Source: Clostridiales bacterium (GTDB lineage: Bacteria > Bacillota > Clostridia > Oscillospirales > CAG-272). From it: a stretch of DNA of 62,780 nucleotides. A program made the translations under genes and the position numbers. Numbering within the stretch: the first letter of the stretch is position 1; every line of letters starts with the position of its first letter. The notes under the pieces are model-generated. The model saw only the letters and a program-made list of their open reading frames with translations, ran no database searches and was not told the origin of the DNA. The stretch lies in assembly GCA_012837425.1 (NCBI GenBank), contig DURE01000048.1:1-62780 (forward strand), given 5' to 3'. Shown piece by piece: positions 1 to 62,780 of the stretch.

Positions 1-24
1 AGCACATCGCAGCTGCGATGTGCT
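1..24 (-). terminator. Perfect palindrome, probable terminator stem
   Basis: Two 12-base arms (AGCACATCGCAG and its exact complement) abut with no spacer at the window edge. They lie 12 bases past the stop of the minus-strand gene at 36-371, where a rho-independent terminator would sit. The expected T-tract would be outside the window, so termination is inferred. Confidence 0.5.
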
Positions 25-35
25 GCCCCGCAAAC

Positions 36-371
36 TCAGTTCCCTTCCTCGGGTGCCGCTTCCTTGTCCCCGGCCTTGCCTTCGGCCTCTCTGGCCTTCT
101 TTTCGGCTTTTATTTCGCACTCAAGCTTTTTGATTCTGGCTCTCAGCCGGTCGATTTCGGCTATCACCGCCTCGGCGGCGTCCGTGGGAGTCCCCTGTTT
201 GCAGGACCTGTATGTCAGCCGGCCGAGCTTTTCATACTCCTCGCAAAGGCGCAGCTTAACTCCCTGCAGCTTAATCCGCGCGGCTGCGGCGTCGGCCAGC
301 TCCCCCACTCTGCATGCGGCCTTAGACGCTATTTTCCCGGCGCCGCTCTTGAATTCCTCCCATCCCGACAC
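36..371 (-). CDS. Small coiled-coil protein of unknown function
   Basis: The product is about 111 residues. I chose the GTG at 371 because GGAGGG sits about six bases before it; an upstream ATG at 395 lacks such a site. The protein is rich in Lys, Glu, Arg and Ala with heptad-like spacing (for example around IAEIDRLRARIKKLECEIKAE), so a long coiled coil is likely, and the C-terminus is acidic. It resembles, from memory, short uncharacterised Clostridia proteins that begin with a WEEFKSG-like stretch. No signal peptide, membrane segment or catalytic motif is visible. It may share the strand but not clearly the transcript of mntP, which ends 146 bases upstream. Confidence 0.6.
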   Translation of the reverse strand: MSGWEEFKSGAGKIASKAACRVGELADAAAARIKLQGVKLRLCEEYEKLGRLTYRSCKQGTPTDAAEAVIAEIDRLRARIKKLECEIKAEKKAREAEGKAGDKEAAPEEGN

Positions 372-517
372 TTCTTTTCCCTCCGCTAAAATCATTGTGC
401 GCAGTATTTTAACTCTGACAATATTATATAATCTTTCGGGCGAAATGTAAACTATTTTGAAAAAACAAATTTCAGCCCGCACAAAAGCGGCGTTATGCCC
501 CGGACACCGGCAGGTCG

Positions 518-1090
518 TTAAAAAGCTAAAATCCCGTATCCCTCAAGCAAAATTTTTATACCGATTAAGACCAGAACAACCCCGCCGGCAAGCGTCGCCC
601 CCCGCTTGAATTTCGCTCCGAATTTGCAGCCTAAAGCCACCCCGGCAACGCAAAGGGTCATGGTGACAAGTCCGATAACAACTGTGGCCCGCCACACGTT
701 TATCTCAAAAAAGGCAAATGTAATGCCCACGGTCAGCGCGTCAATGCTGGTGGCGACCGCCATATACAAGAGCTCCCTGTAATCGAGTTTCTGGCAGCAC
801 GCACAATCGTCGTCCTTGCCTCGCAAAAGGTCGACTATCATTTTGCCCCCGATAAAGGCCAAAAGTCCAAAAGCGACCCAGTGGTCAAACGCCCTAATAT
901 AACTCTCAAACCGGCTGCCTAGCAGCCAGCCCAAAAGCGGCATCAGCGCCTGAAAGCCCCCGAAAAACAAGCCTATTGTCAGCGCCTGCGAGTAGTTGAT
1001 TTTTTTCATTCCGAGTCCCTTGCAGACCGAAACCGCAAATGCATCCATCGAAAGCGCCAATGCAATGCCTATAAGTTCGATTTGTCCCAT
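518..1090 (-). CDS. mntP: Manganese efflux pump MntP
   Basis: A 190-residue polytopic membrane protein, the usual MntP length, predicted to export Mn2+ from the cytoplasm. It begins with the family signature around ALSMDAFAVSVCKG and carries the matching second-half motif VATSIDALTVG; the two Asp residues in these repeats are the expected metal-path residues. About six hydrophobic segments are visible. The ATG at 1090 is preceded by CGGAGGTTGT; the longer open frame to 1258 runs through the riboswitch leader and is not coding. The leader holds a yybP-ykoY-like aptamer and a terminator, so expression should rise with Mn2+. Confidence 0.9.
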   Translation of the reverse strand: MGQIELIGIALALSMDAFAVSVCKGLGMKKINYSQALTIGLFFGGFQALMPLLGWLLGSRFESYIRAFDHWVAFGLLAFIGGKMIVDLLRGKDDDCACCQKLDYRELLYMAVATSIDALTVGITFAFFEINVWRATVVIGLVTMTLCVAGVALGCKFGAKFKRGATLAGGVVLVLIGIKILLEGYGILAF

Positions 1091-1115
1091 ACAACCTCCG
1101 TCCTGCCGCCTGCAT

Positions 1116-1147
1116 AAAAAAACATGCATGGCAGGCGCCATAACATG
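1116..1147 (-). terminator. Riboswitch-controlled terminator upstream of mntP
   Basis: Read on the minus strand, AUGGC-GCCU-GCCAU is extended by outer CAUG/CAUG arms and followed directly by seven Us, 26 bases before the mntP start. The 3' arm can instead pair with the downstream GCAGGCG, giving a mutually exclusive fold as expected for an ON riboswitch. Confidence 0.65.
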
Positions 1148-1204
1148 AGTCTTGTCAATTATTAAAGCGACGCATGCCGCCTTAACAAGGCAAGCCAGGC
1201 AATG

Positions 1205-1330
1205 CATTGTCGGCTTCTGTGCATCTCCCGCAAAGCGGCGACGGGTTGTCGCCATCACAATGATGCCGGTATGTTGACTTGCCGCATATTTCTATGCCAG
1301 CTACTCCCTCACGGTATTGTTTGACAAAAT
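1205..1330 (-). promoter_or_regulatory. yybP-ykoY (Mn2+) riboswitch aptamer
   Basis: On the minus strand the leader contains GGGAGUAGC (1302-1310), a short hairpin, the loop motif GUCAACAUAC (1270-1279), and CCGCUUUGCGGGAGA (about 1224-1238). These are the conserved loops of the yybP-ykoY family, spaced as in that family, and the downstream gene is mntP, a known target. Aptamer edges are approximate. No covariance search was run. Confidence 0.8.
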
Positions 1331-1354
1331 TGTTCCCGAAACCGGGTCTAATCA

Positions 1355-1383
1355 TTATATCAGCAGCCCCCGACTTTGTCAAC
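1355..1383 (-). promoter_or_regulatory. Promoter of mntP leader
   Basis: TTGACA (1378-1383) and TATAAT (1355-1360) on the minus strand with a 17-base spacer. Transcription would start near 1348, giving a leader of about 260 bases that contains the riboswitch. It is divergent from the aro promoter 37 bases away. Confidence 0.85.
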
Positions 1384-1419
1384 CAGAAAAAGCTCATCGA
1401 AAATTAATTCAAAAAAGTG

Positions 1420-1448
1420 TTGACAAATTCAGTTTGCCTGTGTATAAT
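1420..1448 (+). promoter_or_regulatory. Promoter of the aromatic operon
   Basis: Perfect consensus TTGACA (1420-1425) and TATAAT (1443-1448) with a 17-base spacer. The transcript would begin near 1455 and carry the leader peptide and attenuator before aroF. Confidence 0.9.
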
Positions 1449-1488
1449 AATATGCAAGCAAAAAATACCGGATGCAAGAGGCCACAGG

Positions 1489-1554
1489 ATGAAAATCTAC
1501 TCGGCAAGCGCATACTACTTTTATTACTTCTTTAGCTTTTGTCTAAAGAAGTGA
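1489..1554 (+). CDS. Tyr/Phe-rich leader peptide of the aro operon
   Basis: A 21-codon open frame starts at ATG 1489 and ends at TGA 1552. It encodes five Tyr (codons 4, 9, 10, 12, 13) and four Phe (codons 11, 14, 15, 17), with seven of the eight codons 9-15 and 17 clustered at 1513-1539. AGAGG lies about nine bases before the start. It is immediately followed by a pause-type hairpin (1526-1552), a potential antiterminator and a terminator. By analogy with the enteric pheA and trp leaders, it should sense charged tRNA-Phe and tRNA-Tyr and so set transcription of the downstream aromatic operon. Too short for ordinary gene callers. Confidence 0.85.
   Translation: MKIYSASAYYFYYFFSFCLKK
1526..1552 (+). 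promoter_or_regulatory. Leader hairpin 1:2 of the attenuator
   Basis: ACTTCTTTAG (1526-1535) pairs perfectly with CTAAAGAAGT (1543-1552) around a seven-base loop. The 5' arm lies inside the Tyr/Phe codon run, as a transcription-pausing hairpin would. Confidence 0.7.
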
Positions 1555-1620
1555 TTTGTGCTGCCGCGGAAATAGTACTTCCATAAGAGTATATAGACAA
1601 CAGGAAGGCTGCGCAGAATC
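1553..1620 (+). promoter_or_regulatory. Candidate antiterminator pairing
   Basis: GAUU (1553-1556) and UGUGCUGCC (1557-1565) can pair with AAUC (1617-1620) and GGCUGCGCA (1607-1615), with one U-U mismatch and one bulged G. This uses up the terminator's 5' arm. A ribosome at the leader stop codon would cover 1553-1565 and block it; one stalled on Tyr/Phe codons would leave it free. Confidence 0.6.
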
Positions 1621-1643
1621 ACTGCGCGGCCTTCTTGTATTTT
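1604..1643 (+). terminator. Attenuator terminator before aroF
   Basis: A 13-bp stem (1604-1616 with 1622-1634) closed by a five-base loop, followed by TTGTATTTT. It lies between the leader peptide and aroF, in the correct orientation to stop operon transcription early. Confidence 0.85.
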
Positions 1644-1705
1644 CCGGCATTTGATTTTCATACCTCAAGACACAGCTTGGCACCGGAAACACGGAGGTGG
1701 CATAA

Positions 1706-2710
1706 ATGATAGTCGTACTGAAAAAAGGCACTTCAAAAGAACAAAAAGAGAGTCTTTGCAAATGGTTTGAGAATATGGGCTTATCCACTCATATCTCACA
1801 AGGGGTATATCACACGATAATCGGGCTTATCGGTGACACAAGCAAGGTTGACATCTCCCTGCTTGAGAGCCTCTCGATTATCGAGTCGGTAAAGCGCATT
1901 ACCGAGCCCTTCAAGAAGGCCAACCGCAAGTTTCACGAGGAGTCGGCGGTCATCGACGTCTCGGGCAGGAAGATCGGCGCCGGGCACTTTCAGATAATCG
2001 CCGGCCCCTGCTCGGTGGAGTCGCGCGAGCAGCTCACGACGATTGCCGAGAGCGTCAAGGAGGCGGGGGCCGGCCTGCTGCGCGGCGGAGCCTTCAAACC
2101 CCGCACCTCTCCCTACGACTTCCAAGGGCTTCACGCCGAGGGCATAAAGCTTTTGCTTGAGGCAAAAAAACAAACCGGGCTTCCTATTGTGTCAGAAATC
2201 ATGAACATCAACGACCTTGACCTCTTCGCCGAGGTCGACGTGGTTCAGGTCGGCGCGCGGAATATGCAGAACTTCGACCTCTTAAAAGCACTCGGCAGAA
2301 CAAACAAGCCTGTGCTGCTCAAGCGCGGACTTGCAAACACCCTAAAGGAGCTTTTGATGAGCGCCGAGTATATCATGGCCGGGGGCAACGAAAAGGTAAT
2401 CCTTTGCGAGCGGGGCATCCGGACATTTGAAACCTACACGCGCAACACGCTTGATTTGTCGGCGGTGGTCGCGCTGCATGAGCTTTCACACCTTCCGGTC
2501 ATAGTCGACCCAAGCCATGCTACCGGGCTTTCAAGATTTGTCGGGCCGCTGGCTCTGGCCGCCGCGGCCGCTGGGGCCGACGGGCTGATGATTGAGGTCC
2601 ACAACGACCCGCAGCACGCCCTCTGCGACGGCCCTCAGTCGGTTACCCCTGAGCAGTTCTCAAGAATTGCAAAAAAGGTGCGGCGGGTCCGGGAGGCGAT
2701 GGCAGAATGA
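1706..2710 (+). CDS. aroF: 3-deoxy-7-phosphoheptulonate (DAHP) synthase
   Basis: Condenses phosphoenolpyruvate with erythrose-4-phosphate, the entry step of the shikimate pathway. The 334-residue protein is of the type I-beta form: residues 1 to about 70 form a ferredoxin-like regulatory domain, and the barrel follows with AGPCSVES (99-106), [22 protein letters not shown], the Asp of VDPSHATG and metal-site EVHNDPQ. Its length and N-terminal domain match the Thermotoga-like enzymes that are feedback inhibited by Tyr or Phe, which fits the Tyr/Phe attenuator upstream. ATG 1706 follows ACGGAGGTGG. The stop overlaps tyrA by four bases. Confidence 0.95.
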
Positions 2711-3543
2711 CTGTCGGGATTGTGGGGCTGGGGCTTATCGGCGGCTCGCTGGCAAAGGCATACAAAAAAGCCGGCGGGATAACCGTTTTTGGATACGACA
2801 TAGATACCCAGACCGAGCAGCTTGCGCTTATCTCGGGCGCTATTGACCGGGCTCTCACAGAAAAGACGCTCCCCGACTGCGACTGCATATTTTTGGCCAT
2901 CCTCCCCGACGCAGCTATCGGGTGGCTGTATGCCAATGCAGGCAAAATATCCCCCCGCACGCTGGTTTTGGACTGCTGCGGCACAAAGCGCAAAATCTGC
3001 GAGGCAGGATTCAGGCTTGCCGCAAAATACGGGTTCGAGTTTGCCGGCGGCCACCCGATGGCCGGCACGCATAAGTGGGGATTTGCCCACAGCCGCGCCG
3101 ACCTGTTCTCGGGCGCCTGCTTTGTCATAGTCCCCCGCGTCTATGACGACATCTCGCTGCTTGAACGTATAAAGAAGTTTGTACTGCCCGCCGGATTTGC
3201 CGGCATCTCGGTGACTACAGCCGAGGAGCACGACCGCCGGGTCGCCTTCACCTCGCAGCTTGCCCATATTGTCTCAAACGCCTATATCAAAAGCCCCATG
3301 GCAAAGGAGCACCGGGGAGTTTCGGCCGGCTCCTATCAGGACCTCACCCGGGTCGCGTGGCTCAGCCCCGGCATGTGGACGCCGCTTTTTCTTGAAAACA
3401 GCAACAATCTGATACGCGAGCTCGACATCCTTATAAAATCGCTCGGGGAGTACCGCGAGGCGCTCGCGTCGGGCGATGCCGGTACGCTCTATCGGCTGCT
3501 CGACGAGGGGAGGCGGCGCAAGGAGGAGGTGGACGGAAATTAA
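2707..3543 (+). CDS. tyrA: Prephenate dehydrogenase
   Basis: Oxidatively decarboxylates prephenate to 4-hydroxyphenylpyruvate, the tyrosine branch. It is 278 residues, a dehydrogenase without a fused chorismate mutase or ACT domain. A Rossmann GLGLIGG loop (residues 7-13) marks NAD(P) binding, HPMAGTHKWGF carries an expected active-site His, and FTSQLAHIVSNAY the second conserved His segment. The start overlaps aroF by ATGA, so translation is probably coupled. Its stop codon shares one base with the proposed ATT start of aroB. Confidence 0.92.
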   Translation: MTVGIVGLGLIGGSLAKAYKKAGGITVFGYDIDTQTEQLALISGAIDRALTEKTLPDCDCIFLAILPDAAIGWLYANAGKISPRTLVLDCCGTKRKICEAGFRLAAKYGFEFAGGHPMAGTHKWGFAHSRADLFSGACFVIVPRVYDDISLLERIKKFVLPAGFAGISVTTAEEHDRRVAFTSQLAHIVSNAYIKSPMAKEHRGVSAGSYQDLTRVAWLSPGMWTPLFLENSNNLIRELDILIKSLGEYREALASGDAGTLYRLLDEGRRRKEEVDGN

Positions 3544-4597
3544 TACTTCTGTTTTAACTGTCAACACGCCCTCAAAAAAATATGACGTAATTCTGGGGCG
3601 CGGAATTCTGGTCGGGGCCGGCAGGCTGACCGCAGGGGTAAGGCGGCCGGGGCGGGCGGTTATTGTCACCGACAGCAACGTCGACCGGCTGTACTCCGAC
3701 CGGCTCGATGCCTCTTTGTGCGATGCCGGTTTCGAGACGGTGAAATTCGTCTTTCCTGCCGGCGAGAAGTCCAAAAACGTCCCGACCCTGCTCTCGCTGC
3801 TGAATTTCATGGCCGGGGGCCGGATAACAAGAGATAGCACCGTCTTTGCGCTGGGCGGCGGGGTGGTAGGAGACCTTGCCGGGCTTGCCGCCTCGCTCTA
3901 CATGCGCGGGGTCGGGCTGGTCCAGCTCCCCACCACTCTGCTTGCCGCCGTCGATTCCTCGGTCGGCGGGAAAACCGCGGTCGACCTTCCTGCCGGGAAA
4001 AACCTCATGGGGGCTTTTTACCAGCCCGACCTTGTAATCTGCGACACCGACACGCTCGGCACGCTCCCGGATAGCGAGTTTTCAAACGGCTGCGCCGAGG
4101 TGATAAAATACGCCTTCATTAGTGATGCCTCAATTCTTGACATGCTTGACGGCAGCCGGATTGACGAGCTTATCTCCCGGTGTGTTGCCATAAAGCGCGA
4201 CATCGTGACAGCCGATGAGCATGACCGGGGCGAGCGGCAACTCCTCAACTTCGGCCACACATTCGGCCACGCAATCGAAAAATGCAGCGGCTACACAATC
4301 CCCCACGGCAGCGCGGTTGCCGCCGGTATGGTTATAATGGCCACCGCCGCCGTTAATAAAGGACTATGCGACACCATAAGCCTTGAGCTGCTCAAAACGG
4401 CGCTGCGTTCCTGCGGTCTGCCGGTTGAGACACATTATTCCGAAGCCGAACTGTTTGACACAATCCAAAGCGACAAAAAGCGCTCATCCGACCGGATTAC
4501 GCTTGTTGTCCCCCGCAGGGTCGGGCTGTGCGAGCTGACGGAAGTAACCCTCGACATAGCCCGCGAATTCCTCAGGCTTGGTATGGGAGGTTTGTAA
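3539..4597 (+). CDS. aroB: 3-dehydroquinate synthase, apparent ATT start
   Basis: Cyclises DAHP to 3-dehydroquinate using NAD+ and a divalent metal. The 352-residue product has the usual length and motifs: GGGVVGDLAG for NAD+, the LPTTLLAAVDSSVGGKT block, NGCAEVIKYAF, and the metal ligand His residues in NFGHTFGHAIE. No ATG, GTG or TTG starts the frame near the family's N-terminus. An ATT at 3539 follows a strong AGGAGGAGGT by about nine bases and gives the expected beginning. The only ATG, at 3476, would add 21 basic residues from inside tyrA. aroB begins in the tyrA stop region, suggesting coupled translation. Confidence 0.9.
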   Translation: MNTSVLTVNTPSKKYDVILGRGILVGAGRLTAGVRRPGRAVIVTDSNVDRLYSDRLDASLCDAGFETVKFVFPAGEKSKNVPTLLSLLNFMAGGRITRDSTVFALGGGVVGDLAGLAASLYMRGVGLVQLPTTLLAAVDSSVGGKTAVDLPAGKNLMGAFYQPDLVICDTDTLGTLPDSEFSNGCAEVIKYAFISDASILDMLDGSRIDELISRCVAIKRDIVTADEHDRGERQLLNFGHTFGHAIEKCSGYTIPHGSAVAAGMVIMATAAVNKGLCDTISLELLKTALRSCGLPVETHYSEAELFDTIQSDKKRSSDRITLVVPRRVGLCELTEVTLDIAREFLRLGMGGL

Positions 4598-4598
4598 C

Positions 4599-5882
4599 AT
4601 GGATGCCATCATCACACCCCGGTCGCTTGGGGGCGACATTGCCGCCATCCCCTCAAAGTCGCACCTGCACCGGCTGCTCATATGCGCCGCACTCGGAGAC
4701 TTACCCCTGAAAATCCCCTATCCGGTCAGTGTAATGCCGGAGGACATCAGGGCCACTGTGGGATGCCTCGCCTCTCTCGGCTCGGATATAAAAACCGAGG
4801 GCGACTGCCTTGTGGTAGGCCCGCTCGACCGCGAGGCTACAAGCATAGCTTGGCTTGACTGCGGAGAGAGCGGCTCGACATACCGCTTTTTGGTTCCCGT
4901 GGTCCTGGCGCTGGGGCGACCGGCGGTCTTTCACCTCTCGGCAAGGCTGCCAAGCCGCCCCATGGACGACCTTTTTACGGCGCTTGAAGCCCACGGCGCC
5001 AGAATTGAGGGCAGGGGCAGCCCGGATGTGTTTGTCACAGGGAGAATTTCACCCGGAAAATATATAATTCCCGGCAACATATCCTCCCAATATGTCACCG
5101 GCCTTCTGCTCGCGCTGCCGCTCCTGCCGAGAGATAGCGAAATTATAATCACCGGCAAGCGCGAGTCACAAGGCTACATCACCATGACGCTCGGCGTGCT
5201 CCGGGAGTTCTCGGTTGATATAAAGCCGACAAAGACCGGTTACCTCATCCCTGCCCTGCAGAATTTCCGCTCGCCAAAGACTATTAACCCCGAGGGCGAC
5301 TGGTCGAATTCGGCCTTCTGGCTGGCCGCCGGCGCCATTCGCGGGGAAGGAATAAGGGTCACCGGCCTTATGCGCGATACCTCTCAGGGCGACAGCGCGA
5401 TATGCGAAGCTCTGCAGCGCCTCGGCGCCTGTGTCGAGACATATGGAGATTATGTTGCCGTGAGCCCCGGAAGGCTGCGCGGAATAAGTATTTATGCCGC
5501 CGACATACCAGACCTTGTGCCGGCCATCGCCGCCGTCGCGGCTGCGGCCGAGGGAGTGACGGTAATTGAGGGAGCCGGGCGCCTGAGGCTCAAGGAAAGC
5601 GACCGGCTGAGCAGCGTATCGGCCGCGCTTAACGCGCTGGGCGGGCATGCCGTGTCCGACAGCGATTCAATAACAATATACGGCACCGGCAGTCTTGCCG
5701 GCGGGAGAGTTGATTCATACACCGACCACAGAATAGTAATGATGGCGACTGTTTGCTCGGTTATCTGCAAAAACACGGTGACTATTTCAGGCGCCGAGGC
5801 AACCGACAAATCCTACCCCGGCTTTTTCTCTGATTTTGCCGCGCTGGGCGGCAGGGTCATAAAAGGAGGTGGCAAAACATGA
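4599..5882 (+). CDS. aroA: 3-phosphoshikimate 1-carboxyvinyltransferase (EPSP synthase)
   Basis: Transfers enolpyruvate from PEP to shikimate-3-phosphate. The 427-residue protein shows the family blocks in order: SKSHLHR near residue 21, CGESGSTYRFL, SSQYVTGLLLALPL, ESQGYITMTLG, EGDWSNSAFWL, RLKESDR and YTDHRIVMM. The Lys, Ser and Arg residues in these blocks are the phosphate and PEP ligands. ATG 4599 follows GGGAGG by eight bases and starts one base after the aroB stop, so I prefer it to the in-frame ATG at 4578. The stop overlaps the aroC start (ATGA). Confidence 0.95.
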   Translation: MDAIITPRSLGGDIAAIPSKSHLHRLLICAALGDLPLKIPYPVSVMPEDIRATVGCLASLGSDIKTEGDCLVVGPLDREATSIAWLDCGESGSTYRFLVPVVLALGRPAVFHLSARLPSRPMDDLFTALEAHGARIEGRGSPDVFVTGRISPGKYIIPGNISSQYVTGLLLALPLLPRDSEIIITGKRESQGYITMTLGVLREFSVDIKPTKTGYLIPALQNFRSPKTINPEGDWSNSAFWLAAGAIRGEGIRVTGLMRDTSQGDSAICEALQRLGACVETYGDYVAVSPGRLRGISIYAADIPDLVPAIAAVAAAAEGVTVIEGAGRLRLKESDRLSSVSAALNALGGHAVSDSDSITIYGTGSLAGGRVDSYTDHRIVMMATVCSVICKNTVTISGAEATDKSYPGFFSDFAALGGRVIKGGGKT

Positions 5883-6961
5883 GCTCCACATGGGGACGCA
5901 ATATAAAGATTTCAATTTTCGGCCAGTCGCACTCGGCGGCGGTCGGGGTCGTAATAGACGGCCTGCCCGCCGGCTTTAAGGTAGATCTGCCGGCGCTCAT
6001 GACCTTCCTGCGCCGGCGCTCGCCGGGCAGAAGCCGGCTGTCCACCCCGCGCCGCGAGACCGACGAGGTCGAGTTTGTCTCGGGAATTGTGGGCGACACG
6101 CTTTGCGGGGCGCCGCTCTGCGCCATAATAAAAAACGCCGATGTTCGCCGGGGAGACTATACGGAATTTGCCGACCTGCCCCGCCCCGGGCATGCCGACT
6201 ACACTGCCGCGGTAAAGTTTGGCGGGCACCAGGACCCCTCGGGCGGCGGACACTTCTCAGGCCGGCTAACCGCCCCGCTCTGTGTCGCCGGCGGCATCTG
6301 CGCCCAGATTCTTGCCGCGCACAATATTCATGTCGCCGCACATATCGAGAAAATCGCCGGTGTTACAGATAAGAGATTTGACCCCGTGATGCTCAGTGTC
6401 AACGATTTTTTGAGCCTCACGCACGAGCCGCTGACAGTCATAGACCCGGTGGCGGGTGAAGCGATGGCCGGTGCAATTGAGACGGCGAGGGCCGAGGGCG
6501 ACTCGGTCGGCGGTGTGGTCGAGTGCGCGGTCATAGGACTTGAGGCCGGGGTGGGCTCCCCGATGTTTGAGGGCATGGAAAACAAAATCGCCTCGCTGGT
6601 ATTCGGCATTCCGGCCGTCAAGGGAATCGAGTTCGGTAACGGCTTTGAGAGTGCTGCCCTGTGCGGCAGCGAGAACAACGACCCGTTTATATTCTCGGAC
6701 GGCGATGTAAAGACCAAAACCAACAACCACGGCGGGATTTTAGGCGGGATTACCTCCGGCATGCCTCTGATTTTCAGAGTAGCCATAAAGCCGACGGCCT
6801 CCATTGCAAAACCGCAGCAAACCGTCAGCCTAAGCGGGCGCCGCGAGAAGGATCTGCGCATCACCGGTCGACACGACCCCTGCATTGTCCCGCGTGCGGT
6901 TCCGGTGATAGAAGCCGCGGCCGCGCTGGCTGTATATGATTCTATCCTCACAAAACACTAA
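5879..6961 (+). CDS. aroC: Chorismate synthase
   Basis: Makes chorismate from EPSP with reduced FMN. Its 360 residues carry the three signature regions: GQSHSAAVGVVIDGLP at the N-terminus, GHQDPSGGGHFSGR in the middle, and the C-terminal GRHDPCIVPRAVPV. RRSPGRSRLSTPR and TNNHGGILGGI are also diagnostic and bind FMN and substrate. Overlap with aroA suggests translational coupling. It closes the common pathway encoded in this operon. Confidence 0.96.
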   Translation: MSSTWGRNIKISIFGQSHSAAVGVVIDGLPAGFKVDLPALMTFLRRRSPGRSRLSTPRRETDEVEFVSGIVGDTLCGAPLCAIIKNADVRRGDYTEFADLPRPGHADYTAAVKFGGHQDPSGGGHFSGRLTAPLCVAGGICAQILAAHNIHVAAHIEKIAGVTDKRFDPVMLSVNDFLSLTHEPLTVIDPVAGEAMAGAIETARAEGDSVGGVVECAVIGLEAGVGSPMFEGMENKIASLVFGIPAVKGIEFGNGFESAALCGSENNDPFIFSDGDVKTKTNNHGGILGGITSGMPLIFRVAIKPTASIAKPQQTVSLSGRREKDLRITGRHDPCIVPRAVPVIEAAAALAVYDSILTKH

Positions 6962-6979
6962 CTTCTCAGGAGATTATAT

Positions 6980-8122
6980 ATGGAATTTTCGGATATGAGA
7001 ACCTCAATTGACAAAATCGACTTGCAGATTACCGACCTTATTGTAAAGCGCATGAAGCTTTCCGATGAAATTGCCGCATACAAAGCCAAACACAACCTGC
7101 CGGTGCATGACCCGCAGCGCGAGCGGCAGAAGCTTGCCGACATAGCCGCCCGGGTGGGCGACGACATGGCGCAGGTGACCGACGCCCTTTTCTCGGTGAT
7201 ATTTGACCTGTCGCGCTCCCGGCAAAACCGGATAATTTCGGGAGACTCGCCTCTGAAAAAGATGATACGCGAGGCTATTGCAAACACCGACCCGCAGTTT
7301 CCGACACGCCCGCTGGTGGCCTGTCAGGGCGTTGAGGGTGCCTATTCGCAGCTTGCCTGCGAGAGAATCTTCCCCTCCGGGAACATCATGTATTTCAGCA
7401 GTTTTGAGAGTGTCTTCTCGGCGGTCGGGCAGGGGCTCTGCAGATACGGTATCCTGCCAATTGAAAACAGCACCGCCGGCTCGGTCAGCCGGATATATGA
7501 CCTTATGATGGAGCAGGATTTTTATATTATTCGCTCCTGCCGGGTGAAAGTCGACCACTGCCTGCTTGCCAAACGCGGAACTAAATTCGAAAACATCCGG
7601 GAGATAATTTCCCACGAGCAGGCCATAGCCCAGTGTCAGGGCTTTCTTAAGACTCTGAAGAACGTAAAAATAACCACCTGCGCGAACACCGCCGAGGCCG
7701 CGGCGACAGTGGCAAAATCCGGCCGGGATGACCTAGCGGCCCTCTCCTCGCAGAGCTGTGCCGGACTCTACGGGCTTGACTGCCTTGTCCGCTCGGTTCA
7801 GGACAAGGGCAGCAACTACACGCGCTTTATCTGCATTTCAAAAGAGCTCGAAATCTATCCCGGCGCAAACCGCACAAGCCTTATGATTGTGCTTCCCAAC
7901 CGCTGCGGCTCGCTCTACCACGCGCTCTCACGCTTTTTTGCGCTGGGTATCAACCTGATAAAGCTGGAAAGCAGGCCGCTGGCCAATACCGACTTTGAGT
8001 TTATGTTTTACTTCGACCTTGACACCCCGGTTTATTCCGACCACTTCCTGCGACTGTTCGACGACCTTGAAGGGGCGGTGACCAGCCTGAAATACCTCGG
8101 CAGCTACACGGAGATTGTCTGA
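6980..8122 (+). CDS. pheA: Bifunctional chorismate mutase / prephenate dehydratase (P-protein)
   Basis: Converts chorismate to prephenate and then to phenylpyruvate. Residues 1 to about 90 are an AroQ-type chorismate mutase helix bundle (RTSIDKIDLQITDLIVKR, then HDPQRERQK). A prephenate dehydratase domain follows with LPIENSTAGSV and the catalytic NYTRF segment. The last 80 residues form an ACT domain with the ESRP motif that binds phenylalanine for feedback inhibition. CAGGAG precedes the start. This mutase also supplies prephenate for tyrA, which has no mutase of its own. Confidence 0.95.
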   Translation: MEFSDMRTSIDKIDLQITDLIVKRMKLSDEIAAYKAKHNLPVHDPQRERQKLADIAARVGDDMAQVTDALFSVIFDLSRSRQNRIISGDSPLKKMIREAIANTDPQFPTRPLVACQGVEGAYSQLACERIFPSGNIMYFSSFESVFSAVGQGLCRYGILPIENSTAGSVSRIYDLMMEQDFYIIRSCRVKVDHCLLAKRGTKFENIREIISHEQAIAQCQGFLKTLKNVKITTCANTAEAAATVAKSGRDDLAALSSQSCAGLYGLDCLVRSVQDKGSNYTRFICISKELEIYPGANRTSLMIVLPNRCGSLYHALSRFFALGINLIKLESRPLANTDFEFMFYFDLDTPVYSDHFLRLFDDLEGAVTSLKYLGSYTEIV

Positions 8123-8123
8123 G

Positions 8124-9353
8124 ATGAAAGGCAGTCGCAAATACGGACTTGTCGGCCGGCACCTGTCGCACAGTTACTCCCCCGCCATTCACGCGATGAT
8201 TGGGGGGTACGAATACCGGCTCTGTCCGCTCGAGCCCGGGGAGCTGGCTGACTTTATTAGGGCCACCGACCTTGACGGGTTTAACGTCACCATCCCTTAC
8301 AAAAAAGAGGTGATTCCCTTCTGTCAGGAACTCTCGCCGAGGGCTGCGGCGATCGGCAGCGTCAATACCATGCTCCGCCTGCCGGACGGCGGCTGGCGGG
8401 GAGATAATACCGACTACGATGGGTTTTTGCACCTGCTGGGAGCCGACGCCGCGGCCTTTTGCGGGAAAAAAGCCCTGATTCTCGGCGACGGCGGGGCGGC
8501 GGCGACTGTCCGCGCGGTGCTGGGCGACCTTAATATCAGCCACGAAACCCTGCGGATATCAAGGCATGTCATACCGGATATACACGACCGGCATTATGAC
8601 GCCGACCTGATTGTCAACGCAACGCCTGTCGGTATGTACCCCGAAAACGGGAAGTCTCCGGTTGACCCCGGTGACTTCCCCGCCTGCCGGCTGGTGCTCG
8701 ACCTGATATACAACCCCGCTAAAACCGCCCTGATGCTCATGGCCGAGCGGCTCGGCATACCCGCCCGTGGCGGGCTAGGCATGCTCTGCGCTCAGGCGGT
8801 AAGGGCCGCCGAGCTCTTCCTCGGGGAAAGCCTGCCCGAGGGGCTTGTCGACAGGATAACCGAAAAAATCAGGCGGGATATGCTGAATGTGCTGCTTGTC
8901 GGCATGCCGGGCTGCGGCAAGACGACAATAGGGCGCCGCCTCGCCGGTCTTACCGGCCGGCCGCTGCTCGACACCGACGAGCTTATCCAAGAAAAGGCCG
9001 GCATGAGTATTCCCGATATATTCGAAAAACACGGGGAGACATACTTCCGGGAGCTTGAAACCGCGGTGCTGCGCAAGGTGACAAAGGAGAGCGGAAAAAT
9101 CATTGCCACCGGCGGCGGCGTGGTGACGGTACCCGAAAACTTTGATTTAATCCGCCAGAACAGCATATGCGTTTTCCTTGACCGGGAAAAAGAGAAACTT
9201 GACATATCCGGCCGGCCGCTCTCGCGCTTTGTCGGAATTGACGGGCTCTACCGGCAGCGCATTCCGCTCTACCGCGCCTGGGCAGATTTTACTTTCCGGG
9301 TTTACGACCCCGACACCACCGCCGGGAACATAAAAAAGGAGCTGGGATTATGA
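8124..9353 (+). CDS. aroE/aroK: Shikimate dehydrogenase-shikimate kinase fusion
   Basis: One 409-residue chain joins two consecutive shikimate steps. Residues 1 to about 250 are shikimate dehydrogenase: SHSYSPAIH, the catalytic Lys of NVTIPYKKEV, the Asp of DNTDYDGF, a GDGGAAA NADP loop and NATPVGMYP. Residues about 255-409 are shikimate kinase: Walker A GMPGCGKTTIG, DTDELI, and ATGGGVV for shikimate. No stop or start signal separates them. I use ATG 8124, ten bases after ACGGAG, rather than TTG 8115. The gene starts just after the pheA stop and overlaps aroQ. Confidence 0.93.
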   Translation: MKGSRKYGLVGRHLSHSYSPAIHAMIGGYEYRLCPLEPGELADFIRATDLDGFNVTIPYKKEVIPFCQELSPRAAAIGSVNTMLRLPDGGWRGDNTDYDGFLHLLGADAAAFCGKKALILGDGGAAATVRAVLGDLNISHETLRISRHVIPDIHDRHYDADLIVNATPVGMYPENGKSPVDPGDFPACRLVLDLIYNPAKTALMLMAERLGIPARGGLGMLCAQAVRAAELFLGESLPEGLVDRITEKIRRDMLNVLLVGMPGCGKTTIGRRLAGLTGRPLLDTDELIQEKAGMSIPDIFEKHGETYFRELETAVLRKVTKESGKIIATGGGVVTVPENFDLIRQNSICVFLDREKEKLDISGRPLSRFVGIDGLYRQRIPLYRAWADFTFRVYDPDTTAGNIKKELGL

Positions 9354-9805
9354 AACTATTAGTAATCAACGGACCCAACCTGAACCTTTTGGGCATACGG
9401 GAACCCGAAATTTACGGAAATAAGACGCTGGCCGACCTTGAGCGCGAGCTGCGCGAATATTGCGCCGGCAAGGATATTGAACTTGAGTTTTTCCAGTCAA
9501 ACCACGAGGGTGCGATTGTCGACAGGATTCAGGAGGCCATGGGGCGCTGCGACGGTATAATAATAAACCCCGCGGCCTACACGCATACCAGCATTGCCAT
9601 ACCCGATGCAATAAGGGCATCAGGGATCCCGGCCGTTGAGGTCCACCTCTCGGACATCGGCTCCCGCGAGTCATACCGCCGGATTTCCTATACTACTGAC
9701 GCCTGTGTTGCGGTCATTTCAGGCCGGCATTTTGAGGGCTACAAAGAGGCTGTTGACATTTTCCGCAAGAAGCTGTACAATGAATTATTGGCCAATACCA
9801 AGTAA
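9350..9805 (+). CDS. aroQ: 3-dehydroquinate dehydratase, type II
   Basis: Dehydrates 3-dehydroquinate to 3-dehydroshikimate. The 151-residue protein is the dodecameric type II form, with INGPNLNLLGIREPEIYG (catalytic Arg and Tyr), FFQSNHEGAIVD, INPAAYTHTS and the catalytic His of EVHLSDI. The start overlaps aroE/K by ATGA. It is the last gene of the operon and completes the pathway, since no aroD is needed. Confidence 0.96.
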   Translation: MKLLVINGPNLNLLGIREPEIYGNKTLADLERELREYCAGKDIELEFFQSNHEGAIVDRIQEAMGRCDGIIINPAAYTHTSIAIPDAIRASGIPAVEVHLSDIGSRESYRRISYTTDACVAVISGRHFEGYKEAVDIFRKKLYNELLANTK

Positions 9806-9818
9806 ATTACATGATTTG

Positions 9819-9904
9819 CAGGCATGGTATTGCCTGGCATCAGTATATTATTAGTATATATATTGTAACTTTTTATTTTTTTCCGGTACTAATGATTATA
9901 CCGG
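9819..9904 (+). other. Inverted repeats between aroQ and the sigma gene
   Basis: Two small dyads lie here: CAGGCA/TGCCTG (9819-9836) just after aroQ and CCGGTA/TACCGG (9883-9904) just before the sigma-factor ribosome site. Neither has a following T-run, so they may be a weak terminator and an operator respectively. Function is not established. Confidence 0.3.
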
Positions 9905-9919
9905 AACAGGAGGTGCGGT

Positions 9920-10426
9920 GTGAAAAAGCCTGAGCTTGAATTTGAACAAATTTATATGGACCACTACAAGCGCGTCTATGCTTTCCTGCTTAAGCTCTGC
10001 AGGGACCCCGACGTTGCCGAGGATCTGACCCAGGAAACCTTTTATCAGGCGTACAAATCACTGCCGAGGTACAACGGCCGGTGTGAAATGTTCACCTGGC
10101 TGGCCGCCATTTCAAAAAATGTTTTTTTTAAATACCTGCGCAAGAAAAAGACCGAGTCGCTCCTTATCGACCTGTATATTTCAGACCTCACCGCACCGAT
10201 AACCGAGGAACCGGGATACAGGCTGATGCGCGAGGTGGATATCACGCGTGTCAGACGGGCTATCGCCGGTATTCCGAAAAAGTACAGCGAGGTGCTGATA
10301 CTGCGGATATACGGCGAGCTGTCTTATGAAGAAATTGCAAAAAAACTCGGCATATCGGTAAGCTCGGCCAAGGTCATATTTTTCCGCGCCAAGAATTACA
10401 TCAAGGAGGTGCTGCTCAATGAGTAA
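9920..10426 (+). CDS. ECF-type RNA polymerase sigma factor
   Basis: A 168-residue sigma-70 family protein of the extracytoplasmic function type. Region 2 spans about residues 8-75 (DPDVAEDLTQETFYQAYKSL, then the FTWLAAISKNVFFKYLRKKK segment). Region 4 spans about 110-165 with a helix-turn-helix at LSYEEIAKKLGISVSSAKV. A GTG start at 9920 follows CAGGAGG. The gene overlaps a zinc-binding anti-sigma gene by eight bases, the usual arrangement, so activity is probably held in check by it until an envelope signal arrives. The stimulus and regulon cannot be read from sequence. Confidence 0.9.
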   Translation: MKKPELEFEQIYMDHYKRVYAFLLKLCRDPDVAEDLTQETFYQAYKSLPRYNGRCEMFTWLAAISKNVFFKYLRKKKTESLLIDLYISDLTAPITEEPGYRLMREVDITRVRRAIAGIPKKYSEVLILRIYGELSYEEIAKKLGISVSSAKVIFFRAKNYIKEVLLNE

Positions 10427-10721
10427 CAGCAGCTGCAGCATTGTTCGCGACCTGCTCCCCTTATATGACGACAAGGCACTCAGCCCGAAAACCGCCGAGG
10501 TGGTCAAAAATCATCTGGACAAGTGCCCCGAGTGCCGCGATTACCTCGCGCACATCCACCATGTGGTACGGGCAATGCAAAACCAGAACGCCCGGAACAA
10601 TTACCGTTATTCCGAGGTGGTAAGGAGAATCCGGCGTAACTTCTTTGTAGAGCTGGCTGTCGGAGCGGCCGTATTTTCGTTTGCCTGTGCCGCTTTAATT
10701 AAGCTGGCGTCAAGAGAATAA
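10419..10721 (+). CDS. Zinc-binding anti-sigma factor, membrane anchored
   Basis: The 100-residue protein has a ZAS-type motif, HLDKCPECRDYL, in which one His and two Cys (H-x3-C-x2-C, residues about 32-39) would bind zinc. A hydrophobic segment near residues 76-95 is a single membrane anchor, followed by a short basic tail. The start ATG lies inside the last codons of the sigma gene (ATGAGTAA), which couples their translation. It should bind and inactivate the neighbouring ECF sigma factor. Confidence 0.8.
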   Translation: MSNSSCSIVRDLLPLYDDKALSPKTAEVVKNHLDKCPECRDYLAHIHHVVRAMQNQNARNNYRYSEVVRRIRRNFFVELAVGAAVFSFACAALIKLASRE

Positions 10722-10799
10722 GGCCTGGCACCGACTTAGATTTCCCCCCGCCCGAACACCCATAAGGACTCCAGGGGGAGAGAGTTAGAGGTAACAACT

Positions 10800-12413
10800 T
10801 TGACGAAAATAGACGGGGAGCTGTACCACAAAATGCTCTGCGGCGCGGCAGCCGCCCTCCAGAACAGAAAAGAAGAAATAAACAGCTTGAATGTATTCCC
10901 TGTTCCCGACGGGGACACCGGCACAAATATGTATATGACCATAGACGCGGTTCGTTCGGGCAGGGGCGGGATACGCAACCTTGCTCAGTATTCCGAAGCC
11001 TCGGCCCGGGAAATGATGCGGGCTGCCAGAGGCAACTCGGGAGTGATACTATCGCTCTTTTTCCGTGGCATGGCCAAAACCTTTTCCGGACACGAGTCGG
11101 CCGACGCCGAACTGCTGACCCGGGCCTTCCGCACCGGGGCCGAGGAGGCGCGCAAGGCTGTGCTCAACCCGGTTGAGGGGACAATTCTCACGGTTATGCG
11201 CGAGTGCTGCAGCGCGTATCCGGCGAGCACCAACCAAGATCTTTCAAGTCTGCTCGACAAATTTTACCATGCGGCAAACGAGACGCTGAAAAAAACACCC
11301 GAGATGCTGCCGGTGCTCAAAAGAGCCAGAGTGGTTGACTCGGGCGGGCTGGGCTTTACCGCGGTGCTTGACGGGATGATACGCGGGCTCAAAGATGAGC
11401 CGATAATCACTGTACCGGAGAAAACCGAATTAAGACCGGCGGCAAATTTCCATGAGTTTGAAACCGGGGATATTGCCTTTGCCTATTGCACAGAATGCCT
11501 CGTGGCCAGAAAACCCAGCGTCACCGACGGCATGATAAGCGAGTTCCGCGCCTTTATCACCGGGATAGGCGACAGTGTGGTCCTCACCGAGGATGAGGAG
11601 ATAATCAAGCTTCACGTCCACTCAAACGAACCGCTGAGAGTCCTTGCCCGGCTGGCCGAACTGGGTGAGCTGCAGTTCTCGAAAATTGAAAATATGAGAG
11701 CACAGCACCAGAGTCTGACCTCTGCCGGCGAGCAACCCGAGAGCCGGATGCCCGACAAAAAATACGGAGTAATCGCGGTCGCAAACGGCTCAGGGCTCAC
11801 AGACGTCTTCCGCGAGCTCGGCGCCGACGCCATAGTTGCCGGGGGACAGAGCATGAATCCGAGCGCCGAGGATTTTCTCAGGTCGCTGAAAAACCTCTCC
11901 TGCGAGCACGCTATTATCCTGCCGAACAACTCCAATATAGTGCTGACCGCACAGCAGGCGGCAAAGCTGGCCGAGGGCAAGTCGGTAGAGGTGATAAGAA
12001 GCGTCACTATCCCGCAGGGGATTTCGGCGCTTGTCGCCTTTGACAGTGACCTTGGCCCTGCCGAGAACATACAGAAAATGACCGCGGCAATGGCAAGTGT
12101 CACCTCGATAGCCATCACACGCGCGGTAAGGAGCATGGACAGCGACAAAATAACCGTGAAAAAAAACCAGATTATCGGCATAGTAGACAATGACCTCAGA
12201 TACGCCGCCGACTCGCTGGAGGACTGCCTGCGCTCGCTTGCTTTGGACATTGAGGACAAAGAAATTATCACTATATACTACGGCAAGGGGGTCGGCGAGG
12301 ACGAGGCACAAAGGACCGCCGGCCTGCTCTCAGACGCGCTCGGCCCCGACTGCGACATCCTGACCATTCCGGGTGAGCAGCCGGTGTATATGTATATCAT
12401 ATCTGCTGAATAA
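10800..12413 (+). CDS. fakA: Fatty-acid kinase ATP-binding subunit (DAK/YloV family)
   Basis: A 537-residue homologue of FakA/YloV. Residues 1 to about 200 form the DhaL-like ATP domain with the diagnostic NVFPVPDGDTGTNM (magnesium-binding Asp residues). A middle domain and a C-terminal DegV-like half follow (ATIL-type GKGV, PGEQPVY near the end). With a FakB protein it phosphorylates exogenous fatty acids for membrane lipid synthesis. The start is TTG 10800, nine bases after AGAGG, and matches the family N-terminus. A DegV-family FakB gene follows 37 bases downstream, which strongly supports the assignment. Confidence 0.88.
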   Translation: MTKIDGELYHKMLCGAAAALQNRKEEINSLNVFPVPDGDTGTNMYMTIDAVRSGRGGIRNLAQYSEASAREMMRAARGNSGVILSLFFRGMAKTFSGHESADAELLTRAFRTGAEEARKAVLNPVEGTILTVMRECCSAYPASTNQDLSSLLDKFYHAANETLKKTPEMLPVLKRARVVDSGGLGFTAVLDGMIRGLKDEPIITVPEKTELRPAANFHEFETGDIAFAYCTECLVARKPSVTDGMISEFRAFITGIGDSVVLTEDEEIIKLHVHSNEPLRVLARLAELGELQFSKIENMRAQHQSLTSAGEQPESRMPDKKYGVIAVANGSGLTDVFRELGADAIVAGGQSMNPSAEDFLRSLKNLSCEHAIILPNNSNIVLTAQQAAKLAEGKSVEVIRSVTIPQGISALVAFDSDLGPAENIQKMTAAMASVTSIAITRAVRSMDSDKITVKKNQIIGIVDNDLRYAADSLEDCLRSLALDIEDKEIITIYYGKGVGEDEAQRTAGLLSDALGPDCDILTIPGEQPVYMYIISAE

Positions 12414-12423
12414 AATAAGTTTA

Positions 12424-12437
12424 CCGCCCGAGGGCGG
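12424..12437 (+). other. Small GC hairpin between fakA and fakB
   Basis: CCGCCC and GGGCGG form a six-pair stem with a two-base loop just before the fakB ribosome site (CGGAGG). It may protect or separate the two cistrons; no T-run follows. Confidence 0.35.
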
Positions 12438-12450
12438 CACGGAGGATACT

Positions 12451-13338
12451 ATGAACGACTATATTTTAAGCTGCGACTCAACCGTGGACCTCACGCTTGA
12501 GCATGTCAGAGCCCGCAAACTTGAGTTTATTTGCTACCATTTCTTCCTTGACGGCGTGATGTACAAAGACGACCTCGGCCAGACAATACCGCACGAAAAG
12601 CTATACGAAGCGATGAAAAACGGCGCCGACACCAAAACCTCACAGATAAACATCGACGAATACCTTGAGTACTTCACCCCTTTCCTCGAGAGAGGCAAGG
12701 ACATTCTTCACGTTTCGCTGTCCTCGGGGCTTTCGGGTTCATACAACCACGGGGTCACGGCGGCTCGTGAGTTGTCCGAAAAGTACCCCGACAGGAAAAT
12801 CTATGTCGTCGACTCGCTCGGCGCCTCCTCGGGCATCGGCCTGATTATGGATACCCTCGCCGACATGCGCGATGCCGGCAAGTCTATTGACGAGCTTTAC
12901 AGCTGGGTCGAGGAGAACAAGCTCAGGCTTAACTATTGGTTTTTCTCTACCGACCTTTCATTCTATGTCAAGGGCGGCCGGATTACCAAGGCCGAAGGGA
13001 TGCTCGGCGGCCTGCTCGGTATATGTCCCCTGCTGAATGTAAATTCCCAGGGCAAGCTGGTGCCCCGCGAGAAGGTGCGTACCAAAAAGCGGGTCATCCG
13101 CGAGATTGTAGCCCGTATGGAGGAATACGCCGAGGGTGGGCCAAATTACAGCGGCAAATGCTATATTGCACACTCGGCCATATATGAGGACGCCCGGGAA
13201 ATTGCCGCTCTAATCGAGGCACGGTTCCCGAATCTCAGCGGCAAAGTGCTCATCAACAGTATCGGAGCCACAATAGGCAGCCATACCGGCCCGGGTACTG
13301 CCGCGGTCTGCTTCTGGGGCAAAAAACGCGAGGATTGA
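12451..13338 (+). CDS. fakB: DegV-family fatty-acid binding protein FakB
   Basis: A 295-residue DegV-fold protein. It starts with the family pattern ILSCDSTVDL, followed by KTSQINIDEY and the lipid-head-group segment VSLSSGLSGSYNHG; VVDSLGAS and YVKGGRI are further DegV signatures. FakB holds the acyl chain and presents its carboxylate to FakA for phosphorylation. The true start ATG 12451 follows CGGAGG. Adjacency to fakA makes a two-subunit kinase the simplest reading; other DegV paralogues often lie elsewhere. Confidence 0.85.
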   Translation: MNDYILSCDSTVDLTLEHVRARKLEFICYHFFLDGVMYKDDLGQTIPHEKLYEAMKNGADTKTSQINIDEYLEYFTPFLERGKDILHVSLSSGLSGSYNHGVTAARELSEKYPDRKIYVVDSLGASSGIGLIMDTLADMRDAGKSIDELYSWVEENKLRLNYWFFSTDLSFYVKGGRITKAEGMLGGLLGICPLLNVNSQGKLVPREKVRTKKRVIREIVARMEEYAEGGPNYSGKCYIAHSAIYEDAREIAALIEARFPNLSGKVLINSIGATIGSHTGPGTAAVCFWGKKRED

Positions 13339-13344
13339 GGTTTT

Positions 13345-13545
13345 TTCGCGGAGCTCCGCCCCGCGAGACCACTTTTTTCGGGGACGCCGCCCCCGAACCC
13401 CCGCTCAAGGAACTTTTTTTCAAAAAAAGTTCCTTGAGAAATCCTCAAAAAAATTGCAAAGCAGCGCGGGCAGATACTATCTGCCCCTACATTCTGGGTA
13501 TAAAGATAAGCGGCGCGCCGGGTTGTCGCGCACCCCACAACAGAA
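13345..13545 (+). repeat. Dispersed intergenic repeat, copy 1
   Basis: Begins within seven bases of the fakB stop. It has a GC-rich head ending CCCCCG, then a hairpin with 17-base arms (13404-13420 and 13422-13438, CTCAAGGAAC plus T7), then a tail AAATCCTCAAAAAAA. A second module follows: the dyad GGGCAGATA/TCTGCCC (13468-13486) and GTATAAAGATAAGCGGCGCG. Copies 2-5 share the core and copy 3 shares the second module. Confidence 0.85.
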
Positions 13546-13577
13546 ATAATATCGTCACGGACAAACAAAAATCCGAC

Positions 13578-13602
13578 ACCGGGTTGAACCCCGGTTTTTT
13601 TT
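13578..13602 (+). terminator. Terminator overlapping a promoter
   Basis: ACCGGG and CCCGGT pair across a TTGAAC loop and are followed by eight Ts. It would end transcripts from fakAB and the repeat. Its loop doubles as the -35 box of the next promoter. Confidence 0.7.
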
Positions 13603-13612
13603 ATGCTATAAT
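13584..13612 (+). promoter_or_regulatory. Promoter for the GH109-like gene
   Basis: TTGAAC (13584-13589) and TATAAT (13607-13612) with a 17-base spacer, partly inside the preceding terminator. The start codon lies 37 bases downstream of the -10 box. Confidence 0.6.
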
Positions 13613-13648
13613 AATAAAAATCAACCACAAAGCGCGGCAGGAGGACAT

Positions 13649-14884
13649 ATGCAGGAATTAAGACTGGCTATAATCGGACTCGGATCCCGCGGCTTCAGCC
13701 TTATGAAAAACGCAATAATGCCTATTGACAAAGTTGAGATTGTCGGGCTCTGCGACCTATATAACGACAGGTGCGAGAGGGCGGCGTCTTATGTCAAGGA
13801 GAAAACCGGCAGAAGCCCCGTAACCAGCCTTGACTACCGCCATCTGCTTGAGACTCTGCGGCCGGATGCCGCACTGATTGCTACCGGCTGGGACACGCAT
13901 GTTGAGCTGTTGCTCTTTTGCATGGAAGCCGGGATACCCGCCGCTGTTGAGGTGGGGGGCGCATTTTCGCTGAAGGAGTGCTGGGCGCTTGTCGACACAT
14001 ACGAGAGGACGCACACCCCTGTTATGCTTATGGAAAACTGCTGCTTCGGCAAGGCCGAGATGCTGGTAACCTCAATGGCGCGGGCCGGCGTATTCGGAAA
14101 AGTTGTCCACTGCTCGGGCGCCTATGCCCACGATTTGCGCGAGGAGATACTCACTGGTGAGGAAAACCGGCACTACAGGCTTGGGTTCTACAAAAAATAC
14201 AACTGCGACAATTACCCGACGCACGATCTTGGCCCCATCGCCAAGTTGCTCGGCATTAACCGGGGCAACCGCATGGTATCATTGGTTTCGGTTGCAAGCG
14301 GTTCGTGGGGGCTGAAAGAATACGTTGAGTTCCACAAGGATAGAATTAACCCGAACCGGATTGGCGAGGAGTACAGGCAGGGCGACATCGTGAATACCAT
14401 CATCACCTGCGAGGGCGGCGAGACAATCTCGCTGCGCCTTGACACTACCCTGCCCCGCACATACAACCGCGAGTTCACGGTCCGCGGCACGCGGGGCATG
14501 TATGAAATGGGCAACAACATGGTCTTTCTCGACGGCATGAAGGAATACTTCGACACCATGAAGGGCTACCTCACCTATCAGAACAACGCCAGGGAATACG
14601 AGGAAAAATATCTGCCCGACGAGTGGCGGCTGATAAGTGCCGAGGGGCTGAAAGCCGGGCATGGCGGCATGGACGGGATTGAATTCCGCGCCTTTTTCAG
14701 GGCGCTGCGCGAGGGAGGCGAGATGCCTGTTGACGTCTATGATATGGCGGCCTGGATGTGCGTAACCTGCCTCTCAGCGCGCTCAATTGCCGGGGGCGGC
14801 CTGCCGCATGCCGTGCCCGACTTCACGCGCGGGGCCTACAAAACCCGACCGCTGCGCGACGTGTTCACCCCGGTTGCAAGGTAA
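13649..14884 (+). CDS. Gfo/Idh/MocA-family protein, GH109-like
   Basis: A 411-residue NAD(P)-dependent oxidoreductase-fold protein. The N-terminus has a Rossmann loop (IGLGSRGFSL), and the substrate half contains MENCCFGKAEM, the HDLRE segment after SGAYA, and YPTHDLGPIAK. These last patterns match the glycoside hydrolase family 109 branch (NAD+-dependent N-acetylgalactosaminidases) better than ordinary sugar dehydrogenases, so a redox-assisted glycosidase is possible. No signal peptide is seen, so it should act in the cytoplasm. ATG 13649 follows GCAGGAGG. It stands alone with its own promoter; substrate is unproven. Confidence 0.75.
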   Translation: MQELRLAIIGLGSRGFSLMKNAIMPIDKVEIVGLCDLYNDRCERAASYVKEKTGRSPVTSLDYRHLLETLRPDAALIATGWDTHVELLLFCMEAGIPAAVEVGGAFSLKECWALVDTYERTHTPVMLMENCCFGKAEMLVTSMARAGVFGKVVHCSGAYAHDLREEILTGEENRHYRLGFYKKYNCDNYPTHDLGPIAKLLGINRGNRMVSLVSVASGSWGLKEYVEFHKDRINPNRIGEEYRQGDIVNTIITCEGGETISLRLDTTLPRTYNREFTVRGTRGMYEMGNNMVFLDGMKEYFDTMKGYLTYQNNAREYEEKYLPDEWRLISAEGLKAGHGGMDGIEFRAFFRALREGGEMPVDVYDMAAWMCVTCLSARSIAGGGLPHAVPDFTRGAYKTRPLRDVFTPVAR

Positions 14885-14931
14885 ACCAAGAAAACCACAA
14901 CCCCGGATATTTCAGCTCCGGCCACAGCCTT

Positions 14932-15600
14932 TTACGTCGATTCAAACAGCCCCCTCAGGCAAAACCGGCTGCCCGAAAACTCGATAAGCCCCTCGTCGCG
15001 CATGCGGCCAAGCTCGCGTGAGAGAGCCGAGCGGTCGGTGCCGAGGTAGTGCGCCATGTTGCTCCGATCAAAGGGGACTTCAAAACAATTCGAGCCGCCG
15101 CGCGTCACATACTGTGAGAAAAACGCCATGAGCTTTGCGCGTATTGTTGTTTGTGACAGTATCTGAATGCGGTCGTTCATATCGAGCGCCCGGTGTGCCA
15201 GCATTGATATAAACCTCTCGCGCAGCAGCGCGGCATAAGGCTCGGAGCTCTTCGCCGGGTTTTTGAGGTTGTTTGCCTTGAGCCAGTACAGCTCCACGTC
15301 GGTCACGGCGCAGATATAGACATCGGCGTCCTGCCCCAGCCAGCAGAGCGACTCGCCGAAGGTCTCGCCGGCGCCGACATTGGCAAGTATCATATGGTGG
15401 CCGTTTACGTCGTCGCGGTATACCCGGACCGTGCCCGAGAGCACCAGCCCGAACCTGGTCAGCGGCGCCGATATCCGGTTCAGAAAGCTGCCGCGCGGAA
15501 AGAACCTGAACTCGGCCTCAAAAAAATCAAGCGCCAAGGCAAGCTGCCGCTCGTCAAACCCCCGGAAAAGTATGCATTTTGTAAGGGCATTTTTGTCCAT
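14932..15600 (-). CDS. Crp/Fnr-family transcription regulator
   Basis: A 222-residue regulator with an N-terminal cyclic-nucleotide-like beta-roll (about residues 10-125, FPRGSFLNRISAPLTRFGLVLSG, then GETFGES) and a C-terminal winged helix (about 150-220). The recognition helix is DRSNMAHYLGTDRSALSRELGR. There is no Fnr-type cysteine cluster, and the effector pocket is not obviously cAMP type. ATG 15600 follows GGAGGTGACTTC. A GTTGCAAATGCAAC palindrome overlaps the gene's own -35 box, suggesting self-regulation. Confidence 0.85.
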   Translation of the reverse strand: MDKNALTKCILFRGFDERQLALALDFFEAEFRFFPRGSFLNRISAPLTRFGLVLSGTVRVYRDDVNGHHMILANVGAGETFGESLCWLGQDADVYICAVTDVELYWLKANNLKNPAKSSEPYAALLRERFISMLAHRALDMNDRIQILSQTTIRAKLMAFFSQYVTRGGSNCFEVPFDRSNMAHYLGTDRSALSRELGRMRDEGLIEFSGSRFCLRGLFEST

Positions 15601-15628
15601 GAAGTCACCTCCGGTAGTTCTCATAAAA

Positions 15629-15658
15629 ATTATACCTCACCGGAGTTGCATTTGCAAC
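15629..15658 (-). promoter_or_regulatory. Promoter and palindromic operator of the Crp-family gene
   Basis: On the minus strand, TTGCAA (15652-15657) and TATAAT (15629-15634) are 17 bases apart. The -35 box is part of a 14-base perfect palindrome (15645-15658, GTTGCA/TGCAAC around two bases), a likely operator. Confidence 0.65.
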
Positions 15659-15679
15659 AAACAATGTTAATTTCACATA

Positions 15680-15708
15680 TCGACAAAGCCGTATTTTTGT
15701 GATATCAT
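15680..15708 (+). promoter_or_regulatory. Promoter for the phosphatase gene
   Basis: TCGACA (15680-15685) and TATCAT (15703-15708) with a 17-base spacer; the -10 is preceded by TGTGA. It diverges from the Crp-family promoter. Confidence 0.55.
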
Positions 15709-15734
15709 ATGAATAATAATCTACTGGAGCCGAT

Positions 15735-16406
15735 ATGAACTACAATTTTACAAGCATTGCCAACTTCCGCGACCTCGGCGGTTACCGGACAAAGACAGGA
15801 GGCATCACAAAATTCGGAGCCTTTGCCCGCTCGGACCTGCCCAAGACATTGACACGCGGCGAAGTTGAGGCGCTGCGGGCGGCCGGCTATACCACCGTCG
15901 TCGACCTCCGCACACCCGAGGAGACGATTATCTTCAAGCACGCGCTTTGCGGGGAGCCGGGCTTTACTTATTATAATTTAAAGTTTGACAATTGGCTCCG
16001 CGCCTCCTTTTACGGCCCCTGGGAAACCGCGATATACTATCACATGCTGCTGGCGCTGACCGGCAATGTCAGGGCGATATTTGAGGTTTTGGCCGAGTCG
16101 GAGGGCGGCACGATAATAAACTGCTATTCCGGGAAGGACCGGGCCGGCACGGTCTCGGCGCTGCTGCTCATGATAGCCGGGGCCGAAGACGGCGAAATTG
16201 TAAGCGACTATCACAAATCGCTGGCAAACTTATGGCCGGGCAGGAGCGCCGGGGAGCTCAGAGGTCACCGGCTGGTACCGATTGCCGAGGCTATGGAGAT
16301 ATTCCTTGACATGTTCCAGAAAAAGTACGGCGACGTCGGGCAATACCTAAGCATGACCGGGCTTGCACCCGAGGCGGTAGACAAAATAAAGGCAAAGCTG
16401 GTATGA
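15735..16406 (+). CDS. Tyrosine-protein phosphatase, dual-specificity-like
   Basis: A 223-residue phosphatase of the bacterial Tyr/Ser phosphatase group. It opens with ANFRDLGGY, has the general-fold VVDLRTPEE, and the catalytic P-loop CYSGKDRAG (C-x5-R) near residue 138. It hydrolyses phosphotyrosine or possibly phosphoinositide substrates; the target cannot be read from sequence. A weak ribosome site (CTGGAG) precedes ATG 15735. It is divergent from the Crp-family gene and may share the control region. Confidence 0.85.
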   Translation: MNYNFTSIANFRDLGGYRTKTGGITKFGAFARSDLPKTLTRGEVEALRAAGYTTVVDLRTPEETIIFKHALCGEPGFTYYNLKFDNWLRASFYGPWETAIYYHMLLALTGNVRAIFEVLAESEGGTIINCYSGKDRAGTVSALLLMIAGAEDGEIVSDYHKSLANLWPGRSAGELRGHRLVPIAEAMEIFLDMFQKKYGDVGQYLSMTGLAPEAVDKIKAKLV

Positions 16407-16575
16407 ATCCGGTCGCCCAATAACCGAAATTCCCGGATTGCAAGACGGCACACGGCTGTCTTTCATTGTCACAGTAACCTTTTGCAGCTGTGTCAACATA
16501 TAATAATGACAGCAGGTAAAAAGCCGCGCCTTTCCGAACCTGCGATGATGGCATTATCTGCAGAATAAACAGCAA
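16407..16575 (+). other. Gene-free stretch before the NiCo riboswitch
   Basis: No coding region is seen. A TATAAT at 16499-16504 has only a poor -35 (AACCTT) 17 bases upstream and is the best candidate promoter for the riboswitch transcript. Confidence 0.4.
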
Positions 16576-16658
16576 ATCTGAACAGGCTGCGCGCCATGCC
16601 GCGCGTGAAGCCGGGCCGCCCAGCGGTAGCAGGAACCATACCTGTGGGACAGTAGGAT
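16576..16658 (+). promoter_or_regulatory. NiCo riboswitch (czcD motif)
   Basis: The segment contains AACAGGC, two GC hairpins, GCCGGGC, a third hairpin GCAGG/CCUGU and the diagnostic UGGGACAGU, in the order of the NiCo aptamer. AUC at 16576-16578 pairs with GAU at 16656-16658 to close it. The next gene is a cation-diffusion facilitator, the classic target. Edges are by eye. Confidence 0.8.
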
Positions 16659-16698
16659 GTTTCACGGGTATAAGATGAAAAATCGAATTCTCGGTGAA

Positions 16699-16735
16699 AC
16701 GACTGTTAACAGCATAACAGCCGTTTTCCTTTTTT
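16699..16735 (+). terminator. Expression-platform terminator of the NiCo riboswitch
   Basis: ACGACUGUUA and UAACAGCCGU pair with one A-C mismatch around ACAGCA, followed by UUUCCUUUUUU. It lies between the aptamer and the transporter gene, so metal binding probably prevents termination. Confidence 0.75.
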
Positions 16736-16777
16736 ATCTCAGCCCGGCAAGTATGCACGCAAAAAAGGAGAAAAGGT

Positions 16778-17665
16778 ATGAAACACACAAAAAGCGATGA
16801 CACAAAAACCGCAATGCGCGTATCGGTAATTACGCTTGTAATCAACATCGTGCTGTCGCTGCTAAAGTTTATAGCAGGAATATTTGCCGGGTCGGCCGCG
16901 ATGGTATCCGACGCACTGCATTCCGCCTCAGACGTACTCAGCACCTTTGTGGTGATAATAGGTGTGAGGCTCTCGGCAAAAGATGCCGACCTCGAGCACC
17001 CCTTCGGCCACGAGCGCCTTGAGTGCATAGCCGCTATAGTCCTTGCCGCCATGCTGTTTGCCGCCGGCGCGGGCATCGGGTACAGCGGATTGAACTCGAT
17101 TATTGACGGGAGCTATCGGGATAAGGGAGCGCCCGGGGTGTTGGCGTTGCTTGCGGCGGTGCTGTCGATAGCCGTCAAGGAGTGGATGTTCTGGTACACC
17201 CGGGCGGCCGCCAAAAAAACCCGCATGACTGCACTGCACGCCGACGCCTGGCATCACCGCTCGGACGCCCTCTCATCGGTTGGCGCCCTGCTCGGCATCG
17301 GCGCGGCGAGACTCGGATATCCGGTATTCGACCCGGTAGCGTCTATCATAATCTGCCTGTTCATACTCAAGGTGGCGGTCGACATTTTCCGTGACGCCGC
17401 CGGACGCATGATTGACAAAGCCACCGACAGTGAAACCGAGCAGAGGCTGCGCTATATCGTACAGGGCACCGAAGGAGTGCTCGGCATAGACCGCCTTGCA
17501 ACCCGGGTTTTCGGCTCGCGCATGTATGTCGAAGTCGAAATCAGGGCCGACGGGGGGCTCCCACTGAGTCGGTCACACGACATCGCCGAGCGTGTGCACA
17601 AAAACATCGAGTCGGCCTTCCCCGAAATTAAGCACTGCATGGTACACGTGAACCCGACCAGATAA
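16778..17665 (+). CDS. Cation diffusion facilitator (Ni/Co-type) exporter
   Basis: A 295-residue CDF-family antiporter that should export divalent metal ions in exchange for protons. Six membrane segments occupy about residues 12-205. The metal site is formed by MVSDALHSASD in helix 2 and HADAWHHRSDALSS in helix 5; a cytoplasmic ferredoxin-like domain follows with HDIAERVH and HCMVHVNP. The upstream NiCo riboswitch points to Ni2+ or Co2+ as substrates, though family members also carry Zn2+ or Fe2+. AAAGGAG precedes the start and a strong terminator follows the stop. Confidence 0.9.
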   Translation: MKHTKSDDTKTAMRVSVITLVINIVLSLLKFIAGIFAGSAAMVSDALHSASDVLSTFVVIIGVRLSAKDADLEHPFGHERLECIAAIVLAAMLFAAGAGIGYSGLNSIIDGSYRDKGAPGVLALLAAVLSIAVKEWMFWYTRAAAKKTRMTALHADAWHHRSDALSSVGALLGIGAARLGYPVFDPVASIIICLFILKVAVDIFRDAAGRMIDKATDSETEQRLRYIVQGTEGVLGIDRLATRVFGSRMYVEVEIRADGGLPLSRSHDIAERVHKNIESAFPEIKHCMVHVNPTR

Positions 17666-17695
17666 AAAATCCGGCAGTCCTGCCGGATTTTTTTT
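17664..17695 (+). terminator. Terminator after the CDF gene
   Basis: ATCCGGCAG and CTGCCGGAT pair around TC, followed by seven or more Ts, immediately after the stop codon. Confidence 0.9.
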
Positions 17696-17702
17696 GTAGT
17701 CA

Positions 17703-17731
17703 TTGACATTATATTCGAGATGTGATATTAT
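17703..17731 (+). promoter_or_regulatory. Promoter of the DUF3137/LemA operon
   Basis: TTGACA (17703-17708) and TATTAT (17726-17731) with a 17-base spacer. It rules out an in-frame ATG at 17722 as the start of the next gene. Confidence 0.85.
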
Positions 17732-17766
17732 TGTACTTGCGTTTTGAAAGCGGGGCAGTGACTGAT

Positions 17767-19581
17767 ATGAACGATAGCGCGAAAGGTGCGGGGCTAGAAA
17801 ACGAGGTAATATTCGACCTTGTTGACTCGTATAAAAACAAATACAGAGGTCTGCATGAGAAAAACACAGCCGGGTATTTTGACCATCTTGTCAGAAAATC
17901 CGGAATAAGCGTCCGGCAGAACCAGAAAACTAACAAAAAAATAAAAGAGACCGAAAGCCACATCAGGGAACTGGCCGACCGGATAAATAAAGGCAATACC
18001 CGGAAAAAACTGCTTGTCGGTATTATAATCGTATCGGCCATTCTTATACTCGTTCAGGTTATGGCCATGGCCGAGGTCGGGATGGGGCTTGTGCCGCTGC
18101 TTATCATAGGCCTGGGAGCCGCGTCGATTGCGATGTGTGTTTACCTTATGGTAAAGTTCAGCCAAAGGACCAGAAAACTCAAGACAGTAAAGTACGATCT
18201 CGAATCGGTGGTGCGGGGACTGAAAGCAGAAGCCAGGGAGCAACTGCGGCCGCTAAACGAGCTTTTTACTCCTAAAGTCTGCCCCCTGCTTTTCTCCAAA
18301 ACCCTGCCGAATATAAATCTTGATAAGATTTTTGACACAAAACGCTTGGATTACCTTGTCGGCAAATTCGGCTTCGAGGCATCGAGAGACAACAACCGCT
18401 CGACCATTTATGTTCAGTCAGGAGACATAAACGGAAACCCGTTTTTCATCTGCTGTGACCGAACCCATGAGCTCGGCACGAAAACCTACACCGGCTCAAG
18501 AACAATCCACTGGATCACGACCCATAGCACGGGCGGAAAAACCTCCGTACGGCACCATTCCCAGACACTCACAGCCAGTGTCGAGAAACCCTGCCCGTAT
18601 TATAAAAAACAAGCTTATCTGGTATACGGCAACGAAGCGGCGCCCGACCTGGTTTTTTCAAGGCAGGACTCAGACGCCGAACACATGGCCCAAAAAGAAA
18701 TTGACAAACAGGTAAGCAAGAAAATTAAAAAGCTCAATAAGCGGGCTGAAAGGAACACTGCCCGGGGCGACAGTTTTACGGTACTCGGCAATTCCGAGTT
18801 TGAGGTGCTGTTCGGCGCCGTCGACCGGAACAACGAAGTGCAGTTCCGACTCCTCTTTACCCCGCTGGCACAAAAACAACTGCTCGAGCTGATGAAGGAA
18901 AAAGAGGCCGGCTTTGGAGACGATTTTGGCTTTGTCAAGCGTAAAATGATAAACTACCTGTATCCAAAACATTTAGAGGACATAAAGCTCAGTGTCACGT
19001 CCGAATATTTTCAGGGCTATGACATAGATGCGGTTAAAAGCAAATTCATCTCCTACAACAACGAATACTTCAGGCATGTTTACTTTGCCCTCGCCCCGAT
19101 TCTGGCAATACCGCTTTACCAACAGCAAAAGCCGCGGGAATATATATACCGGGATTTGTACGACAGCTACGCCAGCTTCTATGAGGACGAGTACATCGCA
19201 AACAGCATTTTTCACAGGGCGCCACTCAATCCCAGGTCGACAACACCGAGCATTTTAAAAACCACGGTGCTTGCCAGCGGCGACAATTGCGACACGATAA
19301 GGGTGACCGCCTATGGATACTGCACCGAGCAGAGAATAGACTATGTTCAAAAATTTGGCGGTGACGGACGATTTCACAGAATCCCGGTAGAATGGACCGA
19401 ATACATACCGGTAACTCAGGATACCGACCTTGTGGTGAATATCATCTCTGACGAGTCGGACAGGACAACATATTACAGTAAATTCAAAGAGGTCGTCGAG
19501 CGCCTGAGAACGCAACAACAGATTGACGAGAAAGATATTTTCAGGGTCGGCATGTCCCTGGCATACATACTCAAAAAGTAG
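17767..19581 (+). CDS. DUF3137-like membrane protein
   Basis: About 604 residues. Two adjacent hydrophobic segments near residues 80-130 (LLVGIIIVSAILILVQV, then PLLIIGLGAASIAMCVYLMV) follow a charged N-terminal region; the rest is soluble and probably cytoplasmic, with a Lys-rich helical stretch near residue 320. Its layout and its LemA neighbour resemble the DUF3137 proteins often paired with LemA; the assignment is from memory of the family. The start ATG 17767 is about 30 bases past the predicted transcript start; GTG 17758 is an alternative. Function unknown, perhaps envelope related. Confidence 0.65.
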   Translation: MNDSAKGAGLENEVIFDLVDSYKNKYRGLHEKNTAGYFDHLVRKSGISVRQNQKTNKKIKETESHIRELADRINKGNTRKKLLVGIIIVSAILILVQVMAMAEVGMGLVPLLIIGLGAASIAMCVYLMVKFSQRTRKLKTVKYDLESVVRGLKAEAREQLRPLNELFTPKVCPLLFSKTLPNINLDKIFDTKRLDYLVGKFGFEASRDNNRSTIYVQSGDINGNPFFICCDRTHELGTKTYTGSRTIHWITTHSTGGKTSVRHHSQTLTASVEKPCPYYKKQAYLVYGNEAAPDLVFSRQDSDAEHMAQKEIDKQVSKKIKKLNKRAERNTARGDSFTVLGNSEFEVLFGAVDRNNEVQFRLLFTPLAQKQLLELMKEKEAGFGDDFGFVKRKMINYLYPKHLEDIKLSVTSEYFQGYDIDAVKSKFISYNNEYFRHVYFALAPILAIPLYQQQKPREYIYRDLYDSYASFYEDEYIANSIFHRAPLNPRSTTPSILKTTVLASGDNCDTIRVTAYGYCTEQRIDYVQKFGGDGRFHRIPVEWTEYIPVTQDTDLVVNIISDESDRTTYYSKFKEVVERLRTQQQIDEKDIFRVGMSLAYILKK

Positions 19582-19667
19582 GGCAGGCGAGCACAACTAT
19601 TTGCCCGGCTGTGCCGGCATAACCAATATTCTATTGCGCCGCCAAATGCGGCAAGGGGGACTTTTAT

Positions 19668-20333
19668 ATGGCAAACGAACTTGATGAGATGACCGGTCCG
19701 GTCAACCAAGAGGGACGAGACGTGAATGTCATCGAAAAGCAGATCCCGGTTAAAATCGGGGTCGGCTCGGTGATATTTGAGTTTTTTCTGTGGTTTCCCT
19801 TTATTCTGCCGGGGCTTATATTTCTGTTCATGAAAATCAGTGCGAGAAATTACCTGCGCGCCCTGCAGCAGAAAATCCAGCACAACGCCTCTCAAATTGA
19901 CAACTACCTTGAACAAAGAGTGCAGGTACTGCAGAATGTCGTGGGCATTGTCGAGAAAGCAGTCGAGCTTGACAAGGACGTGATGAAAACCGTCGCCGGG
20001 TTGCGCGGCGGAGCAGGCCCTAACGAGGAGAACCGGAACGAGTTGGCCGGCGCGCTCGACTCTGCAATGGGGAGCATCAGAGTGGCTTTTGAGGCATACC
20101 CGGACCTGAAGGCCCACCGCGCGCTTGCCGACGCCCTGCAGCAGAACAGCTACCTGCAAAGAGAAATTACCGCGGCAAGAGAGGTCTACAACGATACCGT
20201 GCTCAGATGGAATCAGGATATCTTCGCCTGGCCGACAAAAATGATTGTTGCCGCACGGGCCGGATATACGACAAGGATCCCCTTCACAGCCAGCCGCGAG
20301 GTAAAGGAACAGGCAAGGTCGAAATTCTTCTGA
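19668..20333 (+). CDS. lemA: LemA-family membrane protein
   Basis: A 221-residue LemA-like protein. One membrane helix near residues 35-55 is followed by a long helical domain with the family pattern QIDNYLEQRVQVLQNVV and, near the end, REVYNDTVLRWNQDIFAWP. LemA proteins anchor an extended helical bundle at the membrane; their biochemical role is not settled. It follows the DUF3137-like gene by 86 bases with AAGGGGG before the start, and the pair is probably one operon. A dispersed repeat begins right after the stop. Confidence 0.85.
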   Translation: MANELDEMTGPVNQEGRDVNVIEKQIPVKIGVGSVIFEFFLWFPFILPGLIFLFMKISARNYLRALQQKIQHNASQIDNYLEQRVQVLQNVVGIVEKAVELDKDVMKTVAGLRGGAGPNEENRNELAGALDSAMGSIRVAFEAYPDLKAHRALADALQQNSYLQREITAAREVYNDTVLRWNQDIFAWPTKMIVAARAGYTTRIPFTASREVKEQARSKFF

Positions 20334-20336
20334 TAT

Positions 20337-20490
20337 GTGGGGCGCTGCCCCACGCCCCGCTTTTGCTCCGGGGGCGCTGCCCCAAAACCCCCGCTTAAAC
20401 CCCTTTTTGAAAAAAGGGGTTTAAGAATCCCCAAAAACTTCAAAATCTATTCGCCAATAAAGCAGCGCGGGCCGTGCGGCCCGCGCTTTG
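20337..20490 (+). repeat. Dispersed intergenic repeat, copy 2
   Basis: Starts four bases after the lemA stop. A GC-rich head (GGGGCGCTGCCCC) precedes a hairpin with 15-base arms, CTTAAACCCCTTTTT and its complement (20394-20408, 20411-20425), then AATCCCCAAAAACTTCAAAA and a GCGGGCC/GGCCCGC hairpin in AGCAGCGCGG context. The arm sequence differs from other copies yet stays paired, which argues that structure is kept. Confidence 0.85.
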
Positions 20491-20525
20491 CTGCCATCAG
20501 GTTTCCCCCTGAGCGTGTTTCTTTG

Positions 20526-20557
20526 GTTCATTTCTTTGTGCGCACAAAGAAATGAAC
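20526..20557. repeat. 32-base perfect palindrome
   Basis: Two 16-base arms beginning GTTCATTTCTTTGTGC meet without a spacer. Very stable as RNA and symmetrical as DNA. It is not next to any start codon and has no T-run. Confidence 0.7.
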
Positions 20558-20770
20558 ATAGAATTGAAAGTTTTTAGCAAGGCAAATGACGAGGGATATA
20601 CTTCAGGTGAGCATTTTCAAAACTTAAAAGCCCCGAAAGGCGTCCGTCAAAAGGACTCATTAACAAGTATTTTTTGACCGACACTTTTCAAGCTGAGCCA
20701 GAATAGTTTCAATCCGTGGACCACCGAGGAAAAGCTGTACAATAACCCCGTAAATGACCAAGAGCCCAAG
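20558..20770. other. Gene-free stretch
   Basis: No open frame with a ribosome site, promoter or clear dyad was recognised in these 213 bases between the palindrome and the terminator. Confidence 0.5.
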
Positions 20771-20803
20771 AAAAATCGGCATAGCCAACTATGCCGATTT
20801 TTT
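20771..20803 (-). terminator. Bidirectional terminator
   Basis: AAAAATCGGCATAG and CTATGCCGATTTTT pair around a four-base loop. It works in both directions and probably ends the minus-strand GtrA/flavoprotein/membrane-protein operon, whose last stop is at 20878. Confidence 0.85.
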
Positions 20804-20877
20804 CCGGAATAATAAATTCCTAAGACGCACCCCAAATTACGGGGCAGTTTTTACGGATTATAATAGCGCGGCGTAAC

Positions 20878-22578
20878 CTAAAAGATATTTTCCGAAAATA
20901 CATATACATAAAGCTGTCTGCCGACATATCCCCTCAGATTATAAGGCTCCGACTCAATCGTGAATTCCTCAACTATTTTCCCTGCATAGCACTGTGCACT
21001 CAGCCAGGCGCTCATGGCGGCATTCTCGGACTCGGTCAGAAGCAGGAAATATCTGTCGGTGTCCTTATCGTCAAAGCTGTCCTTCGGGACCTGATACTTG
21101 TAGGGCAGCGGCTTCGGCTGCCCGGCGGCGATATTTGCAACCTGCACCTCCCCTCCCGAGAGCATGGTGATAAGCTCGGCCCACCAGAAGTTTGCATACC
21201 CGTACTCAAGCCCGCGCGCCTCAAGCTCCCCGGCGGCGACATGCCAGGAGTTTTCGCGCCCGTAGTCCGACGACATCCCGGCAATTTTTATCGCCGGGAC
21301 TGCGGCCATGACAATCAGGGCAGCCAGAAGCAACGCTCCCGCCCTTGCCGCTACCTTTTTTTGTTTTATCAGCTCAACCGCTGTCACGAAACTAAGTATC
21401 ACAGAAGTGCCGAGCATCGGGGTCAGCCTCCAGTCTGCCCCGCCGAGCTTTCCGAAGGTCACCGCAAACAGGATAAAAGCCGAAACCGCAAAATGCCCGA
21501 CAAGCAGGATTTTTACCGCCGGGTTTGTGATTTTGTTGTACCTGCAGAGCAGCACCACCGGCGCGGCCAGCAGTATAAGCCCGCCGAAAATCCCGACCAT
21601 ATTGTAAATCGATTCAAGGCTGACCAGCGGGTCGCCGGCAGAAACCGACACACCGAGCAGCGAGAACCAGTTTATCGGGAAGCTGAGGAAGTTGTCCACC
21701 CAGCTTGACATCGCGCTGTAGGTCGAATAGGCGTCGGCATACCCGGCGCTCACCCCGCGCGATATAACGCCGAGCAGCGCCAGCCCTATTGTGGACGCTA
21801 CTATAACCGAGGCAAGCACCACGAGCGTCATTAAGTTTTTCTTTGAGGCAATTCTCTCCCCCGCGTCAAAAAGCCGCTCGGCAAAGATGCCGCAGACAAG
21901 CGGCAGGGTCAGGCATATCAGGGTCTGCAGTCCGTCTGTCGCGGCCAGCACTACAAACACGACAAAGACGGCCAGCCTCGCCCAGTCCGAAGCACGCCTT
22001 TTGCCGGTTTCATACACGAATCCCCCTTCCCTGAGAATCCGGCAGGCCAGACCAAAACCGAAGCAAAAGAACAGAAGCCCGAGATTATAGTAAAATACAT
22101 GCTCCCACATAATCTCGCGCAGCTTTGCGCTCGAGGACATGATAAGCATGAATACCGCAACCAGCCCCGCCGAGCAGTAGCGGTTCAGGCCAACACCCGT
22201 GGCCAGATAATAAAGGGCGGCGGCAAAGAGCAGCGCAAAGACAGCAAGACCCGAGATCTGCGCCGCCATCGAATACCCGAAAAGCGCGACAAAGGGCAAA
22301 AAGAGCAGGTTGCCGCCAAACGGCAAAATCGCCGCGTAGTAAAAATTGTCGCTGACAAGCTGCCCCGACTTATAGGTCGCTTCAGCCCAGCGCAGCGAAT
22401 CGGTGCAGTCCGAGGTCATATATCCGGCTGCCGGCCAGATGATGTAGTAAAGCACAAGCCCCACGCCAAGCGCAAGTATCAGCAGCGGCAGGATAAGGTC
22501 AAGTATGCCCCTTGGCATCGGCGTTTTTTCGCCCGAAAACCTGTCCTCGTCGCCCCTTTGGGTGTTTTCATTTGTCAT
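20878..22578 (-). CDS. Polytopic membrane protein, GT-C glycosyltransferase-like
   Basis: A 566-residue protein with about eleven to thirteen hydrophobic helices and a C-terminal soluble part rich in aromatic residues. The first outer loop contains [17 protein letters not shown], where an acidic pair after helix 1 recalls the catalytic Asp of GT-C lipid-linked sugar transferases. No family was recognised with certainty. It overlaps the upstream flavoprotein by 11 bases and lies behind gtrA, so a role in attaching or moving lipid-linked sugars at the cell surface is inferred. O-antigen ligase-like or transporter functions remain possible. Confidence 0.65.
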
Positions 22579-24142
22579 TTTCGGTTTTCACCTCGTGATA
22601 TTCCTTCTCGGTGTTCACTTCCCAGACCGCACTCTTGTCGGTGATACCGGCCTTGACGCAGCGTACGGCGGTCAAGGCCGTGAGCATTGAGTGGTCCATG
22701 TTGTTGTATTTGTGCTGACCGTTCCGACCGATGCACCAGAGGTTATCTATACCCGAGAGGTACTCGCGCACCCTGCCAAATTCGCGGTAGCTGCCGAAAT
22801 AGGCGGGGTAGGCCTTTTTCACTCTGATGCGGACCGAGTCGAGCACATCAGCCGGGTCTATTATCCCTATTGTTGCCAATTCCCGTATTGCAAATTCAAT
22901 GAATTTGCCGTCTTCCATATTCCAGTACTCGTCGCCCTCGTTGCAAAAGTACTCAAGCCCTATCCAGACGGTATTCTGCGGGTCTCTCAGCATATAGGGC
23001 GACCAGTTGTTGAAAATCTGCAGGCGGCCGAGCTTCACCTCGCGCTCCTGAATGTAAATCCAGCAGTCGGGAACTATGTTGCCCAGCGTTCTGAGTTTAG
23101 TCTTGTTCTCGATTTTCAGCTTTTTTACAAGCAGTCCCACGGTCATAAAATCGCGGTAGGGCAGCTCGAGCGCAACCCTTTTGACATCCTCGGGCACGCC
23201 CTCCATCCCGGCAATAAGGTCCTTTACCGGCATGGATGAGAAAAACACGTCGCCCGGAAATTCAAGCTCACTGCCGTTCTGCTCTGTAACCACCTTTGTG
23301 ACACGGTTGCCCTCGGTTATAATTTTCGTGACCTTAGCGCCCTTGATTATCTTCCCTCCCAGCCGCTCAATCTCACAGGCCATGACCTCATAGAGCTGTC
23401 CCGGGCCTCTTTTGGGGTATTTAAACTGCTCGATTAGCGAGGTCTCGACTTTTGTCCCGCCGCGGCGGAAGGGCTTTGTTATCACCGTCCATACCGCCTT
23501 CATAAGCGAGAGTCCCTTGACGCGCTGCGCGCCCCAGTCGGCGGCAATATCACGGGGGTTTCTGCCCCAGACCTTCTCGGTGTAGTCTTCAAAAAACATC
23601 TCATAGAGCGGTCGGCCGAAGCGGTTGATATAAAAATTTGCGAGCGAGTCCTCTTTTTTCTTAAAAATCACCGACCACAAATACCCGAACCCGGCGGCGA
23701 CGGTACGCCCCAGCCCCATGTTGCGGAAAGTCTGGGCGCTGAGTGTAATCGGATAGTCAAAAAACTTTTTCAGATAATAAATCCGTGACACCCGCCGGCG
23801 CAGCAGCATCACCCGCTCCTCGGCTTCGGGGTCGGGTCCGTCCGATGAGAGTTCTTTATCGGTTGTGCCAAAAATAACGTCGTCAAGCGACGGTTTGCCC
23901 TGCAGCGGCATGAGGCGCTCCCAGAGCGCATTAACCTCGCTGCTTTTTGTGAAAAAGCGGTGCCCTCCGATGTCAATACGGTTGCCGTTGTGCTCGGCGG
24001 TGCGCGAAATACCGCCGACAAACCTCTCCTGTTCAAGGACTATCGGCTTCATGCCGGTTTCGGTCAAAAGGCAGTAAGCCGCGCTGAGCCCTGCGGGTCC
24101 GGCGCCGATTATTATTGCGGTTTTTCCTTTATTGTTTTCCAT
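22568..24142 (-). CDS. FAD-dependent UDP-galactopyranose-mutase-like protein
   Basis: A 524-residue flavoprotein. [13 protein letters not shown] near residue 12 is the FAD dinucleotide loop, and [23 protein letters not shown] matches the NAD(P)-binding/UGM-like amine oxidase group. The C-terminal [15 protein letters not shown] is typical of that group and closes the flavin site. Such proteins isomerise or reduce nucleotide- or lipid-linked sugars. It sits between gtrA and a membrane glycosyltransferase-like gene, with a 15-base gap and an 11-base overlap, so surface glycan synthesis is the likely setting. Substrate unknown. Confidence 0.8.
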
Positions 24143-24157
24143 CTCTGCTATTGTTCC

Positions 24158-24601
24158 CTACTTCCCCCTGTAAACAAAAATCTTCCGGCCGAGATAGTTC
24201 CAGATAAGCACAATCCCCTTCACCGCACAGGTCAAAAGGACGTACCATACTCCCTCCTCGCCGATAAAATACGTACCGGCAAGCGTCAGCACCACGGACA
24301 AGCCCAGGCCGACCACGCCGACAACCGCATATATCACAAAAGCGCCGGCCGTCATGCCTCTTTTACGCTGCTCGGACGACCTGAAGACAAAGGTATTCGC
24401 CAAAACAAAGTTTACCACAATCCCCACGACAAAGCCGGCCGCGACCGAGAGGGTCACCTGCCACCTGTCGTCTTTTGTAGCGCCGAGGATATAAAAAAGC
24501 ATGGCATAGTTTGTCGCCATATCGACAAGTGCGGCTATTCCCCCGACAATAGCATACCGCACAAACTCAAAAAAATTGTCCCTGATTTTTTTCTTATCCA
24601 A
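24158..24601 (-). CDS. gtrA: GtrA-family membrane protein
   Basis: A 147-residue protein with four membrane helices, matching GtrA: FVRYAIVGGIAALVDMATNY at the N-terminus, FVLANTFVF in the middle and WNYLGRKIFVYR at the end. GtrA proteins are thought to flip or present polyprenyl-phosphate sugars for surface decoration. The start is TTG at 24601, six bases after GGAGG. It is first in a three-gene operon with its own promoter 54 bases upstream. Confidence 0.88.
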   Translation of the reverse strand: MDKKKIRDNFFEFVRYAIVGGIAALVDMATNYAMLFYILGATKDDRWQVTLSVAAGFVVGIVVNFVLANTFVFRSSEQRKRGMTAGAFVIYAVVGVVGLGLSVVLTLAGTYFIGEEGVWYVLLTCAVKGIVLIWNYLGRKIFVYRGK

Positions 24602-24654
24602 AATATCCTCCGGCCCTCTGCATCACAGCCGTTGTTTTGGCGTTTTTCGCTCCA

Positions 24655-24683
24655 ATTATACCATAGATTAGCATGTTAGGCAA
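24655..24683 (-). promoter_or_regulatory. Promoter of the gtrA operon
   Basis: TTGCCT (24678-24683) and TATAAT (24655-24660) on the minus strand with a 17-base spacer. Confidence 0.75.
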
Positions 24684-24858
24684 GCGATATTATTGTCAGC
24701 CCGCAAAAACAAACCCGCTGCATTGCTTGGTTTAATAACCGGATTTCCGCGCCCCACGGCGCAATACGCAAAGGTACGACGTGCGAGTGCAGGTTGTCCT
24801 GAATACACACCCCCGCATTCTACCGGTATAAACAGCAAATCGACAAAAAGGCAGAGCT

Positions 24859-24883
24859 GCCGCAAATCAACCCAATTTGCGGC
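24859..24883 (-). terminator. Hairpin after the esterase gene
   Basis: GCCGCAAAT and ATTTGCGGC pair around seven bases, just past the minus-strand esterase stop. A CTTTTTG run follows 15 bases later, so this is a weak terminator candidate. Its sequence resembles the terminator at 31858. Confidence 0.5.
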
Positions 24884-24893
24884 GGCTGCTGTT

Positions 24894-25703
24894 CTATTTA
24901 AAATTCTTAACCCAGCTTACAGCCAGGTCAATCCAGCACTCGACACGCGGTGCCAGATTTTGCGGCTTCTGCGCCCAGGTCTCCTCGTTGGCCAGCGCCA
25001 GGCCGTGCACCCCCTCGGGGAAAATGTGCAGCTCGAAGGGGATATTATTCTCGCGAAGCCTCTCGGCAAAGACAAGCGAGTTTCTCACATCAACCGTTTT
25101 GTCGTCAAAGGTGTGCCAGATAAAGGCGGGAGGGGTTTGGGGGCCGACATGCCGCTCGAGCGAGAAGCGGTTTATCTGCTCCTCAGTAGGCTCGGTTGTT
25201 CCGCAGAGATTGTGGAATGAACCCTTGTGAGTATACATTATTACCGGGTAGCAGAGAATCATACCCGTCGGACGGTTTATACCTTTCGGCGCGTCGCCGA
25301 GTTCTACCCGCACTTCGGGGAGATTCCAGAGCGTTCCGGTTGAGGCGGCAAGATGCCCGCCAGCCGAAAAGCCGCAGATAAAGACATATTCGGGGTCGAT
25401 ATTGTACTCCCCGGCGTGCTTGCGTATATGCTTTATGGCAAGCGAAGCTTCAATAAGCGGGGCATAGTTCGCAGCACCCGGGCCGACAGTGTAGCGGAGC
25501 AGGAAAACATTCAGTCCTGCGGCAAGTAACATTTTTACCACTGGCTCGGCCTCGCGCTCCGAGAGAAAGCGATATCCGCCGCCCGGGCAGACGACTACCG
25601 CGCGCCGGGGAGACATTTTCAGCTCGGGCGGGTCGTCGCTTACATATGTGGTAAGTGTGGCGCCGGGAAATTTCTCTGACAGCTCAAAAGTTTTGTGTAG
25701 CAT
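24894..25703 (-). CDS. Alpha/beta hydrolase esterase
   Basis: A 269-residue esterase of the acetyl-xylan-esterase-like group. CPGGGY near residue 38 supplies the oxyanion hole, GFSAGG the nucleophile Ser, HTFDD the catalytic Asp and EGVHGL the catalytic His. No signal peptide is seen, so it is probably intracellular and acts on imported acylated sugars or oligosaccharides; the substrate is inferred only from the group. ATG 25703 follows CGGAGG; the longer frame to 25832 overlaps the divergent promoter of the HAD gene. Confidence 0.85.
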   Translation of the reverse strand: MLHKTFELSEKFPGATLTTYVSDDPPELKMSPRRAVVVCPGGGYRFLSEREAEPVVKMLLAAGLNVFLLRYTVGPGAANYAPLIEASLAIKHIRKHAGEYNIDPEYVFICGFSAGGHLAASTGTLWNLPEVRVELGDAPKGINRPTGMILCYPVIMYTHKGSFHNLCGTTEPTEEQINRFSLERHVGPQTPPAFIWHTFDDKTVDVRNSLVFAERLRENNIPFELHIFPEGVHGLALANEETWAQKPQNLAPRVECWIDLAVSWVKNFK

Positions 25704-25811
25704 AAAAAACCTCCGGAAAATACTTGGGTACATTCTAGCACAAAGGCCGCCGGAAATCAATACGGGCAATTTGATAGGTCGAAGGAACTTTGCTGTAAAA
25801 TAAGCTCGGTA

Positions 25812-25840
25812 TTGACTTTTATTGTCGTGCATGTTATGAT
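25812..25840 (+). promoter_or_regulatory. Promoter of the HAD hydrolase gene
   Basis: TTGACT (25812-25817) and TATGAT (25835-25840) with a 17-base spacer. A composite dyad follows just past the predicted transcript start. Confidence 0.8.
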
Positions 25841-25850
25841 TGAAAAAAGC

Positions 25851-25880
25851 ACTCTACTCCGGATAGAGTTCGGAGTAGAG
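25851..25880. promoter_or_regulatory. Composite dyad operator with ACTCTAC half-sites
   Basis: CTCTACTCCG (25852-25861) and CGGAGTAGAG (25871-25880) are exact complements, with an internal TAGAGT (25864-25869) that can also pair with ACTCTA (25851-25856). It lies between the transcript start and the ribosome site. A related set of half-sites lies before the XRE gene at 27437. Confidence 0.6.
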
Positions 25881-25897
25881 CCACAGTAGGAGATGTA

Positions 25898-26581
25898 ATG
25901 GGAAACATAAAGGCCGTAATTTTTGATTTCAACGGGACCATGATATTCGACTCAGAATTTCACCGCAGGGTGTGGTACGAGTTCATCCCCCGCTATACCG
26001 GCCGCCGGGTGTCATACGAGGAGATTAACGCCAAAATCCTCGGCCGGGATAACGCTTCGATTCTCAAAAATTATATCGGAGAACACCTTTCTGACCGGGA
26101 AATTGAGGAGCTGACACAAGAAAAAGAGGCGGCCTACCGCCGCCTCTGCCTTGAGAATAAAGAGCGATTTAAGTTTGTCGACGGGCTGTATGAATTCCTT
26201 GATTACTTAAAAGAAAAGGAAATACCCATCACTATAGCCACCGGCTCCGAGATTTCAAACCTGAAATTTTACTTTGAGTATTTTGAGCTCTCGCGCTGGT
26301 TTGATTTTGGTAGGGTTATATACGATGACGGCAGCTTTCCGGGCAAGCCCTCGCCGGATATTTACCTGAGAGCCGCCGCAGCCTTAAGTGCCGAGCCTGC
26401 CACCTGCCTTGTTTTCGAGGATGCACATTCGGGCATACTTGCGGCTCATAATGCCGGTATAGGGTACATAGTGGCGGTCAGCGAAACCGAAGAAGCCTCT
26501 GCTTTTGCGAGCGCGGGGGGCGTTGACCTTGTCACCAAGAACTTTCTCGGGTATACCCGGTTTCTTGAACTCAAGCCTTAA
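25898..26581 (+). CDS. HAD-superfamily hydrolase, beta-phosphoglucomutase-like
   Basis: A 227-residue HAD phosphatase with an alpha-helical cap after motif I. Motif I reads DFNGT near residue 10: the nucleophile Asp is present but the usual general acid/base Asp two residues later is Asn. Motif II is the Thr of ATGSE, motif III the Lys of GKPSPDIY, and motif IV FEDAHSGI. The Asn at the acid/base position suggests simple phosphatase action or altered catalysis, not a sugar mutase. AGTAGGAG precedes ATG 25898. It converges with an SGNH gene. Confidence 0.8.
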   Translation: MGNIKAVIFDFNGTMIFDSEFHRRVWYEFIPRYTGRRVSYEEINAKILGRDNASILKNYIGEHLSDREIEELTQEKEAAYRRLCLENKERFKFVDGLYEFLDYLKEKEIPITIATGSEISNLKFYFEYFELSRWFDFGRVIYDDGSFPGKPSPDIYLRAAAALSAEPATCLVFEDAHSGILAAHNAGIGYIVAVSETEEASAFASAGGVDLVTKNFLGYTRFLELKP

Positions 26582-26586
26582 GGTTA

Positions 26587-27294
26587 TCATGCGTAAATCA
26601 CTCCTTTATAGTTGTTTAATGTATCTATCAGGGCGCCCCGTATGAGACCCTGGCCTGCATAATTGGGGTGAATGCCGTCCTCGCAGAAAAACTGCTCAAC
26701 CCGGCGATGGCGAAGGAAGGCTCCGCGCAGGTCAATGCATTTGCAGCCGGCCTCCTCGGCTATGCAGTCAACAGTTCGCGAGTAGTTCTCCTGAAACCGG
26801 TATATCGCCGTGATACTCCCCAGCCAGCCGAGTATCCTCTCCCGGTCAAGGCCGTCACGGCAGACCCAGTCAAGATAGCGCTCGGGACAGAGCGGCGGGA
26901 GATTCGACAACACCGGTATGATGCCCTGTTTTCGCAGGGTGTCGATTATCGCTCTGTAGACGCTGACAAACCGCTCGATGGGGGTTCTCGGAAAATGTTC
27001 GGCATCAGGCCGCGCCGCCACCTCGGCCCAGTTGAAGTCACAGTCGTTGCCGCCCAGCTCAAGCAAAACAGTGTCGGCGCGGCCGCCTCTTGCAAGGTGT
27101 TTTCTGATATACTCGTAACTGCGCTCAATGGTGCAGCCGAAGCGCGAATGGTTGGTGATCTCAATTGAGTACATGTCGGCAATGCTATCAATGCCGATAC
27201 AGTCACTCACAGAATAGCGGCGGGTTTCGGTGTTGAGCACGACGCCGCGAAGGATTGAATCTCCGAATATTGAAATGCTGCGAATGCGGGGCAT
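26587..27294 (-). CDS. SGNH/GDSL-family esterase
   Basis: A 235-residue esterase of the SGNH fold. Block I is IFGDSILRG with the nucleophile Ser, block III GGNDCDFNW, and block V DGIHPNYAG with the catalytic Asp and His. No signal peptide is seen. I chose ATG 27294, seven bases after AGGAAAGG; an ATG at 27327 would add eleven residues. Its stop lies five bases from the convergent HAD gene. The substrate is probably an O-acyl sugar or similar ester, by family only. Confidence 0.8.
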   Translation of the reverse strand: MPRIRSISIFGDSILRGVVLNTETRRYSVSDCIGIDSIADMYSIEITNHSRFGCTIERSYEYIRKHLARGGRADTVLLELGGNDCDFNWAEVAARPDAEHFPRTPIERFVSVYRAIIDTLRKQGIIPVLSNLPPLCPERYLDWVCRDGLDRERILGWLGSITAIYRFQENYSRTVDCIAEEAGCKCIDLRGAFLRHRRVEQFFCEDGIHPNYAGQGLIRGALIDTLNNYKGVIYA

Positions 27295-27436
27295 CTTTGG
27301 GCCTTTCCTGCCGGCAAAAACCGGCATTTTATCCTTATCATTAAATGAATATAGCCTTGTTCTGTTTTTATTATACACCCTGCCAGCAAAAAACGCACGC
27401 TACTGACTGTGCCGGCGCGCTACTCTGCCGCACAGG

Positions 27437-27478
27437 CCGGTAGAGTTGAAAAAATACGACTCTACCGGGGGTAGAGTC
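27437..27478. promoter_or_regulatory. Triple GGTAGAGT half-site operator
   Basis: Half-sites lie at 27439-27446 (forward), 27459-27466 (reverse) and 27470-27477 (forward). The last two form the perfect 21-base dyad GACTCTACC/GGTAGAGTC around GGG. TACGAC and an AATAAT flank it at a spacing like MerR-type promoters. Confidence 0.6.
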
Positions 27479-27506
27479 AATAATAATCGGGAAGGGAGAC
27501 TGCGGC

Positions 27507-28190
27507 ATGACCGAAAACGAGCTTAGACTTAATATTTCACGGAATATTATTGCACTTAGGAAACGCCATGATATGACCCAGGCCGAGCTTGCCGCAAAGC
27601 TCAGCTATTCCGACAAGTCGGTCTCAAAATGGGAGCGCCAGGAGGGGCTGCCCGACATTTATGTGCTTGTCCGTATTTCCGAGCTCTTCGGCGTCACGGT
27701 AAACGACCTGATAAGTGAAACCAAGGTCGAGCAGTTGCAGGCCGGAAAGGAGGGCGGCAAGTATCACTTTCTCATTGCCGCACTGTCCTGCGGGCTAGTC
27801 TGGTTTGTGGCGACGCTTTTGTTTTTCCTGCTTAAGGTTTGTCTGCCCGAGTCTGAATGGCTCTGGATGACCTTTGTCTATGCGGTGCCGGTATCGGCCA
27901 TTGTGGCGGTGGTCTTTACCCATTTGTGGTGGGGACTTTGGGCTCAGGGCATATCGGTCAGCGCGCTGGTCTGGGGGGTTACAATATGCATTCACATCAC
28001 CGCGCTGGTACCGAATGTTCAGAACATGGCCCTGATATATGCCGCCGCGGGGGTGTTTCAGGTGCTTGTGATTCTTTGGTATCTATACCTTTTGACCAAA
28101 CGCAGAGCAAAAAAAGAAGAGGATCGTGGGGAACGGGAGGAGGCCCCGAGCGAGGCTTGCCCGGGCGAGACCGACCGGAGCCCGCAATAA
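27507..28190 (+). CDS. XRE-family regulator with membrane domain
   Basis: A 227-residue protein. Residues about 7-65 form a Cro/CI-type helix-turn-helix (NIIALRKRHDMTQAELAAKLSYSDKSVSKWERQ). Four hydrophobic segments follow between about residues 88 and 200, and the C-terminus is charged (KRRAKKEEDRGEREE). Such proteins may link a membrane-sensed cue to transcription; no ligand is evident. GGGAG precedes ATG 27507. The triple operator just upstream suggests self-regulation or control by a regulator elsewhere. The isomerase gene starts two bases after its stop. Confidence 0.8.
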   Translation: MTENELRLNISRNIIALRKRHDMTQAELAAKLSYSDKSVSKWERQEGLPDIYVLVRISELFGVTVNDLISETKVEQLQAGKEGGKYHFLIAALSCGLVWFVATLLFFLLKVCLPESEWLWMTFVYAVPVSAIVAVVFTHLWWGLWAQGISVSALVWGVTICIHITALVPNVQNMALIYAAAGVFQVLVILWYLYLLTKRRAKKEEDRGEREEAPSEACPGETDRSPQ

Positions 28191-28192
28191 TT

Positions 28193-29038
28193 ATGGCTAT
28201 GAATAAAACAGCAAGATACGGAACCAATATTTTAGGCGGCTTTGGAATTGACGGGGTGGAGCAGCTGAAAATAATCAGGGAAACCGGCTTTGACGCCTTC
28301 TTTACCGGCTGGAGCAAAAAGGACAGGTCAGCGGTCATAAGGTATGCCGAGGCCGCGGCGCAGGTCGGGCTGTTCTACGAGACGGTTCACGCCCCCTTCG
28401 GGCGCATGAACAGCATGTGGGTCGATGGCCTTGAGGGCGACGACTGGCGCGATATGCTGATTGAATGCGCTGACGACACGGCCGCAGCCGGGGTTGGAAT
28501 TATGGTGGCACATGTGACGGTGGCCTCAACCGCGCCCCCGCCGGGCGAGACGGGATACCGCCGTTTTCTGGAGCTGGCCGAGCACGCCGCAAAAATCGGC
28601 GTCAAGATTGCGCTTGAAAACCTTGAGATACCCGAGCATCTGGCCTGTTTGTTTGAGCGCCTGGGCAGGATGGATAACATCGGCTTCTGCTGGGACACCG
28701 GCCACAACCTCTGCTACACACCTGAGATTGACATGATGGAGCTTTATGGCGACAGGCTTATATGCCTGCATATAAATGACAACAACGGCATCAGCACCCC
28801 CAGGGTGATAACCTGGCACGACGACTCACACTTTTTGCCCTTTGACGGGAAGGTTGACTGGGAGGGAGTTGCCCTCAGGCTTAATAAAACAGGCTGGGAC
28901 GGCATACTCACTCAGGAGGTAAACCGGGGAAAAGAGGGCTGCGAGAAACTTTCGGCTTATTCCGAAATGTCCTACCGGGAGTTTCTGGCCGAGTCGCTCA
29001 GGCGGCTCAAAAAACTCAACGCCCTGCGCGCCGAATGA
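28193..29038 (+). CDS. Sugar phosphate isomerase/epimerase (TIM barrel), first of three
   Basis: A 281-residue xylose-isomerase-like TIM barrel. Metal ligands are suggested by the Glu of ALENLEIP, the Asp and His of CWDTGHNL, the His of CLHINDNNG and the C-terminal Glu of TQEVNRG. The reaction is probably an aldose-ketose isomerisation or epimerisation, but the sugar cannot be read. ATG 28193 immediately follows the XRE gene stop with no strong ribosome site, so coupled translation is likely; ATG 28199 is an alternative. The long frame reaching back to 27857 overlaps the XRE gene out of phase and is not used. Confidence 0.82.
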   Translation: MAMNKTARYGTNILGGFGIDGVEQLKIIRETGFDAFFTGWSKKDRSAVIRYAEAAAQVGLFYETVHAPFGRMNSMWVDGLEGDDWRDMLIECADDTAAAGVGIMVAHVTVASTAPPPGETGYRRFLELAEHAAKIGVKIALENLEIPEHLACLFERLGRMDNIGFCWDTGHNLCYTPEIDMMELYGDRLICLHINDNNGISTPRVITWHDDSHFLPFDGKVDWEGVALRLNKTGWDGILTQEVNRGKEGCEKLSAYSEMSYREFLAESLRRLKKLNALRAE

Positions 29039-29176
29039 GCGCCGGGGTGCGGGAAGTTTTGCTGTTTTCATTGTTGACAACGGTAAAAAGGTTAATTCTC
29101 TCCTGAGCCGGTAACCTACCGAGCCGGGGACTGAATTTTCGCCGGCTGCGGCAAGCACAAAAACATCCGACGCGTC
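29039..29176. other. Gene-free stretch before the folT promoter
   Basis: No gene seen. A GGTTA/TAACC dyad lies near 29090-29117, and no terminator with a T-run was found after the isomerase gene. Confidence 0.4.
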
Positions 29177-29205
29177 TTGACACGGCCGGGTGTGCGATGT
29201 ATAAT
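29177..29205 (+). promoter_or_regulatory. Promoter of folT-folC
   Basis: Perfect TTGACA (29177-29182) and TATAAT (29200-29205) with a 17-base spacer. Confidence 0.9.
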
Positions 29206-29239
29206 ATGCATACAGCTATATGCTGAATTTATATTCTGA

Positions 29240-29330
29240 AGAGTAAAGGCTCTGGCGTTAAGTGTCGGGTGAACGGGGAGTTGTCACCCGAACGAAAGGC
29301 TAGGTGCGGACGGTGGCTACCGGTGCCGCA
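29240..29330 (+). promoter_or_regulatory. Tetrahydrofolate (THF) riboswitch
   Basis: The leader contains GAGUAAAG, GGCGUUAAGUG, the hairpin CGGGUGA/UCACCCG (29266-29290), AACGAAAGGC and GGUGC, matching the THF aptamer order. GGCUCUGG (29248-29255) pairs with CCGGUGCC (29320-29327) to close it. The operon encodes folate uptake and polyglutamylation, the known targets. CCTTC/GGAAGG further down can pair over the ribosome site (29403-29435). Confidence 0.8.
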
Positions 29331-29445
29331 ACTGCCTGCGGTCAGGGTCTTGCATCCCGCTTCATAAGGCAATTAAGGAAGACAGGACATGCAGGTCATG
29401 ATGCCTTCTTTCATGCCGTATGGGTGTGGAAGGGGGGGTTTTTTA

Positions 29446-30000
29446 ATGGACAAACAAAAAAAGAAAATCGGACTTTACGGCAGCCTGCGGGTTCTCACGC
29501 TGTCGGCGATGCTGGCGGCGGTCAGCGTGGTAATCGGCATTGTTTGCAAAAACTTTTTAACTTTCAATGTCTATTACCGGGTGACATTTGAGAACCTGCC
29601 TGTGATTTTTGCCGGAATTCTGTTCGGACCTCTTGTCGGGACGGCGGTCGCGGTGGTCGCCGACACGGCAAGCTGCCTGCTCTCGACAAACCCGGCAATC
29701 AACCCCTTAATCTCGGTTGGGGCGGCCTGTGTCGGCTTCTGCGCCGGGGCTGTCCCGCGCTGGATAGTAAGGCGCCCCGGAGCGCTGCAGACCGCTCTGT
29801 CGGTTGCCTCGGCACACCTTTTGGGGCAGGTGGCAATCAAGTCGGTTGCCAAAATGCTCTGGTACGGCATGCCCTGGTGGGGAGCTTTCATAGGTCTGGG
29901 CATCTCGGCGGTGGCGGGCACTGTCGAATTTTTTGTGCTCAGATACTTGTTTAGCCGCAAAAGCATTATGTCCGCGCTGGAAGGTATTATTGACAGATGA
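29446..30000 (+). CDS. folT: Folate ECF transporter S component
   Basis: A 184-residue membrane protein with about six helices, matching the FolT group of energy-coupling-factor substrate-binding subunits. The N-terminal SLRVLTLSAMLAAVSVV and YRVTFENLPVIFAGILFGPLVG are characteristic. It binds folate outside and uses the shared EcfAA'T module, which is not in this window. ATG 29446 follows AAGGGGGGG; an upstream ATG at 29389 lies in the leader. The THF riboswitch should repress it when folate is ample. It overlaps folC by four bases. Confidence 0.88.
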   Translation: MDKQKKKIGLYGSLRVLTLSAMLAAVSVVIGIVCKNFLTFNVYYRVTFENLPVIFAGILFGPLVGTAVAVVADTASCLLSTNPAINPLISVGAACVGFCAGAVPRWIVRRPGALQTALSVASAHLLGQVAIKSVAKMLWYGMPWWGAFIGLGISAVAGTVEFFVLRYLFSRKSIMSALEGIIDR

Positions 30001-31268
30001 ATTATACCCAAACCTTAGAATATATTGAATCGCTCGGCATCAGCAGCCGGCCGGGGCTTGAGAGAATCAGCCGGATTCTCGGGCTTATGGGCAACCCGCA
30101 GGAGGGCATGAACTTTATTCATGTCGCCGGGACAAACGGCAAGGGCTCCTTTTGCGCCATGACCGAATCAATTCTGCGCGCCGCAGGCTACAAGACCGGC
30201 TTGTATATCTCCCCGCACATAATGCGCCTTAACGAGCGTATGAGCGTGAAGGGCAGCGAAATATCCGACGACGAGCTGGCCGATATTGCCACCTTTGTCC
30301 GGCAGCTTTCTGACCGGCTTGAGGACAGGCTGACCGAGTTTGAGTTCAAGACGGCCGCCGCCTTTGAATACTTCCGGCGGTGTGGCTGCGACGTGGTGGT
30401 GCTTGAGGTCGGCATGGGCGGGCGGCTCGACGCGACTAATGTCATAACCAGCCCGGTGCTCTCGGTTATCACCGGAGTTTCACTTGACCACATGTCCTAC
30501 ATCGGGGACACAATTGAGAAAATCGCGCATGAGAAGGCCGGAATAATCAAGCCCGGCTACCCGGTTTTCTGGGGAGGGAAGAATAAGGCGGCAGCAAGGG
30601 TTATTGCCGCACAGGCTGCCGAGCTTGGCTCGCCATATCATACAGCCGACTACTCAAAGCTTGACAATGTCCGCTGTACGCTTACCGGCGCGGATTTTGA
30701 CTTTGGCGAATATAAAAACCTTCACATAAACCTGCTCGGGCTGTATCAGCCCATAAATGCCGCGGGTGTGCTTGAAGCCATCCCGGTGCTGCGCGGGCGG
30801 GGGTTTGTTATCCCCGTGGAGGCAGTCCGGCGCGGGCTTGCGAGCACGGTCTGGCCGGCAAGGTTTGAGCTGCTCTCGGCAGACCCGGTGATAATCTATG
30901 ACGGCTCGCACAACCCCGAGGCCATAGAAGCCGCAACTCGCAGCATAAGGGCTCTTCTCGGGGGAAAATATGAAAGGGTGAATATCCTGACCGGCGTGAT
31001 GCGCGACAAGGACTACGCTACAATGGCCGGGTTGCTCTCGGGTATCGCCCGGAAGGTCTTTGTTGTGACGGCAAATTACAGGCGGGCGCTGCCTGCCGAC
31101 GAGTATGCAGAGGTATTCAGGCGGCGCGGGGTGCAGGCATACCCGTATGATGTGCTGGATGCCGGCATAAGGGCGGCATATGAGGACTCGGAGGCCGCCG
31201 GTGTTCCGCTTGTCATCCTCGGCTCGTTTTACCTGTACGCCGACGTCAAGGAGGCATTGGGCTTGTAA
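29997..31268 (+). CDS. folC: Folylpolyglutamate/dihydrofolate synthase
   Basis: A 423-residue Mur-ligase-like enzyme that adds glutamate to folates and may also join dihydropteroate with glutamate. HVAGTNGKGSFCA near residue 40 is the ATP P-loop signature. YISPHIMRLNERM, EVGMGGRLDATNV and VSLDHMSYIGDTIEKIAHEKAGI are the other family blocks, and YDGSHNPEA lies in the C-terminal domain. The ATGA overlap with folT means coupled uptake and retention of folate under one riboswitch. Confidence 0.95.
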   Translation: MNYTQTLEYIESLGISSRPGLERISRILGLMGNPQEGMNFIHVAGTNGKGSFCAMTESILRAAGYKTGLYISPHIMRLNERMSVKGSEISDDELADIATFVRQLSDRLEDRLTEFEFKTAAAFEYFRRCGCDVVVLEVGMGGRLDATNVITSPVLSVITGVSLDHMSYIGDTIEKIAHEKAGIIKPGYPVFWGGKNKAAARVIAAQAAELGSPYHTADYSKLDNVRCTLTGADFDFGEYKNLHINLLGLYQPINAAGVLEAIPVLRGRGFVIPVEAVRRGLASTVWPARFELLSADPVIIYDGSHNPEAIEAATRSIRALLGGKYERVNILTGVMRDKDYATMAGLLSGIARKVFVVTANYRRALPADEYAEVFRRRGVQAYPYDVLDAGIRAAYEDSEAAGVPLVILGSFYLYADVKEALGL

Positions 31269-31336
31269 CCACCCTTTCTTTAACCGGTGAAGAATCAGCA
31301 GCCGGTTGCCTTAACAAAAAAACAAGGAGCGGTATA
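31269..31336 (+). promoter_or_regulatory. Structured leader of queT
   Basis: AACCGG and CCGGUU pair in the leader, and CCUU is followed by an A-rich AACAAAAAAAC and the complementary AAGG of the ribosome site. The A-rich tail recalls preQ1-I riboswitches, which often control queT, but the loop lacks the expected pseudoknot partner. Could be a simple ribosome-site hairpin. Confidence 0.35.
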
Positions 31337-31825
31337 TTGAAAATAAAAAAAAGCACCCTGTTTGTAGCCCGCGCGGGCATTATTGCGGCGCTTTATGTCG
31401 CGCTGACACTCTTGTCGGCGGCCATGGGGCTTTCCTCGGGGGTTATACAGCTGCGGCTGTCCGAGGCGCTCTGCGTTTTGCCGGTCTTTACCGCAGCGGC
31501 AATCCCCGGGCTTGCGGTCGGGTGTCTTATTGCGAATTTCGTGACCGGGGCAGCCGTGCTCGATATAGTATTCGGCTCACTGGCCACCCTAATTGGCGCA
31601 CTCGGCGCCTGGGCGCTGAGAAGGTGGAAGTACCTCGCGCCGATACCGACTATCCTCGCCAATATGCTGATTATTCCCTTTGTGCTCAAATATGCCTATT
31701 CGGCCGGGGAGGCAATACCCTTTATGATGCTGACCGTCGGTGTCGGCGAGTTTTTCGCCTGCGGCCTGCTCGGAACCGGGCTGACTGCAATACTCTCCAA
31801 AAAACCGGTTAAGCTGTTTGACTGA
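31337..31825 (+). CDS. queT: QueT-family queuosine-precursor transporter
   Basis: A 162-residue integral membrane protein with five or six helices, matching QueT S components. The N-terminus IIAALYVALTLLSAAMGLSSG and the conserved QLRLSEALCVLPVFT and IANFVTGAAVLDIVFGSLATL are typical. It should take up a queuosine precursor for tRNA modification, probably through an ECF module encoded elsewhere. The start is TTG at 31337, after AAGGAGC. A strong terminator follows. Confidence 0.85.
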   Translation: MKIKKSTLFVARAGIIAALYVALTLLSAAMGLSSGVIQLRLSEALCVLPVFTAAAIPGLAVGCLIANFVTGAAVLDIVFGSLATLIGALGAWALRRWKYLAPIPTILANMLIIPFVLKYAYSAGEAIPFMMLTVGVGEFFACGLLGTGLTAILSKKPVKLFD

Positions 31826-31857
31826 TAAGATTGTAGCTGTTGACTGTTAAGATCGAA

Positions 31858-31895
31858 GCTGCCGCAACTCAGATTTGCGGCGGCATTATTTTTTG
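31858..31895 (+). terminator. Terminator after queT
   Basis: GCTGCCGCAA and TTGCGGCGGC pair (one G-U) around seven bases, followed by ATTATTTTTTG. Confidence 0.8.
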
Positions 31896-31974
31896 CTTTA
31901 TTTTGCGATTCAGTTCAGGAAGTGTTGGGGTTCTTAAGGTGCTTTATTCAAAAAAGCCCCGCAAGCAGCCCTTA

Positions 31975-32382
31975 TTATTTGAGCTTATTTTTCCCGAAGC
32001 TCTCGGGCAAAAGCTGGCTGAGGGTGTAGGTGTCATACCGCCCCTGCCCCCGGCTGACATATATTAAGAAATCCAGGTCGCAGAACTCGGCCATCACCTG
32101 CCGGCAGACGCCGCAGGGCGGGCAGGGCTCCTTAATTTCTTTATCCCTTCCTCCGGCTATTGCAATGGCGACAAACCCGCGCTCTCCCTCGCTTACAGCC
32201 TTGAAAAAGGCGGTGCGCTCGGCGCAGTTGGTCGGCGATAAGGCGGCATTTTCGATGTTACAGCCGGTATAAACCTTGCCCGACGCACAAAGCAGCGCCG
32301 CCCCCACATAAAAACCCGAATAGGGCGCGTAGGCCGCGTCCCGGGCTTCCTCGGCAAGCCTTACAAGTTCGATTGGTTGCAT
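31975..32382 (-). CDS. cdd: Cytidine deaminase
   Basis: A 135-residue, single-domain zinc cytidine deaminase that converts cytidine and deoxycytidine to the uridine forms. The catalytic zinc site is the Cys of NCAERTA with its Glu, plus PCPPCGVCRQ; YSGFYVGAALL and TGCNIENAA bind the nucleoside. ATG 32382 follows GGTGAG; the longer frame to 32448 overlaps the CYTH gene. It is last in the minus-strand salvage operon after deoD, deoB and the CYTH gene. Confidence 0.95.
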   Translation of the reverse strand: MQPIELVRLAEEARDAAYAPYSGFYVGAALLCASGKVYTGCNIENAALSPTNCAERTAFFKAVSEGERGFVAIAIAGGRDKEIKEPCPPCGVCRQVMAEFCDLDFLIYVSRGQGRYDTYTLSQLLPESFGKNKLK

Positions 32383-32401
32383 GTTCTCACCGCCCTTTGC
32401 A

Positions 32402-32923
32402 TCAATACCCGGGTTCGCTGATTTTCCGGTCGCGCACCGCCTCGGCAAGCGCGCGGTTTGAGTATTTTTTCTCCAGCGTCACCTCGCGGATAACGCGGAG
32501 GAAGTCGGGGAATTTAACCTCGTCATCCTCGCCGGCAAGCTCGACCTCGGCAATCGCGGCCTTATGCCAGAACGGGTATATGTCAAGCTCTATACAAGCC
32601 CCGCCATGAGGCAGGCGCCACCTGACTTTTTCAATCTTCATCGGCGGATAACCGGCAAGCTTTTTCAGCCTCTCGTACTCGTCGCCGCTTATCGAGCGCT
32701 CCTCCTCGATCCGGGTCAGGTCGGTGACAGGCTTTTTTACGGTATGATAATATTCGGTCGCGCCGTCAGAGCAGATTTTCCGGATTCTTTCGGTATCCTC
32801 TCCCAAATCGGGCAGGTAAATCTGCTCGATTTCATATTTCTTTGCGCCATGCTGCGCCAAAATGTACTCGTCGGGCCGTTCTACAAGATATTTCCGCTCT
32901 ATTTCAAGACGCGCCGCACTCAT
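32402..32923 (-). CDS. CYTH-domain triphosphatase-like protein
   Basis: A 173-residue CYTH protein. The N-terminal EIERKYLV is the signature ExExK; basic residues in RIRKICSDG and YYHTVKKP and acidic residues in AIAEVELAGEDDE and ELDIYPFWHKA line the tunnel. Bacterial CYTH proteins hydrolyse inorganic triphosphate or make cAMP; triphosphatase is more usual for this size. Its start overlaps the deoB stop (ATGA), placing it in the nucleoside salvage operon, which may hint at nucleotide-related phosphate chemistry. Confidence 0.85.
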   Translation of the reverse strand: MSAARLEIERKYLVERPDEYILAQHGAKKYEIEQIYLPDLGEDTERIRKICSDGATEYYHTVKKPVTDLTRIEEERSISGDEYERLKKLAGYPPMKIEKVRWRLPHGGACIELDIYPFWHKAAIAEVELAGEDDEVKFPDFLRVIREVTLEKKYSNRALAEAVRDRKISEPGY

Positions 32924-34095
32924 CTGTCCACCTCGCTGGCAAAGCTGCCCCCCGGTGTCTCAAGCCCGACGCCAAACCACCAGGCCAGCGTCGCGGCAAT
33001 ATCGGCAAAGCTGCCCCGCGTACCGAGATTCACCGGTCGGATACTGCTGCCACAGACTATGAGCGGCACATACTCGCGCGTGTGGTCGGTGGTTTTGGTG
33101 AATCCCGGGTCGCAGCCGTGGTCGGCCGTAATCATCAGGATGTCATCCTCGCGCATCCCCGGCAGAAAGCCGCCGAGAAGCCGGTCAAACTCGGCCAGCG
33201 CGCGCGCATATCCGTCGATGTCGCGACGGTGGCCGTAGCTTGAGTCAAAGTCCACAAGATTTGCAAAGCAGAGCCCGCGCCACTCCTGCCGCTCGCTAAT
33301 CCCCTCGATTATCCGCATCCCGTCTGCATTGCTCCGGCTGGGGTAATGCTCGCTTATCCCCCGGCCGGCGAAAATGTCCTTTATTTTCCCGACGGCAATT
33401 GTATCATACCCCGCCTCCCTCAGCGCGTCAAGAATCGTCATGCGCGGCGGGGCAAGCGAGAAATCCTGCCGCCGCGTGGTCCTTGTGTAGTTCGGGTACT
33501 CCCCCTCAAAGGGGCGCGCGATTATCCGCCCGACGGCGTGCTCGCCGGTCATAATCTCCCGCGCCACACGGCAGTATTCATATAGCTGCTCGACCGGAAC
33601 AACCTCCTCGTGCGCCGCTATCTGGAACACGCTGTCGGCCGAGGTGTATACAATCAGCCTGCCGGTCAAAATATGCTCGCGCCCGTAGTCCAGAATTGCT
33701 TGCGTGCCCGAATAGGGCCTGTTGCAGAGCACGCCGCGGCCGGTTTTTTTGACAAACTGCTCGATTATCCCCTCGGGAAAGCCGTCGGGGTATGTGGGCA
33801 TCGGCTTGTCCGAAACAATTCCGGCTATCTCCCAGTGCCCGATGGTCGTGTCCTTCCCGCGCGACTTCTCGGCAAGTCTGCCGACCGCGGCCGCGGGAGA
33901 CGCTACCCTGCCGAGAAAATCCAGCCCGGCGATATTCCCGACTCCGAGACGCATGAGGTTGGGTATGTTGAACTCGGGCGAGGCTGAGAGACTTTTCAGT
34001 GTATTTGCCCCGGTGTCGCCGAACTCTGCCGCGTCGGGCGCCTCGCCGACGCCTAGACTGTCAAGGACAATCAAAAAAACTCTTTTATTCTTCAT
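32920..34095 (-). CDS. deoB: Phosphopentomutase
   Basis: Interconverts ribose- or deoxyribose-1-phosphate and the 5-phosphates. The 391-residue protein has alkaline-phosphatase-like metal motifs: LIVLDSLGVGEAPDA with a metal Asp, KDTTIGHWE with the phosphorylated Thr region, DFDSSYGHRRD and ITADHGCDPG. ATG 34095 follows GAGGAAAAC and matches the family N-terminus; a longer frame reaches 34140. It overlaps deoD by 11 bases. Together they pass the sugar of purine nucleosides into the pentose phosphate pool. Confidence 0.95.
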   Translation of the reverse strand: MKNKRVFLIVLDSLGVGEAPDAAEFGDTGANTLKSLSASPEFNIPNLMRLGVGNIAGLDFLGRVASPAAAVGRLAEKSRGKDTTIGHWEIAGIVSDKPMPTYPDGFPEGIIEQFVKKTGRGVLCNRPYSGTQAILDYGREHILTGRLIVYTSADSVFQIAAHEEVVPVEQLYEYCRVAREIMTGEHAVGRIIARPFEGEYPNYTRTTRRQDFSLAPPRMTILDALREAGYDTIAVGKIKDIFAGRGISEHYPSRSNADGMRIIEGISERQEWRGLCFANLVDFDSSYGHRRDIDGYARALAEFDRLLGGFLPGMREDDILMITADHGCDPGFTKTTDHTREYVPLIVCGSSIRPVNLGTRGSFADIAATLAWWFGVGLETPGGSFASEVDR

Positions 34096-34831
34096 TTTTG
34101 TTTTCCTCAAGCGCCGCCGCCACATCCAGCGCAAGCTCAATCATCTGGGTAAATGAGGTCTGCCGCTCCTCGGCGGTGGTGGCCTCACGGGTTATCAGGC
34201 TGTCGGATATTGTGCAGATAGCCAACGCCCGCCCCCCTGTTTTCGCCGCGGTCATATACAGCCCCGCGGCCTCCATTTCGACCGCCATCACCCCGAGCCT
34301 GCGCCAGCGTACATGCGAGTCGGGGTTGTCGTCGTAAAAAATATCCGAGGACAGGATGTTGCCGACATGGTACCTCACCCCCGTCCGCCCGGCCAGTTCG
34401 GCCGCAAGGCAGAGCAGCCCGAAGTCGGCCAGCGGTGCAAAGCTGCCGGGCAGGCCAAATTGTGAGGCGAAATTTGAGTTTGTGCAGGCCCCCATTGCAA
34501 GCACAATGTCCCTGATTCTCACATCCTCGCGCATTGAGCCGGCCGAGCCGACCCGGATAATGTTCTTGACCCCGAAGATGCTGAACAGCTCATGAGAATA
34601 TATCCCCATCGACGGTATTCCCATGCCGCTGGCCATGACCGAGACGCGGGCCCCCCGGTATGTCCCGGTGTACCCCTGCACCCCCCGAACATTATTGAAG
34701 AGAACGGGATTTTCAAGAAAATTTTCGGCTATGAACCTTGAGCGCAGCGGGTCGCCGGGCATAAGGACCGTTTTTGCAATATCTCCCGGCGCGGCATTTA
34801 TATGCGGGGTCGGGTAGGGCTTGTCTGGCAT
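34085..34831 (-). CDS. deoD: Purine-nucleoside phosphorylase, DeoD type
   Basis: A 248-residue phosphorylase that splits purine nucleosides with phosphate. MPGDPLRSRFIAE, MGIPSMGIYSHEL, RVGSAGSM, VEMEAAGLY and the catalytic Asp of TISDSL are the hexameric DeoD-type signatures. ATG 34831 follows CGGAGGTG. First gene of the deoD-deoB-CYTH-cdd operon. No clear promoter was found between it and the AT-rich methyltransferase scar upstream. Confidence 0.95.
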   Translation of the reverse strand: MPDKPYPTPHINAAPGDIAKTVLMPGDPLRSRFIAENFLENPVLFNNVRGVQGYTGTYRGARVSVMASGMGIPSMGIYSHELFSIFGVKNIIRVGSAGSMREDVRIRDIVLAMGACTNSNFASQFGLPGSFAPLADFGLLCLAAELAGRTGVRYHVGNILSSDIFYDDNPDSHVRWRRLGVMAVEMEAAGLYMTAAKTGGRALAICTISDSLITREATTAEERQTSFTQMIELALDVAAALEENKNEE

Positions 34832-34867
34832 CTTTTCACCTCCGGTATGATATGAGCTTGTATAAAT

Positions 34868-35197
34868 TCATTTTCTGAAAATAAATAAGTATTCATGCGC
34901 GATTAACAAGAAATTGTATTTTATGCTCTGATTTCTCCAGTATCCTGTTGAACTACAGTTGTGTTGCTCCTTAATTATTATTTCCTTTAACTTAAAGCCT
35001 GTCCGCAAGAAAATTTCCATTATATTAAAACCAATAGGAATTATATGACCTCTTTTACGGGTGTCCCCGATAAGAATTGCGCAATATTTATTTTTCTTTA
35101 GCACCCTGTTACACTCTGTTGCAACTTTTTCCATTTCTTTATAAAACTCTTGAATATTACAATGTGAAAGGTCGCCCTGTATGTTTTCGCGGCACGT
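34868..35197 (-). pseudogene. C-terminal fragment of a DNA methyltransferase
   Basis: An open frame from after a TGA at 35198-35200 to the stop at 34868 reads as the tail of a site-specific DNA methylase. RVLKKNKYCAILIGDTRKRG, IPIGFNIMEIF and NFLLIAHEYLFIFRK match the end of such enzymes from memory. The N-terminal catalytic part is absent, no ribosome site starts it, and the stretch is clearly more AT-rich than its neighbours. It is best read as a decayed remnant of a restriction-modification gene brought in by transfer. Confidence 0.65.
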
Positions 35198-35505
35198 TCA
35201 ATATCCGGCAATTTATTATTACGAGAATTATATGGCTCGATGTAACGTCGTATAGTACCTTCAAAGAGTTGGGAAGGATAAAACCTGACAAAAGTTTCGA
35301 GTAATTGGCTTTTCCCTCCGGCCCACTTTACAAAAGGTTTCGCGTATTCAGTCAGGTTACTGATATCATTTGTAAGTCTCAATATGTTTTCTCCCCTTGA
35401 ATAGCTTTTCTCTAACTTCGAGTTTCTCATGCTTACAATACTGTAATCAATACCGTATAAAATTTTGATGTGTCTCCCTGTTATGGCTCCTGATATGTAT
35501 TTCAC
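35098..35505 (-). pseudogene. N-terminal fragment of a D12-class (Dam-like) adenine methylase
   Basis: Within this 135-residue frame, residues about 54-92 contain KPFVKWAGGKSQLL and RYIEPY, the S-adenosylmethionine-binding start of D12-class adenine methylases, but the following DPPY motif and the rest are missing. After RYIEP the sequence turns to unrelated residues, overlapping the other methylase fragment in a different frame. This looks like a deletion scar joining two modification genes. The region is AT-rich. Confidence 0.6.
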
Positions 35506-36092
35506 TTGGGGTTTCTACCCTCCATCAGGTATGCGGCCTCCATGTCGGCTACTGAGAGGGCAAAGGCCAACGGGAACATCTCAAGCGCCTGCCCGACGGT
35601 TGACTTGTCCTCGGTACCAGAAAATCCCATGTGATATCTGATTGCAAAGGCCTCGTCGCGGGTCAGCCGCATGAATCCCGAGATGATGTATACCGATTTT
35701 TCGCCGTGCCCGTAGGGCAGCGAATCCTCTATTGTAAAGTAGGGCACGCTCTGCCAGCGGCCGGTGTCGTCCTTTACATTGCGGTGTGCGGTTCGGTAAA
35801 AGTTCACCTTGCACAAGTCGTGCAGCAGCGCCACAATGGCAATGCTCTCATCGGGGTATGCAATTCCGTAGTATTCGCGCATGCGCTTCCGCGACAGAAA
35901 GTCGCAAAGGCAGTCATAGACATTGAGGCTGTGCTCGCAGAGCCCGCCGACATACGCCCCGTGATAGCGGGTGCTTGCCGGGGCGGTGAAAAAGTCGCTG
36001 GCGTCGGATAAGAGGTAGTCGAGCAACCTCTCGGAGCCCTCCCGGGTTATCTTTGAACGGTAAATATCAATAAACCTTTCCCTGCAGGTCAT
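35502..36092 (-). CDS. HD-domain phosphohydrolase
   Basis: A 196-residue HD-superfamily protein. Metal ligands are the His of EHSLNVYD, the HD pair of LLHDLCKV, and the His of YGHGEKSV, with a later Asp in LSVADMEAA. It probably hydrolyses a phosphate monoester or nucleotide; the ligand is unknown. I chose ATG 36092, eight bases after GAGGG, over ATG 36116. Its stop abuts the methyltransferase scar. Confidence 0.8.
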   Translation of the reverse strand: MTCRERFIDIYRSKITREGSERLLDYLLSDASDFFTAPASTRYHGAYVGGLCEHSLNVYDCLCDFLSRKRMREYYGIAYPDESIAIVALLHDLCKVNFYRTAHRNVKDDTGRWQSVPYFTIEDSLPYGHGEKSVYIISGFMRLTRDEAFAIRYHMGFSGTEDKSTVGQALEMFPLAFALSVADMEAAYLMEGRNPK

Positions 36093-36222
36093 CAGTCTTC
36101 CCTCTTCCATCATCACATCATTATCATTTTACCATCCTGCTCGGTTTCTGTAAATAGTTTTCGGACATATTTCACCGCCGGCAAGCAAATTCCGCGGGGA
36201 CAGGTGTTTTTCCCGGCGGTTA

Positions 36223-36251
36223 TTGACAAACAAACTATACTATGCTACAAT
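36223..36251 (+). promoter_or_regulatory. Promoter of the pyr operon
   Basis: TTGACA (36223-36228) and TACAAT (36246-36251) with a 17-base spacer, leaving a leader of only about 25 bases. No room for a PyrR attenuator is present. Confidence 0.85.
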
Positions 36252-36281
36252 TATGCAGATAAATTTATGAGGCGGATACGG

Positions 36282-37541
36282 ATGAAGATTTTACTGAAAA
36301 ACGCAAGAGTTTTTGACAGGACCGACTTTCATTTAGAAGACGTATTCGTTTCTGAAGGAATTATCTCATCCCCGGCCGGCCGGCGGCCGGATGTGGTATT
36401 TGCTCTTGACGGGCTGTATGTTTTCCCCGGCCTCACAGATGTTCACGTTCATCTGAGAGAGCCGGGCTTTTCGTATAAGGAAACCATAAAAAGCGGGACG
36501 GCGGCCGCCGCCCGCGGGGGCTTTACCACTGTGCTTGCCATGCCGAACCTAAGCCCGCCGCCAGACGGGAAGGCCGGGCTTGACGCCGAGCTTTCGGAAA
36601 TCGCCCGAGGGGCGCTTGTACGCGTGCTGCCCTACGGGACCATAACAAAGGGTAGCCGGGGCGAGGAGCTCGCCGACTTTGGGGACATGCCCGAGGCGGT
36701 TGCCTTCTCGGACGACGGGCACGGCACGCCGCCGGCCATCCTTGAGACGGCGATGAAGAGGGTAAGGAAGCTCGGGAAAATCATCTGCTCGCACTGCGAG
36801 GATGTAACGCTCAGGGGTGGCGACCATATAGCCGCTGGCTCGCCTTATGCAATAAAACTCATGATACCCGGCATCAGCAACGAGAGCGAATATCTGCAGC
36901 TTGAGCGCGAGCTGGCGCTGGCAGAGAAAACCGGCTGCCCCTACCATGTCTGCCATGTGAGCTGCCGCGAGAGCGTCGAGCTCATAAGGCACGCCAAGTC
37001 GCGCGGGCTTGACGTCACCTGCGAGACCGCCCCGCACTACTTTACGCTCGACTACACCGATATCACGACCGACGACGGCAGGTTCAAAATGAATCCCCCG
37101 CTGCGCTCACCACGCGACAGAGAGGCAATAATCGAAGGAATATGCGACGGCACCATAGACATGATTGCCACCGACCACGCGCCCCACTCGGCAGAGGAAA
37201 AATCCCGGGGGTTACTCGGCAGCGCAATGGGGGTCGCCGGGCTTGAGACAGCCTTTGCGGTATCCTACACGGCGTTGGTGAGGACCGGGCTTATCAGCCT
37301 GCACCGGCTGGTTGAGCTGATGAGCCTGAGCCCGGCCCAAAGGTTCAAGACCGGTGCTCGCTGGGGTGAGGGCGCGCCCGCCGACCTTGCCGTGTTTGAC
37401 CTTGACTCCTGCTACACCGTCAACCCCGATGACTTTCTCTCAATGGGAAAAAGCACGCCTTTTGCCGGGCGAAGGGTTTTCGGCGAGTGCGTACTGACAA
37501 TCTGCGGCGGTAAAATCGTGTACAGGAAGGACGGTTTATGA
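36282..37541 (+). CDS. pyrC: Dihydroorotase
   Basis: Cyclises carbamoyl-aspartate to dihydroorotate. The 419-residue class I enzyme has the zinc motif DVHVHLREPG, the Lys-containing KLMIPGISNE region, the His of CHVSCRES and the catalytic Asp of ATDHAPHS. ATG 36282 follows GAGGCGGA; the longer frame to 36204 runs through the promoter. Overlaps pyrK by ATGA. First of six pyrimidine genes. Confidence 0.93.
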   Translation: MKILLKNARVFDRTDFHLEDVFVSEGIISSPAGRRPDVVFALDGLYVFPGLTDVHVHLREPGFSYKETIKSGTAAAARGGFTTVLAMPNLSPPPDGKAGLDAELSEIARGALVRVLPYGTITKGSRGEELADFGDMPEAVAFSDDGHGTPPAILETAMKRVRKLGKIICSHCEDVTLRGGDHIAAGSPYAIKLMIPGISNESEYLQLERELALAEKTGCPYHVCHVSCRESVELIRHAKSRGLDVTCETAPHYFTLDYTDITTDDGRFKMNPPLRSPRDREAIIEGICDGTIDMIATDHAPHSAEEKSRGLLGSAMGVAGLETAFAVSYTALVRTGLISLHRLVELMSLSPAQRFKTGARWGEGAPADLAVFDLDSCYTVNPDDFLSMGKSTPFAGRRVFGECVLTICGGKIVYRKDGL

Positions 37542-38278
37542 AACAGGGATTTTATACAGTAATTGAAAATAAACAAATTGCAGATTCGACATATCTGATA
37601 AGGCTCTCGGGCGACAATTCCGAGACCGGGCGGCCGGGAACCTTTGTGAATATCAGGCTCGAGGGCTTTTACCTGCGCCGGCCACTCTCGGTCTGCGACA
37701 GCAGCTCTGACACTCTGACGCTGATATACAAAGTGGTCGGCGAAGGAACCGAGGCGCTCGCTGCCACCCCTGCCGGTGCTATGCTCGATTTGCTCACAGG
37801 ACTGGGGAACGGGTATGACACAACTGTCTTAAATAATAACTCCCGCCCGCTGCTGGTCGGCGGGGGCTGCGGGAGCCCGCCGCTCTATCTGCTCGCCAAA
37901 ACCCTGATACGGGCCGGAGTGCCGGTTGTGATAATACTCGGCTTCAACAGGCAAAGCGAGGTTTTCTTTGAAGAGGAGTTCAGGGCTCTCGGCGCGGATG
38001 TTACAATCACCACAGCCGACGGCTCGCACGGCAGGCGCGGCTTTGTGACAGACGCCATGGGGGACATCAAATACGACTATATCTTTGCCTGCGGTCCCGA
38101 GCCGATGCTCCGGGCAGTATATGAAAGGAGCGGCAACATCCCCGGGCAATTTAGCTTTGAGGAGCGCATGGCCTGCGGCTTCGGAGTCTGCATGGGCTGC
38201 TCCTGCCGGACCAAATACGGCCCGAGGCGCATCTGCCGCGACGGCCCGGTGCTCGCAAAGGAGGAAATAATATGGTAG
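37538..38278 (+). CDS. pyrK: Dihydroorotate dehydrogenase electron-transfer subunit
   Basis: The 246-residue FAD and 2Fe-2S subunit that couples PyrD to NAD+. LRRPLSV binds FAD, LLVGGGCGSPPLYLLAK and IFACGPEPML belong to the NAD domain, and four Cys in CGFGVCMGCSC plus RICRDGPV hold the iron-sulfur cluster. Starts in the pyrC stop (ATGA) and overlaps pyrD by seven bases. Confidence 0.95.
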   Translation: MKQGFYTVIENKQIADSTYLIRLSGDNSETGRPGTFVNIRLEGFYLRRPLSVCDSSSDTLTLIYKVVGEGTEALAATPAGAMLDLLTGLGNGYDTTVLNNNSRPLLVGGGCGSPPLYLLAKTLIRAGVPVVIILGFNRQSEVFFEEEFRALGADVTITTADGSHGRRGFVTDAMGDIKYDYIFACGPEPMLRAVYERSGNIPGQFSFEERMACGFGVCMGCSCRTKYGPRRICRDGPVLAKEEIIW

Positions 38279-39186
38279 ACACAAAGGTCACGCTCTGCGG
38301 AATCGAGCTCGACAATCCGGTAATCCCGGCCTCGGGCACCTTCGGCTACGGGCATGAGTTTGCAGAGCTGTATGACATAAACATTCTCGGCACTTTCTCC
38401 TTTAAGGGGACCACTCAAAACCCCCGCTTCGGCAACCCCACCCCGCGTGTCGCCGAGGTTCCGGGCGGAATGCTCAACTCGGTAGGGCTGCAAAACCCCG
38501 GCGTCCGGGCGGTAATCGAGGAGGAGCTGCCCCGGCTTGAGCGGGTTTTTAAAAAGCCGGTGATGGCTAATATCAGCGGGTTCTCGCCCGAGGAATACGA
38601 GAGCGTCGCCGCCGAGCTTTCGGAATGCGAGCAGATAGGCTGGATTGAGGTAAATATAAGCTGCCCCAATGTCCACGGCGGCGGCATTGCCTTCGGCACC
38701 GACCCGGCGCAGGCCGCCGAGGTGGTTCGGTGGGTGAGGCGGGCTGCAAAAAAGCCGCTTATCATCAAGCTCTCGCCGAATGTCACCGACATATGCGAGA
38801 TTGCAAAGCGCTGCGAGGCCGAGGGAGCCGACGCCCTGAGCCTTATCAACACGCTGGTCGGCATGCAGATAGACCTGAAGACCAATAAGCCGGTGCTGGC
38901 AAACATGGTCGGCGGGTATTCGGGGCCGGGGATATTCCCCGTCGCGCTGAGGATGGTATATCAGGTGTACAAAAGCGTGAGCATCCCGCTGATCGGCATG
39001 GGGGGCGTGTCGAGCGCCGAGGATGTGCTGAAAATGATGGCGGCGGGGGCCACGGCGGTGCAGGTCGGCTCGGCCAATCTGATAAATCCCTACGCCTGCC
39101 GCGACATTATCGCCGACCTGCCAAGGGTAATGGAGAAGTACGGGGTAGGTTCGCTGCGCGAACTTACAGGCGCGGCGCACAGATAA
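38272..39186 (+). CDS. pyrD: Dihydroorotate dehydrogenase, class 1B catalytic subunit
   Basis: Oxidises dihydroorotate to orotate with FMN. The 304-residue barrel has the class 1 catalytic Cys131 in NISCPNVHGGG, FMN contacts in GTFGYGHEF and GMGGVSSAED, and IIKLSPNVTDI. It needs PyrK, encoded just upstream, to use NAD+. The class 1B type is typical of Firmicutes. Confidence 0.95.
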   Translation: MVDTKVTLCGIELDNPVIPASGTFGYGHEFAELYDINILGTFSFKGTTQNPRFGNPTPRVAEVPGGMLNSVGLQNPGVRAVIEEELPRLERVFKKPVMANISGFSPEEYESVAAELSECEQIGWIEVNISCPNVHGGGIAFGTDPAQAAEVVRWVRRAAKKPLIIKLSPNVTDICEIAKRCEAEGADALSLINTLVGMQIDLKTNKPVLANMVGGYSGPGIFPVALRMVYQVYKSVSIPLIGMGGVSSAEDVLKMMAAGATAVQVGSANLINPYACRDIIADLPRVMEKYGVGSLRELTGAAHR

Positions 39187-39208
39187 GAATAAGGAAGGTG
39201 GAAATACA

Positions 39209-39904
39209 ATGGGAAAAGACGTAATCATCGCATGTGATTTTCCGGGCGGGCGGGAGTGCCTTGAGTTTCTCGATAAATTCAAGGGCCGCCGGCCTTATAT
39301 CAAAATCGGTATGGAGCTTTACTATGCCACAGGCCCCGACTTCGTGCGCGAGCTGAAGTCAAGGGGGTACAGTATTTTTCTTGACCTCAAACTCCATGAC
39401 ATCCCGAACACTGTCAGGCGCGCTTCGACGGTGCTCGGGCGGCTGGGTGTGGATATGCTCAATGTCCACGCCGCCGGGGGCTCGGCGATGATGGCGGCGG
39501 CGCTTCTAGGGATTGCCGAAGCCGGCTCGGACACGCGGATTATTGCCGTAACCCAACTCACCTCAATCTCCCCCGAAGTGCTCAAAGGCGAGCTGCTCAT
39601 TGACCAGCCGCTTGACATGGTGGTGCAACAGTACGCCAAAAACGCAAAGGCAGCCGGACTTGCCGGGGTGGTCTGCTCGCCGCTTGAGGCCGAGGTGGTG
39701 CACGCGGCCTGCGGCGTCGATTTTCTGACTGTCACACCCGGAGTGAGGTTTGCCGGCACAGATGCCGGCGACCAGATAAGGATTACCACGCCGGCCAGAG
39801 CAAAACAGCTCGGCTCTGACTATATCGTCGTCGGGCGTCCGATAACGAGCGCGGCCGACCCGACTGCGGCCTATGACCGGTGCACCGGAGAGTTTATAGG
39901 TTGA
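39209..39904 (+). CDS. pyrF: Orotidine-5'-phosphate decarboxylase
   Basis: Decarboxylates OMP to UMP. The 231-residue barrel has the catalytic FLDLKLHDIPNT (Lys-Asp network), KIGMELYY, TVTPGVRF and IVVGRPIT for phosphate binding. GGAAGGTGG precedes the start, 22 bases after pyrD. Confidence 0.95.
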   Translation: MGKDVIIACDFPGGRECLEFLDKFKGRRPYIKIGMELYYATGPDFVRELKSRGYSIFLDLKLHDIPNTVRRASTVLGRLGVDMLNVHAAGGSAMMAAALLGIAEAGSDTRIIAVTQLTSISPEVLKGELLIDQPLDMVVQQYAKNAKAAGLAGVVCSPLEAEVVHAACGVDFLTVTPGVRFAGTDAGDQIRITTPARAKQLGSDYIVVGRPITSAADPTAAYDRCTGEFIG

Positions 39905-39964
39905 AGCCGGCGGGAAATCCGCCTGCAGATAAAAATCTTTACATTTGCCGAGGAGAAATGTAAA

Positions 39965-40609
39965 ATGAACTACAAAATCGAGACTGCAAAGCAGCTTTTG
40001 CGCATCCGGGCCGTGTTCTTCCGGCCCGAGCAGCCCTTTATCTGGGCCAGCGGCATTAAAAGCCCGATTTACTGCGACAACCGGCTCACGCTGAGCGATG
40101 TTATGGCGCGAGGCGTCGTCGAGAACGGGCTTGCCGAAGAAGTAAAGACCTACTACCCTGAGGCCGAAGTGCTCATGGGTACCAGCACCGCCGGCATTCC
40201 GCACGCCGCCATTGTCGGGCATATGCTCGGCCTTCCGATGGGATATGTCCGCACCAGCGCCAAGGAGCACGGCCGCGGGTGTCGGATTGAGGGAAGGCTC
40301 CTGCCCGGTCAGAAGACCGTCATTGTCGAGGACCTGATCTCAACCGGCAGCAGCGTTGTCGAGGTTGCCGGGGTGCTGCGCGAGGCCGGTGCGAATGTGC
40401 TCGGAATTGTGAGCATATTCACATACGGCATGAAAAAAAGCGCCGAGCGCCTTTCTGCGGCAGCACTTGTAAACCACAGCCTGACCGATTTCGACACGGT
40501 GGTCTCTGTCGCCGCCGACCAGGGCTATATCGACCAGCGGGATATTGCCCGCCTGCTGTCCTTCCGCGACAACCCGGTCGACAAGAGCTGGATAACCTCA
40601 AAGTCTTAA
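39965..40609 (+). CDS. pyrE: Orotate phosphoribosyltransferase
   Basis: Joins orotate with PRPP to give OMP. The 214-residue protein has the PRPP-binding TVIVEDLISTGSS, the flexible-loop RTSAKEHGRG and FIWASGIKSPIYCDNR at the orotate site. GGAGAAATG precedes the start. Intergenic spacing of 60 bases from pyrF holds no obvious signal. Confidence 0.95.
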   Translation: MNYKIETAKQLLRIRAVFFRPEQPFIWASGIKSPIYCDNRLTLSDVMARGVVENGLAEEVKTYYPEAEVLMGTSTAGIPHAAIVGHMLGLPMGYVRTSAKEHGRGCRIEGRLLPGQKTVIVEDLISTGSSVVEVAGVLREAGANVLGIVSIFTYGMKKSAERLSAAALVNHSLTDFDTVVSVAADQGYIDQRDIARLLSFRDNPVDKSWITSKS

Positions 40610-40624
40610 CAGGCGGAGGGCAAT

Positions 40625-41689
40625 ATGAAAGATATAATTAATATCCTTGACATGACCACCCGGGAGATAGATGCTCTGATAGATATGGCCGAGGATATCA
40701 AGGCCTACCCCGAGAGGTATTCAGAAACCTGCCGCGGAAGGACACTGGCCACCCTCTTCTTCGAGCCCTCCACCCGTACCCGCCTATCCTTCGAGGCGGC
40801 AATGTACAGCCTCGGCGGAAACTGTCTCGGTTTCTCTCAGGAGAATACCAGCTCTGTCGCCAAGGGCGAGAGCATAGCCGACACCGCCCGCATTGTCAGC
40901 ATATATTCCGATATCATCGTCATGCGGCATTATGCCGAAGGCGCGCCCTACGCCGCCGGGCTGTATGCGACGGTTCCGGTTATTAACGCCGGGGACGGCG
41001 GCCACAACCACCCGACCCAGACCCTGACCGACCTGTGCACCATCAAAAAGGAGTTCGGCAGGCTCGACCGGCTGACAATCGGCATCTGCGGCGACCTCAA
41101 ATACGGGCGCACGACCCACTCGCTTATTTCTGCCATGCTCAGATATGACAATGTAAGGCTGGTGCTGATTTCCCCGCCCTCGCTCTCGCTCCCCGATTAT
41201 ATAAAACGAGAGCCCCCGGCCGGCAGGAATGTCTCCTTCGTCGAGACTGCCTCGCTTGACGAATATATGGGGGAGCTTGACGTTCTCTACATGACCCGCA
41301 TACAAAAGGAGCGCTTTGACCAGAGCGAGCGCTCAGGCGCCCCCGGAAAATATATCCTGACCCCTGAGAAGCTCAAAGGTGCAAAAAAAGAAATGTGCAT
41401 CCTGCACCCCCTGCCGCGTGTGGACGAAATATCGGTGGCGGTCGACTCCGACCCGAGGGCAAGGTACTTTGAAGAGGCCGAGCACGGCAAGTATATCAGA
41501 ATGGCTCTGATTCTGAGCCTGCTATCCGACACACAAACAAAAAAAACCCCGGACTGCGAGTGCCCGGGCGGTAAAAAATGCGTTAATAAAAAATGTATAT
41601 CATATGTCGAGAGCACGCTCCCGCAGCGGGTCTACCCCGCCCCCGACAAAACCCTGCGCTGCTGCTACTGCGACGCTGATGTCAGATAA
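40625..41689 (+). CDS. pyrB: Aspartate carbamoyltransferase with PyrI-like zinc tail
   Basis: Residues 1 to about 305 are the catalytic chain that makes carbamoyl-aspartate: FFEPSTRTRLSFE binds carbamoyl phosphate, NHPTQTLTDL and HPLPRVDEI follow. After the normal end come 47 extra residues (308-354) with seven Cys. Four of them, C319-x4-C324 and C346-x2-C349, with CISYVES and CCYCD around them, match the zinc domain of the regulatory chain PyrI (C-x4-C ... C-x2-C). The PyrI nucleotide-binding domain is missing, and no pyrI lies in the window. The tail may stabilise contacts between subunits or be a fusion remnant. Last of the pyr operon. Confidence 0.93.
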   Translation: MKDIINILDMTTREIDALIDMAEDIKAYPERYSETCRGRTLATLFFEPSTRTRLSFEAAMYSLGGNCLGFSQENTSSVAKGESIADTARIVSIYSDIIVMRHYAEGAPYAAGLYATVPVINAGDGGHNHPTQTLTDLCTIKKEFGRLDRLTIGICGDLKYGRTTHSLISAMLRYDNVRLVLISPPSLSLPDYIKREPPAGRNVSFVETASLDEYMGELDVLYMTRIQKERFDQSERSGAPGKYILTPEKLKGAKKEMCILHPLPRVDEISVAVDSDPRARYFEEAEHGKYIRMALILSLLSDTQTKKTPDCECPGGKKCVNKKCISYVESTLPQRVYPAPDKTLRCCYCDADVR

Positions 41690-41693
41690 GGAA

Positions 41694-41870
41694 CGTCCGG
41701 GGGCGCTGCCCCCGGACCCCCCGCTTAAGGAACTTTTCGAAAAGTTCCTTAAGAATCCCCTAAAACTTCAATAATCAAATCATTAATACTGTAACGCGGG
41801 CAGATAATATCTGCCCCTGCATTATGGGTATAAAGATAAGCGGCGCGTCGGGTCGCAGCGACTTACAGCC
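41694..41870 (+). repeat. Dispersed intergenic repeat, copy 3
   Basis: Starts about five bases after pyrB. Head GGGGGCGCTGCCCCC, then a perfect 30-base palindrome (41724-41753, arms CTTAAGGAACTTTTC), then AATCCCCTAAAACTTCAA. The second module follows: dyad GGGCAGATA/TATCTGCCC (41798-41816) and GTATAAAGATAAGCGGCGCG, nearly as in copy 1. Confidence 0.85.
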
Positions 41871-41979
41871 AGAAATAATTATACAGTCAATTAATCAAGC
41901 ACATTGTTCGCTTATGTTACATAATGACCACAAACCAAGTAAGTCTTTTTGTATAAAACCGAAGTTTTTCCAGATTCAA
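41871..41979. other. Gene-free stretch between repeat copy 3 and the MATE promoter
   Basis: About 110 AT-rich bases in which I see no gene, dyad or terminator. Confidence 0.45.
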
Positions 41980-42008
41980 TTGACTTAAAACGCCCCATAT
42001 GATAGAAT
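41980..42008 (+). promoter_or_regulatory. Promoter of the MATE gene
   Basis: TTGACT (41980-41985) and TAGAAT (42003-42008) with a 17-base spacer. Confidence 0.75.
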
Positions 42009-42052
42009 TTAGTTGATTTTTTATCACCGCGGAATTCAGGTAATTGTTTTAA

Positions 42053-43468
42053 ATGTTTAAGACCTCTGTTAGAAAAATCGACATGACCGAGGGACCGCTG
42101 CTCGGCAAAATTCTGGTTTATGCCCTCCCCCTGATGCTGACCGGAACACTCCAGCTGCTCTACAACGCAACCGACATGGTTGTTGTCGGACGTTTCGCCA
42201 AAGACGGCGAAACCGCCCTCGCAGCAGTCGGTTCCTGTGGTGCCCTTATTAATCTTACCATCCAGCTTTTCATGGGCCTGTCTGTCGGCGCCGGAGTGCT
42301 GGTTGCGCAGAATATCGGCGCTAAGAATTACGAGGATGTCAAAAAAACCCTACATACCGCCATTCCCACCGCCGCCTTTTTCGGAACTATAGTTTCTGTT
42401 TTCGGCTTTTTTGCGGCCGAGTCGCTGCTCCGCCTGACCGGAGTGGAGGAGAGCGTGCTCTCTGAGGCGGTGCCCTACATGAAGGCATATATGCTCGGAA
42501 TCCCGGCAAGCATGGTATACAACTACTGCGCCTCAATGCTGCGTTCGGCGGGCGACACCACGCACCCCCTGTTATTCCTCTCAATTTCGGGAATAGTCAA
42601 TGTGGTTTTGAACATTGCGATGGTTGTCGGGTTCGGGCTGGGCGCAATAGGCGTCGGTATTGCCACCGCTATTGCCACCTGGCTCTCGATGATACTTATT
42701 GTCGGGTTCATGCTGGGCGAGGAGGGTGTGTTGCACCTTGACCCAAAACAGCTGAAAATACACCCGGATAAGCTTAAAAAAATAATCAGAATCGGCATAC
42801 CCGCCGGGCTTCAGGGCTGCATTTTCTCGCTTTCAAATGTGGTTGTCCAGTCAACCGTCAACAGCTTCGGCAAAACGGTGGTCGCCGGCAACGCGGCAGG
42901 CCAAAACATAGACGGTTTTTTGTATATCGCCATGAACTCCTTCTACCATACCACGCTGGCCTTCGTCGGCCAGAATGTGGGGGCAAACAAGCTGCACCGC
43001 ATAAAAAAAATCGTCCTATACTGCTCGCTGCTTGTGGCGGCCTGCGGCGCGACGATGGGTGCACTTGCCTTTACCTTCGGCCCGCAGCTGCTCGGGCTCT
43101 ATGCCCCCGGAAACGATGCGGCCATTGCCGCCGGGATGACGAGAATGTCTATTGTCACCGTCACATACTTTATGTGCGGGCTGATGGAAGTAGGGTGCGG
43201 CGCGATGCGCGGGATGGGAAGCTCCTTTATCCCCATGATGATATCCTTTGTCGGCTCATGTGCGCTGAGAATTGTCTGGATATTCACGGTGTTCAGGACG
43301 TACCCGACCATGAATGTGCTTTATTTTGCCTATCCGCTCTCCTGGGCGACAACCGCGACGGTTTTTTTCATCGCCGGTGCCATTATGCTGCACCACAAAA
43401 AAAAGAGGGGCGGCACATATCCAAAAATCATGACCAGCGACCACCTCAAAGCGGGCTGCCGGAGCTAA
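42053..43468 (+). CDS. MATE-family efflux transporter
   Basis: A 471-residue multidrug/sodium or proton antiporter with twelve membrane helices. The N-terminal MTEGPLLGKILVYALPLML and ATDMVVVGRF are typical of the MATE DinF/NorM-like branch; the second half repeats the pattern at PAGLQGCIFSLSNVVVQ. The C-terminus is short and basic. The ribosome site is weak (AGGT 14 bases upstream). Its substrate cannot be predicted. A zinc-ribbon membrane gene follows 15 bases later. Confidence 0.92.
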   Translation: MFKTSVRKIDMTEGPLLGKILVYALPLMLTGTLQLLYNATDMVVVGRFAKDGETALAAVGSCGALINLTIQLFMGLSVGAGVLVAQNIGAKNYEDVKKTLHTAIPTAAFFGTIVSVFGFFAAESLLRLTGVEESVLSEAVPYMKAYMLGIPASMVYNYCASMLRSAGDTTHPLLFLSISGIVNVVLNIAMVVGFGLGAIGVGIATAIATWLSMILIVGFMLGEEGVLHLDPKQLKIHPDKLKKIIRIGIPAGLQGCIFSLSNVVVQSTVNSFGKTVVAGNAAGQNIDGFLYIAMNSFYHTTLAFVGQNVGANKLHRIKKIVLYCSLLVAACGATMGALAFTFGPQLLGLYAPGNDAAIAAGMTRMSIVTVTYFMCGLMEVGCGAMRGMGSSFIPMMISFVGSCALRIVWIFTVFRTYPTMNVLYFAYPLSWATTATVFFIAGAIMLHHKKKRGGTYPKIMTSDHLKAGCRS

Positions 43469-43483
43469 ACGGGAGGATTAATT

Positions 43484-44014
43484 ATGCCTTTCTGTGTCAG
43501 GTGCGGAACAAAACATGACGATACCGCAAACTACTGCCCCAATTGCGGGCTGGCCTTCGCCAAGGCTCAGACAGACGACAAGGAAGAACAAAAAGGCGCC
43601 TCCGGCCCCGATTTTCAGGAAAATCTGAAGCACATTGTCGACACAAAAGACACCACCGGGGACTTCGATAAAAACGACATCGAGCAAAATCGGGTCATGG
43701 CCATTCTTGCTTACCTCGGAATTCTCGTAATTATTCCCATTGCGGCAGCAAAAAACTCTAAATTCGCAACTTATCATGCAAATCAAGGGCTTATTCTGCT
43801 CATTGCCGAATTCATCTTATCTGCGGCAGCCTCTGTCTCCTCGGCCTTTTTCGGCTTGTTAAATATCGGATTCTTTATAGCCCTGTACCATATCACTGTC
43901 TGGCCGCTGTCGCTTCTTTTGCTGGCGCTTGTAATTTTAGGCATTTACAACGCCGCAAGCGGCAAAGCCAGGGAACTGCCGGTAATCGGCAGGTTCAGAC
44001 TCTTGAAATACTAA
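43484..44014 (+). CDS. Zinc-ribbon membrane protein (DUF4870-like)
   Basis: A 176-residue protein. Residues 4-21 hold two CxxC pairs (CVRCG, CPNCG) that should bind one zinc. A charged linker leads to a DUF4870-like domain with AILAYLGILVIIPI, KFATYHANQGLILL and a third helix near residue 140. ATG 43484 follows GGGAGG. It probably sits in the membrane with the ribbon inside the cell. Function unknown. Confidence 0.75.
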   Translation: MPFCVRCGTKHDDTANYCPNCGLAFAKAQTDDKEEQKGASGPDFQENLKHIVDTKDTTGDFDKNDIEQNRVMAILAYLGILVIIPIAAAKNSKFATYHANQGLILLIAEFILSAAASVSSAFFGLLNIGFFIALYHITVWPLSLLLLALVILGIYNAASGKARELPVIGRFRLLKY

Positions 44015-44089
44015 AACGGTATTTCAAACCTGTCCCTGGCAAAGAGCAATATTTGTCTTGATTTCACACAAAATACACTATAAAATGTC

Positions 44090-44118
44090 TTGATAACCTG
44101 CCCGGTATGTTTTATAAT
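44090..44118 (+). promoter_or_regulatory. Promoter of the lipoprotein gene
   Basis: TTGATA (44090-44095) and TATAAT (44113-44118) with a 17-base spacer. Confidence 0.8.
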
Positions 44119-44179
44119 TAATTCATATAATGGAAAACTATGTCCTGCAGCCGAATATCGGGAAGTGAGGTTTGTTAAT

Positions 44180-45682
44180 ATGAAACGTTTAATCGCAATC
44201 ATGGCAATCCTGTCAATGCTCATTCTCTTATGCGCCTGTGCAGATCAGCCCGATGAGGGAAAGGAAACAGATGCTCAGACAACCGCAGACACCCTCACCG
44301 AGGAAGAAACCACGTCTCCCTACTACATAACCGATGACCTCCCGGTTAATCTTGATTTTGACGGCAGAGTAATCAACGTGGCCTCAAGCGACCGGAGCTG
44401 GTGGATTGACGAGGTCACGGTCCCGGAGCTCAACGGCGAGATAATCAACGACGCCGTATACAACCGGAATCTTTCCGTTGAAGCCAGACTCAACATAAAA
44501 ATCAACAACATTAAGATTCCGTATGCCAACAGCAACTCCTCAACCGTCGATGCGGTCAGAATCGCTGTGACGACCGGCACAAACGATTATGACATTGCAT
44601 TTGTGAATGCCTACCAGTCGCTTTACCATTCAATCAACGGCATTTATCATAACCTCTACGATTTCGACTATGTCGACCTGACAAAGGCCTATTGGGCCGA
44701 GGGGGTAAACCGCGCGGTCGAGTTCCGCGGGGCGCAGTATGCGGCTACCGGCTCTATTGCCCTGTCGACCATGCGCTTTGCCTTTGTCACAATCTTCAAT
44801 AAAAAGCTGTTTGACGACCACGGGCTTACCTACCTCTACGACCCGGTAAACGCGCACAAGTGGACGCTCGACTACCAGTACGAACTTGCGCGGGATTTTT
44901 ACTCCGACCTGAACGGAAACAACCGCGAGGACCCCGGAGACCTGTACGGGCTTATCACCAACGAATACATCAGCTCCGACCCCTATTGGGTAGCCTGTGA
45001 GGTACCGATACTCGGCCGGGACGCCGACGGATATTATAAATATGTGCTGGACGCCGGAAAACTGTCCGATGTGGTCGATAAGCTGCTGTCGCTTTTCAAC
45101 GCTACCGGAACCCATGTTATAGTGCATCAGACCGCCGACGCCGAGCAGGATGTAATGCGCAAAATGTTTGCCGAAGGTCGCGGCACCATGGTGACCCTGC
45201 GGCTGATGGAGGTCGAGAACGCCGATATGCGCACGATGGAATCGCCCTACGGCATTGTGCCCATGCCCAAGTTCACCGAGCAGCAGGAGAGGTATCACAC
45301 GCTCATGCACGACCAGTTTACGGTGGTATCGGTAACGGCTACGGTCCCCTATGAAGACTATGAGGTGATGGGCGCATTCCTTGAGGCGATGGCCTCCGAG
45401 AGCCACCGCACGGTAATTCCGGCATATTATGAAACCGCGCTCAAATATAAATACGCACACGACCCCGAATCCTGGGATATGCTCGACATAGTCGTGCAGA
45501 ACATCACAACCGACGCCGGCATAGTCTACACCTCGGCGCTCTCCAATATCCACCACAATTTGCGCACAATAATGGGCTCGGGCACCAACACCGTGGCCTC
45601 AAGATTCAAAACAATGGCAAAGGTCATGGATAAGATGGTTGATACGCTGAACAAGGACCTGGAAAAACTGGCCGAAGGTTAA
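44180..45682 (+). CDS. Extracellular solute-binding lipoprotein
   Basis: A 500-residue lipoprotein. The N-terminus has a basic start, a hydrophobic stretch and a lipobox ending LCAC, followed by an acidic, Thr-rich linker. The body resembles family 1 sugar-binding proteins of ABC transporters; DLNGNNREDPGDLYG near residue 250 looks like a calcium-binding loop. No permease or ATPase genes are adjacent, so its transporter must lie elsewhere or it acts alone. ATG 44180 follows GTGAGG. The frame extended to 44090 overlaps the promoter. Confidence 0.8.
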   Translation: MKRLIAIMAILSMLILLCACADQPDEGKETDAQTTADTLTEEETTSPYYITDDLPVNLDFDGRVINVASSDRSWWIDEVTVPELNGEIINDAVYNRNLSVEARLNIKINNIKIPYANSNSSTVDAVRIAVTTGTNDYDIAFVNAYQSLYHSINGIYHNLYDFDYVDLTKAYWAEGVNRAVEFRGAQYAATGSIALSTMRFAFVTIFNKKLFDDHGLTYLYDPVNAHKWTLDYQYELARDFYSDLNGNNREDPGDLYGLITNEYISSDPYWVACEVPILGRDADGYYKYVLDAGKLSDVVDKLLSLFNATGTHVIVHQTADAEQDVMRKMFAEGRGTMVTLRLMEVENADMRTMESPYGIVPMPKFTEQQERYHTLMHDQFTVVSVTATVPYEDYEVMGAFLEAMASESHRTVIPAYYETALKYKYAHDPESWDMLDIVVQNITTDAGIVYTSALSNIHHNLRTIMGSGTNTVASRFKTMAKVMDKMVDTLNKDLEKLAEG

Positions 45683-45689
45683 AAAAATC

Positions 45690-45725
45690 ACCGCCCGGAG
45701 CGTCACGCTCCGGGCGGTCGTTTTT
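45690..45725. terminator. Bidirectional terminator
   Basis: A 13-bp stem, ACCGCCCGGAGCG with its complement, around TCA. T-runs lie on both sides (TTTTT forward, TTTTTTT on the minus strand), serving the lipoprotein gene and the convergent isomerase gene. Confidence 0.92.
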
Positions 45726-46650
45726 ATGCCAGAATTCCTGCTACCATATGCCTGCCGATAGCCGAAATAAGATTGAGCAGCTCATTGTGCACATCGGGCG
45801 GGAAAATGCTCATGCAGTGGAAGGTCTCAAAGCAAAGGTCGCCGCGATACTTTATGTCGCGCAGGCCTTTGATAATCCCCTCCCAGTCTATAAGCGGATC
45901 CCTGCCGTTTCGGGTGTAGGAATAGGGCAGCATGTGCAGGTCGTTCTTCCCGTCGTTGTCATGTATATGTAGCACGGCAAGGCGCGGACCGAGTGCTGAA
46001 ATATAATCGTACATATTGCGCGCCATGAGGTTTGCGTGCCCGGTATCAAAGCAGAAACCGAATATATCCGCCCCCGCCTCGGCGTTGAGCCGGTCAATGT
46101 ACCAGATTGCCTCGCTGACGTCGGCGCAGGGTCCTTCAATGCAGTGTCCCATGGTGTTTACAAAGAGGTTTTCAAGGCAGATCTTCACCCCGTATTTCTG
46201 GGCTGCCGGCATAAGCGAACGGTAAATATTCAGGTTGAGCTCGCGCTCGCCCTCTTTGCCGAGCAAATCACGGGCAAAAACCGGATGAACCACAATATTG
46301 CGGCACCCGAGATACTCTGCTACTGCAAAGCACTTTTCGGTCGCCATCAGCACATATGGGTTCATATCCGCGTCCCGCCCTTCAACCCAGACCGGGAAGG
46401 GTCCGTGCATCTGCGATATTTCGATATTATACTTTTCTGCCGCTTCTTTCATCGGCCTGTAATACTCGCAGAGCTCCTCAACGCCTCTGTCGAAAAAACC
46501 GCCTATCTCTCCCTTTCTTATTTGTGAGCCCGGGAGCATTATATCGATATTGAAATCGACGCACCCGAATCCATGCTCTTTGAGCACACGGAAATTTCTG
46601 TCCACATCATCGGTAAACAAACGTGCCGACTGAACTCCGACTAACAGCAT
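45724..46650 (-). CDS. Sugar phosphate isomerase/epimerase, second of three
   Basis: A 308-residue TIM-barrel enzyme. Metal ligands are suggested by the Glu of ICLENLFVNTMG, the Asp and His of CFDTGHANLM, the His of VLHIHDNDGKND and the Glu of LCFETFH. ATG 46650 follows AAGGAGG. Its stop overlaps a shared terminator. The sugar is unknown; only distant likeness exists to the other two paralogues in this window. Confidence 0.83.
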   Translation of the reverse strand: MLLVGVQSARLFTDDVDRNFRVLKEHGFGCVDFNIDIMLPGSQIRKGEIGGFFDRGVEELCEYYRPMKEAAEKYNIEISQMHGPFPVWVEGRDADMNPYVLMATEKCFAVAEYLGCRNIVVHPVFARDLLGKEGERELNLNIYRSLMPAAQKYGVKICLENLFVNTMGHCIEGPCADVSEAIWYIDRLNAEAGADIFGFCFDTGHANLMARNMYDYISALGPRLAVLHIHDNDGKNDLHMLPYSYTRNGRDPLIDWEGIIKGLRDIKYRGDLCFETFHCMSIFPPDVHNELLNLISAIGRHMVAGILA

Positions 46651-46680
46651 ATTATGCCTCCTTGATTTTACTTGTCTCAA

Positions 46681-46709
46681 AGTGTATCACACATCCCGGC
46701 TCAAGTCAA
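46681..46709 (-). promoter_or_regulatory. Promoter of the second isomerase gene
   Basis: TTGACT (46704-46709) and TACACT (46681-46686) on the minus strand with a 17-base spacer. Confidence 0.75.
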
Positions 46710-46753
46710 TGATAACCCGCAAAAAACGCCGATTTCACAAAGACACTTTTGCG

Positions 46754-46782
46754 TTGACATTTATTGCTCCTTGTGATATTAT
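46754..46782 (+). promoter_or_regulatory. Promoter of thyA-folA
   Basis: TTGACA (46754-46759) and TATTAT (46777-46782) with a 17-base spacer and a TGTGA before the -10. Confidence 0.88.
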
Positions 46783-46832
46783 AAACTTGAAAAATATTTC
46801 GAGGCACACGCCTTGAGAAAGGACCGGACAAC

Positions 46833-47660
46833 ATGAGCTCGGCTGATACAGCTTTTATAAATACCTGCCGCGACATTCTTGAGAATGGCTCATGGGTGCG
46901 GGAGGGTGTCCGCGCCAGATGGGAGGACGGCCAGCCGGCCTGTACCAAAAAAATATTCGGTGTGGTGAACAGATACAACCTTGCCGAGGAGTTTCCGCTG
47001 CTCACCCTGCGCCCGATAAACTTCAGGGCCGCGGTTGACGAAATTCTCTGGATCTGGCAGAAAAAATCGAATAACATCAAGGACTTAAACAGCCATATCT
47101 GGGACCAGTGGGCTGATGAAAAGGGCTCAATAGGCAAGGCCTACGGCTACCAGATGGGCATCAAGCACAAGTACAAGGAAGGCATGTTCGATCAGGTCGA
47201 CCGGGTGCTCTATGACCTGAGACATAACCCCTACTCCCGCCGTATTCTGACAAACATATATAACTTCGCCGACCTCTCCGAGATGGCGCTCTATCCCTGC
47301 GCCTACAGCATGACCTTCAATGTCACAGACGGGCGGCTCTGCGCGATTCTCAATCAGCGCTCGCAGGACATGCTGGCGGCCAACGCCTGGAACGTCGCCC
47401 AGTATGCCGCACTGGTGTTGATGTTCGCACAGGTCTCGGGCCTTGAGCCCGGCGAGCTTGTGCATGTGATTGCCGACGCGCATATCTATGACCGCCATAT
47501 CCCTATCGTCGAGGAGCTGATAGAGCGCCCGGCATACCCCGCGCCGAGGGTTGAGCTCGACAAGAGCATCACAAACTTCTACGATTTTGTGCCCGAGAGC
47601 TTTACGGTCACCAATTACCGGCACGGCGAGAAAATCGGGAGGTTTTCGGTGGCGATATGA
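46833..47660 (+). CDS. thyA: Thymidylate synthase
   Basis: Methylates dUMP with methylene-THF to give dTMP and dihydrofolate. The 275-residue protein has the catalytic Cys156 in MALYPCAYSM, the phosphate-binding RRILTNIYN, and the downstream LNQRSQDMLAANAWN and HIYDRHI blocks. It overlaps folA by ATGA, and folA recycles the dihydrofolate it makes. Confidence 0.96.
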   Translation: MSSADTAFINTCRDILENGSWVREGVRARWEDGQPACTKKIFGVVNRYNLAEEFPLLTLRPINFRAAVDEILWIWQKKSNNIKDLNSHIWDQWADEKGSIGKAYGYQMGIKHKYKEGMFDQVDRVLYDLRHNPYSRRILTNIYNFADLSEMALYPCAYSMTFNVTDGRLCAILNQRSQDMLAANAWNVAQYAALVLMFAQVSGLEPGELVHVIADAHIYDRHIPIVEELIERPAYPAPRVELDKSITNFYDFVPESFTVTNYRHGEKIGRFSVAI

Positions 47661-48169
47661 ATCTGATTGTGGCGGTTGACCGGAACTGGGGTATAGGATA
47701 CCGCGGCGAGTTGCTCGCGCGCTTGCGCGCCGATATGAAGCATTTTGCAGCCCTGACAACCGGGCGGGTGGTGGTGCTCGGCTCAAAGACTCTCTTGACC
47801 TTCCCGGGCAAAAGGCCGCTCAAGAACAGGACTAATATTATCCTCAGCCGGCGGGAGGATTTTAATCCCGAGGGTGCTTTTGTGGTGCATTCCGAGGCCG
47901 AATTGCTCGACGAGCTGAAAAAACACAAGCTCGAGGATGTTTTTGTTATAGGCGGCGAGAGTGTATACAAACTGCTCCTGCCCTACTGCGACAGGGCCTA
48001 TGTCACCCGTTTTGACAAGGCCTTTGTTGCTGACGCCTATTTTCCCGACCTTTTGGCCTCGGGCGAGTGGGAGCTCATCTCCTGCGGTGAGCCGCAGATA
48101 AGCGACCCGTCAACCGACAGTGAAGGCGGGCTTGTCTTCAGGTTTTGTGAATACGTCAGAATGAAATAA
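47657..48169 (+). CDS. folA: Dihydrofolate reductase
   Basis: Reduces dihydrofolate to THF with NADPH. The 170-residue protein opens with LIVAVDRNWGIGYRGELL, keeps the acidic active-site position in its first helix (RLRADMKHFAALT), and has VVLGSKTLLTFPGKRPLKNR and FVIGGESVYKLLLPYCDRAYVT. Overlaps thyA by four bases. A dispersed repeat starts right after the stop. Confidence 0.94.
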   Translation: MNLIVAVDRNWGIGYRGELLARLRADMKHFAALTTGRVVVLGSKTLLTFPGKRPLKNRTNIILSRREDFNPEGAFVVHSEAELLDELKKHKLEDVFVIGGESVYKLLLPYCDRAYVTRFDKAFVADAYFPDLLASGEWELISCGEPQISDPSTDSEGGLVFRFCEYVRMK

Positions 48170-48174
48170 TAATA

Positions 48175-48365
48175 CTTGCGGGGGCGATGCCCCGCTCCCC
48201 GCCAGGACTGCTTGCGGGGGCTCTGCCCCCATACCCCCGCTCAAGGGACTTTTTTGAGGAAAAAGTCCCTTGAGAATCCCCAAAAACCTTCTGAACAAAA
48301 TCGCAAATCAAGCAGCGCGAGGTCCCGGCGCGCCGGGTCGCGCCCTACAGCTGTTAGGCGTAGCC
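48175..48365 (+). repeat. Dispersed intergenic repeat, copy 4
   Basis: Begins within ten bases of the folA stop. GC-rich head (GGGGGCTCTGCCCCC), then a hairpin with 15-base arms, CTCAAGGGACTTTTT and complement (48240-48254, 48260-48274), then AATCCCCAAAAACC. Its tail, AGCGCGAGGTCCCGGCGCGC followed by CTGTTAGG, is shared with copy 5. Confidence 0.85.
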
Positions 48366-48710
48366 ACGCTGTGGGAAGATACTCGACATCAGCGGGTTCA
48401 GGAGCGCGACGAGCGGAACGCGGCGCTAAGGGGCCCAGCACCCTGCAAGGGCTCCGGTATACTTGATCCTGCGATAACAGGCAAAACCCATGTAGGCGGT
48501 TGACCCCAGACCCTATTCGAAACCACTCAACTCGGGCAAACCGGGCGTATAACTTCGACGTGTCAGCCGGTTTGCCGATGTCTTTGTGGCGAGAGCCTTC
48601 ATAGTAAGGTAAGTGGTGTGAGAAATTATTTAGGCAGATAAATGCAGCGCCTCACACAGGTCACCGCGCACTATAACTTTATACCCATATCCGCCTTGTT
48701 CAAAAAAACA
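48340..48710. other. Structured gene-free region, candidate RNA
   Basis: No credible gene is seen, yet stems are frequent: AGCGC/GCGCT around 48400-48427, a perfect 10-bp GGCAAACCGG/CCGGTTTGCC (48536-48577), and GTGTGAG/CTCACAC (48617-48658) with an inner ATTTA/TAAAT. I could not match it to RNase P, SRP RNA, tmRNA, 6S or a group II intron. No clear promoter or T-run terminator. Confidence 0.4.
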
Positions 48711-48739
48711 CCAATGTTTGCCCCTGTCCGATAATAATG

Positions 48740-48768
48740 TTGACAATAAATTCAAAATAAAGTATAAT
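48740..48768 (+). promoter_or_regulatory. Promoter of the DeoR-family gene
   Basis: Perfect TTGACA (48740-48745) and TATAAT (48763-48768) with a 17-base spacer. Confidence 0.9.
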
Positions 48769-48813
48769 TATTTAAAATTATTGAACATACAGCGTATTTT
48801 CAGGAGGCGGCTA

Positions 48814-49578
48814 ATGCTTGCAATAGAGCGCAGAGCTCAAATTCTCGAACAACTAAAAAGAGAAAAGCGGATCCTAATAAACCAACTCAGCGTAAAATTC
48901 GGGGTTTCCGAAGAAACCATCCGGCGCGATATGGAAAAGCTCGAGCAGGAGGGCTATGTGACCCGCACCTACGGCGGGGCGGTTTACAACGAGGATACAA
49001 GGCGGGAGCTTCCGTATGAGATCCGCAAGCGCACAAACGTAGATGCCAAGCTGAAAATCGCCTCTGCGGTAGCCGACCTGATAAGCGACGGGGATTATAT
49101 CATGCTCGATGAGAGCACCACATCAACCTTTGTTGCGCGCGCGCTCAAAGGAATGCGCAATATTACTCTGATAACCAACTCGGTAGAAATTGTGCTTGAA
49201 CTTGCCAGCGACGTTCAGGGCTGGAATATTTTCTGCACCGGCGGCCTGCTGAAAAGCAATTCCCTAGCCTTCACCGGGAAGAGGGCCGAGAGCATGATAG
49301 AGTCATATCATGTGAATGTCACGGTTATTTCCTGTGAGGGCATCGACCTTGAAGCCGGCTATACCGACAGCCGCGAGGAAACCGCGCTGCTCAAGCGCTC
49401 GATGATGGCCTCGGCCAAAAAGGTGATTCTGGCCGCCGATTCCAAGAAGTTCGGCAAAGTGGCGTTTATCAACATCGGCAGATTCGCAGACCTCGATGTG
49501 CTGGTAACCGATGCCGACCCCGGCCCGGGATGGCGTGCCTGCCTTGAGGAAAACGGGGTAAAACTTGTAATAGCATAA
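48814..49578 (+). CDS. DeoR-family transcription regulator
   Basis: A 254-residue regulator. Residues about 5-55 are the winged helix (LSVKFGVSEETIRRDMEKLEQ), followed by YGGAVYN and a phosphosugar-isomerase-like sensor domain with LDESTTSTFVAR, ITNSVEIVLEL and CTGGLLKSNSLAFTG. DeoR proteins usually repress sugar genes and release DNA on binding a phosphosugar. ATG 48814 follows CAGGAGG. The next genes are pgk and tpiA, so triose or hexose phosphate is a plausible ligand. Shared ATTATTGAACA sites flank the gene. Confidence 0.88.
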   Translation: MLAIERRAQILEQLKREKRILINQLSVKFGVSEETIRRDMEKLEQEGYVTRTYGGAVYNEDTRRELPYEIRKRTNVDAKLKIASAVADLISDGDYIMLDESTTSTFVARALKGMRNITLITNSVEIVLELASDVQGWNIFCTGGLLKSNSLAFTGKRAESMIESYHVNVTVISCEGIDLEAGYTDSREETALLKRSMMASAKKVILAADSKKFGKVAFINIGRFADLDVLVTDADPGPGWRACLEENGVKLVIA

Positions 49579-49609
49579 TATACAATTATTGAACAAATCC
49601 GGTAAAAAA

Positions 49610-49631
49610 TTGTTTGATATTTGTCAAACAA
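49610..49631. promoter_or_regulatory. Operator-like dyad upstream of pgk
   Basis: TTGTTTGA and TCAAACAA are exact complements around six bases, 23 bases before the pgk -35 box. A candidate site for the adjacent DeoR-family regulator. Confidence 0.5.
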
Positions 49632-49653
49632 AGAAAAAATATCAAAAACCCTG

Positions 49654-49682
49654 TTGATAAACCAACACCGATGTGGTATACT
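49654..49682 (+). promoter_or_regulatory. Promoter of pgk
   Basis: TTGATA (49654-49659) and TATACT (49677-49682) with a 17-base spacer. Confidence 0.8.
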
Positions 49683-49737
49683 ATCTTGCGGAACGGTCAT
49701 ATAATATTTGATATTTTATGAAAGGCGGACACTGAAG

Positions 49738-50928
49738 ATGACCTACAATAAAAAAACAATCGAAAACATAAATGTCTCCGGCAAAAGAGTGCTTGTGCGC
49801 TGCGACTTCAACGTGCCGATGCAAAACGGAGTCATTACGTCGGACAAAAGAATTGTAGAAGCTATCCCCACCATCCGGTATCTGCTTGAGCAAAAAGTAA
49901 AGGTAATCCTCTGCTCGCATATGGGCAAGCCCAAGGGCACGGTAAACATGAAATTCACGCTGGCCCCGGTTGCCAAAAGGCTCACCGAGCTGCTCGGGTT
50001 TGAAGTGCCGCTGGCGGCCGACACCATCGGTCCCGACGCCAAAGCCAAGGTAGCCGCGCTTACCGAGGGCCGGGCGGTCCTGCTTGAAAATACACGCTTT
50101 GACCCCCGCGAGGAGAAAAACGACCCTGAATTTGCAAAGGAACTCGCCTCGCTTGCCGAGATCTTCGTAAACGATGCATTCGGCGCTGCTCACCGGGCCC
50201 ATGCCTCAACCGCCGGCGTTGCCGCTTATCTGCCCGCGGTCTGCGGATACCTAATTCAGAAGGAAATTACAATCATGGGCAAGGCGCTTGAGAACCCCGT
50301 CCGCCCCTTTGTAGCAATTCTCGGCGGTGCCAAAGTCTCGGACAAAATCGGCGTTATCAACAACCTGCTCGAGAAGGTCGACACCCTGATAATCGGCGGC
50401 GGCATGGCCTACACCTTCTTCAGAGCCCGGGGCAACTCGATAGGCAATTCTATCTGCGAGGAGGACAAGATTGAGTTTGCCGCGGACATGATTAAAAAAG
50501 CCCGAGATAAGAAGGTCAATTTCCTACTTCCGGTCGACAATATCATCGGCAAGGAATACGACGAAAATACCGATCATATGTGCATATATTCCGACTCCAT
50601 ACCCGACGGCTGGATGGGGCTTGACATCGGCGACAAGACCCAGGAGCTCTTCTCAAAAACAATTAAGGGCGCCGGCACAGTGGTCTGGAACGGGCCTATG
50701 GGGGTTTCCGAGTGGGAGAACTTTGCCGCCGGCACACGCACGGTGGCCAAGGCTATAGCCGAGAGCGGCGCTATCTCGATTATCGGCGGCGGCGACAGCG
50801 CGGCTGCGGTTGAAAAACTCGGCTATGCCGATAAAATGACCCATGTCTCGACCGGCGGCGGCGCCTCGCTTGAGTTTCTTGAGGGGCTTGAGCTCCCCGG
50901 AATTGCCTGCCTTGCCGACAAAGAGTAA
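49738..50928 (+). CDS. pgk: Phosphoglycerate kinase
   Basis: Transfers phosphate between 1,3-bisphosphoglycerate and ADP in glycolysis. The 396-residue protein has [16 protein letters not shown] at the N-terminus, SHMGKPKG, the [12 protein letters not shown] block, [25 protein letters not shown] and the GGGDSAAA nucleotide loop. ATG 49738 fits the family start; the longer frame to 49708 has no site. A GC-rich hairpin separates it from tpiA. Confidence 0.96.
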
Positions 50929-50962
50929 AATAAGCCGCTTGTCTTAATGACAGTCCGGAATT

Positions 50963-50992
50963 TACCGGGGAGAACGTTCGGCCTCCCCGGTA
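50963..50992 (+). other. Hairpin between pgk and tpiA
   Basis: TACCGGGGAG and CTCCCCGGTA pair perfectly around ten bases. No T-run follows, so it is more likely a processing or stabilising stem than a terminator. Confidence 0.5.
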
Positions 50993-51016
50993 ATAAAAAT
51001 CAATCGGAGGTTACTT

Positions 51017-51784
51017 ATGCCTAAAAAAAAGCGCAGGCCTGTTATCGCCGGCAACTGGAAGATGAATTTTACCCCCGCCGAGGCCGCCGAATTTATTAAG
51101 AAATTCAAGCAGATGCTCCCGGAGAATGAGGGGTGCGAGATTATCTTTTTCGCGCCCTATGTTTCAATTACGGCTGCAACCGAGGCGGCTTGCGGCACAA
51201 AGATCGAGATAGGAGCCCAAAATGTGCATTTTGCCCCCAAGGGCGCCTATACCGGAGAGATCTCGGCCGAGATGCTGAGAGCCATTGGCGTGTCCACCGT
51301 CCTTGTGGGACACAGCGAACGCCGCCAGTACTTCGGCGAGACCGACGAGACGGTAAACCTCAGGGCAAAGGCCGCGCTGGCCGCAGGCATGAGGGTTATG
51401 ATTTGTCTTGGCGAGGTCAAGGAGCAGCGGCTTGCAGGAATTACAAATGAAATAATCTCTATGCAGACAAAACTCGACCTTGCGGGTATAAGTGAAGAGC
51501 AGCTGCAGAATATTATAATAGCATACGAGCCGGTCTGGGCTATAGGCACCGGGCTTACCGCCACCCCCGAACAGGCCGAGGAGGCCTGTGCGGTAATCCG
51601 CCGGGTTGTCGCCGGAATCTACAGCCAAGAGGCGGCAGAAAAGCTGCGGATTCTCTACGGCGGCTCCATGAACGAAAAGAACGCGGCAGAGCTGCTCTCA
51701 AAGCCGAATGTGGACGGCGGGCTTGTCGGCGGCGCCTCGCTTGTGCCCGAAAAATTCGCTGTCATCGCAAACTCGGCAGAGTAA
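51017..51784 (+). CDS. tpiA: Triose-phosphate isomerase
   Basis: Interconverts dihydroxyacetone phosphate and glyceraldehyde-3-phosphate. The 255-residue barrel has the catalytic Lys of GNWKMN, the His of VGHSERR, the Glu of AYEPVWAIGTG and the phosphate loop YGGSMNEKN. TCGGAGG precedes the start. Usually grouped with pgk in Firmicutes, as here. Confidence 0.97.
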   Translation: MPKKKRRPVIAGNWKMNFTPAEAAEFIKKFKQMLPENEGCEIIFFAPYVSITAATEAACGTKIEIGAQNVHFAPKGAYTGEISAEMLRAIGVSTVLVGHSERRQYFGETDETVNLRAKAALAAGMRVMICLGEVKEQRLAGITNEIISMQTKLDLAGISEEQLQNIIIAYEPVWAIGTGLTATPEQAEEACAVIRRVVAGIYSQEAAEKLRILYGGSMNEKNAAELLSKPNVDGGLVGGASLVPEKFAVIANSAE

Positions 51785-51792
51785 ACAATATT

Positions 51793-51820
51793 TGCCGGCG
51801 GTTTTTGCCGCCGGCATTTT
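51793..51820 (+). terminator. Terminator after tpiA
   Basis: TGCCGGCGG and CCGCCGGCA pair around TTTTTG and are followed by TTTT. Confidence 0.75.
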
Positions 51821-51877
51821 AAAACCCGACATAAATATAACCGGCTTTCCCCGGTTGACGGGAAAGGAGCTTAGGGT

Positions 51878-52279
51878 ATGGCAAAATACAGAAGAGGGCG
51901 ACTGAACGACGAGGTCCGCGACGAGATGGCCGTAATTCTTAGCACAGTCAAAGACCCGAGAATACGAGAGGCCTTTCTCAGTATAACCTCGGTCGAGGTG
52001 TCGCCCGACCTCAAATTCGCCCGGATTTACTATTCACACCTGCAGGGCGACCTCAAAGAGGTCGAAAAAGGCCTAAAATCCTCGGCGGGATACCTGCGGA
52101 CGATGCTTGCCAAAAGGCTTAATCTGCGGGTTACGCCCGAGCTGTCCTTTCATTTTGACAACTCTATTGCCCGCGGCGCGCATATAGCAGCGCTCATAAA
52201 AAGCCTTGAATTCTCAGATAGTGAAAAGGCCAACGAAAATGACGCGGGCGAGGAGCAAACGGAGGATCAGGAGGTATGA
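51878..52279 (+). CDS. rbfA: Ribosome-binding factor A
   Basis: A 133-residue KH-like protein that helps mature the 30S subunit by binding near the 16S rRNA 5' helix. RGRLNDEVRDEMAVIL, VKDPRI, ITSVEVSPDLKFARIYYS and LRVTPELSFHFDNSI are family patterns; the last 25 residues are acidic. GGAAAGGAG lies upstream. It overlaps the DHH phosphoesterase gene by ATGA, a pairing common in Firmicutes. Confidence 0.93.
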   Translation: MAKYRRGRLNDEVRDEMAVILSTVKDPRIREAFLSITSVEVSPDLKFARIYYSHLQGDLKEVEKGLKSSAGYLRTMLAKRLNLRVTPELSFHFDNSIARGAHIAALIKSLEFSDSEKANENDAGEEQTEDQEV

Positions 52280-53310
52280 CAATAACCGGCCAGGTTGCCC
52301 CGTCGGGCAAAAAAAGCTTTGCAGAGCTGGATTTTGTCGGGCTCTGCGACAGACTTGCCGAAAAAAAGGCCACCCTGGTTATATTCCACGCGCACCCCGA
52401 CGGGGATGCCGTGGGCTCGGCCTTCTCTCTTAGCCTTCTGCTCGGAGCCGCGGGAAGTCCGACCTTTTGTGTCTGTGCCGACGAGGTTCCAAGGCGGTAT
52501 GTCTTTGCGGTCGAAGGCCTTCAATCAGGCGTGCTCCCCGAGAACCTGCCCGGGAACTTCAAATATGAGCGGATAATATCGGTTGACACGCCTTCAACAT
52601 CCCAGATGGGGAGACTTGCCGCGCTTTTTGAAGATAAGATTGATATAATGATTGACCACCACAGCCGCGGCGAAATTTATGCCGACAACTATATCGACCC
52701 TTCGGCGGCGGCAACCGGCGAGATAATTTATGATATTTCACGGGAATTTCTGCGCCGCGGACTGATAAAAATAATCCCCGAGCGCTTTTTTCTGCTCGCA
52801 TATATAGCTATCGCAACCGATACCGGGTGTTTTTGCTACTCTAATACCACCCCCGCGACACACATGCGGGCGGCCGATCTGATGTGCGGCGGCAGCTTTG
52901 ACTATGTCGATGTAAACTACAGGCTCTTTGCCGCAAAAACCCAGGAGGAACTTAAAATTACCCGCGCGGCGCTCGAAAATATTCAGTATTTTGGCAGCGG
53001 TGAAATTTCGGTTGTCTCGCTGGATTTCGGCCAGAAAACCGCGCTCGGCGTGCCTGACGAGTATCTCGATATTCTGATTGATGTCGCCCGGTCGGTCGAG
53101 GGCGTCAAGGTCGCGGTCTCGGTAAAACAGTTGGGACCCGACAACACATACAGGGCTTCCCTGCGCTCAAATTGCGAGGTCGATGTATCTGCGGTCTGTG
53201 CCAGATTCGGCGGGGGCGGGCACAAAAAAGCCGCCGGCTGTACAGTCAGCGCCAAGAGCATGAGCGAGGCAATAGGTATGCTGGTCGAGGAAATCCGCCG
53301 GGAACTGTGA
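52276..53310 (+). CDS. nrnA: DHH-family oligoribonuclease / pAp phosphatase
   Basis: A 344-residue NrnA-type enzyme that degrades short RNA and dephosphorylates 3',5'-pAp. The N-terminal DHH domain has FHAHPDGDAVGS, VDTPS and the IDHHSRG triad; ATDTGCF supplies another metal Asp. The C-terminal DHHA1 domain ends with ARFGGGGHKKAAG. The ATGA overlap with rbfA couples them. A dispersed repeat starts just after the stop. Confidence 0.92.
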   Translation: MTITGQVAPSGKKSFAELDFVGLCDRLAEKKATLVIFHAHPDGDAVGSAFSLSLLLGAAGSPTFCVCADEVPRRYVFAVEGLQSGVLPENLPGNFKYERIISVDTPSTSQMGRLAALFEDKIDIMIDHHSRGEIYADNYIDPSAAATGEIIYDISREFLRRGLIKIIPERFFLLAYIAIATDTGCFCYSNTTPATHMRAADLMCGGSFDYVDVNYRLFAAKTQEELKITRAALENIQYFGSGEISVVSLDFGQKTALGVPDEYLDILIDVARSVEGVKVAVSVKQLGPDNTYRASLRSNCEVDVSAVCARFGGGGHKKAAGCTVSAKSMSEAIGMLVEEIRREL

Positions 53311-53315
53311 ACATT

Positions 53316-53530
53316 CGGGGTCCTGCCCCACACCCCGCTCAAGGAACTTTTTTGAAAAAAAGTCCTTAAGAATCCTCAAAAAACTTCAAAACTATAATCG
53401 CAAATAAAGCAGGCGCGGGAGTCCATATCCCGCGCTGCCTTAGCCTGCTAATTTACGTGGGAAAGTAGCGCGAGGTCCCGGCGCGCCGGGTCGTCGCGAC
53501 CTGTTGCTGTTAGGTGTAACTGCGCAGAAA
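53316..53530 (+). repeat. Dispersed intergenic repeat, copy 5
   Basis: Starts within about six bases of the nrnA stop. A short head (GGGGTCCTGCCCC) leads to an imperfect hairpin (53338-53370, CTCAAGGAAC arm), then AATCCTCAAAAAACTTCAAAA, a GCGGGA/TCCCGC stem, and the tail AGCGCGAGGTCCCGGCGCGC with CTGTTAGG shared with copy 4. Confidence 0.83.
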
Positions 53531-53552
53531 TCCAAAATAAAAAAACATTGAG

Positions 53553-53600
53553 AACCGGTTCCGGTGCAAATCGGCTGATTTGCACCGGAACCGGTTTTTA
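53553..53600. terminator. Long hairpin terminator
   Basis: About 20 bases on each side (arms starting AACCGGTTCCGGTGC) pair perfectly around GGCT. TTTTTATT follows on the plus strand, and a T7 lies a few bases away on the minus strand. It sits just past the rpe stop. Confidence 0.75.
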
Positions 53601-54269
53601 TTCTATTGCCGCCCGAAGCTTTTTCAGATTCTCCTCAAGCGAGGTACCGCTGATATAAAGGCTCGAGGTGCCGGCAACAAAAATACTGGCTCCGGCGCGG
53701 CTCATCTTTGCCGCGTTCTCGAAGCTGATATTGCCGTCACACTCAATTTCAATCTCAGGATAACCGGCACCATCAAGCATCTTTCGCAGACGGACGATTT
53801 TTTCAATAGTCCGGGGTATCAGCTTCTGTCCGGCATAGCCCGGGTTTACGGTCATAACCAAAACCGCGCCAATATCCGGCAACAGGTCCTCAACCACATA
53901 TATCGGTGTGCCGGGATTAATTGCCAACACGGGTTTTGCACCGGCCTGCCGGATGGCGGCAAGGGTGCGCTGGATGTGCGGAGTCGACTCATAATGCACC
54001 GACACCAAATCCCCCTCCCGCAGCTCAAAATAGCCGAGCTTTGCGTCAGGGCGGTCTATCATCAGATGAATGTCGAGCGGAATATCGGTGGCGCGGTGCA
54101 GTTTTTTTATAAAATCGGTGCCTAGCGCAAAGTTCGGAACAAAAACGCCGTCCATGACATCAATATGCAGATATTCGATTCCAAGGCGCTCATATTCCTC
54201 AAGTTCGGCCCCGAGATTCAAAAAGTCGGCGCACATGAGCGACGGGGAGATTTTTTTCTTCATCACCAT
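53598..54269 (-). CDS. rpe: Ribulose-phosphate 3-epimerase
   Basis: Interconverts ribulose- and xylulose-5-phosphate in the pentose phosphate pathway. The 223-residue barrel has ISPSLMCADFLNL, the metal His and Asp of LHIDVMDGVFVPN, the His of DIHLMIDRP and MTVNPGYAGQKLIP. AAAGGA precedes the first ATG by four bases and the ATG at 54263 by ten; either could be used. Confidence 0.95.
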   Translation of the reverse strand: MVMKKKISPSLMCADFLNLGAELEEYERLGIEYLHIDVMDGVFVPNFALGTDFIKKLHRATDIPLDIHLMIDRPDAKLGYFELREGDLVSVHYESTPHIQRTLAAIRQAGAKPVLAINPGTPIYVVEDLLPDIGAVLVMTVNPGYAGQKLIPRTIEKIVRLRKMLDGAGYPEIEIECDGNISFENAAKMSRAGASIFVAGTSSLYISGTSLEENLKKLRAAIE

Positions 54270-54449
54270 GTTTTCCTTTGGGGTATTTTCACATTATTCT
54301 ATCACCCTTGGGGCGATATGTCAATTCTATCTTAAATAATCGCACCGGACTCGGAAATTATTGGGGCGATAGTGAATAAAGCCCTTATAACATGCCAAAT
54401 GATAGAAATGCCGGCCAAAGCAATACAAAAAAACAGAAAGGAAGCCGAA

Positions 54450-55070
54450 ATGAAAAAGCTACTTATCTTCACTTCGTCGATACTTATCGGTATTGTCCTG
54501 CTCGGCCTTTTGCCGACCCACGGAGAGGATCGGATATATGACAGCGTAATCAGGCTGCATGTCATCGCAAATTCAAATTCGGACTACGACCAGGCGCTAA
54601 AGCTCAAAGTGCGCGACCGGGTGCTTGAGAGAGCCTCGGAAATTGTCGCCGGCTGCCAAAGCCGGGCCGAGGCCGAGGCGGCGCTGCGCGTCTCCCTGGA
54701 CAAGGTCGAGGCGGCTGCCGCCGAAGCTATCAGCGCCGCGGGCTCGGACTGCCGGGTGAAGGTTGAGCTCGGCGAGGAGGAATACCCGACAAAAAGCTAT
54801 GAGAGCATCTGTTTTCCGGCCGGCAGATATATGTCGCTGCGGGTTTCAATCGGGGAGTCCGAAGGTGAAAACTGGTGGTGTGTGCTCTTCCCCAACCTCT
54901 GCCTCTCGGCCGCAACCAAAAAAAGGGTTGAAGAAGCCTTTGTTGAAGTCGGGCTGACTCCCGAGCAATACCGGATAATCACCGAGACCAGAGATGCAAA
55001 ATACTCGGTGCGCTTTAAGGTGCTTGAGCTGATAGAACAAATATTCAGGAAATGCAAACACAAAAAATAA
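54450..55070 (+). CDS. spoIIR: Stage II sporulation protein R
   Basis: A 206-residue secreted signalling protein. An N-terminal hydrophobic segment (LLIFTSSILIGIVLLGLL) directs export, and IRLHVIANSNSDYDQALKLKVRDRVLE is the family signature. In sporulation it is made in the forespore and triggers SpoIIGA to process pro-sigma-E in the mother cell. Its presence implies a spore-forming ancestry. ATG 54450 follows AAAGGA; an upstream ATG at 54372 has no site. No convincing sigma-F promoter was found. Confidence 0.9.
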   Translation: MKKLLIFTSSILIGIVLLGLLPTHGEDRIYDSVIRLHVIANSNSDYDQALKLKVRDRVLERASEIVAGCQSRAEAEAALRVSLDKVEAAAAEAISAAGSDCRVKVELGEEEYPTKSYESICFPAGRYMSLRVSIGESEGENWWCVLFPNLCLSAATKKRVEEAFVEVGLTPEQYRIITETRDAKYSVRFKVLELIEQIFRKCKHKK

Positions 55071-55082
55071 AATTTCACTCCG

Positions 55083-55108
55083 GGCCGCAAATGCGGCCTG
55101 AATTTTTT
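55083..55108 (+). terminator. Terminator after spoIIR
   Basis: GGCCGCA and TGCGGCC pair around two bases, followed by TGAATTTTTTTA. Confidence 0.85.
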
Positions 55109-55129
55109 TATTTTTTTGCTATATATAGG

Positions 55130-55158
55130 TTTACTTTATAGATTTTTCATGGTATAAT
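55130..55158 (+). promoter_or_regulatory. Upstream promoter of the PadR cassette
   Basis: TTTACT (55130-55135) and TATAAT (55153-55158) with a 17-base spacer; gives a leader of about 135 bases. Confidence 0.65.
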
Positions 55159-55247
55159 GGGGTTATAAACTAAAAAACGACCGATAAAAGGTACTAAAAG
55201 CAATAAACATAGGGAATTATGTCAGAAATACTCTTTTAAAAAAGGCA

Positions 55248-55276
55248 TTGTAATTATATTGTTGAACGAGTATAAT
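55248..55276 (+). promoter_or_regulatory. Proximal promoter of the PadR cassette
   Basis: TTGTAA (55248-55253) and TATAAT (55271-55276) with a 17-base spacer, 23 bases before the padR-type gene. Confidence 0.7.
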
Positions 55277-55298
55277 TGTATTAACAGGAGCTAGAATT

Positions 55299-55655
55299 AT
55301 GGCTTGGAAGGATGAACTTGAGGAAAACATAAAATGCGGACTTGTCGATATTCTCATACTCCAACTTTTATCCACCGAGGACATGTACGGATACCAGATT
55401 AAGCAGGAAATATCGCAGCGAAGCGGAGGGACCATTAGCATAAAGGAAGGCTCTTTGTACGGCCCTCTATACCGTATGCTTGAAAAAGACTTCATATCAA
55501 TCCGAAAGGAATTCGTAGGAAAAAAGCGGTTCCGGAATTACTACCACCTTGAGGAGGCAGGCAAGCAGTATCTAGACATAGCAAAGCGGGAATACGAGAG
55601 TATTATCGGCGGTGCAGATGCCATTATGAAGCGGAGAGTGTCTACATATGAATAA
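55299..55655 (+). CDS. PadR-family transcription regulator
   Basis: A 118-residue winged-helix regulator. LVDILILQLLSTEDMYGYQIKQ and EGSLYGPLYRMLEKDFI are the PadR pattern, with a C-terminal dimer helix. ATG 55299 follows ACAGGAG. PadR proteins usually repress their own operon and respond to small molecules. It overlaps the next gene by eight bases, and the cassette ends with a small secreted protein. Confidence 0.88.
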   Translation: MAWKDELEENIKCGLVDILILQLLSTEDMYGYQIKQEISQRSGGTISIKEGSLYGPLYRMLEKDFISIRKEFVGKKRFRNYYHLEEAGKQYLDIAKREYESIIGGADAIMKRRVSTYE

Positions 55656-56016
55656 AACTATAAAACACGAGATAAAAAAATACTTCAAAGATATAAAACA
55701 ACTCCTTTCCTGCCCCCGCTCAATGAAATCGGCCTTTATCGCAGAGCTGCAGTCAAGAATCGATGAACTCGGCGAGGGCGGTGACCTGACGCTGGAGAAC
55801 ATCATGCTTGAATTCGGAACCCCCGACCAGATAGCCCGAAACTTTGATACATACGAAAATCTAAAGGACCTGAAAATCAAGGCGCTCAAATACAAAAAGA
55901 AACAAATTTTTATTGTCGGGTTGCTTTCGGTACTAATATTTGTTCTAATAATGGTGCTAATATACTTGTGTAAAAATCACTTCGGGGAAACTTTTATTAT
56001 GAATTATCAAATATAA
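55648..56016 (+). CDS. Small membrane-anchored partner of PadR
   Basis: A 122-residue protein. Residues 1 to about 85 are helical and charged, with LLSCPRSMKSAFIAELQSRIDE and MLEFGTPDQIARNF; this layout recalls the DUF1700-like or DUF6120-like partners of PadR regulators in Clostridia. One membrane helix follows near residues 86-107, then a short outer tail. It may sense envelope state or bind the PadR protein. No enzymatic motif seen. Confidence 0.65.
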   Translation: MNKTIKHEIKKYFKDIKQLLSCPRSMKSAFIAELQSRIDELGEGGDLTLENIMLEFGTPDQIARNFDTYENLKDLKIKALKYKKKQIFIVGLLSVLIFVLIMVLIYLCKNHFGETFIMNYQI

Positions 56017-56034
56017 AAAAGTGGGGAAAGAAAA

Positions 56035-56535
56035 ATGAAAAGGATTGTGTCTTCTTTGTTGCTTGCAATGGTTGTTCTGAGTACCTGCGTTTTCCCGGTT
56101 TCCGCAAAAAGCAATGCGTTCATACCCGAAACCGCCGAAGTCATATATCTGGACAATGGCGGCTACATAGTGGTACGGAAGACTGCTTTACCTGTCCAAA
56201 CACAAGGCGGTTCACTGGATTTTCTGTTAGGTCCGACCGCGGCTCCGTTTCATGTCAACGGTTGTGTGGAAGCCAATTATTATGATGCTTTTGGCCTTCA
56301 CTGCTGGGATTTTTGGCTGTACGGTTCGTTCTATGTTGTGCCGGGAGTATCCTCAACCTGTATCAGCTCATACTATGATTATGAAATGTATTACGCCAGC
56401 TGGTCGTTCAGAGACGGTTGGTGTTCGCGTGAAGGAGATACGGCATACGGAGGCGGAACCTTCAGGCATTTATATTTCTTCCAGCATATTGTTAATGCCG
56501 ACCTCATCTGCGACAAATACGGCGATCTTTACTGA
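56035..56535 (+). CDS. Small secreted protein, Tyr- and Cys-containing
   Basis: A 166-residue protein with a clear Sec signal peptide (basic start, hydrophobic core, cleavage likely after VSA near residue 24). The mature part has five Cys and many Tyr, Trp, Phe and Ser residues in a beta-rich pattern. It resembles, from memory, small secreted proteins of unknown function encoded beside PadR genes in gut Firmicutes. No toxin or enzyme motif. GGGGAAAG lies upstream. A terminator follows. Confidence 0.65.
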   Translation: MKRIVSSLLLAMVVLSTCVFPVSAKSNAFIPETAEVIYLDNGGYIVVRKTALPVQTQGGSLDFLLGPTAAPFHVNGCVEANYYDAFGLHCWDFWLYGSFYVVPGVSSTCISSYYDYEMYYASWSFRDGWCSREGDTAYGGGTFRHLYFFQHIVNADLICDKYGDLY

Positions 56536-56583
56536 GCCAACTTTCCGGATAGTCTTGCACTTTCACAAAAAATGATATAAAAT

Positions 56584-56615
56584 AATACCGGCGAAAACTC
56601 GCCGGTATTATTTTT
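56584..56615 (+). terminator. Terminator after the secreted-protein gene
   Basis: AATACCGGCGA and TCGCCGGTATT pair around AAAC, followed by ATTTTTG. Confidence 0.9.
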
Positions 56616-56648
56616 GAAAAGCCGCCACCGGCGGCACGGAGGACTGAC

Positions 56649-57479
56649 ATGACATATGCACAAAGCCTGAAACCCGGCTCATCCTTATGCTTCGGCAGAA
56701 AATTCGACCTTGAGACGCTGCGTGAGTATAAGTCTTATGGAATTGAGGCAGTCGAGCTCAGCGCCGGCTTCGATTACTACATGAATGTACTGAACTTCCC
56801 GAAAAACCGGCGCGAGCTGGCCCGGGTTGCAGAGGAGGCCGGAACTCAGCTCTGGTCAATACACCTGCCCTTTTCCCGCAACCTTGACATCTCGCATCAA
56901 AACAACGAGCTGCGCGCTATTGCCCTCTACACAAACAGAGCCCTGATTGAGGCCGCCGGGGACATCGGAATTAAAGTGGCGGTATTGCACCCGAGCAGCG
57001 AGCCGATTGCCGACGAGCAGCGCCCCGAGCGTCTTGCCCGCAGCCGGGAAGCGATAATTATGTTGCGGGAGGAGTGCGACCGGCACGGCCTGAGGCTTGC
57101 GGTTGAAAACCTGCCGCGCACCTGCCTGTGCAACCGCTCCGGGGAGATGATTTCCCTGCTTGAGGGCACCGGCGCCGGCGTGGTTTTTGACACCAACCAC
57201 TCGCTCGCCGAGGACAGCGTCGACTTCCTGTCGGCACTCATAGACGGCGGGCTTGAGATATATTCGCTGCACATCTCGGATTACGACTTTGTCGACGAAC
57301 GGCACCGGCTCCCGGGCGACGGAATAAACAACTGGCCCGGGTTGCTCGCACAGCTTGAGCGGGCCGGCTATGACGGTCCGCTCATGTACGAGGTTCCGCG
57401 CCGGCCTAAGGAGCGGGAGGAGCTGAGCTATGCCGAACTGGCCGACAATATGAGGCGCCTTGCGGCCGGTAAAATATAA
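56649..57479 (+). CDS. Sugar phosphate isomerase/epimerase, third of three
   Basis: A 276-residue TIM-barrel protein. HLPFSRNLDIS and VLHPSSEPI lie early; the metal site is suggested by the Glu of AVENLPRTCL, the Asp and His of VFDTNHSLA, the His of SLHISDYDF and the Glu of MYEVPRR. CGGAGGACTGAC precedes ATG 56649. It has no neighbour of obvious related function. Substrate unknown. Confidence 0.82.
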   Translation: MTYAQSLKPGSSLCFGRKFDLETLREYKSYGIEAVELSAGFDYYMNVLNFPKNRRELARVAEEAGTQLWSIHLPFSRNLDISHQNNELRAIALYTNRALIEAAGDIGIKVAVLHPSSEPIADEQRPERLARSREAIIMLREECDRHGLRLAVENLPRTCLCNRSGEMISLLEGTGAGVVFDTNHSLAEDSVDFLSALIDGGLEIYSLHISDYDFVDERHRLPGDGINNWPGLLAQLERAGYDGPLMYEVPRRPKEREELSYAELADNMRRLAAGKI

Positions 57480-57502
57480 AGCCCTGCTTGCCGCGGAGCC
57501 TT

Positions 57503-58480
57503 CTATCTTGTAATTATAACGGTCACAATATACAATACTATACATAAAACCGCCGGCACAGACCTTATCGCCGACTCGAGTGAGGCAAGCGTCTGGCGGG
57601 CGGTCAGCCCACAGGGGTACCCCGGCGACATGTTAAGCTCGGAATACCGCCCGAAAAGCCTGCCGGCCTGCCCGAAAAAGACCGCCGCCGACAAAAGGAA
57701 AAGCGCTGCTAAAATCACGATAAAAAGGCCGAGGCTGCCGGTAGTACGGTAGAATGTGGTCAGGTAGGGCTGGCTGAACAGCCCGAAGAGATTGTACAGA
57801 AAATGCACGGCCATAGCGCTAACAACCGTGCGCGCGACATACATAGTCAGCGCAAACAGCGCGCCGGCATAGATATATACCGGCAGGGAGCTGAGCTTAA
57901 AGTGCAGCAGCCCGAAGAAAAGCGAGCTGAAGACAAGGGCAGAAACAAGACCGCCCTCCTCGTACTCGGCACACAGAACCGAGCGAAACACAATTTCCTC
58001 ACAGACGGCCGGCAACGCGGCATATACGATTATCAGATAGAGCGTGTTTGCAGCGTCCCCGTCGCTCTTGGATATGAAGGTGTCGTAGAGCGAAAAGCTG
58101 CCCTGCATCGAATCTATCCCGCCGAAAACAATTCCGATAAGAAAGCTGCCGGTGATGAGCGCCAACGCCGCCGCAATAATCAGTATGATATGCGGGAGTT
58201 TCGGCATTGTCAGCCGCAGGGCGGCAGCCTTCAGGCCGCGCAGTCTGATGTAGACGGCGGCGGGGAGCAGGAAAATCATCAACTCAAGTACCACGACAAG
58301 GAGATATTCGTTGTCGCGGCTGAGCAGGGCGACATCGAGCAGCCGTGAGAGCAAAAGCAACAGGTATGTCGCCAGAACCAGCCACGCCGCCGGGTTTTTC
58401 TTATGTGCAGGACCCCTGCCGAAGAAACGCGGCCTGCCCTCGCGGGGGGACGCAGCCGGTCGGGTGTCAGAAGAATTCAT
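57503..58480 (-). CDS. CPBP-family intramembrane metalloprotease
   Basis: A 325-residue membrane protein with about eight helices. The protease motifs are CEEIVFRSVL (EExxxR), FFGLLHF and VHFLYNLFGLF. The family includes prenyl-endopeptidase-like and bacteriocin self-immunity proteins; no bacteriocin gene is next to it. It starts five bases after the DJ-1 gene stop without a strong site, so coupled translation is likely. Confidence 0.85.
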   Translation of the reverse strand: MNSSDTRPAASPREGRPRFFGRGPAHKKNPAAWLVLATYLLLLLSRLLDVALLSRDNEYLLVVVLELMIFLLPAAVYIRLRGLKAAALRLTMPKLPHIILIIAAALALITGSFLIGIVFGGIDSMQGSFSLYDTFISKSDGDAANTLYLIIVYAALPAVCEEIVFRSVLCAEYEEGGLVSALVFSSLFFGLLHFKLSSLPVYIYAGALFALTMYVARTVVSAMAVHFLYNLFGLFSQPYLTTFYRTTGSLGLFIVILAALFLLSAAVFFGQAGRLFGRYSELNMSPGYPCGLTARQTLASLESAIRSVPAVLCIVLYIVTVIITR

Positions 58481-58485
58481 AACGG

Positions 58486-59025
58486 TCAGTCGGCCAGGGT
58501 CGAGGCGCGGAGGTCCTCTACGGTCTTTTCGCCCCTCAGCGCGCGGATAAGCTCAAAGCCGAACTGCAGGGCCACCCCCATGCTGGCAGCGGTTATAATA
58601 TTGCCGTCGCGGACCACCCGCCGCTCAGACAGAGTTGCGCCGTCAAGATATTTTTCAAAGCCGGGATAACAGGTTGCACGCCTGCCCTTGAGCAGCCCAC
58701 GTTTCCCGAGTATAGACGGGGCTGCGCATATGGCTGCGATGAATCCACCGCAGCTTATCGCGGCGCCGAGTGCGGCGTCAACAACCGGGGACAAATCAAG
58801 ATTTTTGGTCCCGGGCATTCCGCCCGGCAGAATAACCATCTCGGGCGCCTTGTCGCAATACATGGAATCGGTCATATCTGCGTGAACCGTGATACCGTGC
58901 GCGCCGGTGACAGCCTCCCCGCCGACCCCGACGGTCTTAACCTCAATCCGAGCGCGGCGCAAAAGGTCGAGCGGACAGAGCGCCTCGACCTCTTCAAACC
59001 CCGGTGCCAGAAACAAGTATACCAT
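58486..59025 (-). CDS. DJ-1/PfpI-family protein
   Basis: A 179-residue class I glutamine-amidotransferase-like protein of the DJ-1/ThiJ group. FLAPGFEEVEA carries the conserved Glu, and the nucleophile Cys is in AAICAAPSIL. Family members act as glyoxalase, deglycase or chaperone-like proteins; the exact role is debated. ATG 59025 follows AAGGGAGGG. It is in line with hisS upstream and the CPBP gene downstream. Confidence 0.88.
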   Translation of the reverse strand: MVYLFLAPGFEEVEALCPLDLLRRARIEVKTVGVGGEAVTGAHGITVHADMTDSMYCDKAPEMVILPGGMPGTKNLDLSPVVDAALGAAISCGGFIAAICAAPSILGKRGLLKGRRATCYPGFEKYLDGATLSERRVVRDGNIITAASMGVALQFGFELIRALRGEKTVEDLRASTLAD

Positions 59026-59042
59026 AATAACCCTCCCTTCCC

Positions 59043-59071
59043 GCCGCCCCCGGGCGGCTTTTTTATTTTTT
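59043..59071 (+). terminator. Plus-strand terminator between two minus-strand genes
   Basis: GCCGCC and GGCGGC pair around CCCG, followed by TTTTTTATTTTTT on the plus strand only. It overlaps the end of hisS and points against the genes around it, so it may stop antisense transcription. Confidence 0.6.
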
Positions 59072-60361
59072 AAAATAATCCGCAATCTGCGAATACCCGA
59101 CGGTCTGCTCCTCCCTTGTGGCCAGGTCCTTTATTTTGACCACACCTCGGACAAGCTCGCCGCCCCCCATAATGACGGCGTGGGTGCAGCCCGCCTTTGC
59201 GGCATTCTCAAGCTGCTTGCCCAGCTTTTTTGAGCCGAGATAATTCATTGCCGCTATTCCGGCTTCCCGCAGCTGGCCGGCAAGAGCGACATATTTCTCA
59301 TATGGCACATCCTCAAACCGCGTTACAAGCACCAGTGTTTTCCCGCCCGGCTCGGGAATCAGCCCATGAGTTCTGAGAAAGTTTTCAAGCGTGACGTCAC
59401 CCAAGCCGAATCCGACGCCCGGGATGTCGTCCCGGGCGACAAACAGCCCGACCAGGTTGTCGTATCTGCCGCCGCCAAACATGGCGCGGTTGTTCTCGGG
59501 GGCAAGGTCGTATACTTCAAAGACCGTCCCGGTATAATAATCCAGGCCGCGGATGATTCCGAAATCAAAGGCGCAGTACTTTGAGAGCCCGGCGGCCTCA
59601 AGCACCCGGAAAAGTTCTCTCAGCTCAGCCGCACCCCGCGAGTTTGGGCAGAGCGAGATTATATCGCTGAAATTCATCGAGTACAAGGAGTCAATCCCTG
59701 AGATTTCAGCATCTCCCAGCCCGAGTGAGCGCAGTTCGTTTTCATACCCGGCGCGCTCAATTTTCCCCCTGCGGTCGATAACCTTCGATATTGCCTTGAC
59801 ACCGTCCTCATCGGTTTTTGCGACAGAGGCTATAACATCACTAAAAAAGCGGCGGTTGTTTATATGCACGCGGAACATGCTCTCGTCGGCCCCGAATATG
59901 CGCAGCAGGTTTATTGCCACCGAGATTATTTCAAAATCGGCCTCATATGAGTCGCTACCGAAAATATCGGCGTTAATCTGCCAGAACTCGCGCAGACGCC
60001 CGCGCTGGGGGCGCTCGTAGCGGTGAAAATTCTGAACCGAATACCAGCGCAGCGGGAAGGCAAGCTCGTTTATCCGCGCCGCCACCATGCGCGCGACGGT
60101 GGGGGTCATCTCGGGGCGGATTGAAAGCGACCTGCCGCCCCGGTCAGTAAAATTGTATGTCTGCTCAGAGGCCAGCTCCTCGCCGCTTTTGGCAGCGTAA
60201 ATTTCCAGCGGTTCAAGCGTTGGCCCGTTGTATTCCTCAAAGGCGCAGAGCTCAAGCGCCTCCCTGATTTTGCCGAAGAACCAGTTGCGCAGCCGCATAT
60301 CCTCCGGGTAGAAATCGCGCGTGCCCTTAAGGGGCCGGGTTGAAAGCTTCGGCGTGCTCAT
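59063..60361 (-). CDS. hisS: Histidyl-tRNA synthetase
   Basis: Charges tRNA-His. The 432-residue class II synthetase has GTRDFYPEDM, motif 2 (RWYSVQNFHRYERPQRGRLREFWQ), the His-A peptide RGLDYYTGTVFE, motif 3 near GGGRYDNLV, and an anticodon-binding domain from about residue 330. ATG 60361 follows CGGAGGGG. Instead of a T-box, the short leader has 31-bp tandem repeats overlapping the start of transcription. Confidence 0.95.
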   Translation of the reverse strand: MSTPKLSTRPLKGTRDFYPEDMRLRNWFFGKIREALELCAFEEYNGPTLEPLEIYAAKSGEELASEQTYNFTDRGGRSLSIRPEMTPTVARMVAARINELAFPLRWYSVQNFHRYERPQRGRLREFWQINADIFGSDSYEADFEIISVAINLLRIFGADESMFRVHINNRRFFSDVIASVAKTDEDGVKAISKVIDRRGKIERAGYENELRSLGLGDAEISGIDSLYSMNFSDIISLCPNSRGAAELRELFRVLEAAGLSKYCAFDFGIIRGLDYYTGTVFEVYDLAPENNRAMFGGGRYDNLVGLFVARDDIPGVGFGLGDVTLENFLRTHGLIPEPGGKTLVLVTRFEDVPYEKYVALAGQLREAGIAAMNYLGSKKLGKQLENAAKAGCTHAVIMGGGELVRGVVKIKDLATREEQTVGYSQIADYFKK

Positions 60362-60384
60362 CTGTCATTTCCCCTCCGACATCG

Positions 60385-60465
60385 GTACATATTTTCAGTA
60401 CTAGTACGTATTACACGAATTATAAGTACTATGAGTACATATTTTACGAATTTTAAGTACTATGA
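60385..60465. repeat. Tandem 31-bp repeats at the hisS promoter
   Basis: Two full units (60404-60434 and 60435-60465) begin GTAC and end AAGTACTATGA, matching at all but a few positions; a shorter third unit (60385-60403) keeps GTACATATTTT and AGTACTA. They cover the region just downstream of the hisS -10 box. Confidence 0.85.
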
Positions 60466-60494
60466 ATTATAGCATAAAAACCCGGGCTTGTCTA
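60466..60494 (-). promoter_or_regulatory. Promoter of hisS
   Basis: TAGACA (60489-60494) and TATAAT (60466-60471) on the minus strand with a 17-base spacer, directly abutting the tandem repeats. Confidence 0.75.
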
Positions 60495-60546
60495 CACGCG
60501 GGGGTCAAAAATGAACTTTGGTTTTTCGGATATATCACATAAGTTG

Positions 60547-60575
60547 TTGCAAAAAAAGTACTTTTGGTGTAATAT
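60547..60575 (+). promoter_or_regulatory. Promoter of the PHP gene
   Basis: TTGCAA (60547-60552) and TAATAT (60570-60575) with a 17-base spacer. A TGCCGC/GCGGCA hairpin lies just downstream (60584-60600). Confidence 0.6.
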
Positions 60576-60624
60576 TAATTTATGTGCCGCTGGCGCGGCA
60601 AAATCAAGTCCTCGAGGAAGTATG

Positions 60625-61323
60625 ATGTACAAAACCGAAATGCATGTCCACTCGGCCGAGGTCAGTGCCTGCGGCAAGGTTGACTGCGCCACAATAGCGC
60701 GGCGCTATATTGCAGCCGGCTACACGACGCTTGTGCTTACCAACCATCTCAGCCGCTTCACCTACAAAAACAAGAAATTCGACCGTTCCTCCGACCCGTG
60801 GGAAGCTAAAATAGATTTTTACACAGCCGGCTACAGAAAATTCATCGAGGCCGCGGCTGGGCGGCTCAATGTCCTCCTTGGCGTCGAGCTGCGCTCAAAC
60901 CGCGACGAGAACGATTATCTCATTTATGGAGTTGACGAGGAATTTTTGTACTCCATGCCGGAAATCATGGATATGAAGGTGGCCGAGGTCGCCGAGGCTG
61001 TCCGCGGGTACGGCGGGCTGTTTTTTCAGGCCCATCCCTTCCGCAACCACATGCGCATTGTAAATCCGGAAATCCTTGACGGTATCGAGGTATATAACGG
61101 GCATATAGGTCAGGAGTCGCGCAACGATATTGCCGAGCTCTGGGCCGACAAATTCGGGCTCCTAAAGATCTCGGGCAGTGACTACCACCACGACACCAGC
61201 GTCATCGGCGCCGGAATCCTGACCGCCGAGCCGGTGACCAGCCCGGCGCAGCTTGTGGACATACTCAAGAGCGGTAGATATGAGCTGATACGCTCGGGGG
61301 CGGTACCCTACACTAGTTGCTAG
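60625..61323 (+). CDS. PHP-domain phosphoesterase
   Basis: A 232-residue PHP-superfamily protein. Metal ligands are the HVH of MHVHSAE, the Glu of GVELRSN, the AHPF His and the Asp and His of GSDYHHD. It probably hydrolyses a phosphoester, as in histidinol phosphatase or nucleotide phosphatases of this group. I chose ATG 60625, six bases after GAGGA, over ATG 60622 and a distant ATG at 60511 that precedes the promoter. Divergent from hisS. Confidence 0.83.
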   Translation: MYKTEMHVHSAEVSACGKVDCATIARRYIAAGYTTLVLTNHLSRFTYKNKKFDRSSDPWEAKIDFYTAGYRKFIEAAAGRLNVLLGVELRSNRDENDYLIYGVDEEFLYSMPEIMDMKVAEVAEAVRGYGGLFFQAHPFRNHMRIVNPEILDGIEVYNGHIGQESRNDIAELWADKFGLLKISGSDYHHDTSVIGAGILTAEPVTSPAQLVDILKSGRYELIRSGAVPYTSC

Positions 61324-61451
61324 TTGCTAGTAGAGGCGGGGATGAGAAAAGTCAGGTTCCCTTGCTTTACAGATATTTGTGCGAGGGGCGCAATTATTAG
61401 ACATTAGTGGAGGCGGGAGCGCTGCTTCCGAATTATGAGAGGGGGGTATAA

Positions 61452-62198
61452 ATGAGTCAGAAAATCAGGGTCACGATATGGAACGAGTTCAGGCACGAAA
61501 AAAGAAAAGAGAAGGTCAAGGCGCTCTACCCGAGAGGTATTCATGCCCTCATCGGGGAGTTTTTGTCCGAAAACGACGACCTGGAAATCAGGCTTGCCGC
61601 GCTTGACGACGAATGCCAGGGTCTGCCCGACTCGCTGCTTGAGAGCACCGATGTGCTCCTCTGGTGGGGGCATACAGCCCACAAAGAGGTAGACGACGAG
61701 CTGGTTGAGCGCATTCGAACCCGCGTGTATCTCGGTCAAATGGGCTTTATTGCGCTGCATTCGGCGCACCACTCAAAGCCCTTCAAGCAGATTGTAGGCA
61801 CAAACGGCAATCTCCAGTGGGGGCGCGAGCAGCGCGAAATTGTCTGGAACCTGCTGCCGGCTCACCCCATTGCCACCGGCATCCCCGAGTATTTTGTACT
61901 CGAGGAGGAGGAGATGTATTCCGAGCCCTTTTTCATCCCGCCGCCCGAGGAGCTGGTTTTTGCGAGCTGGTTTGAGGACGGCAACCTCTTCCGCTCGGGC
62001 GCTTGTTTTATCCGCGGAGCCGGCAAGGTGTTTTATTTTCAGCCGGGGCATGAAACCTGCAAATCCTTCTACAACCCCTATGTCCGGCGAATTATCACAA
62101 ACGCGGTATATTGGGCAAAACCCGCCGATATGCCCTTGAAAATCACCAACTCTTGCCCGCACATCACCGAGCCGGTGATAAGTCAATTCAATAAATAG
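61452..62198 (+). CDS. ThuA-like protein
   Basis: A 248-residue ThuA-domain protein with a glutamine-amidotransferase-like fold. VTIWNEFRHEK at the start, LLWWGHTAHKEVDD, GFIALHSAHHSKPF and YFQPGHE are family patterns. ThuA relatives take part in trehalose or other disaccharide use, possibly on 3-keto sugars. AGAGGGGGG precedes ATG 61452. It stands alone between the PHP gene and the GDSL gene. Confidence 0.88.
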   Translation: MSQKIRVTIWNEFRHEKRKEKVKALYPRGIHALIGEFLSENDDLEIRLAALDDECQGLPDSLLESTDVLLWWGHTAHKEVDDELVERIRTRVYLGQMGFIALHSAHHSKPFKQIVGTNGNLQWGREQREIVWNLLPAHPIATGIPEYFVLEEEEMYSEPFFIPPPEELVFASWFEDGNLFRSGACFIRGAGKVFYFQPGHETCKSFYNPYVRRIITNAVYWAKPADMPLKITNSCPHITEPVISQFNK

Positions 62199-62207
62199 CA
62201 ACTATAC

Positions 62208-62245
62208 AAAGGCCTGCGGTGCTATTCTTGCCGCAGGCCTTTTTT
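62208..62245 (+). terminator. Terminator after the ThuA gene
   Basis: AAAGGCCTGCGG and CCGCAGGCCTTT pair around eleven bases, followed by more Ts. Confidence 0.88.
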
Positions 62246-62780
62246 ATTTGTCCTCTTTTTTTGCCTTAACCGACAACGCGCCGATTGCAATCCCGGTGCC
62301 CCCGGCGCAAACAGCAACCAATATGTATATCCAAAGCCTTGACTCGGGCGGGGTTATTATGATATCCAGCGGGTTTGAGGTTGTGGTCTCTGGCTGGTCG
62401 TCGGTGTCGGTGGTTTGCAGGTCACTCGTATCCTCTGTTACAGGCGGCTCTGTCTCGGGCGGGTCGGGTAGTGTGGGTATGAGGTCGATCAAAAGGTCGG
62501 CAATAAGCATATGCCCGGCAGCGCTCGGCGAGATGTCGAGGCTGGCTATATGAGTAAGCTGGTCTGCTCTGCCCTCAAAGGCCCCGGCAAGGTCAAAAAC
62601 CCTGCAGCCGTTTTTCTCGGCTGCCAGCTCAAGAGCGTCATTCATCATTTTTATGTAGGGGTCAAAGGCAACTTTCAGCTCCGAGAGCTGCCGTGGCCCG
62701 TCAAAGGGGTTGTAGAGCGACAGGAATACTATCCGTATACCGGGGTTGGCCTGCCTTATAAGAGTTATTATTTCGCCGAG
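62244..62780 (-). CDS. GDSL-like protein with C-terminal membrane anchor, 5' end outside window
   Basis: The open frame continues past an internal ATG (62648) to the window edge, giving at least 178 residues. IIT-LIRQANPGIRIVFLSLYNP and GHMLIADLLIDL fit the second half of an SGNH/GDSL hydrolase. The block V region reads LDISPSAAGH, where DxxHP is expected, so the catalytic His seems replaced by Ser. A Thr-, Pro- and Asp-rich linker and one membrane helix with a charged KAKKEDK tail follow, which suggests display outside the cell. The N-terminal GDS motif is not visible here. Confidence 0.7.
   Translation of the reverse strand, partial: LGEIITLIRQANPGIRIVFLSLYNPFDGPRQLSELKVAFDPYIKMMNDALELAAEKNGCRVFDLAGAFEGRADQLTHIASLDISPSAAGHMLIADLLIDLIPTLPDPPETEPPVTEDTSDLQTTDTDDQPETTTSNPLDIIITPPESRLWIYILVAVCAGGTGIAIGALSVKAKKEDK

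Follow-up and report, generated by a model that had tools for sequence, protein, structure and literature searches.

A candidate ribosome-mediated attenuator with tyrosine and phenylalanine codons ahead of the shikimate operon in clostridia

Leader-peptide attenuation is classical in enteric bacteria, where it is known from pheA and trp. The leader described here lies in a 62,780-nucleotide window, the whole stretch of DNA that was analysed, which is contig C28 of a 1.85-Mb assembly of a Clostridiales bacterium. Like the enteric attenuators, it combines regulatory codons in a short open reading frame with mutually exclusive 1:2, 2:3 and 3:4 pairings, an intrinsic terminator and a predicted release by ribosome stalling. 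Unlike them, it carries Tyr and Phe codons together, precedes the whole shikimate operon, belongs to Bacillota and, in the window, has a stop codon that overlaps the antiterminator strand. The leader RF01743 encodes Leu and Phe codons. It is listed for Lactococcus lactis (PMC2864571) and is, like the present element, a candidate Gram-positive leader motif, but no RF01743 match occurs at the window leader. Histidine leader-peptide attenuators are reported in bacilli (PMC2965389) and in some Eubacteriales, Erysipelotrichales and Bacillus cereus-group species (PMC9413887). As described in these two sources, they share with the present element the use of leader-peptide attenuation by Bacillota, some Eubacteriales among them, in which T-boxes are common, and they differ in using His codons ahead of his genes. 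The motif uORFC-13-1 precedes aroF in Acholeplasma and consists of an upstream open reading frame with at least one Phe codon and a possible promoter, ribosome-binding site and start codon, just 5' of a terminator (PMC8632094). It is represented by 24 sequences from Acholeplasma and environmental DNA, and its description mentions Tyr as an end product (PMC8632094). Both elements place an upstream reading frame and a terminator before aroF, a likeness at the level of description (PMC8632094). No description of a Tyr/Phe element in clostridia was found in the literature searched, a coverage that leaves out most subscription journals. The mechanism is textbook; as far as that literature goes, the family, its clostridial breadth, the joint use of Tyr and Phe ahead of an entire pathway and the multiple constraints acting on a single strand are new.

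The element is most probably (about 90%) a transcription attenuator of the classical ribosome-mediated kind, reading charged tRNA-Tyr and tRNA-Phe. Computation established its parts, how they are conserved and covary, and how the position of the ribosome affects equilibrium folding. The features of the window are as follows.

1420-1448, + strand: promoter TTGACA-17-TATAAT, 12/12 consensus matches.
1489-1554, + strand: leader peptide ORF, MKIYSASAYYFYYFFSFCLKK and a stop codon, with five Tyr and four Phe codons (reading frame; same-genus homologue).
1500-1512, + strand: P2 5' arm, in the codons just 5' of the aromatic run; 11 bp with 1557-1568 (covariation).
1523-1536, + strand: P1 5' arm, mostly Tyr/Phe codons; 14 bp with 1541-1555 (covariation).
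1541-1555, + strand: P1 3' arm, which overlaps both the stop codon and the antiterminator strand (pairing with 1523-1536).
1550-1565, + strand: antiterminator strand AGTGATTTGTGCTGCC, family anchor consensus AAAGTGATTTGTGCTGC (pairing; occurrence in all three frames in homologues).
1557-1568, + strand: P2 3' arm, which is the distal antiterminator strand (pairing with 1500-1512; covariation).
1607-1623, + strand: antiterminator partner, made of the terminator 5' arm, its loop and the first bases of its 3' arm; 15 bp, -21.6 kcal/mol (covariation).
1600-1638, + strand: intrinsic terminator hairpin, 17 bp (1600-1616 with 1622-1638), followed by ATTTTCC (folding).
1706-2710, + strand: aroF, 3-deoxy-7-phosphoheptulonate synthase, first gene of the operon (NF006421, 4.9e-147, above cut-off).
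2707-9805, + strand: tyrA, aroB, aroA, aroC, pheA (chorismate mutase/prephenate dehydratase), an aroE-aroK fusion and aroQ (NCBIfam).

The leader ORF has 21 codons, nine of which are aromatic, exactly as first predicted. Its translation is predicted, with an AGAGG at 1477-1481, 7 bases 5' of the ATG. The homologous peptide in a locus of the same genus (L002) is MKLYAASAYYFYYFFSFRLKK. Richness in Tyr and Phe alone is not decisive, since the window has 1913 nested ORFs of 12-40 codons, seven of which, the leader included, reach 36% Phe/Tyr. What is decisive is the conjunction of an aromatic leader with the structures and the homologues.

Downstream, aroF, aroB, aroA, aroC and aroQ pass curated NCBIfam cut-offs. 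The best NCBIfam matches of tyrA, pheA and aroE-K are to those functions but fall below the cut-off. The spacing suggests that the eight genes from aroF to aroQ form one transcript. Among 24 named loci with the homologous (type-I) element, some on contigs that stop early, the genes 3' of aroF include tyrA in 22, aroA in 21, aroB and aroC in 20 each, aroE-K in 19, and pheA and aroQ in 15 each. Beyond the aro genes of the window, an ECF sigma factor gene, with its best match in the SigM family, begins at 9920.

The region 1455-1650 folds at -74.2 kcal/mol (z = -7.2), and none of 200 shuffles was equally stable. The original prediction had a pause hairpin at 1526-1552, a 12-bp antiterminator (1553-1565 with 1607-1620) and a 13-bp terminator. 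All three structures are recovered by folding, with the antiterminator extended to 15 bp (1550-1565 with 1607-1623) and the terminator to 17 bp. The hairpin corresponds to P1, which by folding appears to be chiefly the inner part of an anti-antiterminator, although P1 may have a pausing role. P2, missed in that prediction, sequesters the distal antiterminator strand. By folding, P1 and P2 together would form the anti-antiterminator that hides the antiterminator strand of the window when the ribosome is absent. The proposed mutual exclusivity of antiterminator and terminator is borne out by overlapping pairings and covariation, and it extends to the anti-antiterminator. The antiterminator strand was also placed just past the leader stop codon; this is incorrect, as the TGA at 1552-1554 falls within it. 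The tract after the terminator, ATTTTCC, is a short U-tract, which counts against the model.

In the proposed mechanism, transcription would begin just 3' of the promoter and a ribosome would trail the RNA polymerase along the leader. When Tyr-tRNA or Phe-tRNA is short, the ribosome would stall at the Tyr/Phe codons of the P1 5' arm. P1 and P2 would then open, and the strand at 1550-1565 would be freed to pair with 1607-1623, letting the polymerase enter the aro operon. When both tRNAs are plentiful, the ribosome would reach the stop codon within the antiterminator strand and cover that strand, so that the terminator forms and transcription ends. If the leader is untranslated, P1 and P2 would mask the antiterminator strand and transcription should likewise terminate. 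The stalling, the termination efficiencies and the response of the leader to Tyr and Phe are predicted properties.

Homologous leaders were sought upstream of AroF, which is present in 19 of 39 relatives and in 260 of 395 genomes of the order (own genome counted). The named AroF loci are the best 80 of 591 candidates from genome contigs labelled Oscillospiraceae, Ruminococcaceae, Clostridia, Lachnospiraceae and others, with some labelled as other phyla. Three loci with partial AroF matches (L019, L022, L023) were excluded. The resulting 129 upstream regions, which include near-duplicates such as L043/L110 and L005/L092, contain the type-I element in 53 cases, another Tyr/Phe leader with a terminator in 45, a T-box motif in two (L018, L021), a Tyr/Phe ORF without a terminator in two and none of these in 27. 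The 45 further leaders were assigned by an automatic rule, and a few look spurious (e.g. L113, L118, L097). The core of 53 was defined by an anchor score of at least 12.85, minus L011 and L082 and plus L134, L121, L101, L099, L072 and L008 by eye; L082 resembles a member and was placed among the 45. A cruder uniform rule, requiring a Tyr/Phe-rich ORF and a terminator, selected 96/129 real regions vs 8/129 reverse complements and 7/258 dinucleotide shuffles. A promoter with at least 10/12 consensus matches lies upstream of the leader in 43/53 type-I loci vs 5/53 mononucleotide-shuffled regions.

The short frame is kept in the homologues, and the 53 leaders are rich in both amino acids, with means of 4.3 Tyr and 4.5 Phe in 25 codons and a total of two Trp. 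All 53 have at least two Tyr and at least one Phe, by an ORF picker that favours Phe and Tyr. Joint sensing of Tyr and Phe had been called unusual, but dual content is the rule among these leaders. The in-frame aromatic excess is 0.65 vs 0.17 and 0.13, a biased figure because the ORF picker prefers Phe/Tyr-rich frames. The antiterminator strand occurs in all three reading frames relative to the leader (19, 23 and 11 loci), which means that its conservation does not reflect an encoded peptide. The peptides vary widely outside Tyr and Phe, which themselves keep no fixed order. The leader stop codon lies before the antiterminator strand in 26 of the 53 loci (15 of them at -2), inside it in four (window included) and past the end of it in 23. 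Under the assumed footprint, a stop-codon ribosome covers much of the strand when the stop is at -2 or inside, and all or part of it at +18 to +29. Stops at -13 to -7 (seven loci) or +33 to +43 (six loci) leave little or none of the strand covered by that footprint, which is a point against the model.

The attenuator may instead respond to a general slowdown of translation or to nascent-peptide arrest, with the aromatic residues as the arrest motif. Aromatic runs of at least five residues are present in 43/53 leaders and could themselves slow translation. However, an arrest motif does not fit peptides that diverge outside Tyr and Phe and do not conserve their order, nor does it fit the two cases in front of genes other than aroF in which the codons match the gene (Tyr-Tyr before tyrS, and Trp before a trpB-like gene). 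An arrest-based response is highly improbable.

Covariation is seen in all three alternative pairings: between the Tyr/Phe codons and the 3' arm of the hairpin, between the codons that precede them and the distal antiterminator strand, and between that strand and the terminator 5' half. This was examined by pairing each strand with its own partner vs partners from other loci, a swap test that does not fully remove relatedness. The antiterminator and P1 swap tests, like the masked folding below, used 52 loci because L055 has no automatic terminator. For the antiterminator with the terminator 5' half, own partners gave -17.0 vs -12.0 kcal/mol for swapped ones; the own partner beat the row mean in 50/52 loci and was best or tied in 11. 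For P1 the values were -7.6 vs -5.7 kcal/mol (own partner better than the row mean in 47/52), and each of these two means was reached by 0/5000 permutations. P2 gave -10.0 vs -8.0 kcal/mol, with the own partner better in 38/53 loci (0/5000 permutations). A control region farther upstream showed no signal in the same test (-6.7 vs -6.6; 24/53). With one locus per genus (19 genera from eight families of the order), the own partner beat the row mean in 17, 19 and 14 of 19 for the antiterminator, P1 and P2, and the true mean was reached by 0/20,000 permutations for each pairing and by 9479 for the control region.

Individual antiterminator pairs switch between T-A (33) and C-G (14), between G-C (36), A-T (8) and T-A (3), and between G-C (29) and T-A (13). 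In P1, a pair switches from U-A (18) to A-U (10) at the base that converts Phe TTT to Tyr TAT, so the P1 3' arm follows the codon. An alignment of 38 of the 53 type-I loci was made for a covariance model. In it, 85.9% of P1 cells pair, vs 46-60% with partners slid by 1-3 columns and 81.4% in shuffles (0/500 as high). The P1 covariation score (0.259 vs 0.195) and the number of two-sided changed cells (27 vs 14.6) were both above 500/500 shuffles. The number of P1 pairs with a two-sided change was not above shuffles (5 vs 4.0; 149/500 as high).

These pairings also bear on control by a protein, such as a TRAP-like antiterminator or a repressor, or at aroF translation, with the leader translated but termination not the main point of control. 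Protein-controlled and TRAP-like leader systems exist in Bacillota, and P1 could be a protein site. TRAP-regulated leaders have tandem (G/U)AG repeats, whereas 1449-1640 has just five scattered (G/T)AG triplets with no tandem, and a TRAP leader was rejected on this basis. The covariation fits the 1:2, 2:3, 3:4 topology, a point against this alternative, and protein or translational control is highly improbable.

Switching was modelled by equilibrium folding, not kinetics. The transcripts ended just 5' of the terminator 3' arm, and 30 bases were masked to represent the ribosome. In this in silico folding, the position of the ribosome decides which structure forms. The expected number of antiterminator pairs in the window is 13.8 with the ribosome stalled on Tyr/Phe codons (mean), 0.1 at the stop codon and 0.2 with no ribosome. 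The means for the 52 loci are 10.3, 1.7 and 4.0. Compared with the stop state, stalling at the best codon gains three or more antiterminator pairs in 48/52 loci (44/52 by the mean over stall codons); the gain is below three in 4/52 and 8/52, respectively. In L056, L060, L067 and L093, the stop-codon ribosome leaves 9.9-14.8 antiterminator pairs, so the antiterminator is not prevented. These results suggest that P1 and P2 act as an anti-antiterminator in the window and many relatives, where untranslated leaders should terminate. Default termination is probably not universal, since in 15/52 loci folding with no ribosome yields at least three more pairs than the stop state; untranslated leaders in these loci might read through. 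The conserved frames, the covarying alternative stems and the masked folding together support the leader-peptide attenuation put forward in the original prediction. The outcome that the prediction named as refuting, homologues with no short frame or no compensatory change, did not occur among the 53 leaders.

The least probable alternative is an aromatic T-box or other ligand-sensing riboswitch with an incidental ORF: T-boxes are common in these bacteria (an E 0.001 match in 39/39 genomes, above cut-off in 36, with five matches in the own genome) and a further aroF locus, L133, has a T-box motif by eye, but the window leader has no Rfam match at the gathering threshold (E up to 10 gives only hits far below it), the leaders of 20 further loci have none, and the Tyr/Phe codons stay in frame while the antiterminator strand does not. 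A T-box was rejected for the window leader and the 20 further loci, with no RF00230 covariance-model match, as were RF01743 and the other Rfam 15 families at gathering score. Near-misses such as mir-1, ar35 and SAM-II (E 0.7-7.1) were discarded as far below gathering. Three of the five T-boxes of the own genome were examined and lie upstream of valS, gatA (where the gap may hold another gene) and a sodium/solute symporter gene.

The spread of the element was followed with the covariance model R1, which consists of P1 and the antiterminator. R1 matches were found in 41/297 genomes of the order (E 0.01), 19/341 of the class (E 0.001) and 4/299 of the phylum (E 0.0001), with the own genome counted in each and with three, two and one false matches, respectively. 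These large scans missed genomes because 15-18 candidates were scored per genome. In the order scan, 36 of the 41 matches lie directly upstream of an AroF match. An AroF-like frame follows in 15/19 loci other than the window in the class scan (by eye), and L219 and L220 precede such a frame in the phylum scan. Model matches L174-L176, L187-L194, L196, L213, L214 and L221 were rejected as false, having no aromatic gene or proper leader.

The element also has other genes behind it. In L195 the gene is tyrS and the leader reads MTRNNVFGTGNYYCKE, with a terminator present and a weak model match (E 0.02). In L199/L217 it is a chorismate mutase/prephenate dehydratase gene that heads another run of aromatic genes. 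A phenylacetate-CoA ligase-like gene follows a Tyr/Phe leader in L215/L216 and is itself followed by an ACT-domain-like gene (by eye), perhaps an arrangement for phenylacetate salvage to phenylalanine. In L177 the gene encodes a TrpX-like ABC substrate-binding protein. L173 has a TrpB-like gene and a sodium/solute symporter gene, and its leader, MKNANCIAKYWYFYFTQVAR, has a Trp codon inside the Tyr/Phe run. In the own genome, a symporter gene that shares its best NCBIfam match with the symporter of L173 carries a T-box instead (L224). That the sensing codons track the controlled gene is a lead and not a statistic, because these are single examples. It is somewhat probable that the element represents a single old attenuator family that serves the Bacillota aromatic regulon and can be retargeted. 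In it, a strand near the anchor consensus would pair in turn with the sensing codons, the preceding codons and the terminator, and the codons, which form a hairpin arm, would be swapped per gene: Tyr and Phe for aroF and pheA, Tyr for tyrS, and an added Trp for the trpB-like gene.

In a broad clostridial group whose named records include many gut-derived genomes, the element is a candidate switch for the supply of Tyr and Phe through the whole shikimate pathway. With it, the leader-peptide attenuators so far reported in Bacillota gain a Tyr/Phe family of considerable size, and it suggests that codon content is re-tuned to the controlled gene. A covariance model would let annotation detect such short ORFs. 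Dozens of natural variants are available for testing the coupling of transcription and translation in clostridia. In Bacillus subtilis the two processes are pictured as uncoupled; if the retargetable family is real, then, given how widespread it is, ribosomes would have to stay close behind RNA polymerase in the early leaders of these clostridia.

A second leader type occurs 5' of aroF in L005, L009, L012, L079, L107, L112 and L117, with a GKA(Y/C)-like tail in several. By eye its antiterminator strand is different, for example GAGTTTGGCTG in L079, and it seems to use the same logic. The aroF of Angelakisella massiliensis, a cultured relative, also has a second-type leader (L076). In another genome, L153 has FMN and SAM riboswitches at 1702-1837 and 2581-2680, near the aroF attenuator.

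The window has a second promoter with 12/12 matches at 1382-1354 on the - strand, divergent from the aro promoter. It may drive an MntP-like manganese efflux gene (518-1258, - strand; PF02659), whose 5' UTR apparently spans about 250 bases (start codon by eye) and contains no Rfam family at gathering score. A NiCo riboswitch lies at 16569-16654 (+ strand, 60.1 bits) and a THF riboswitch at 29237-29364 (+ strand, 85.6 bits).
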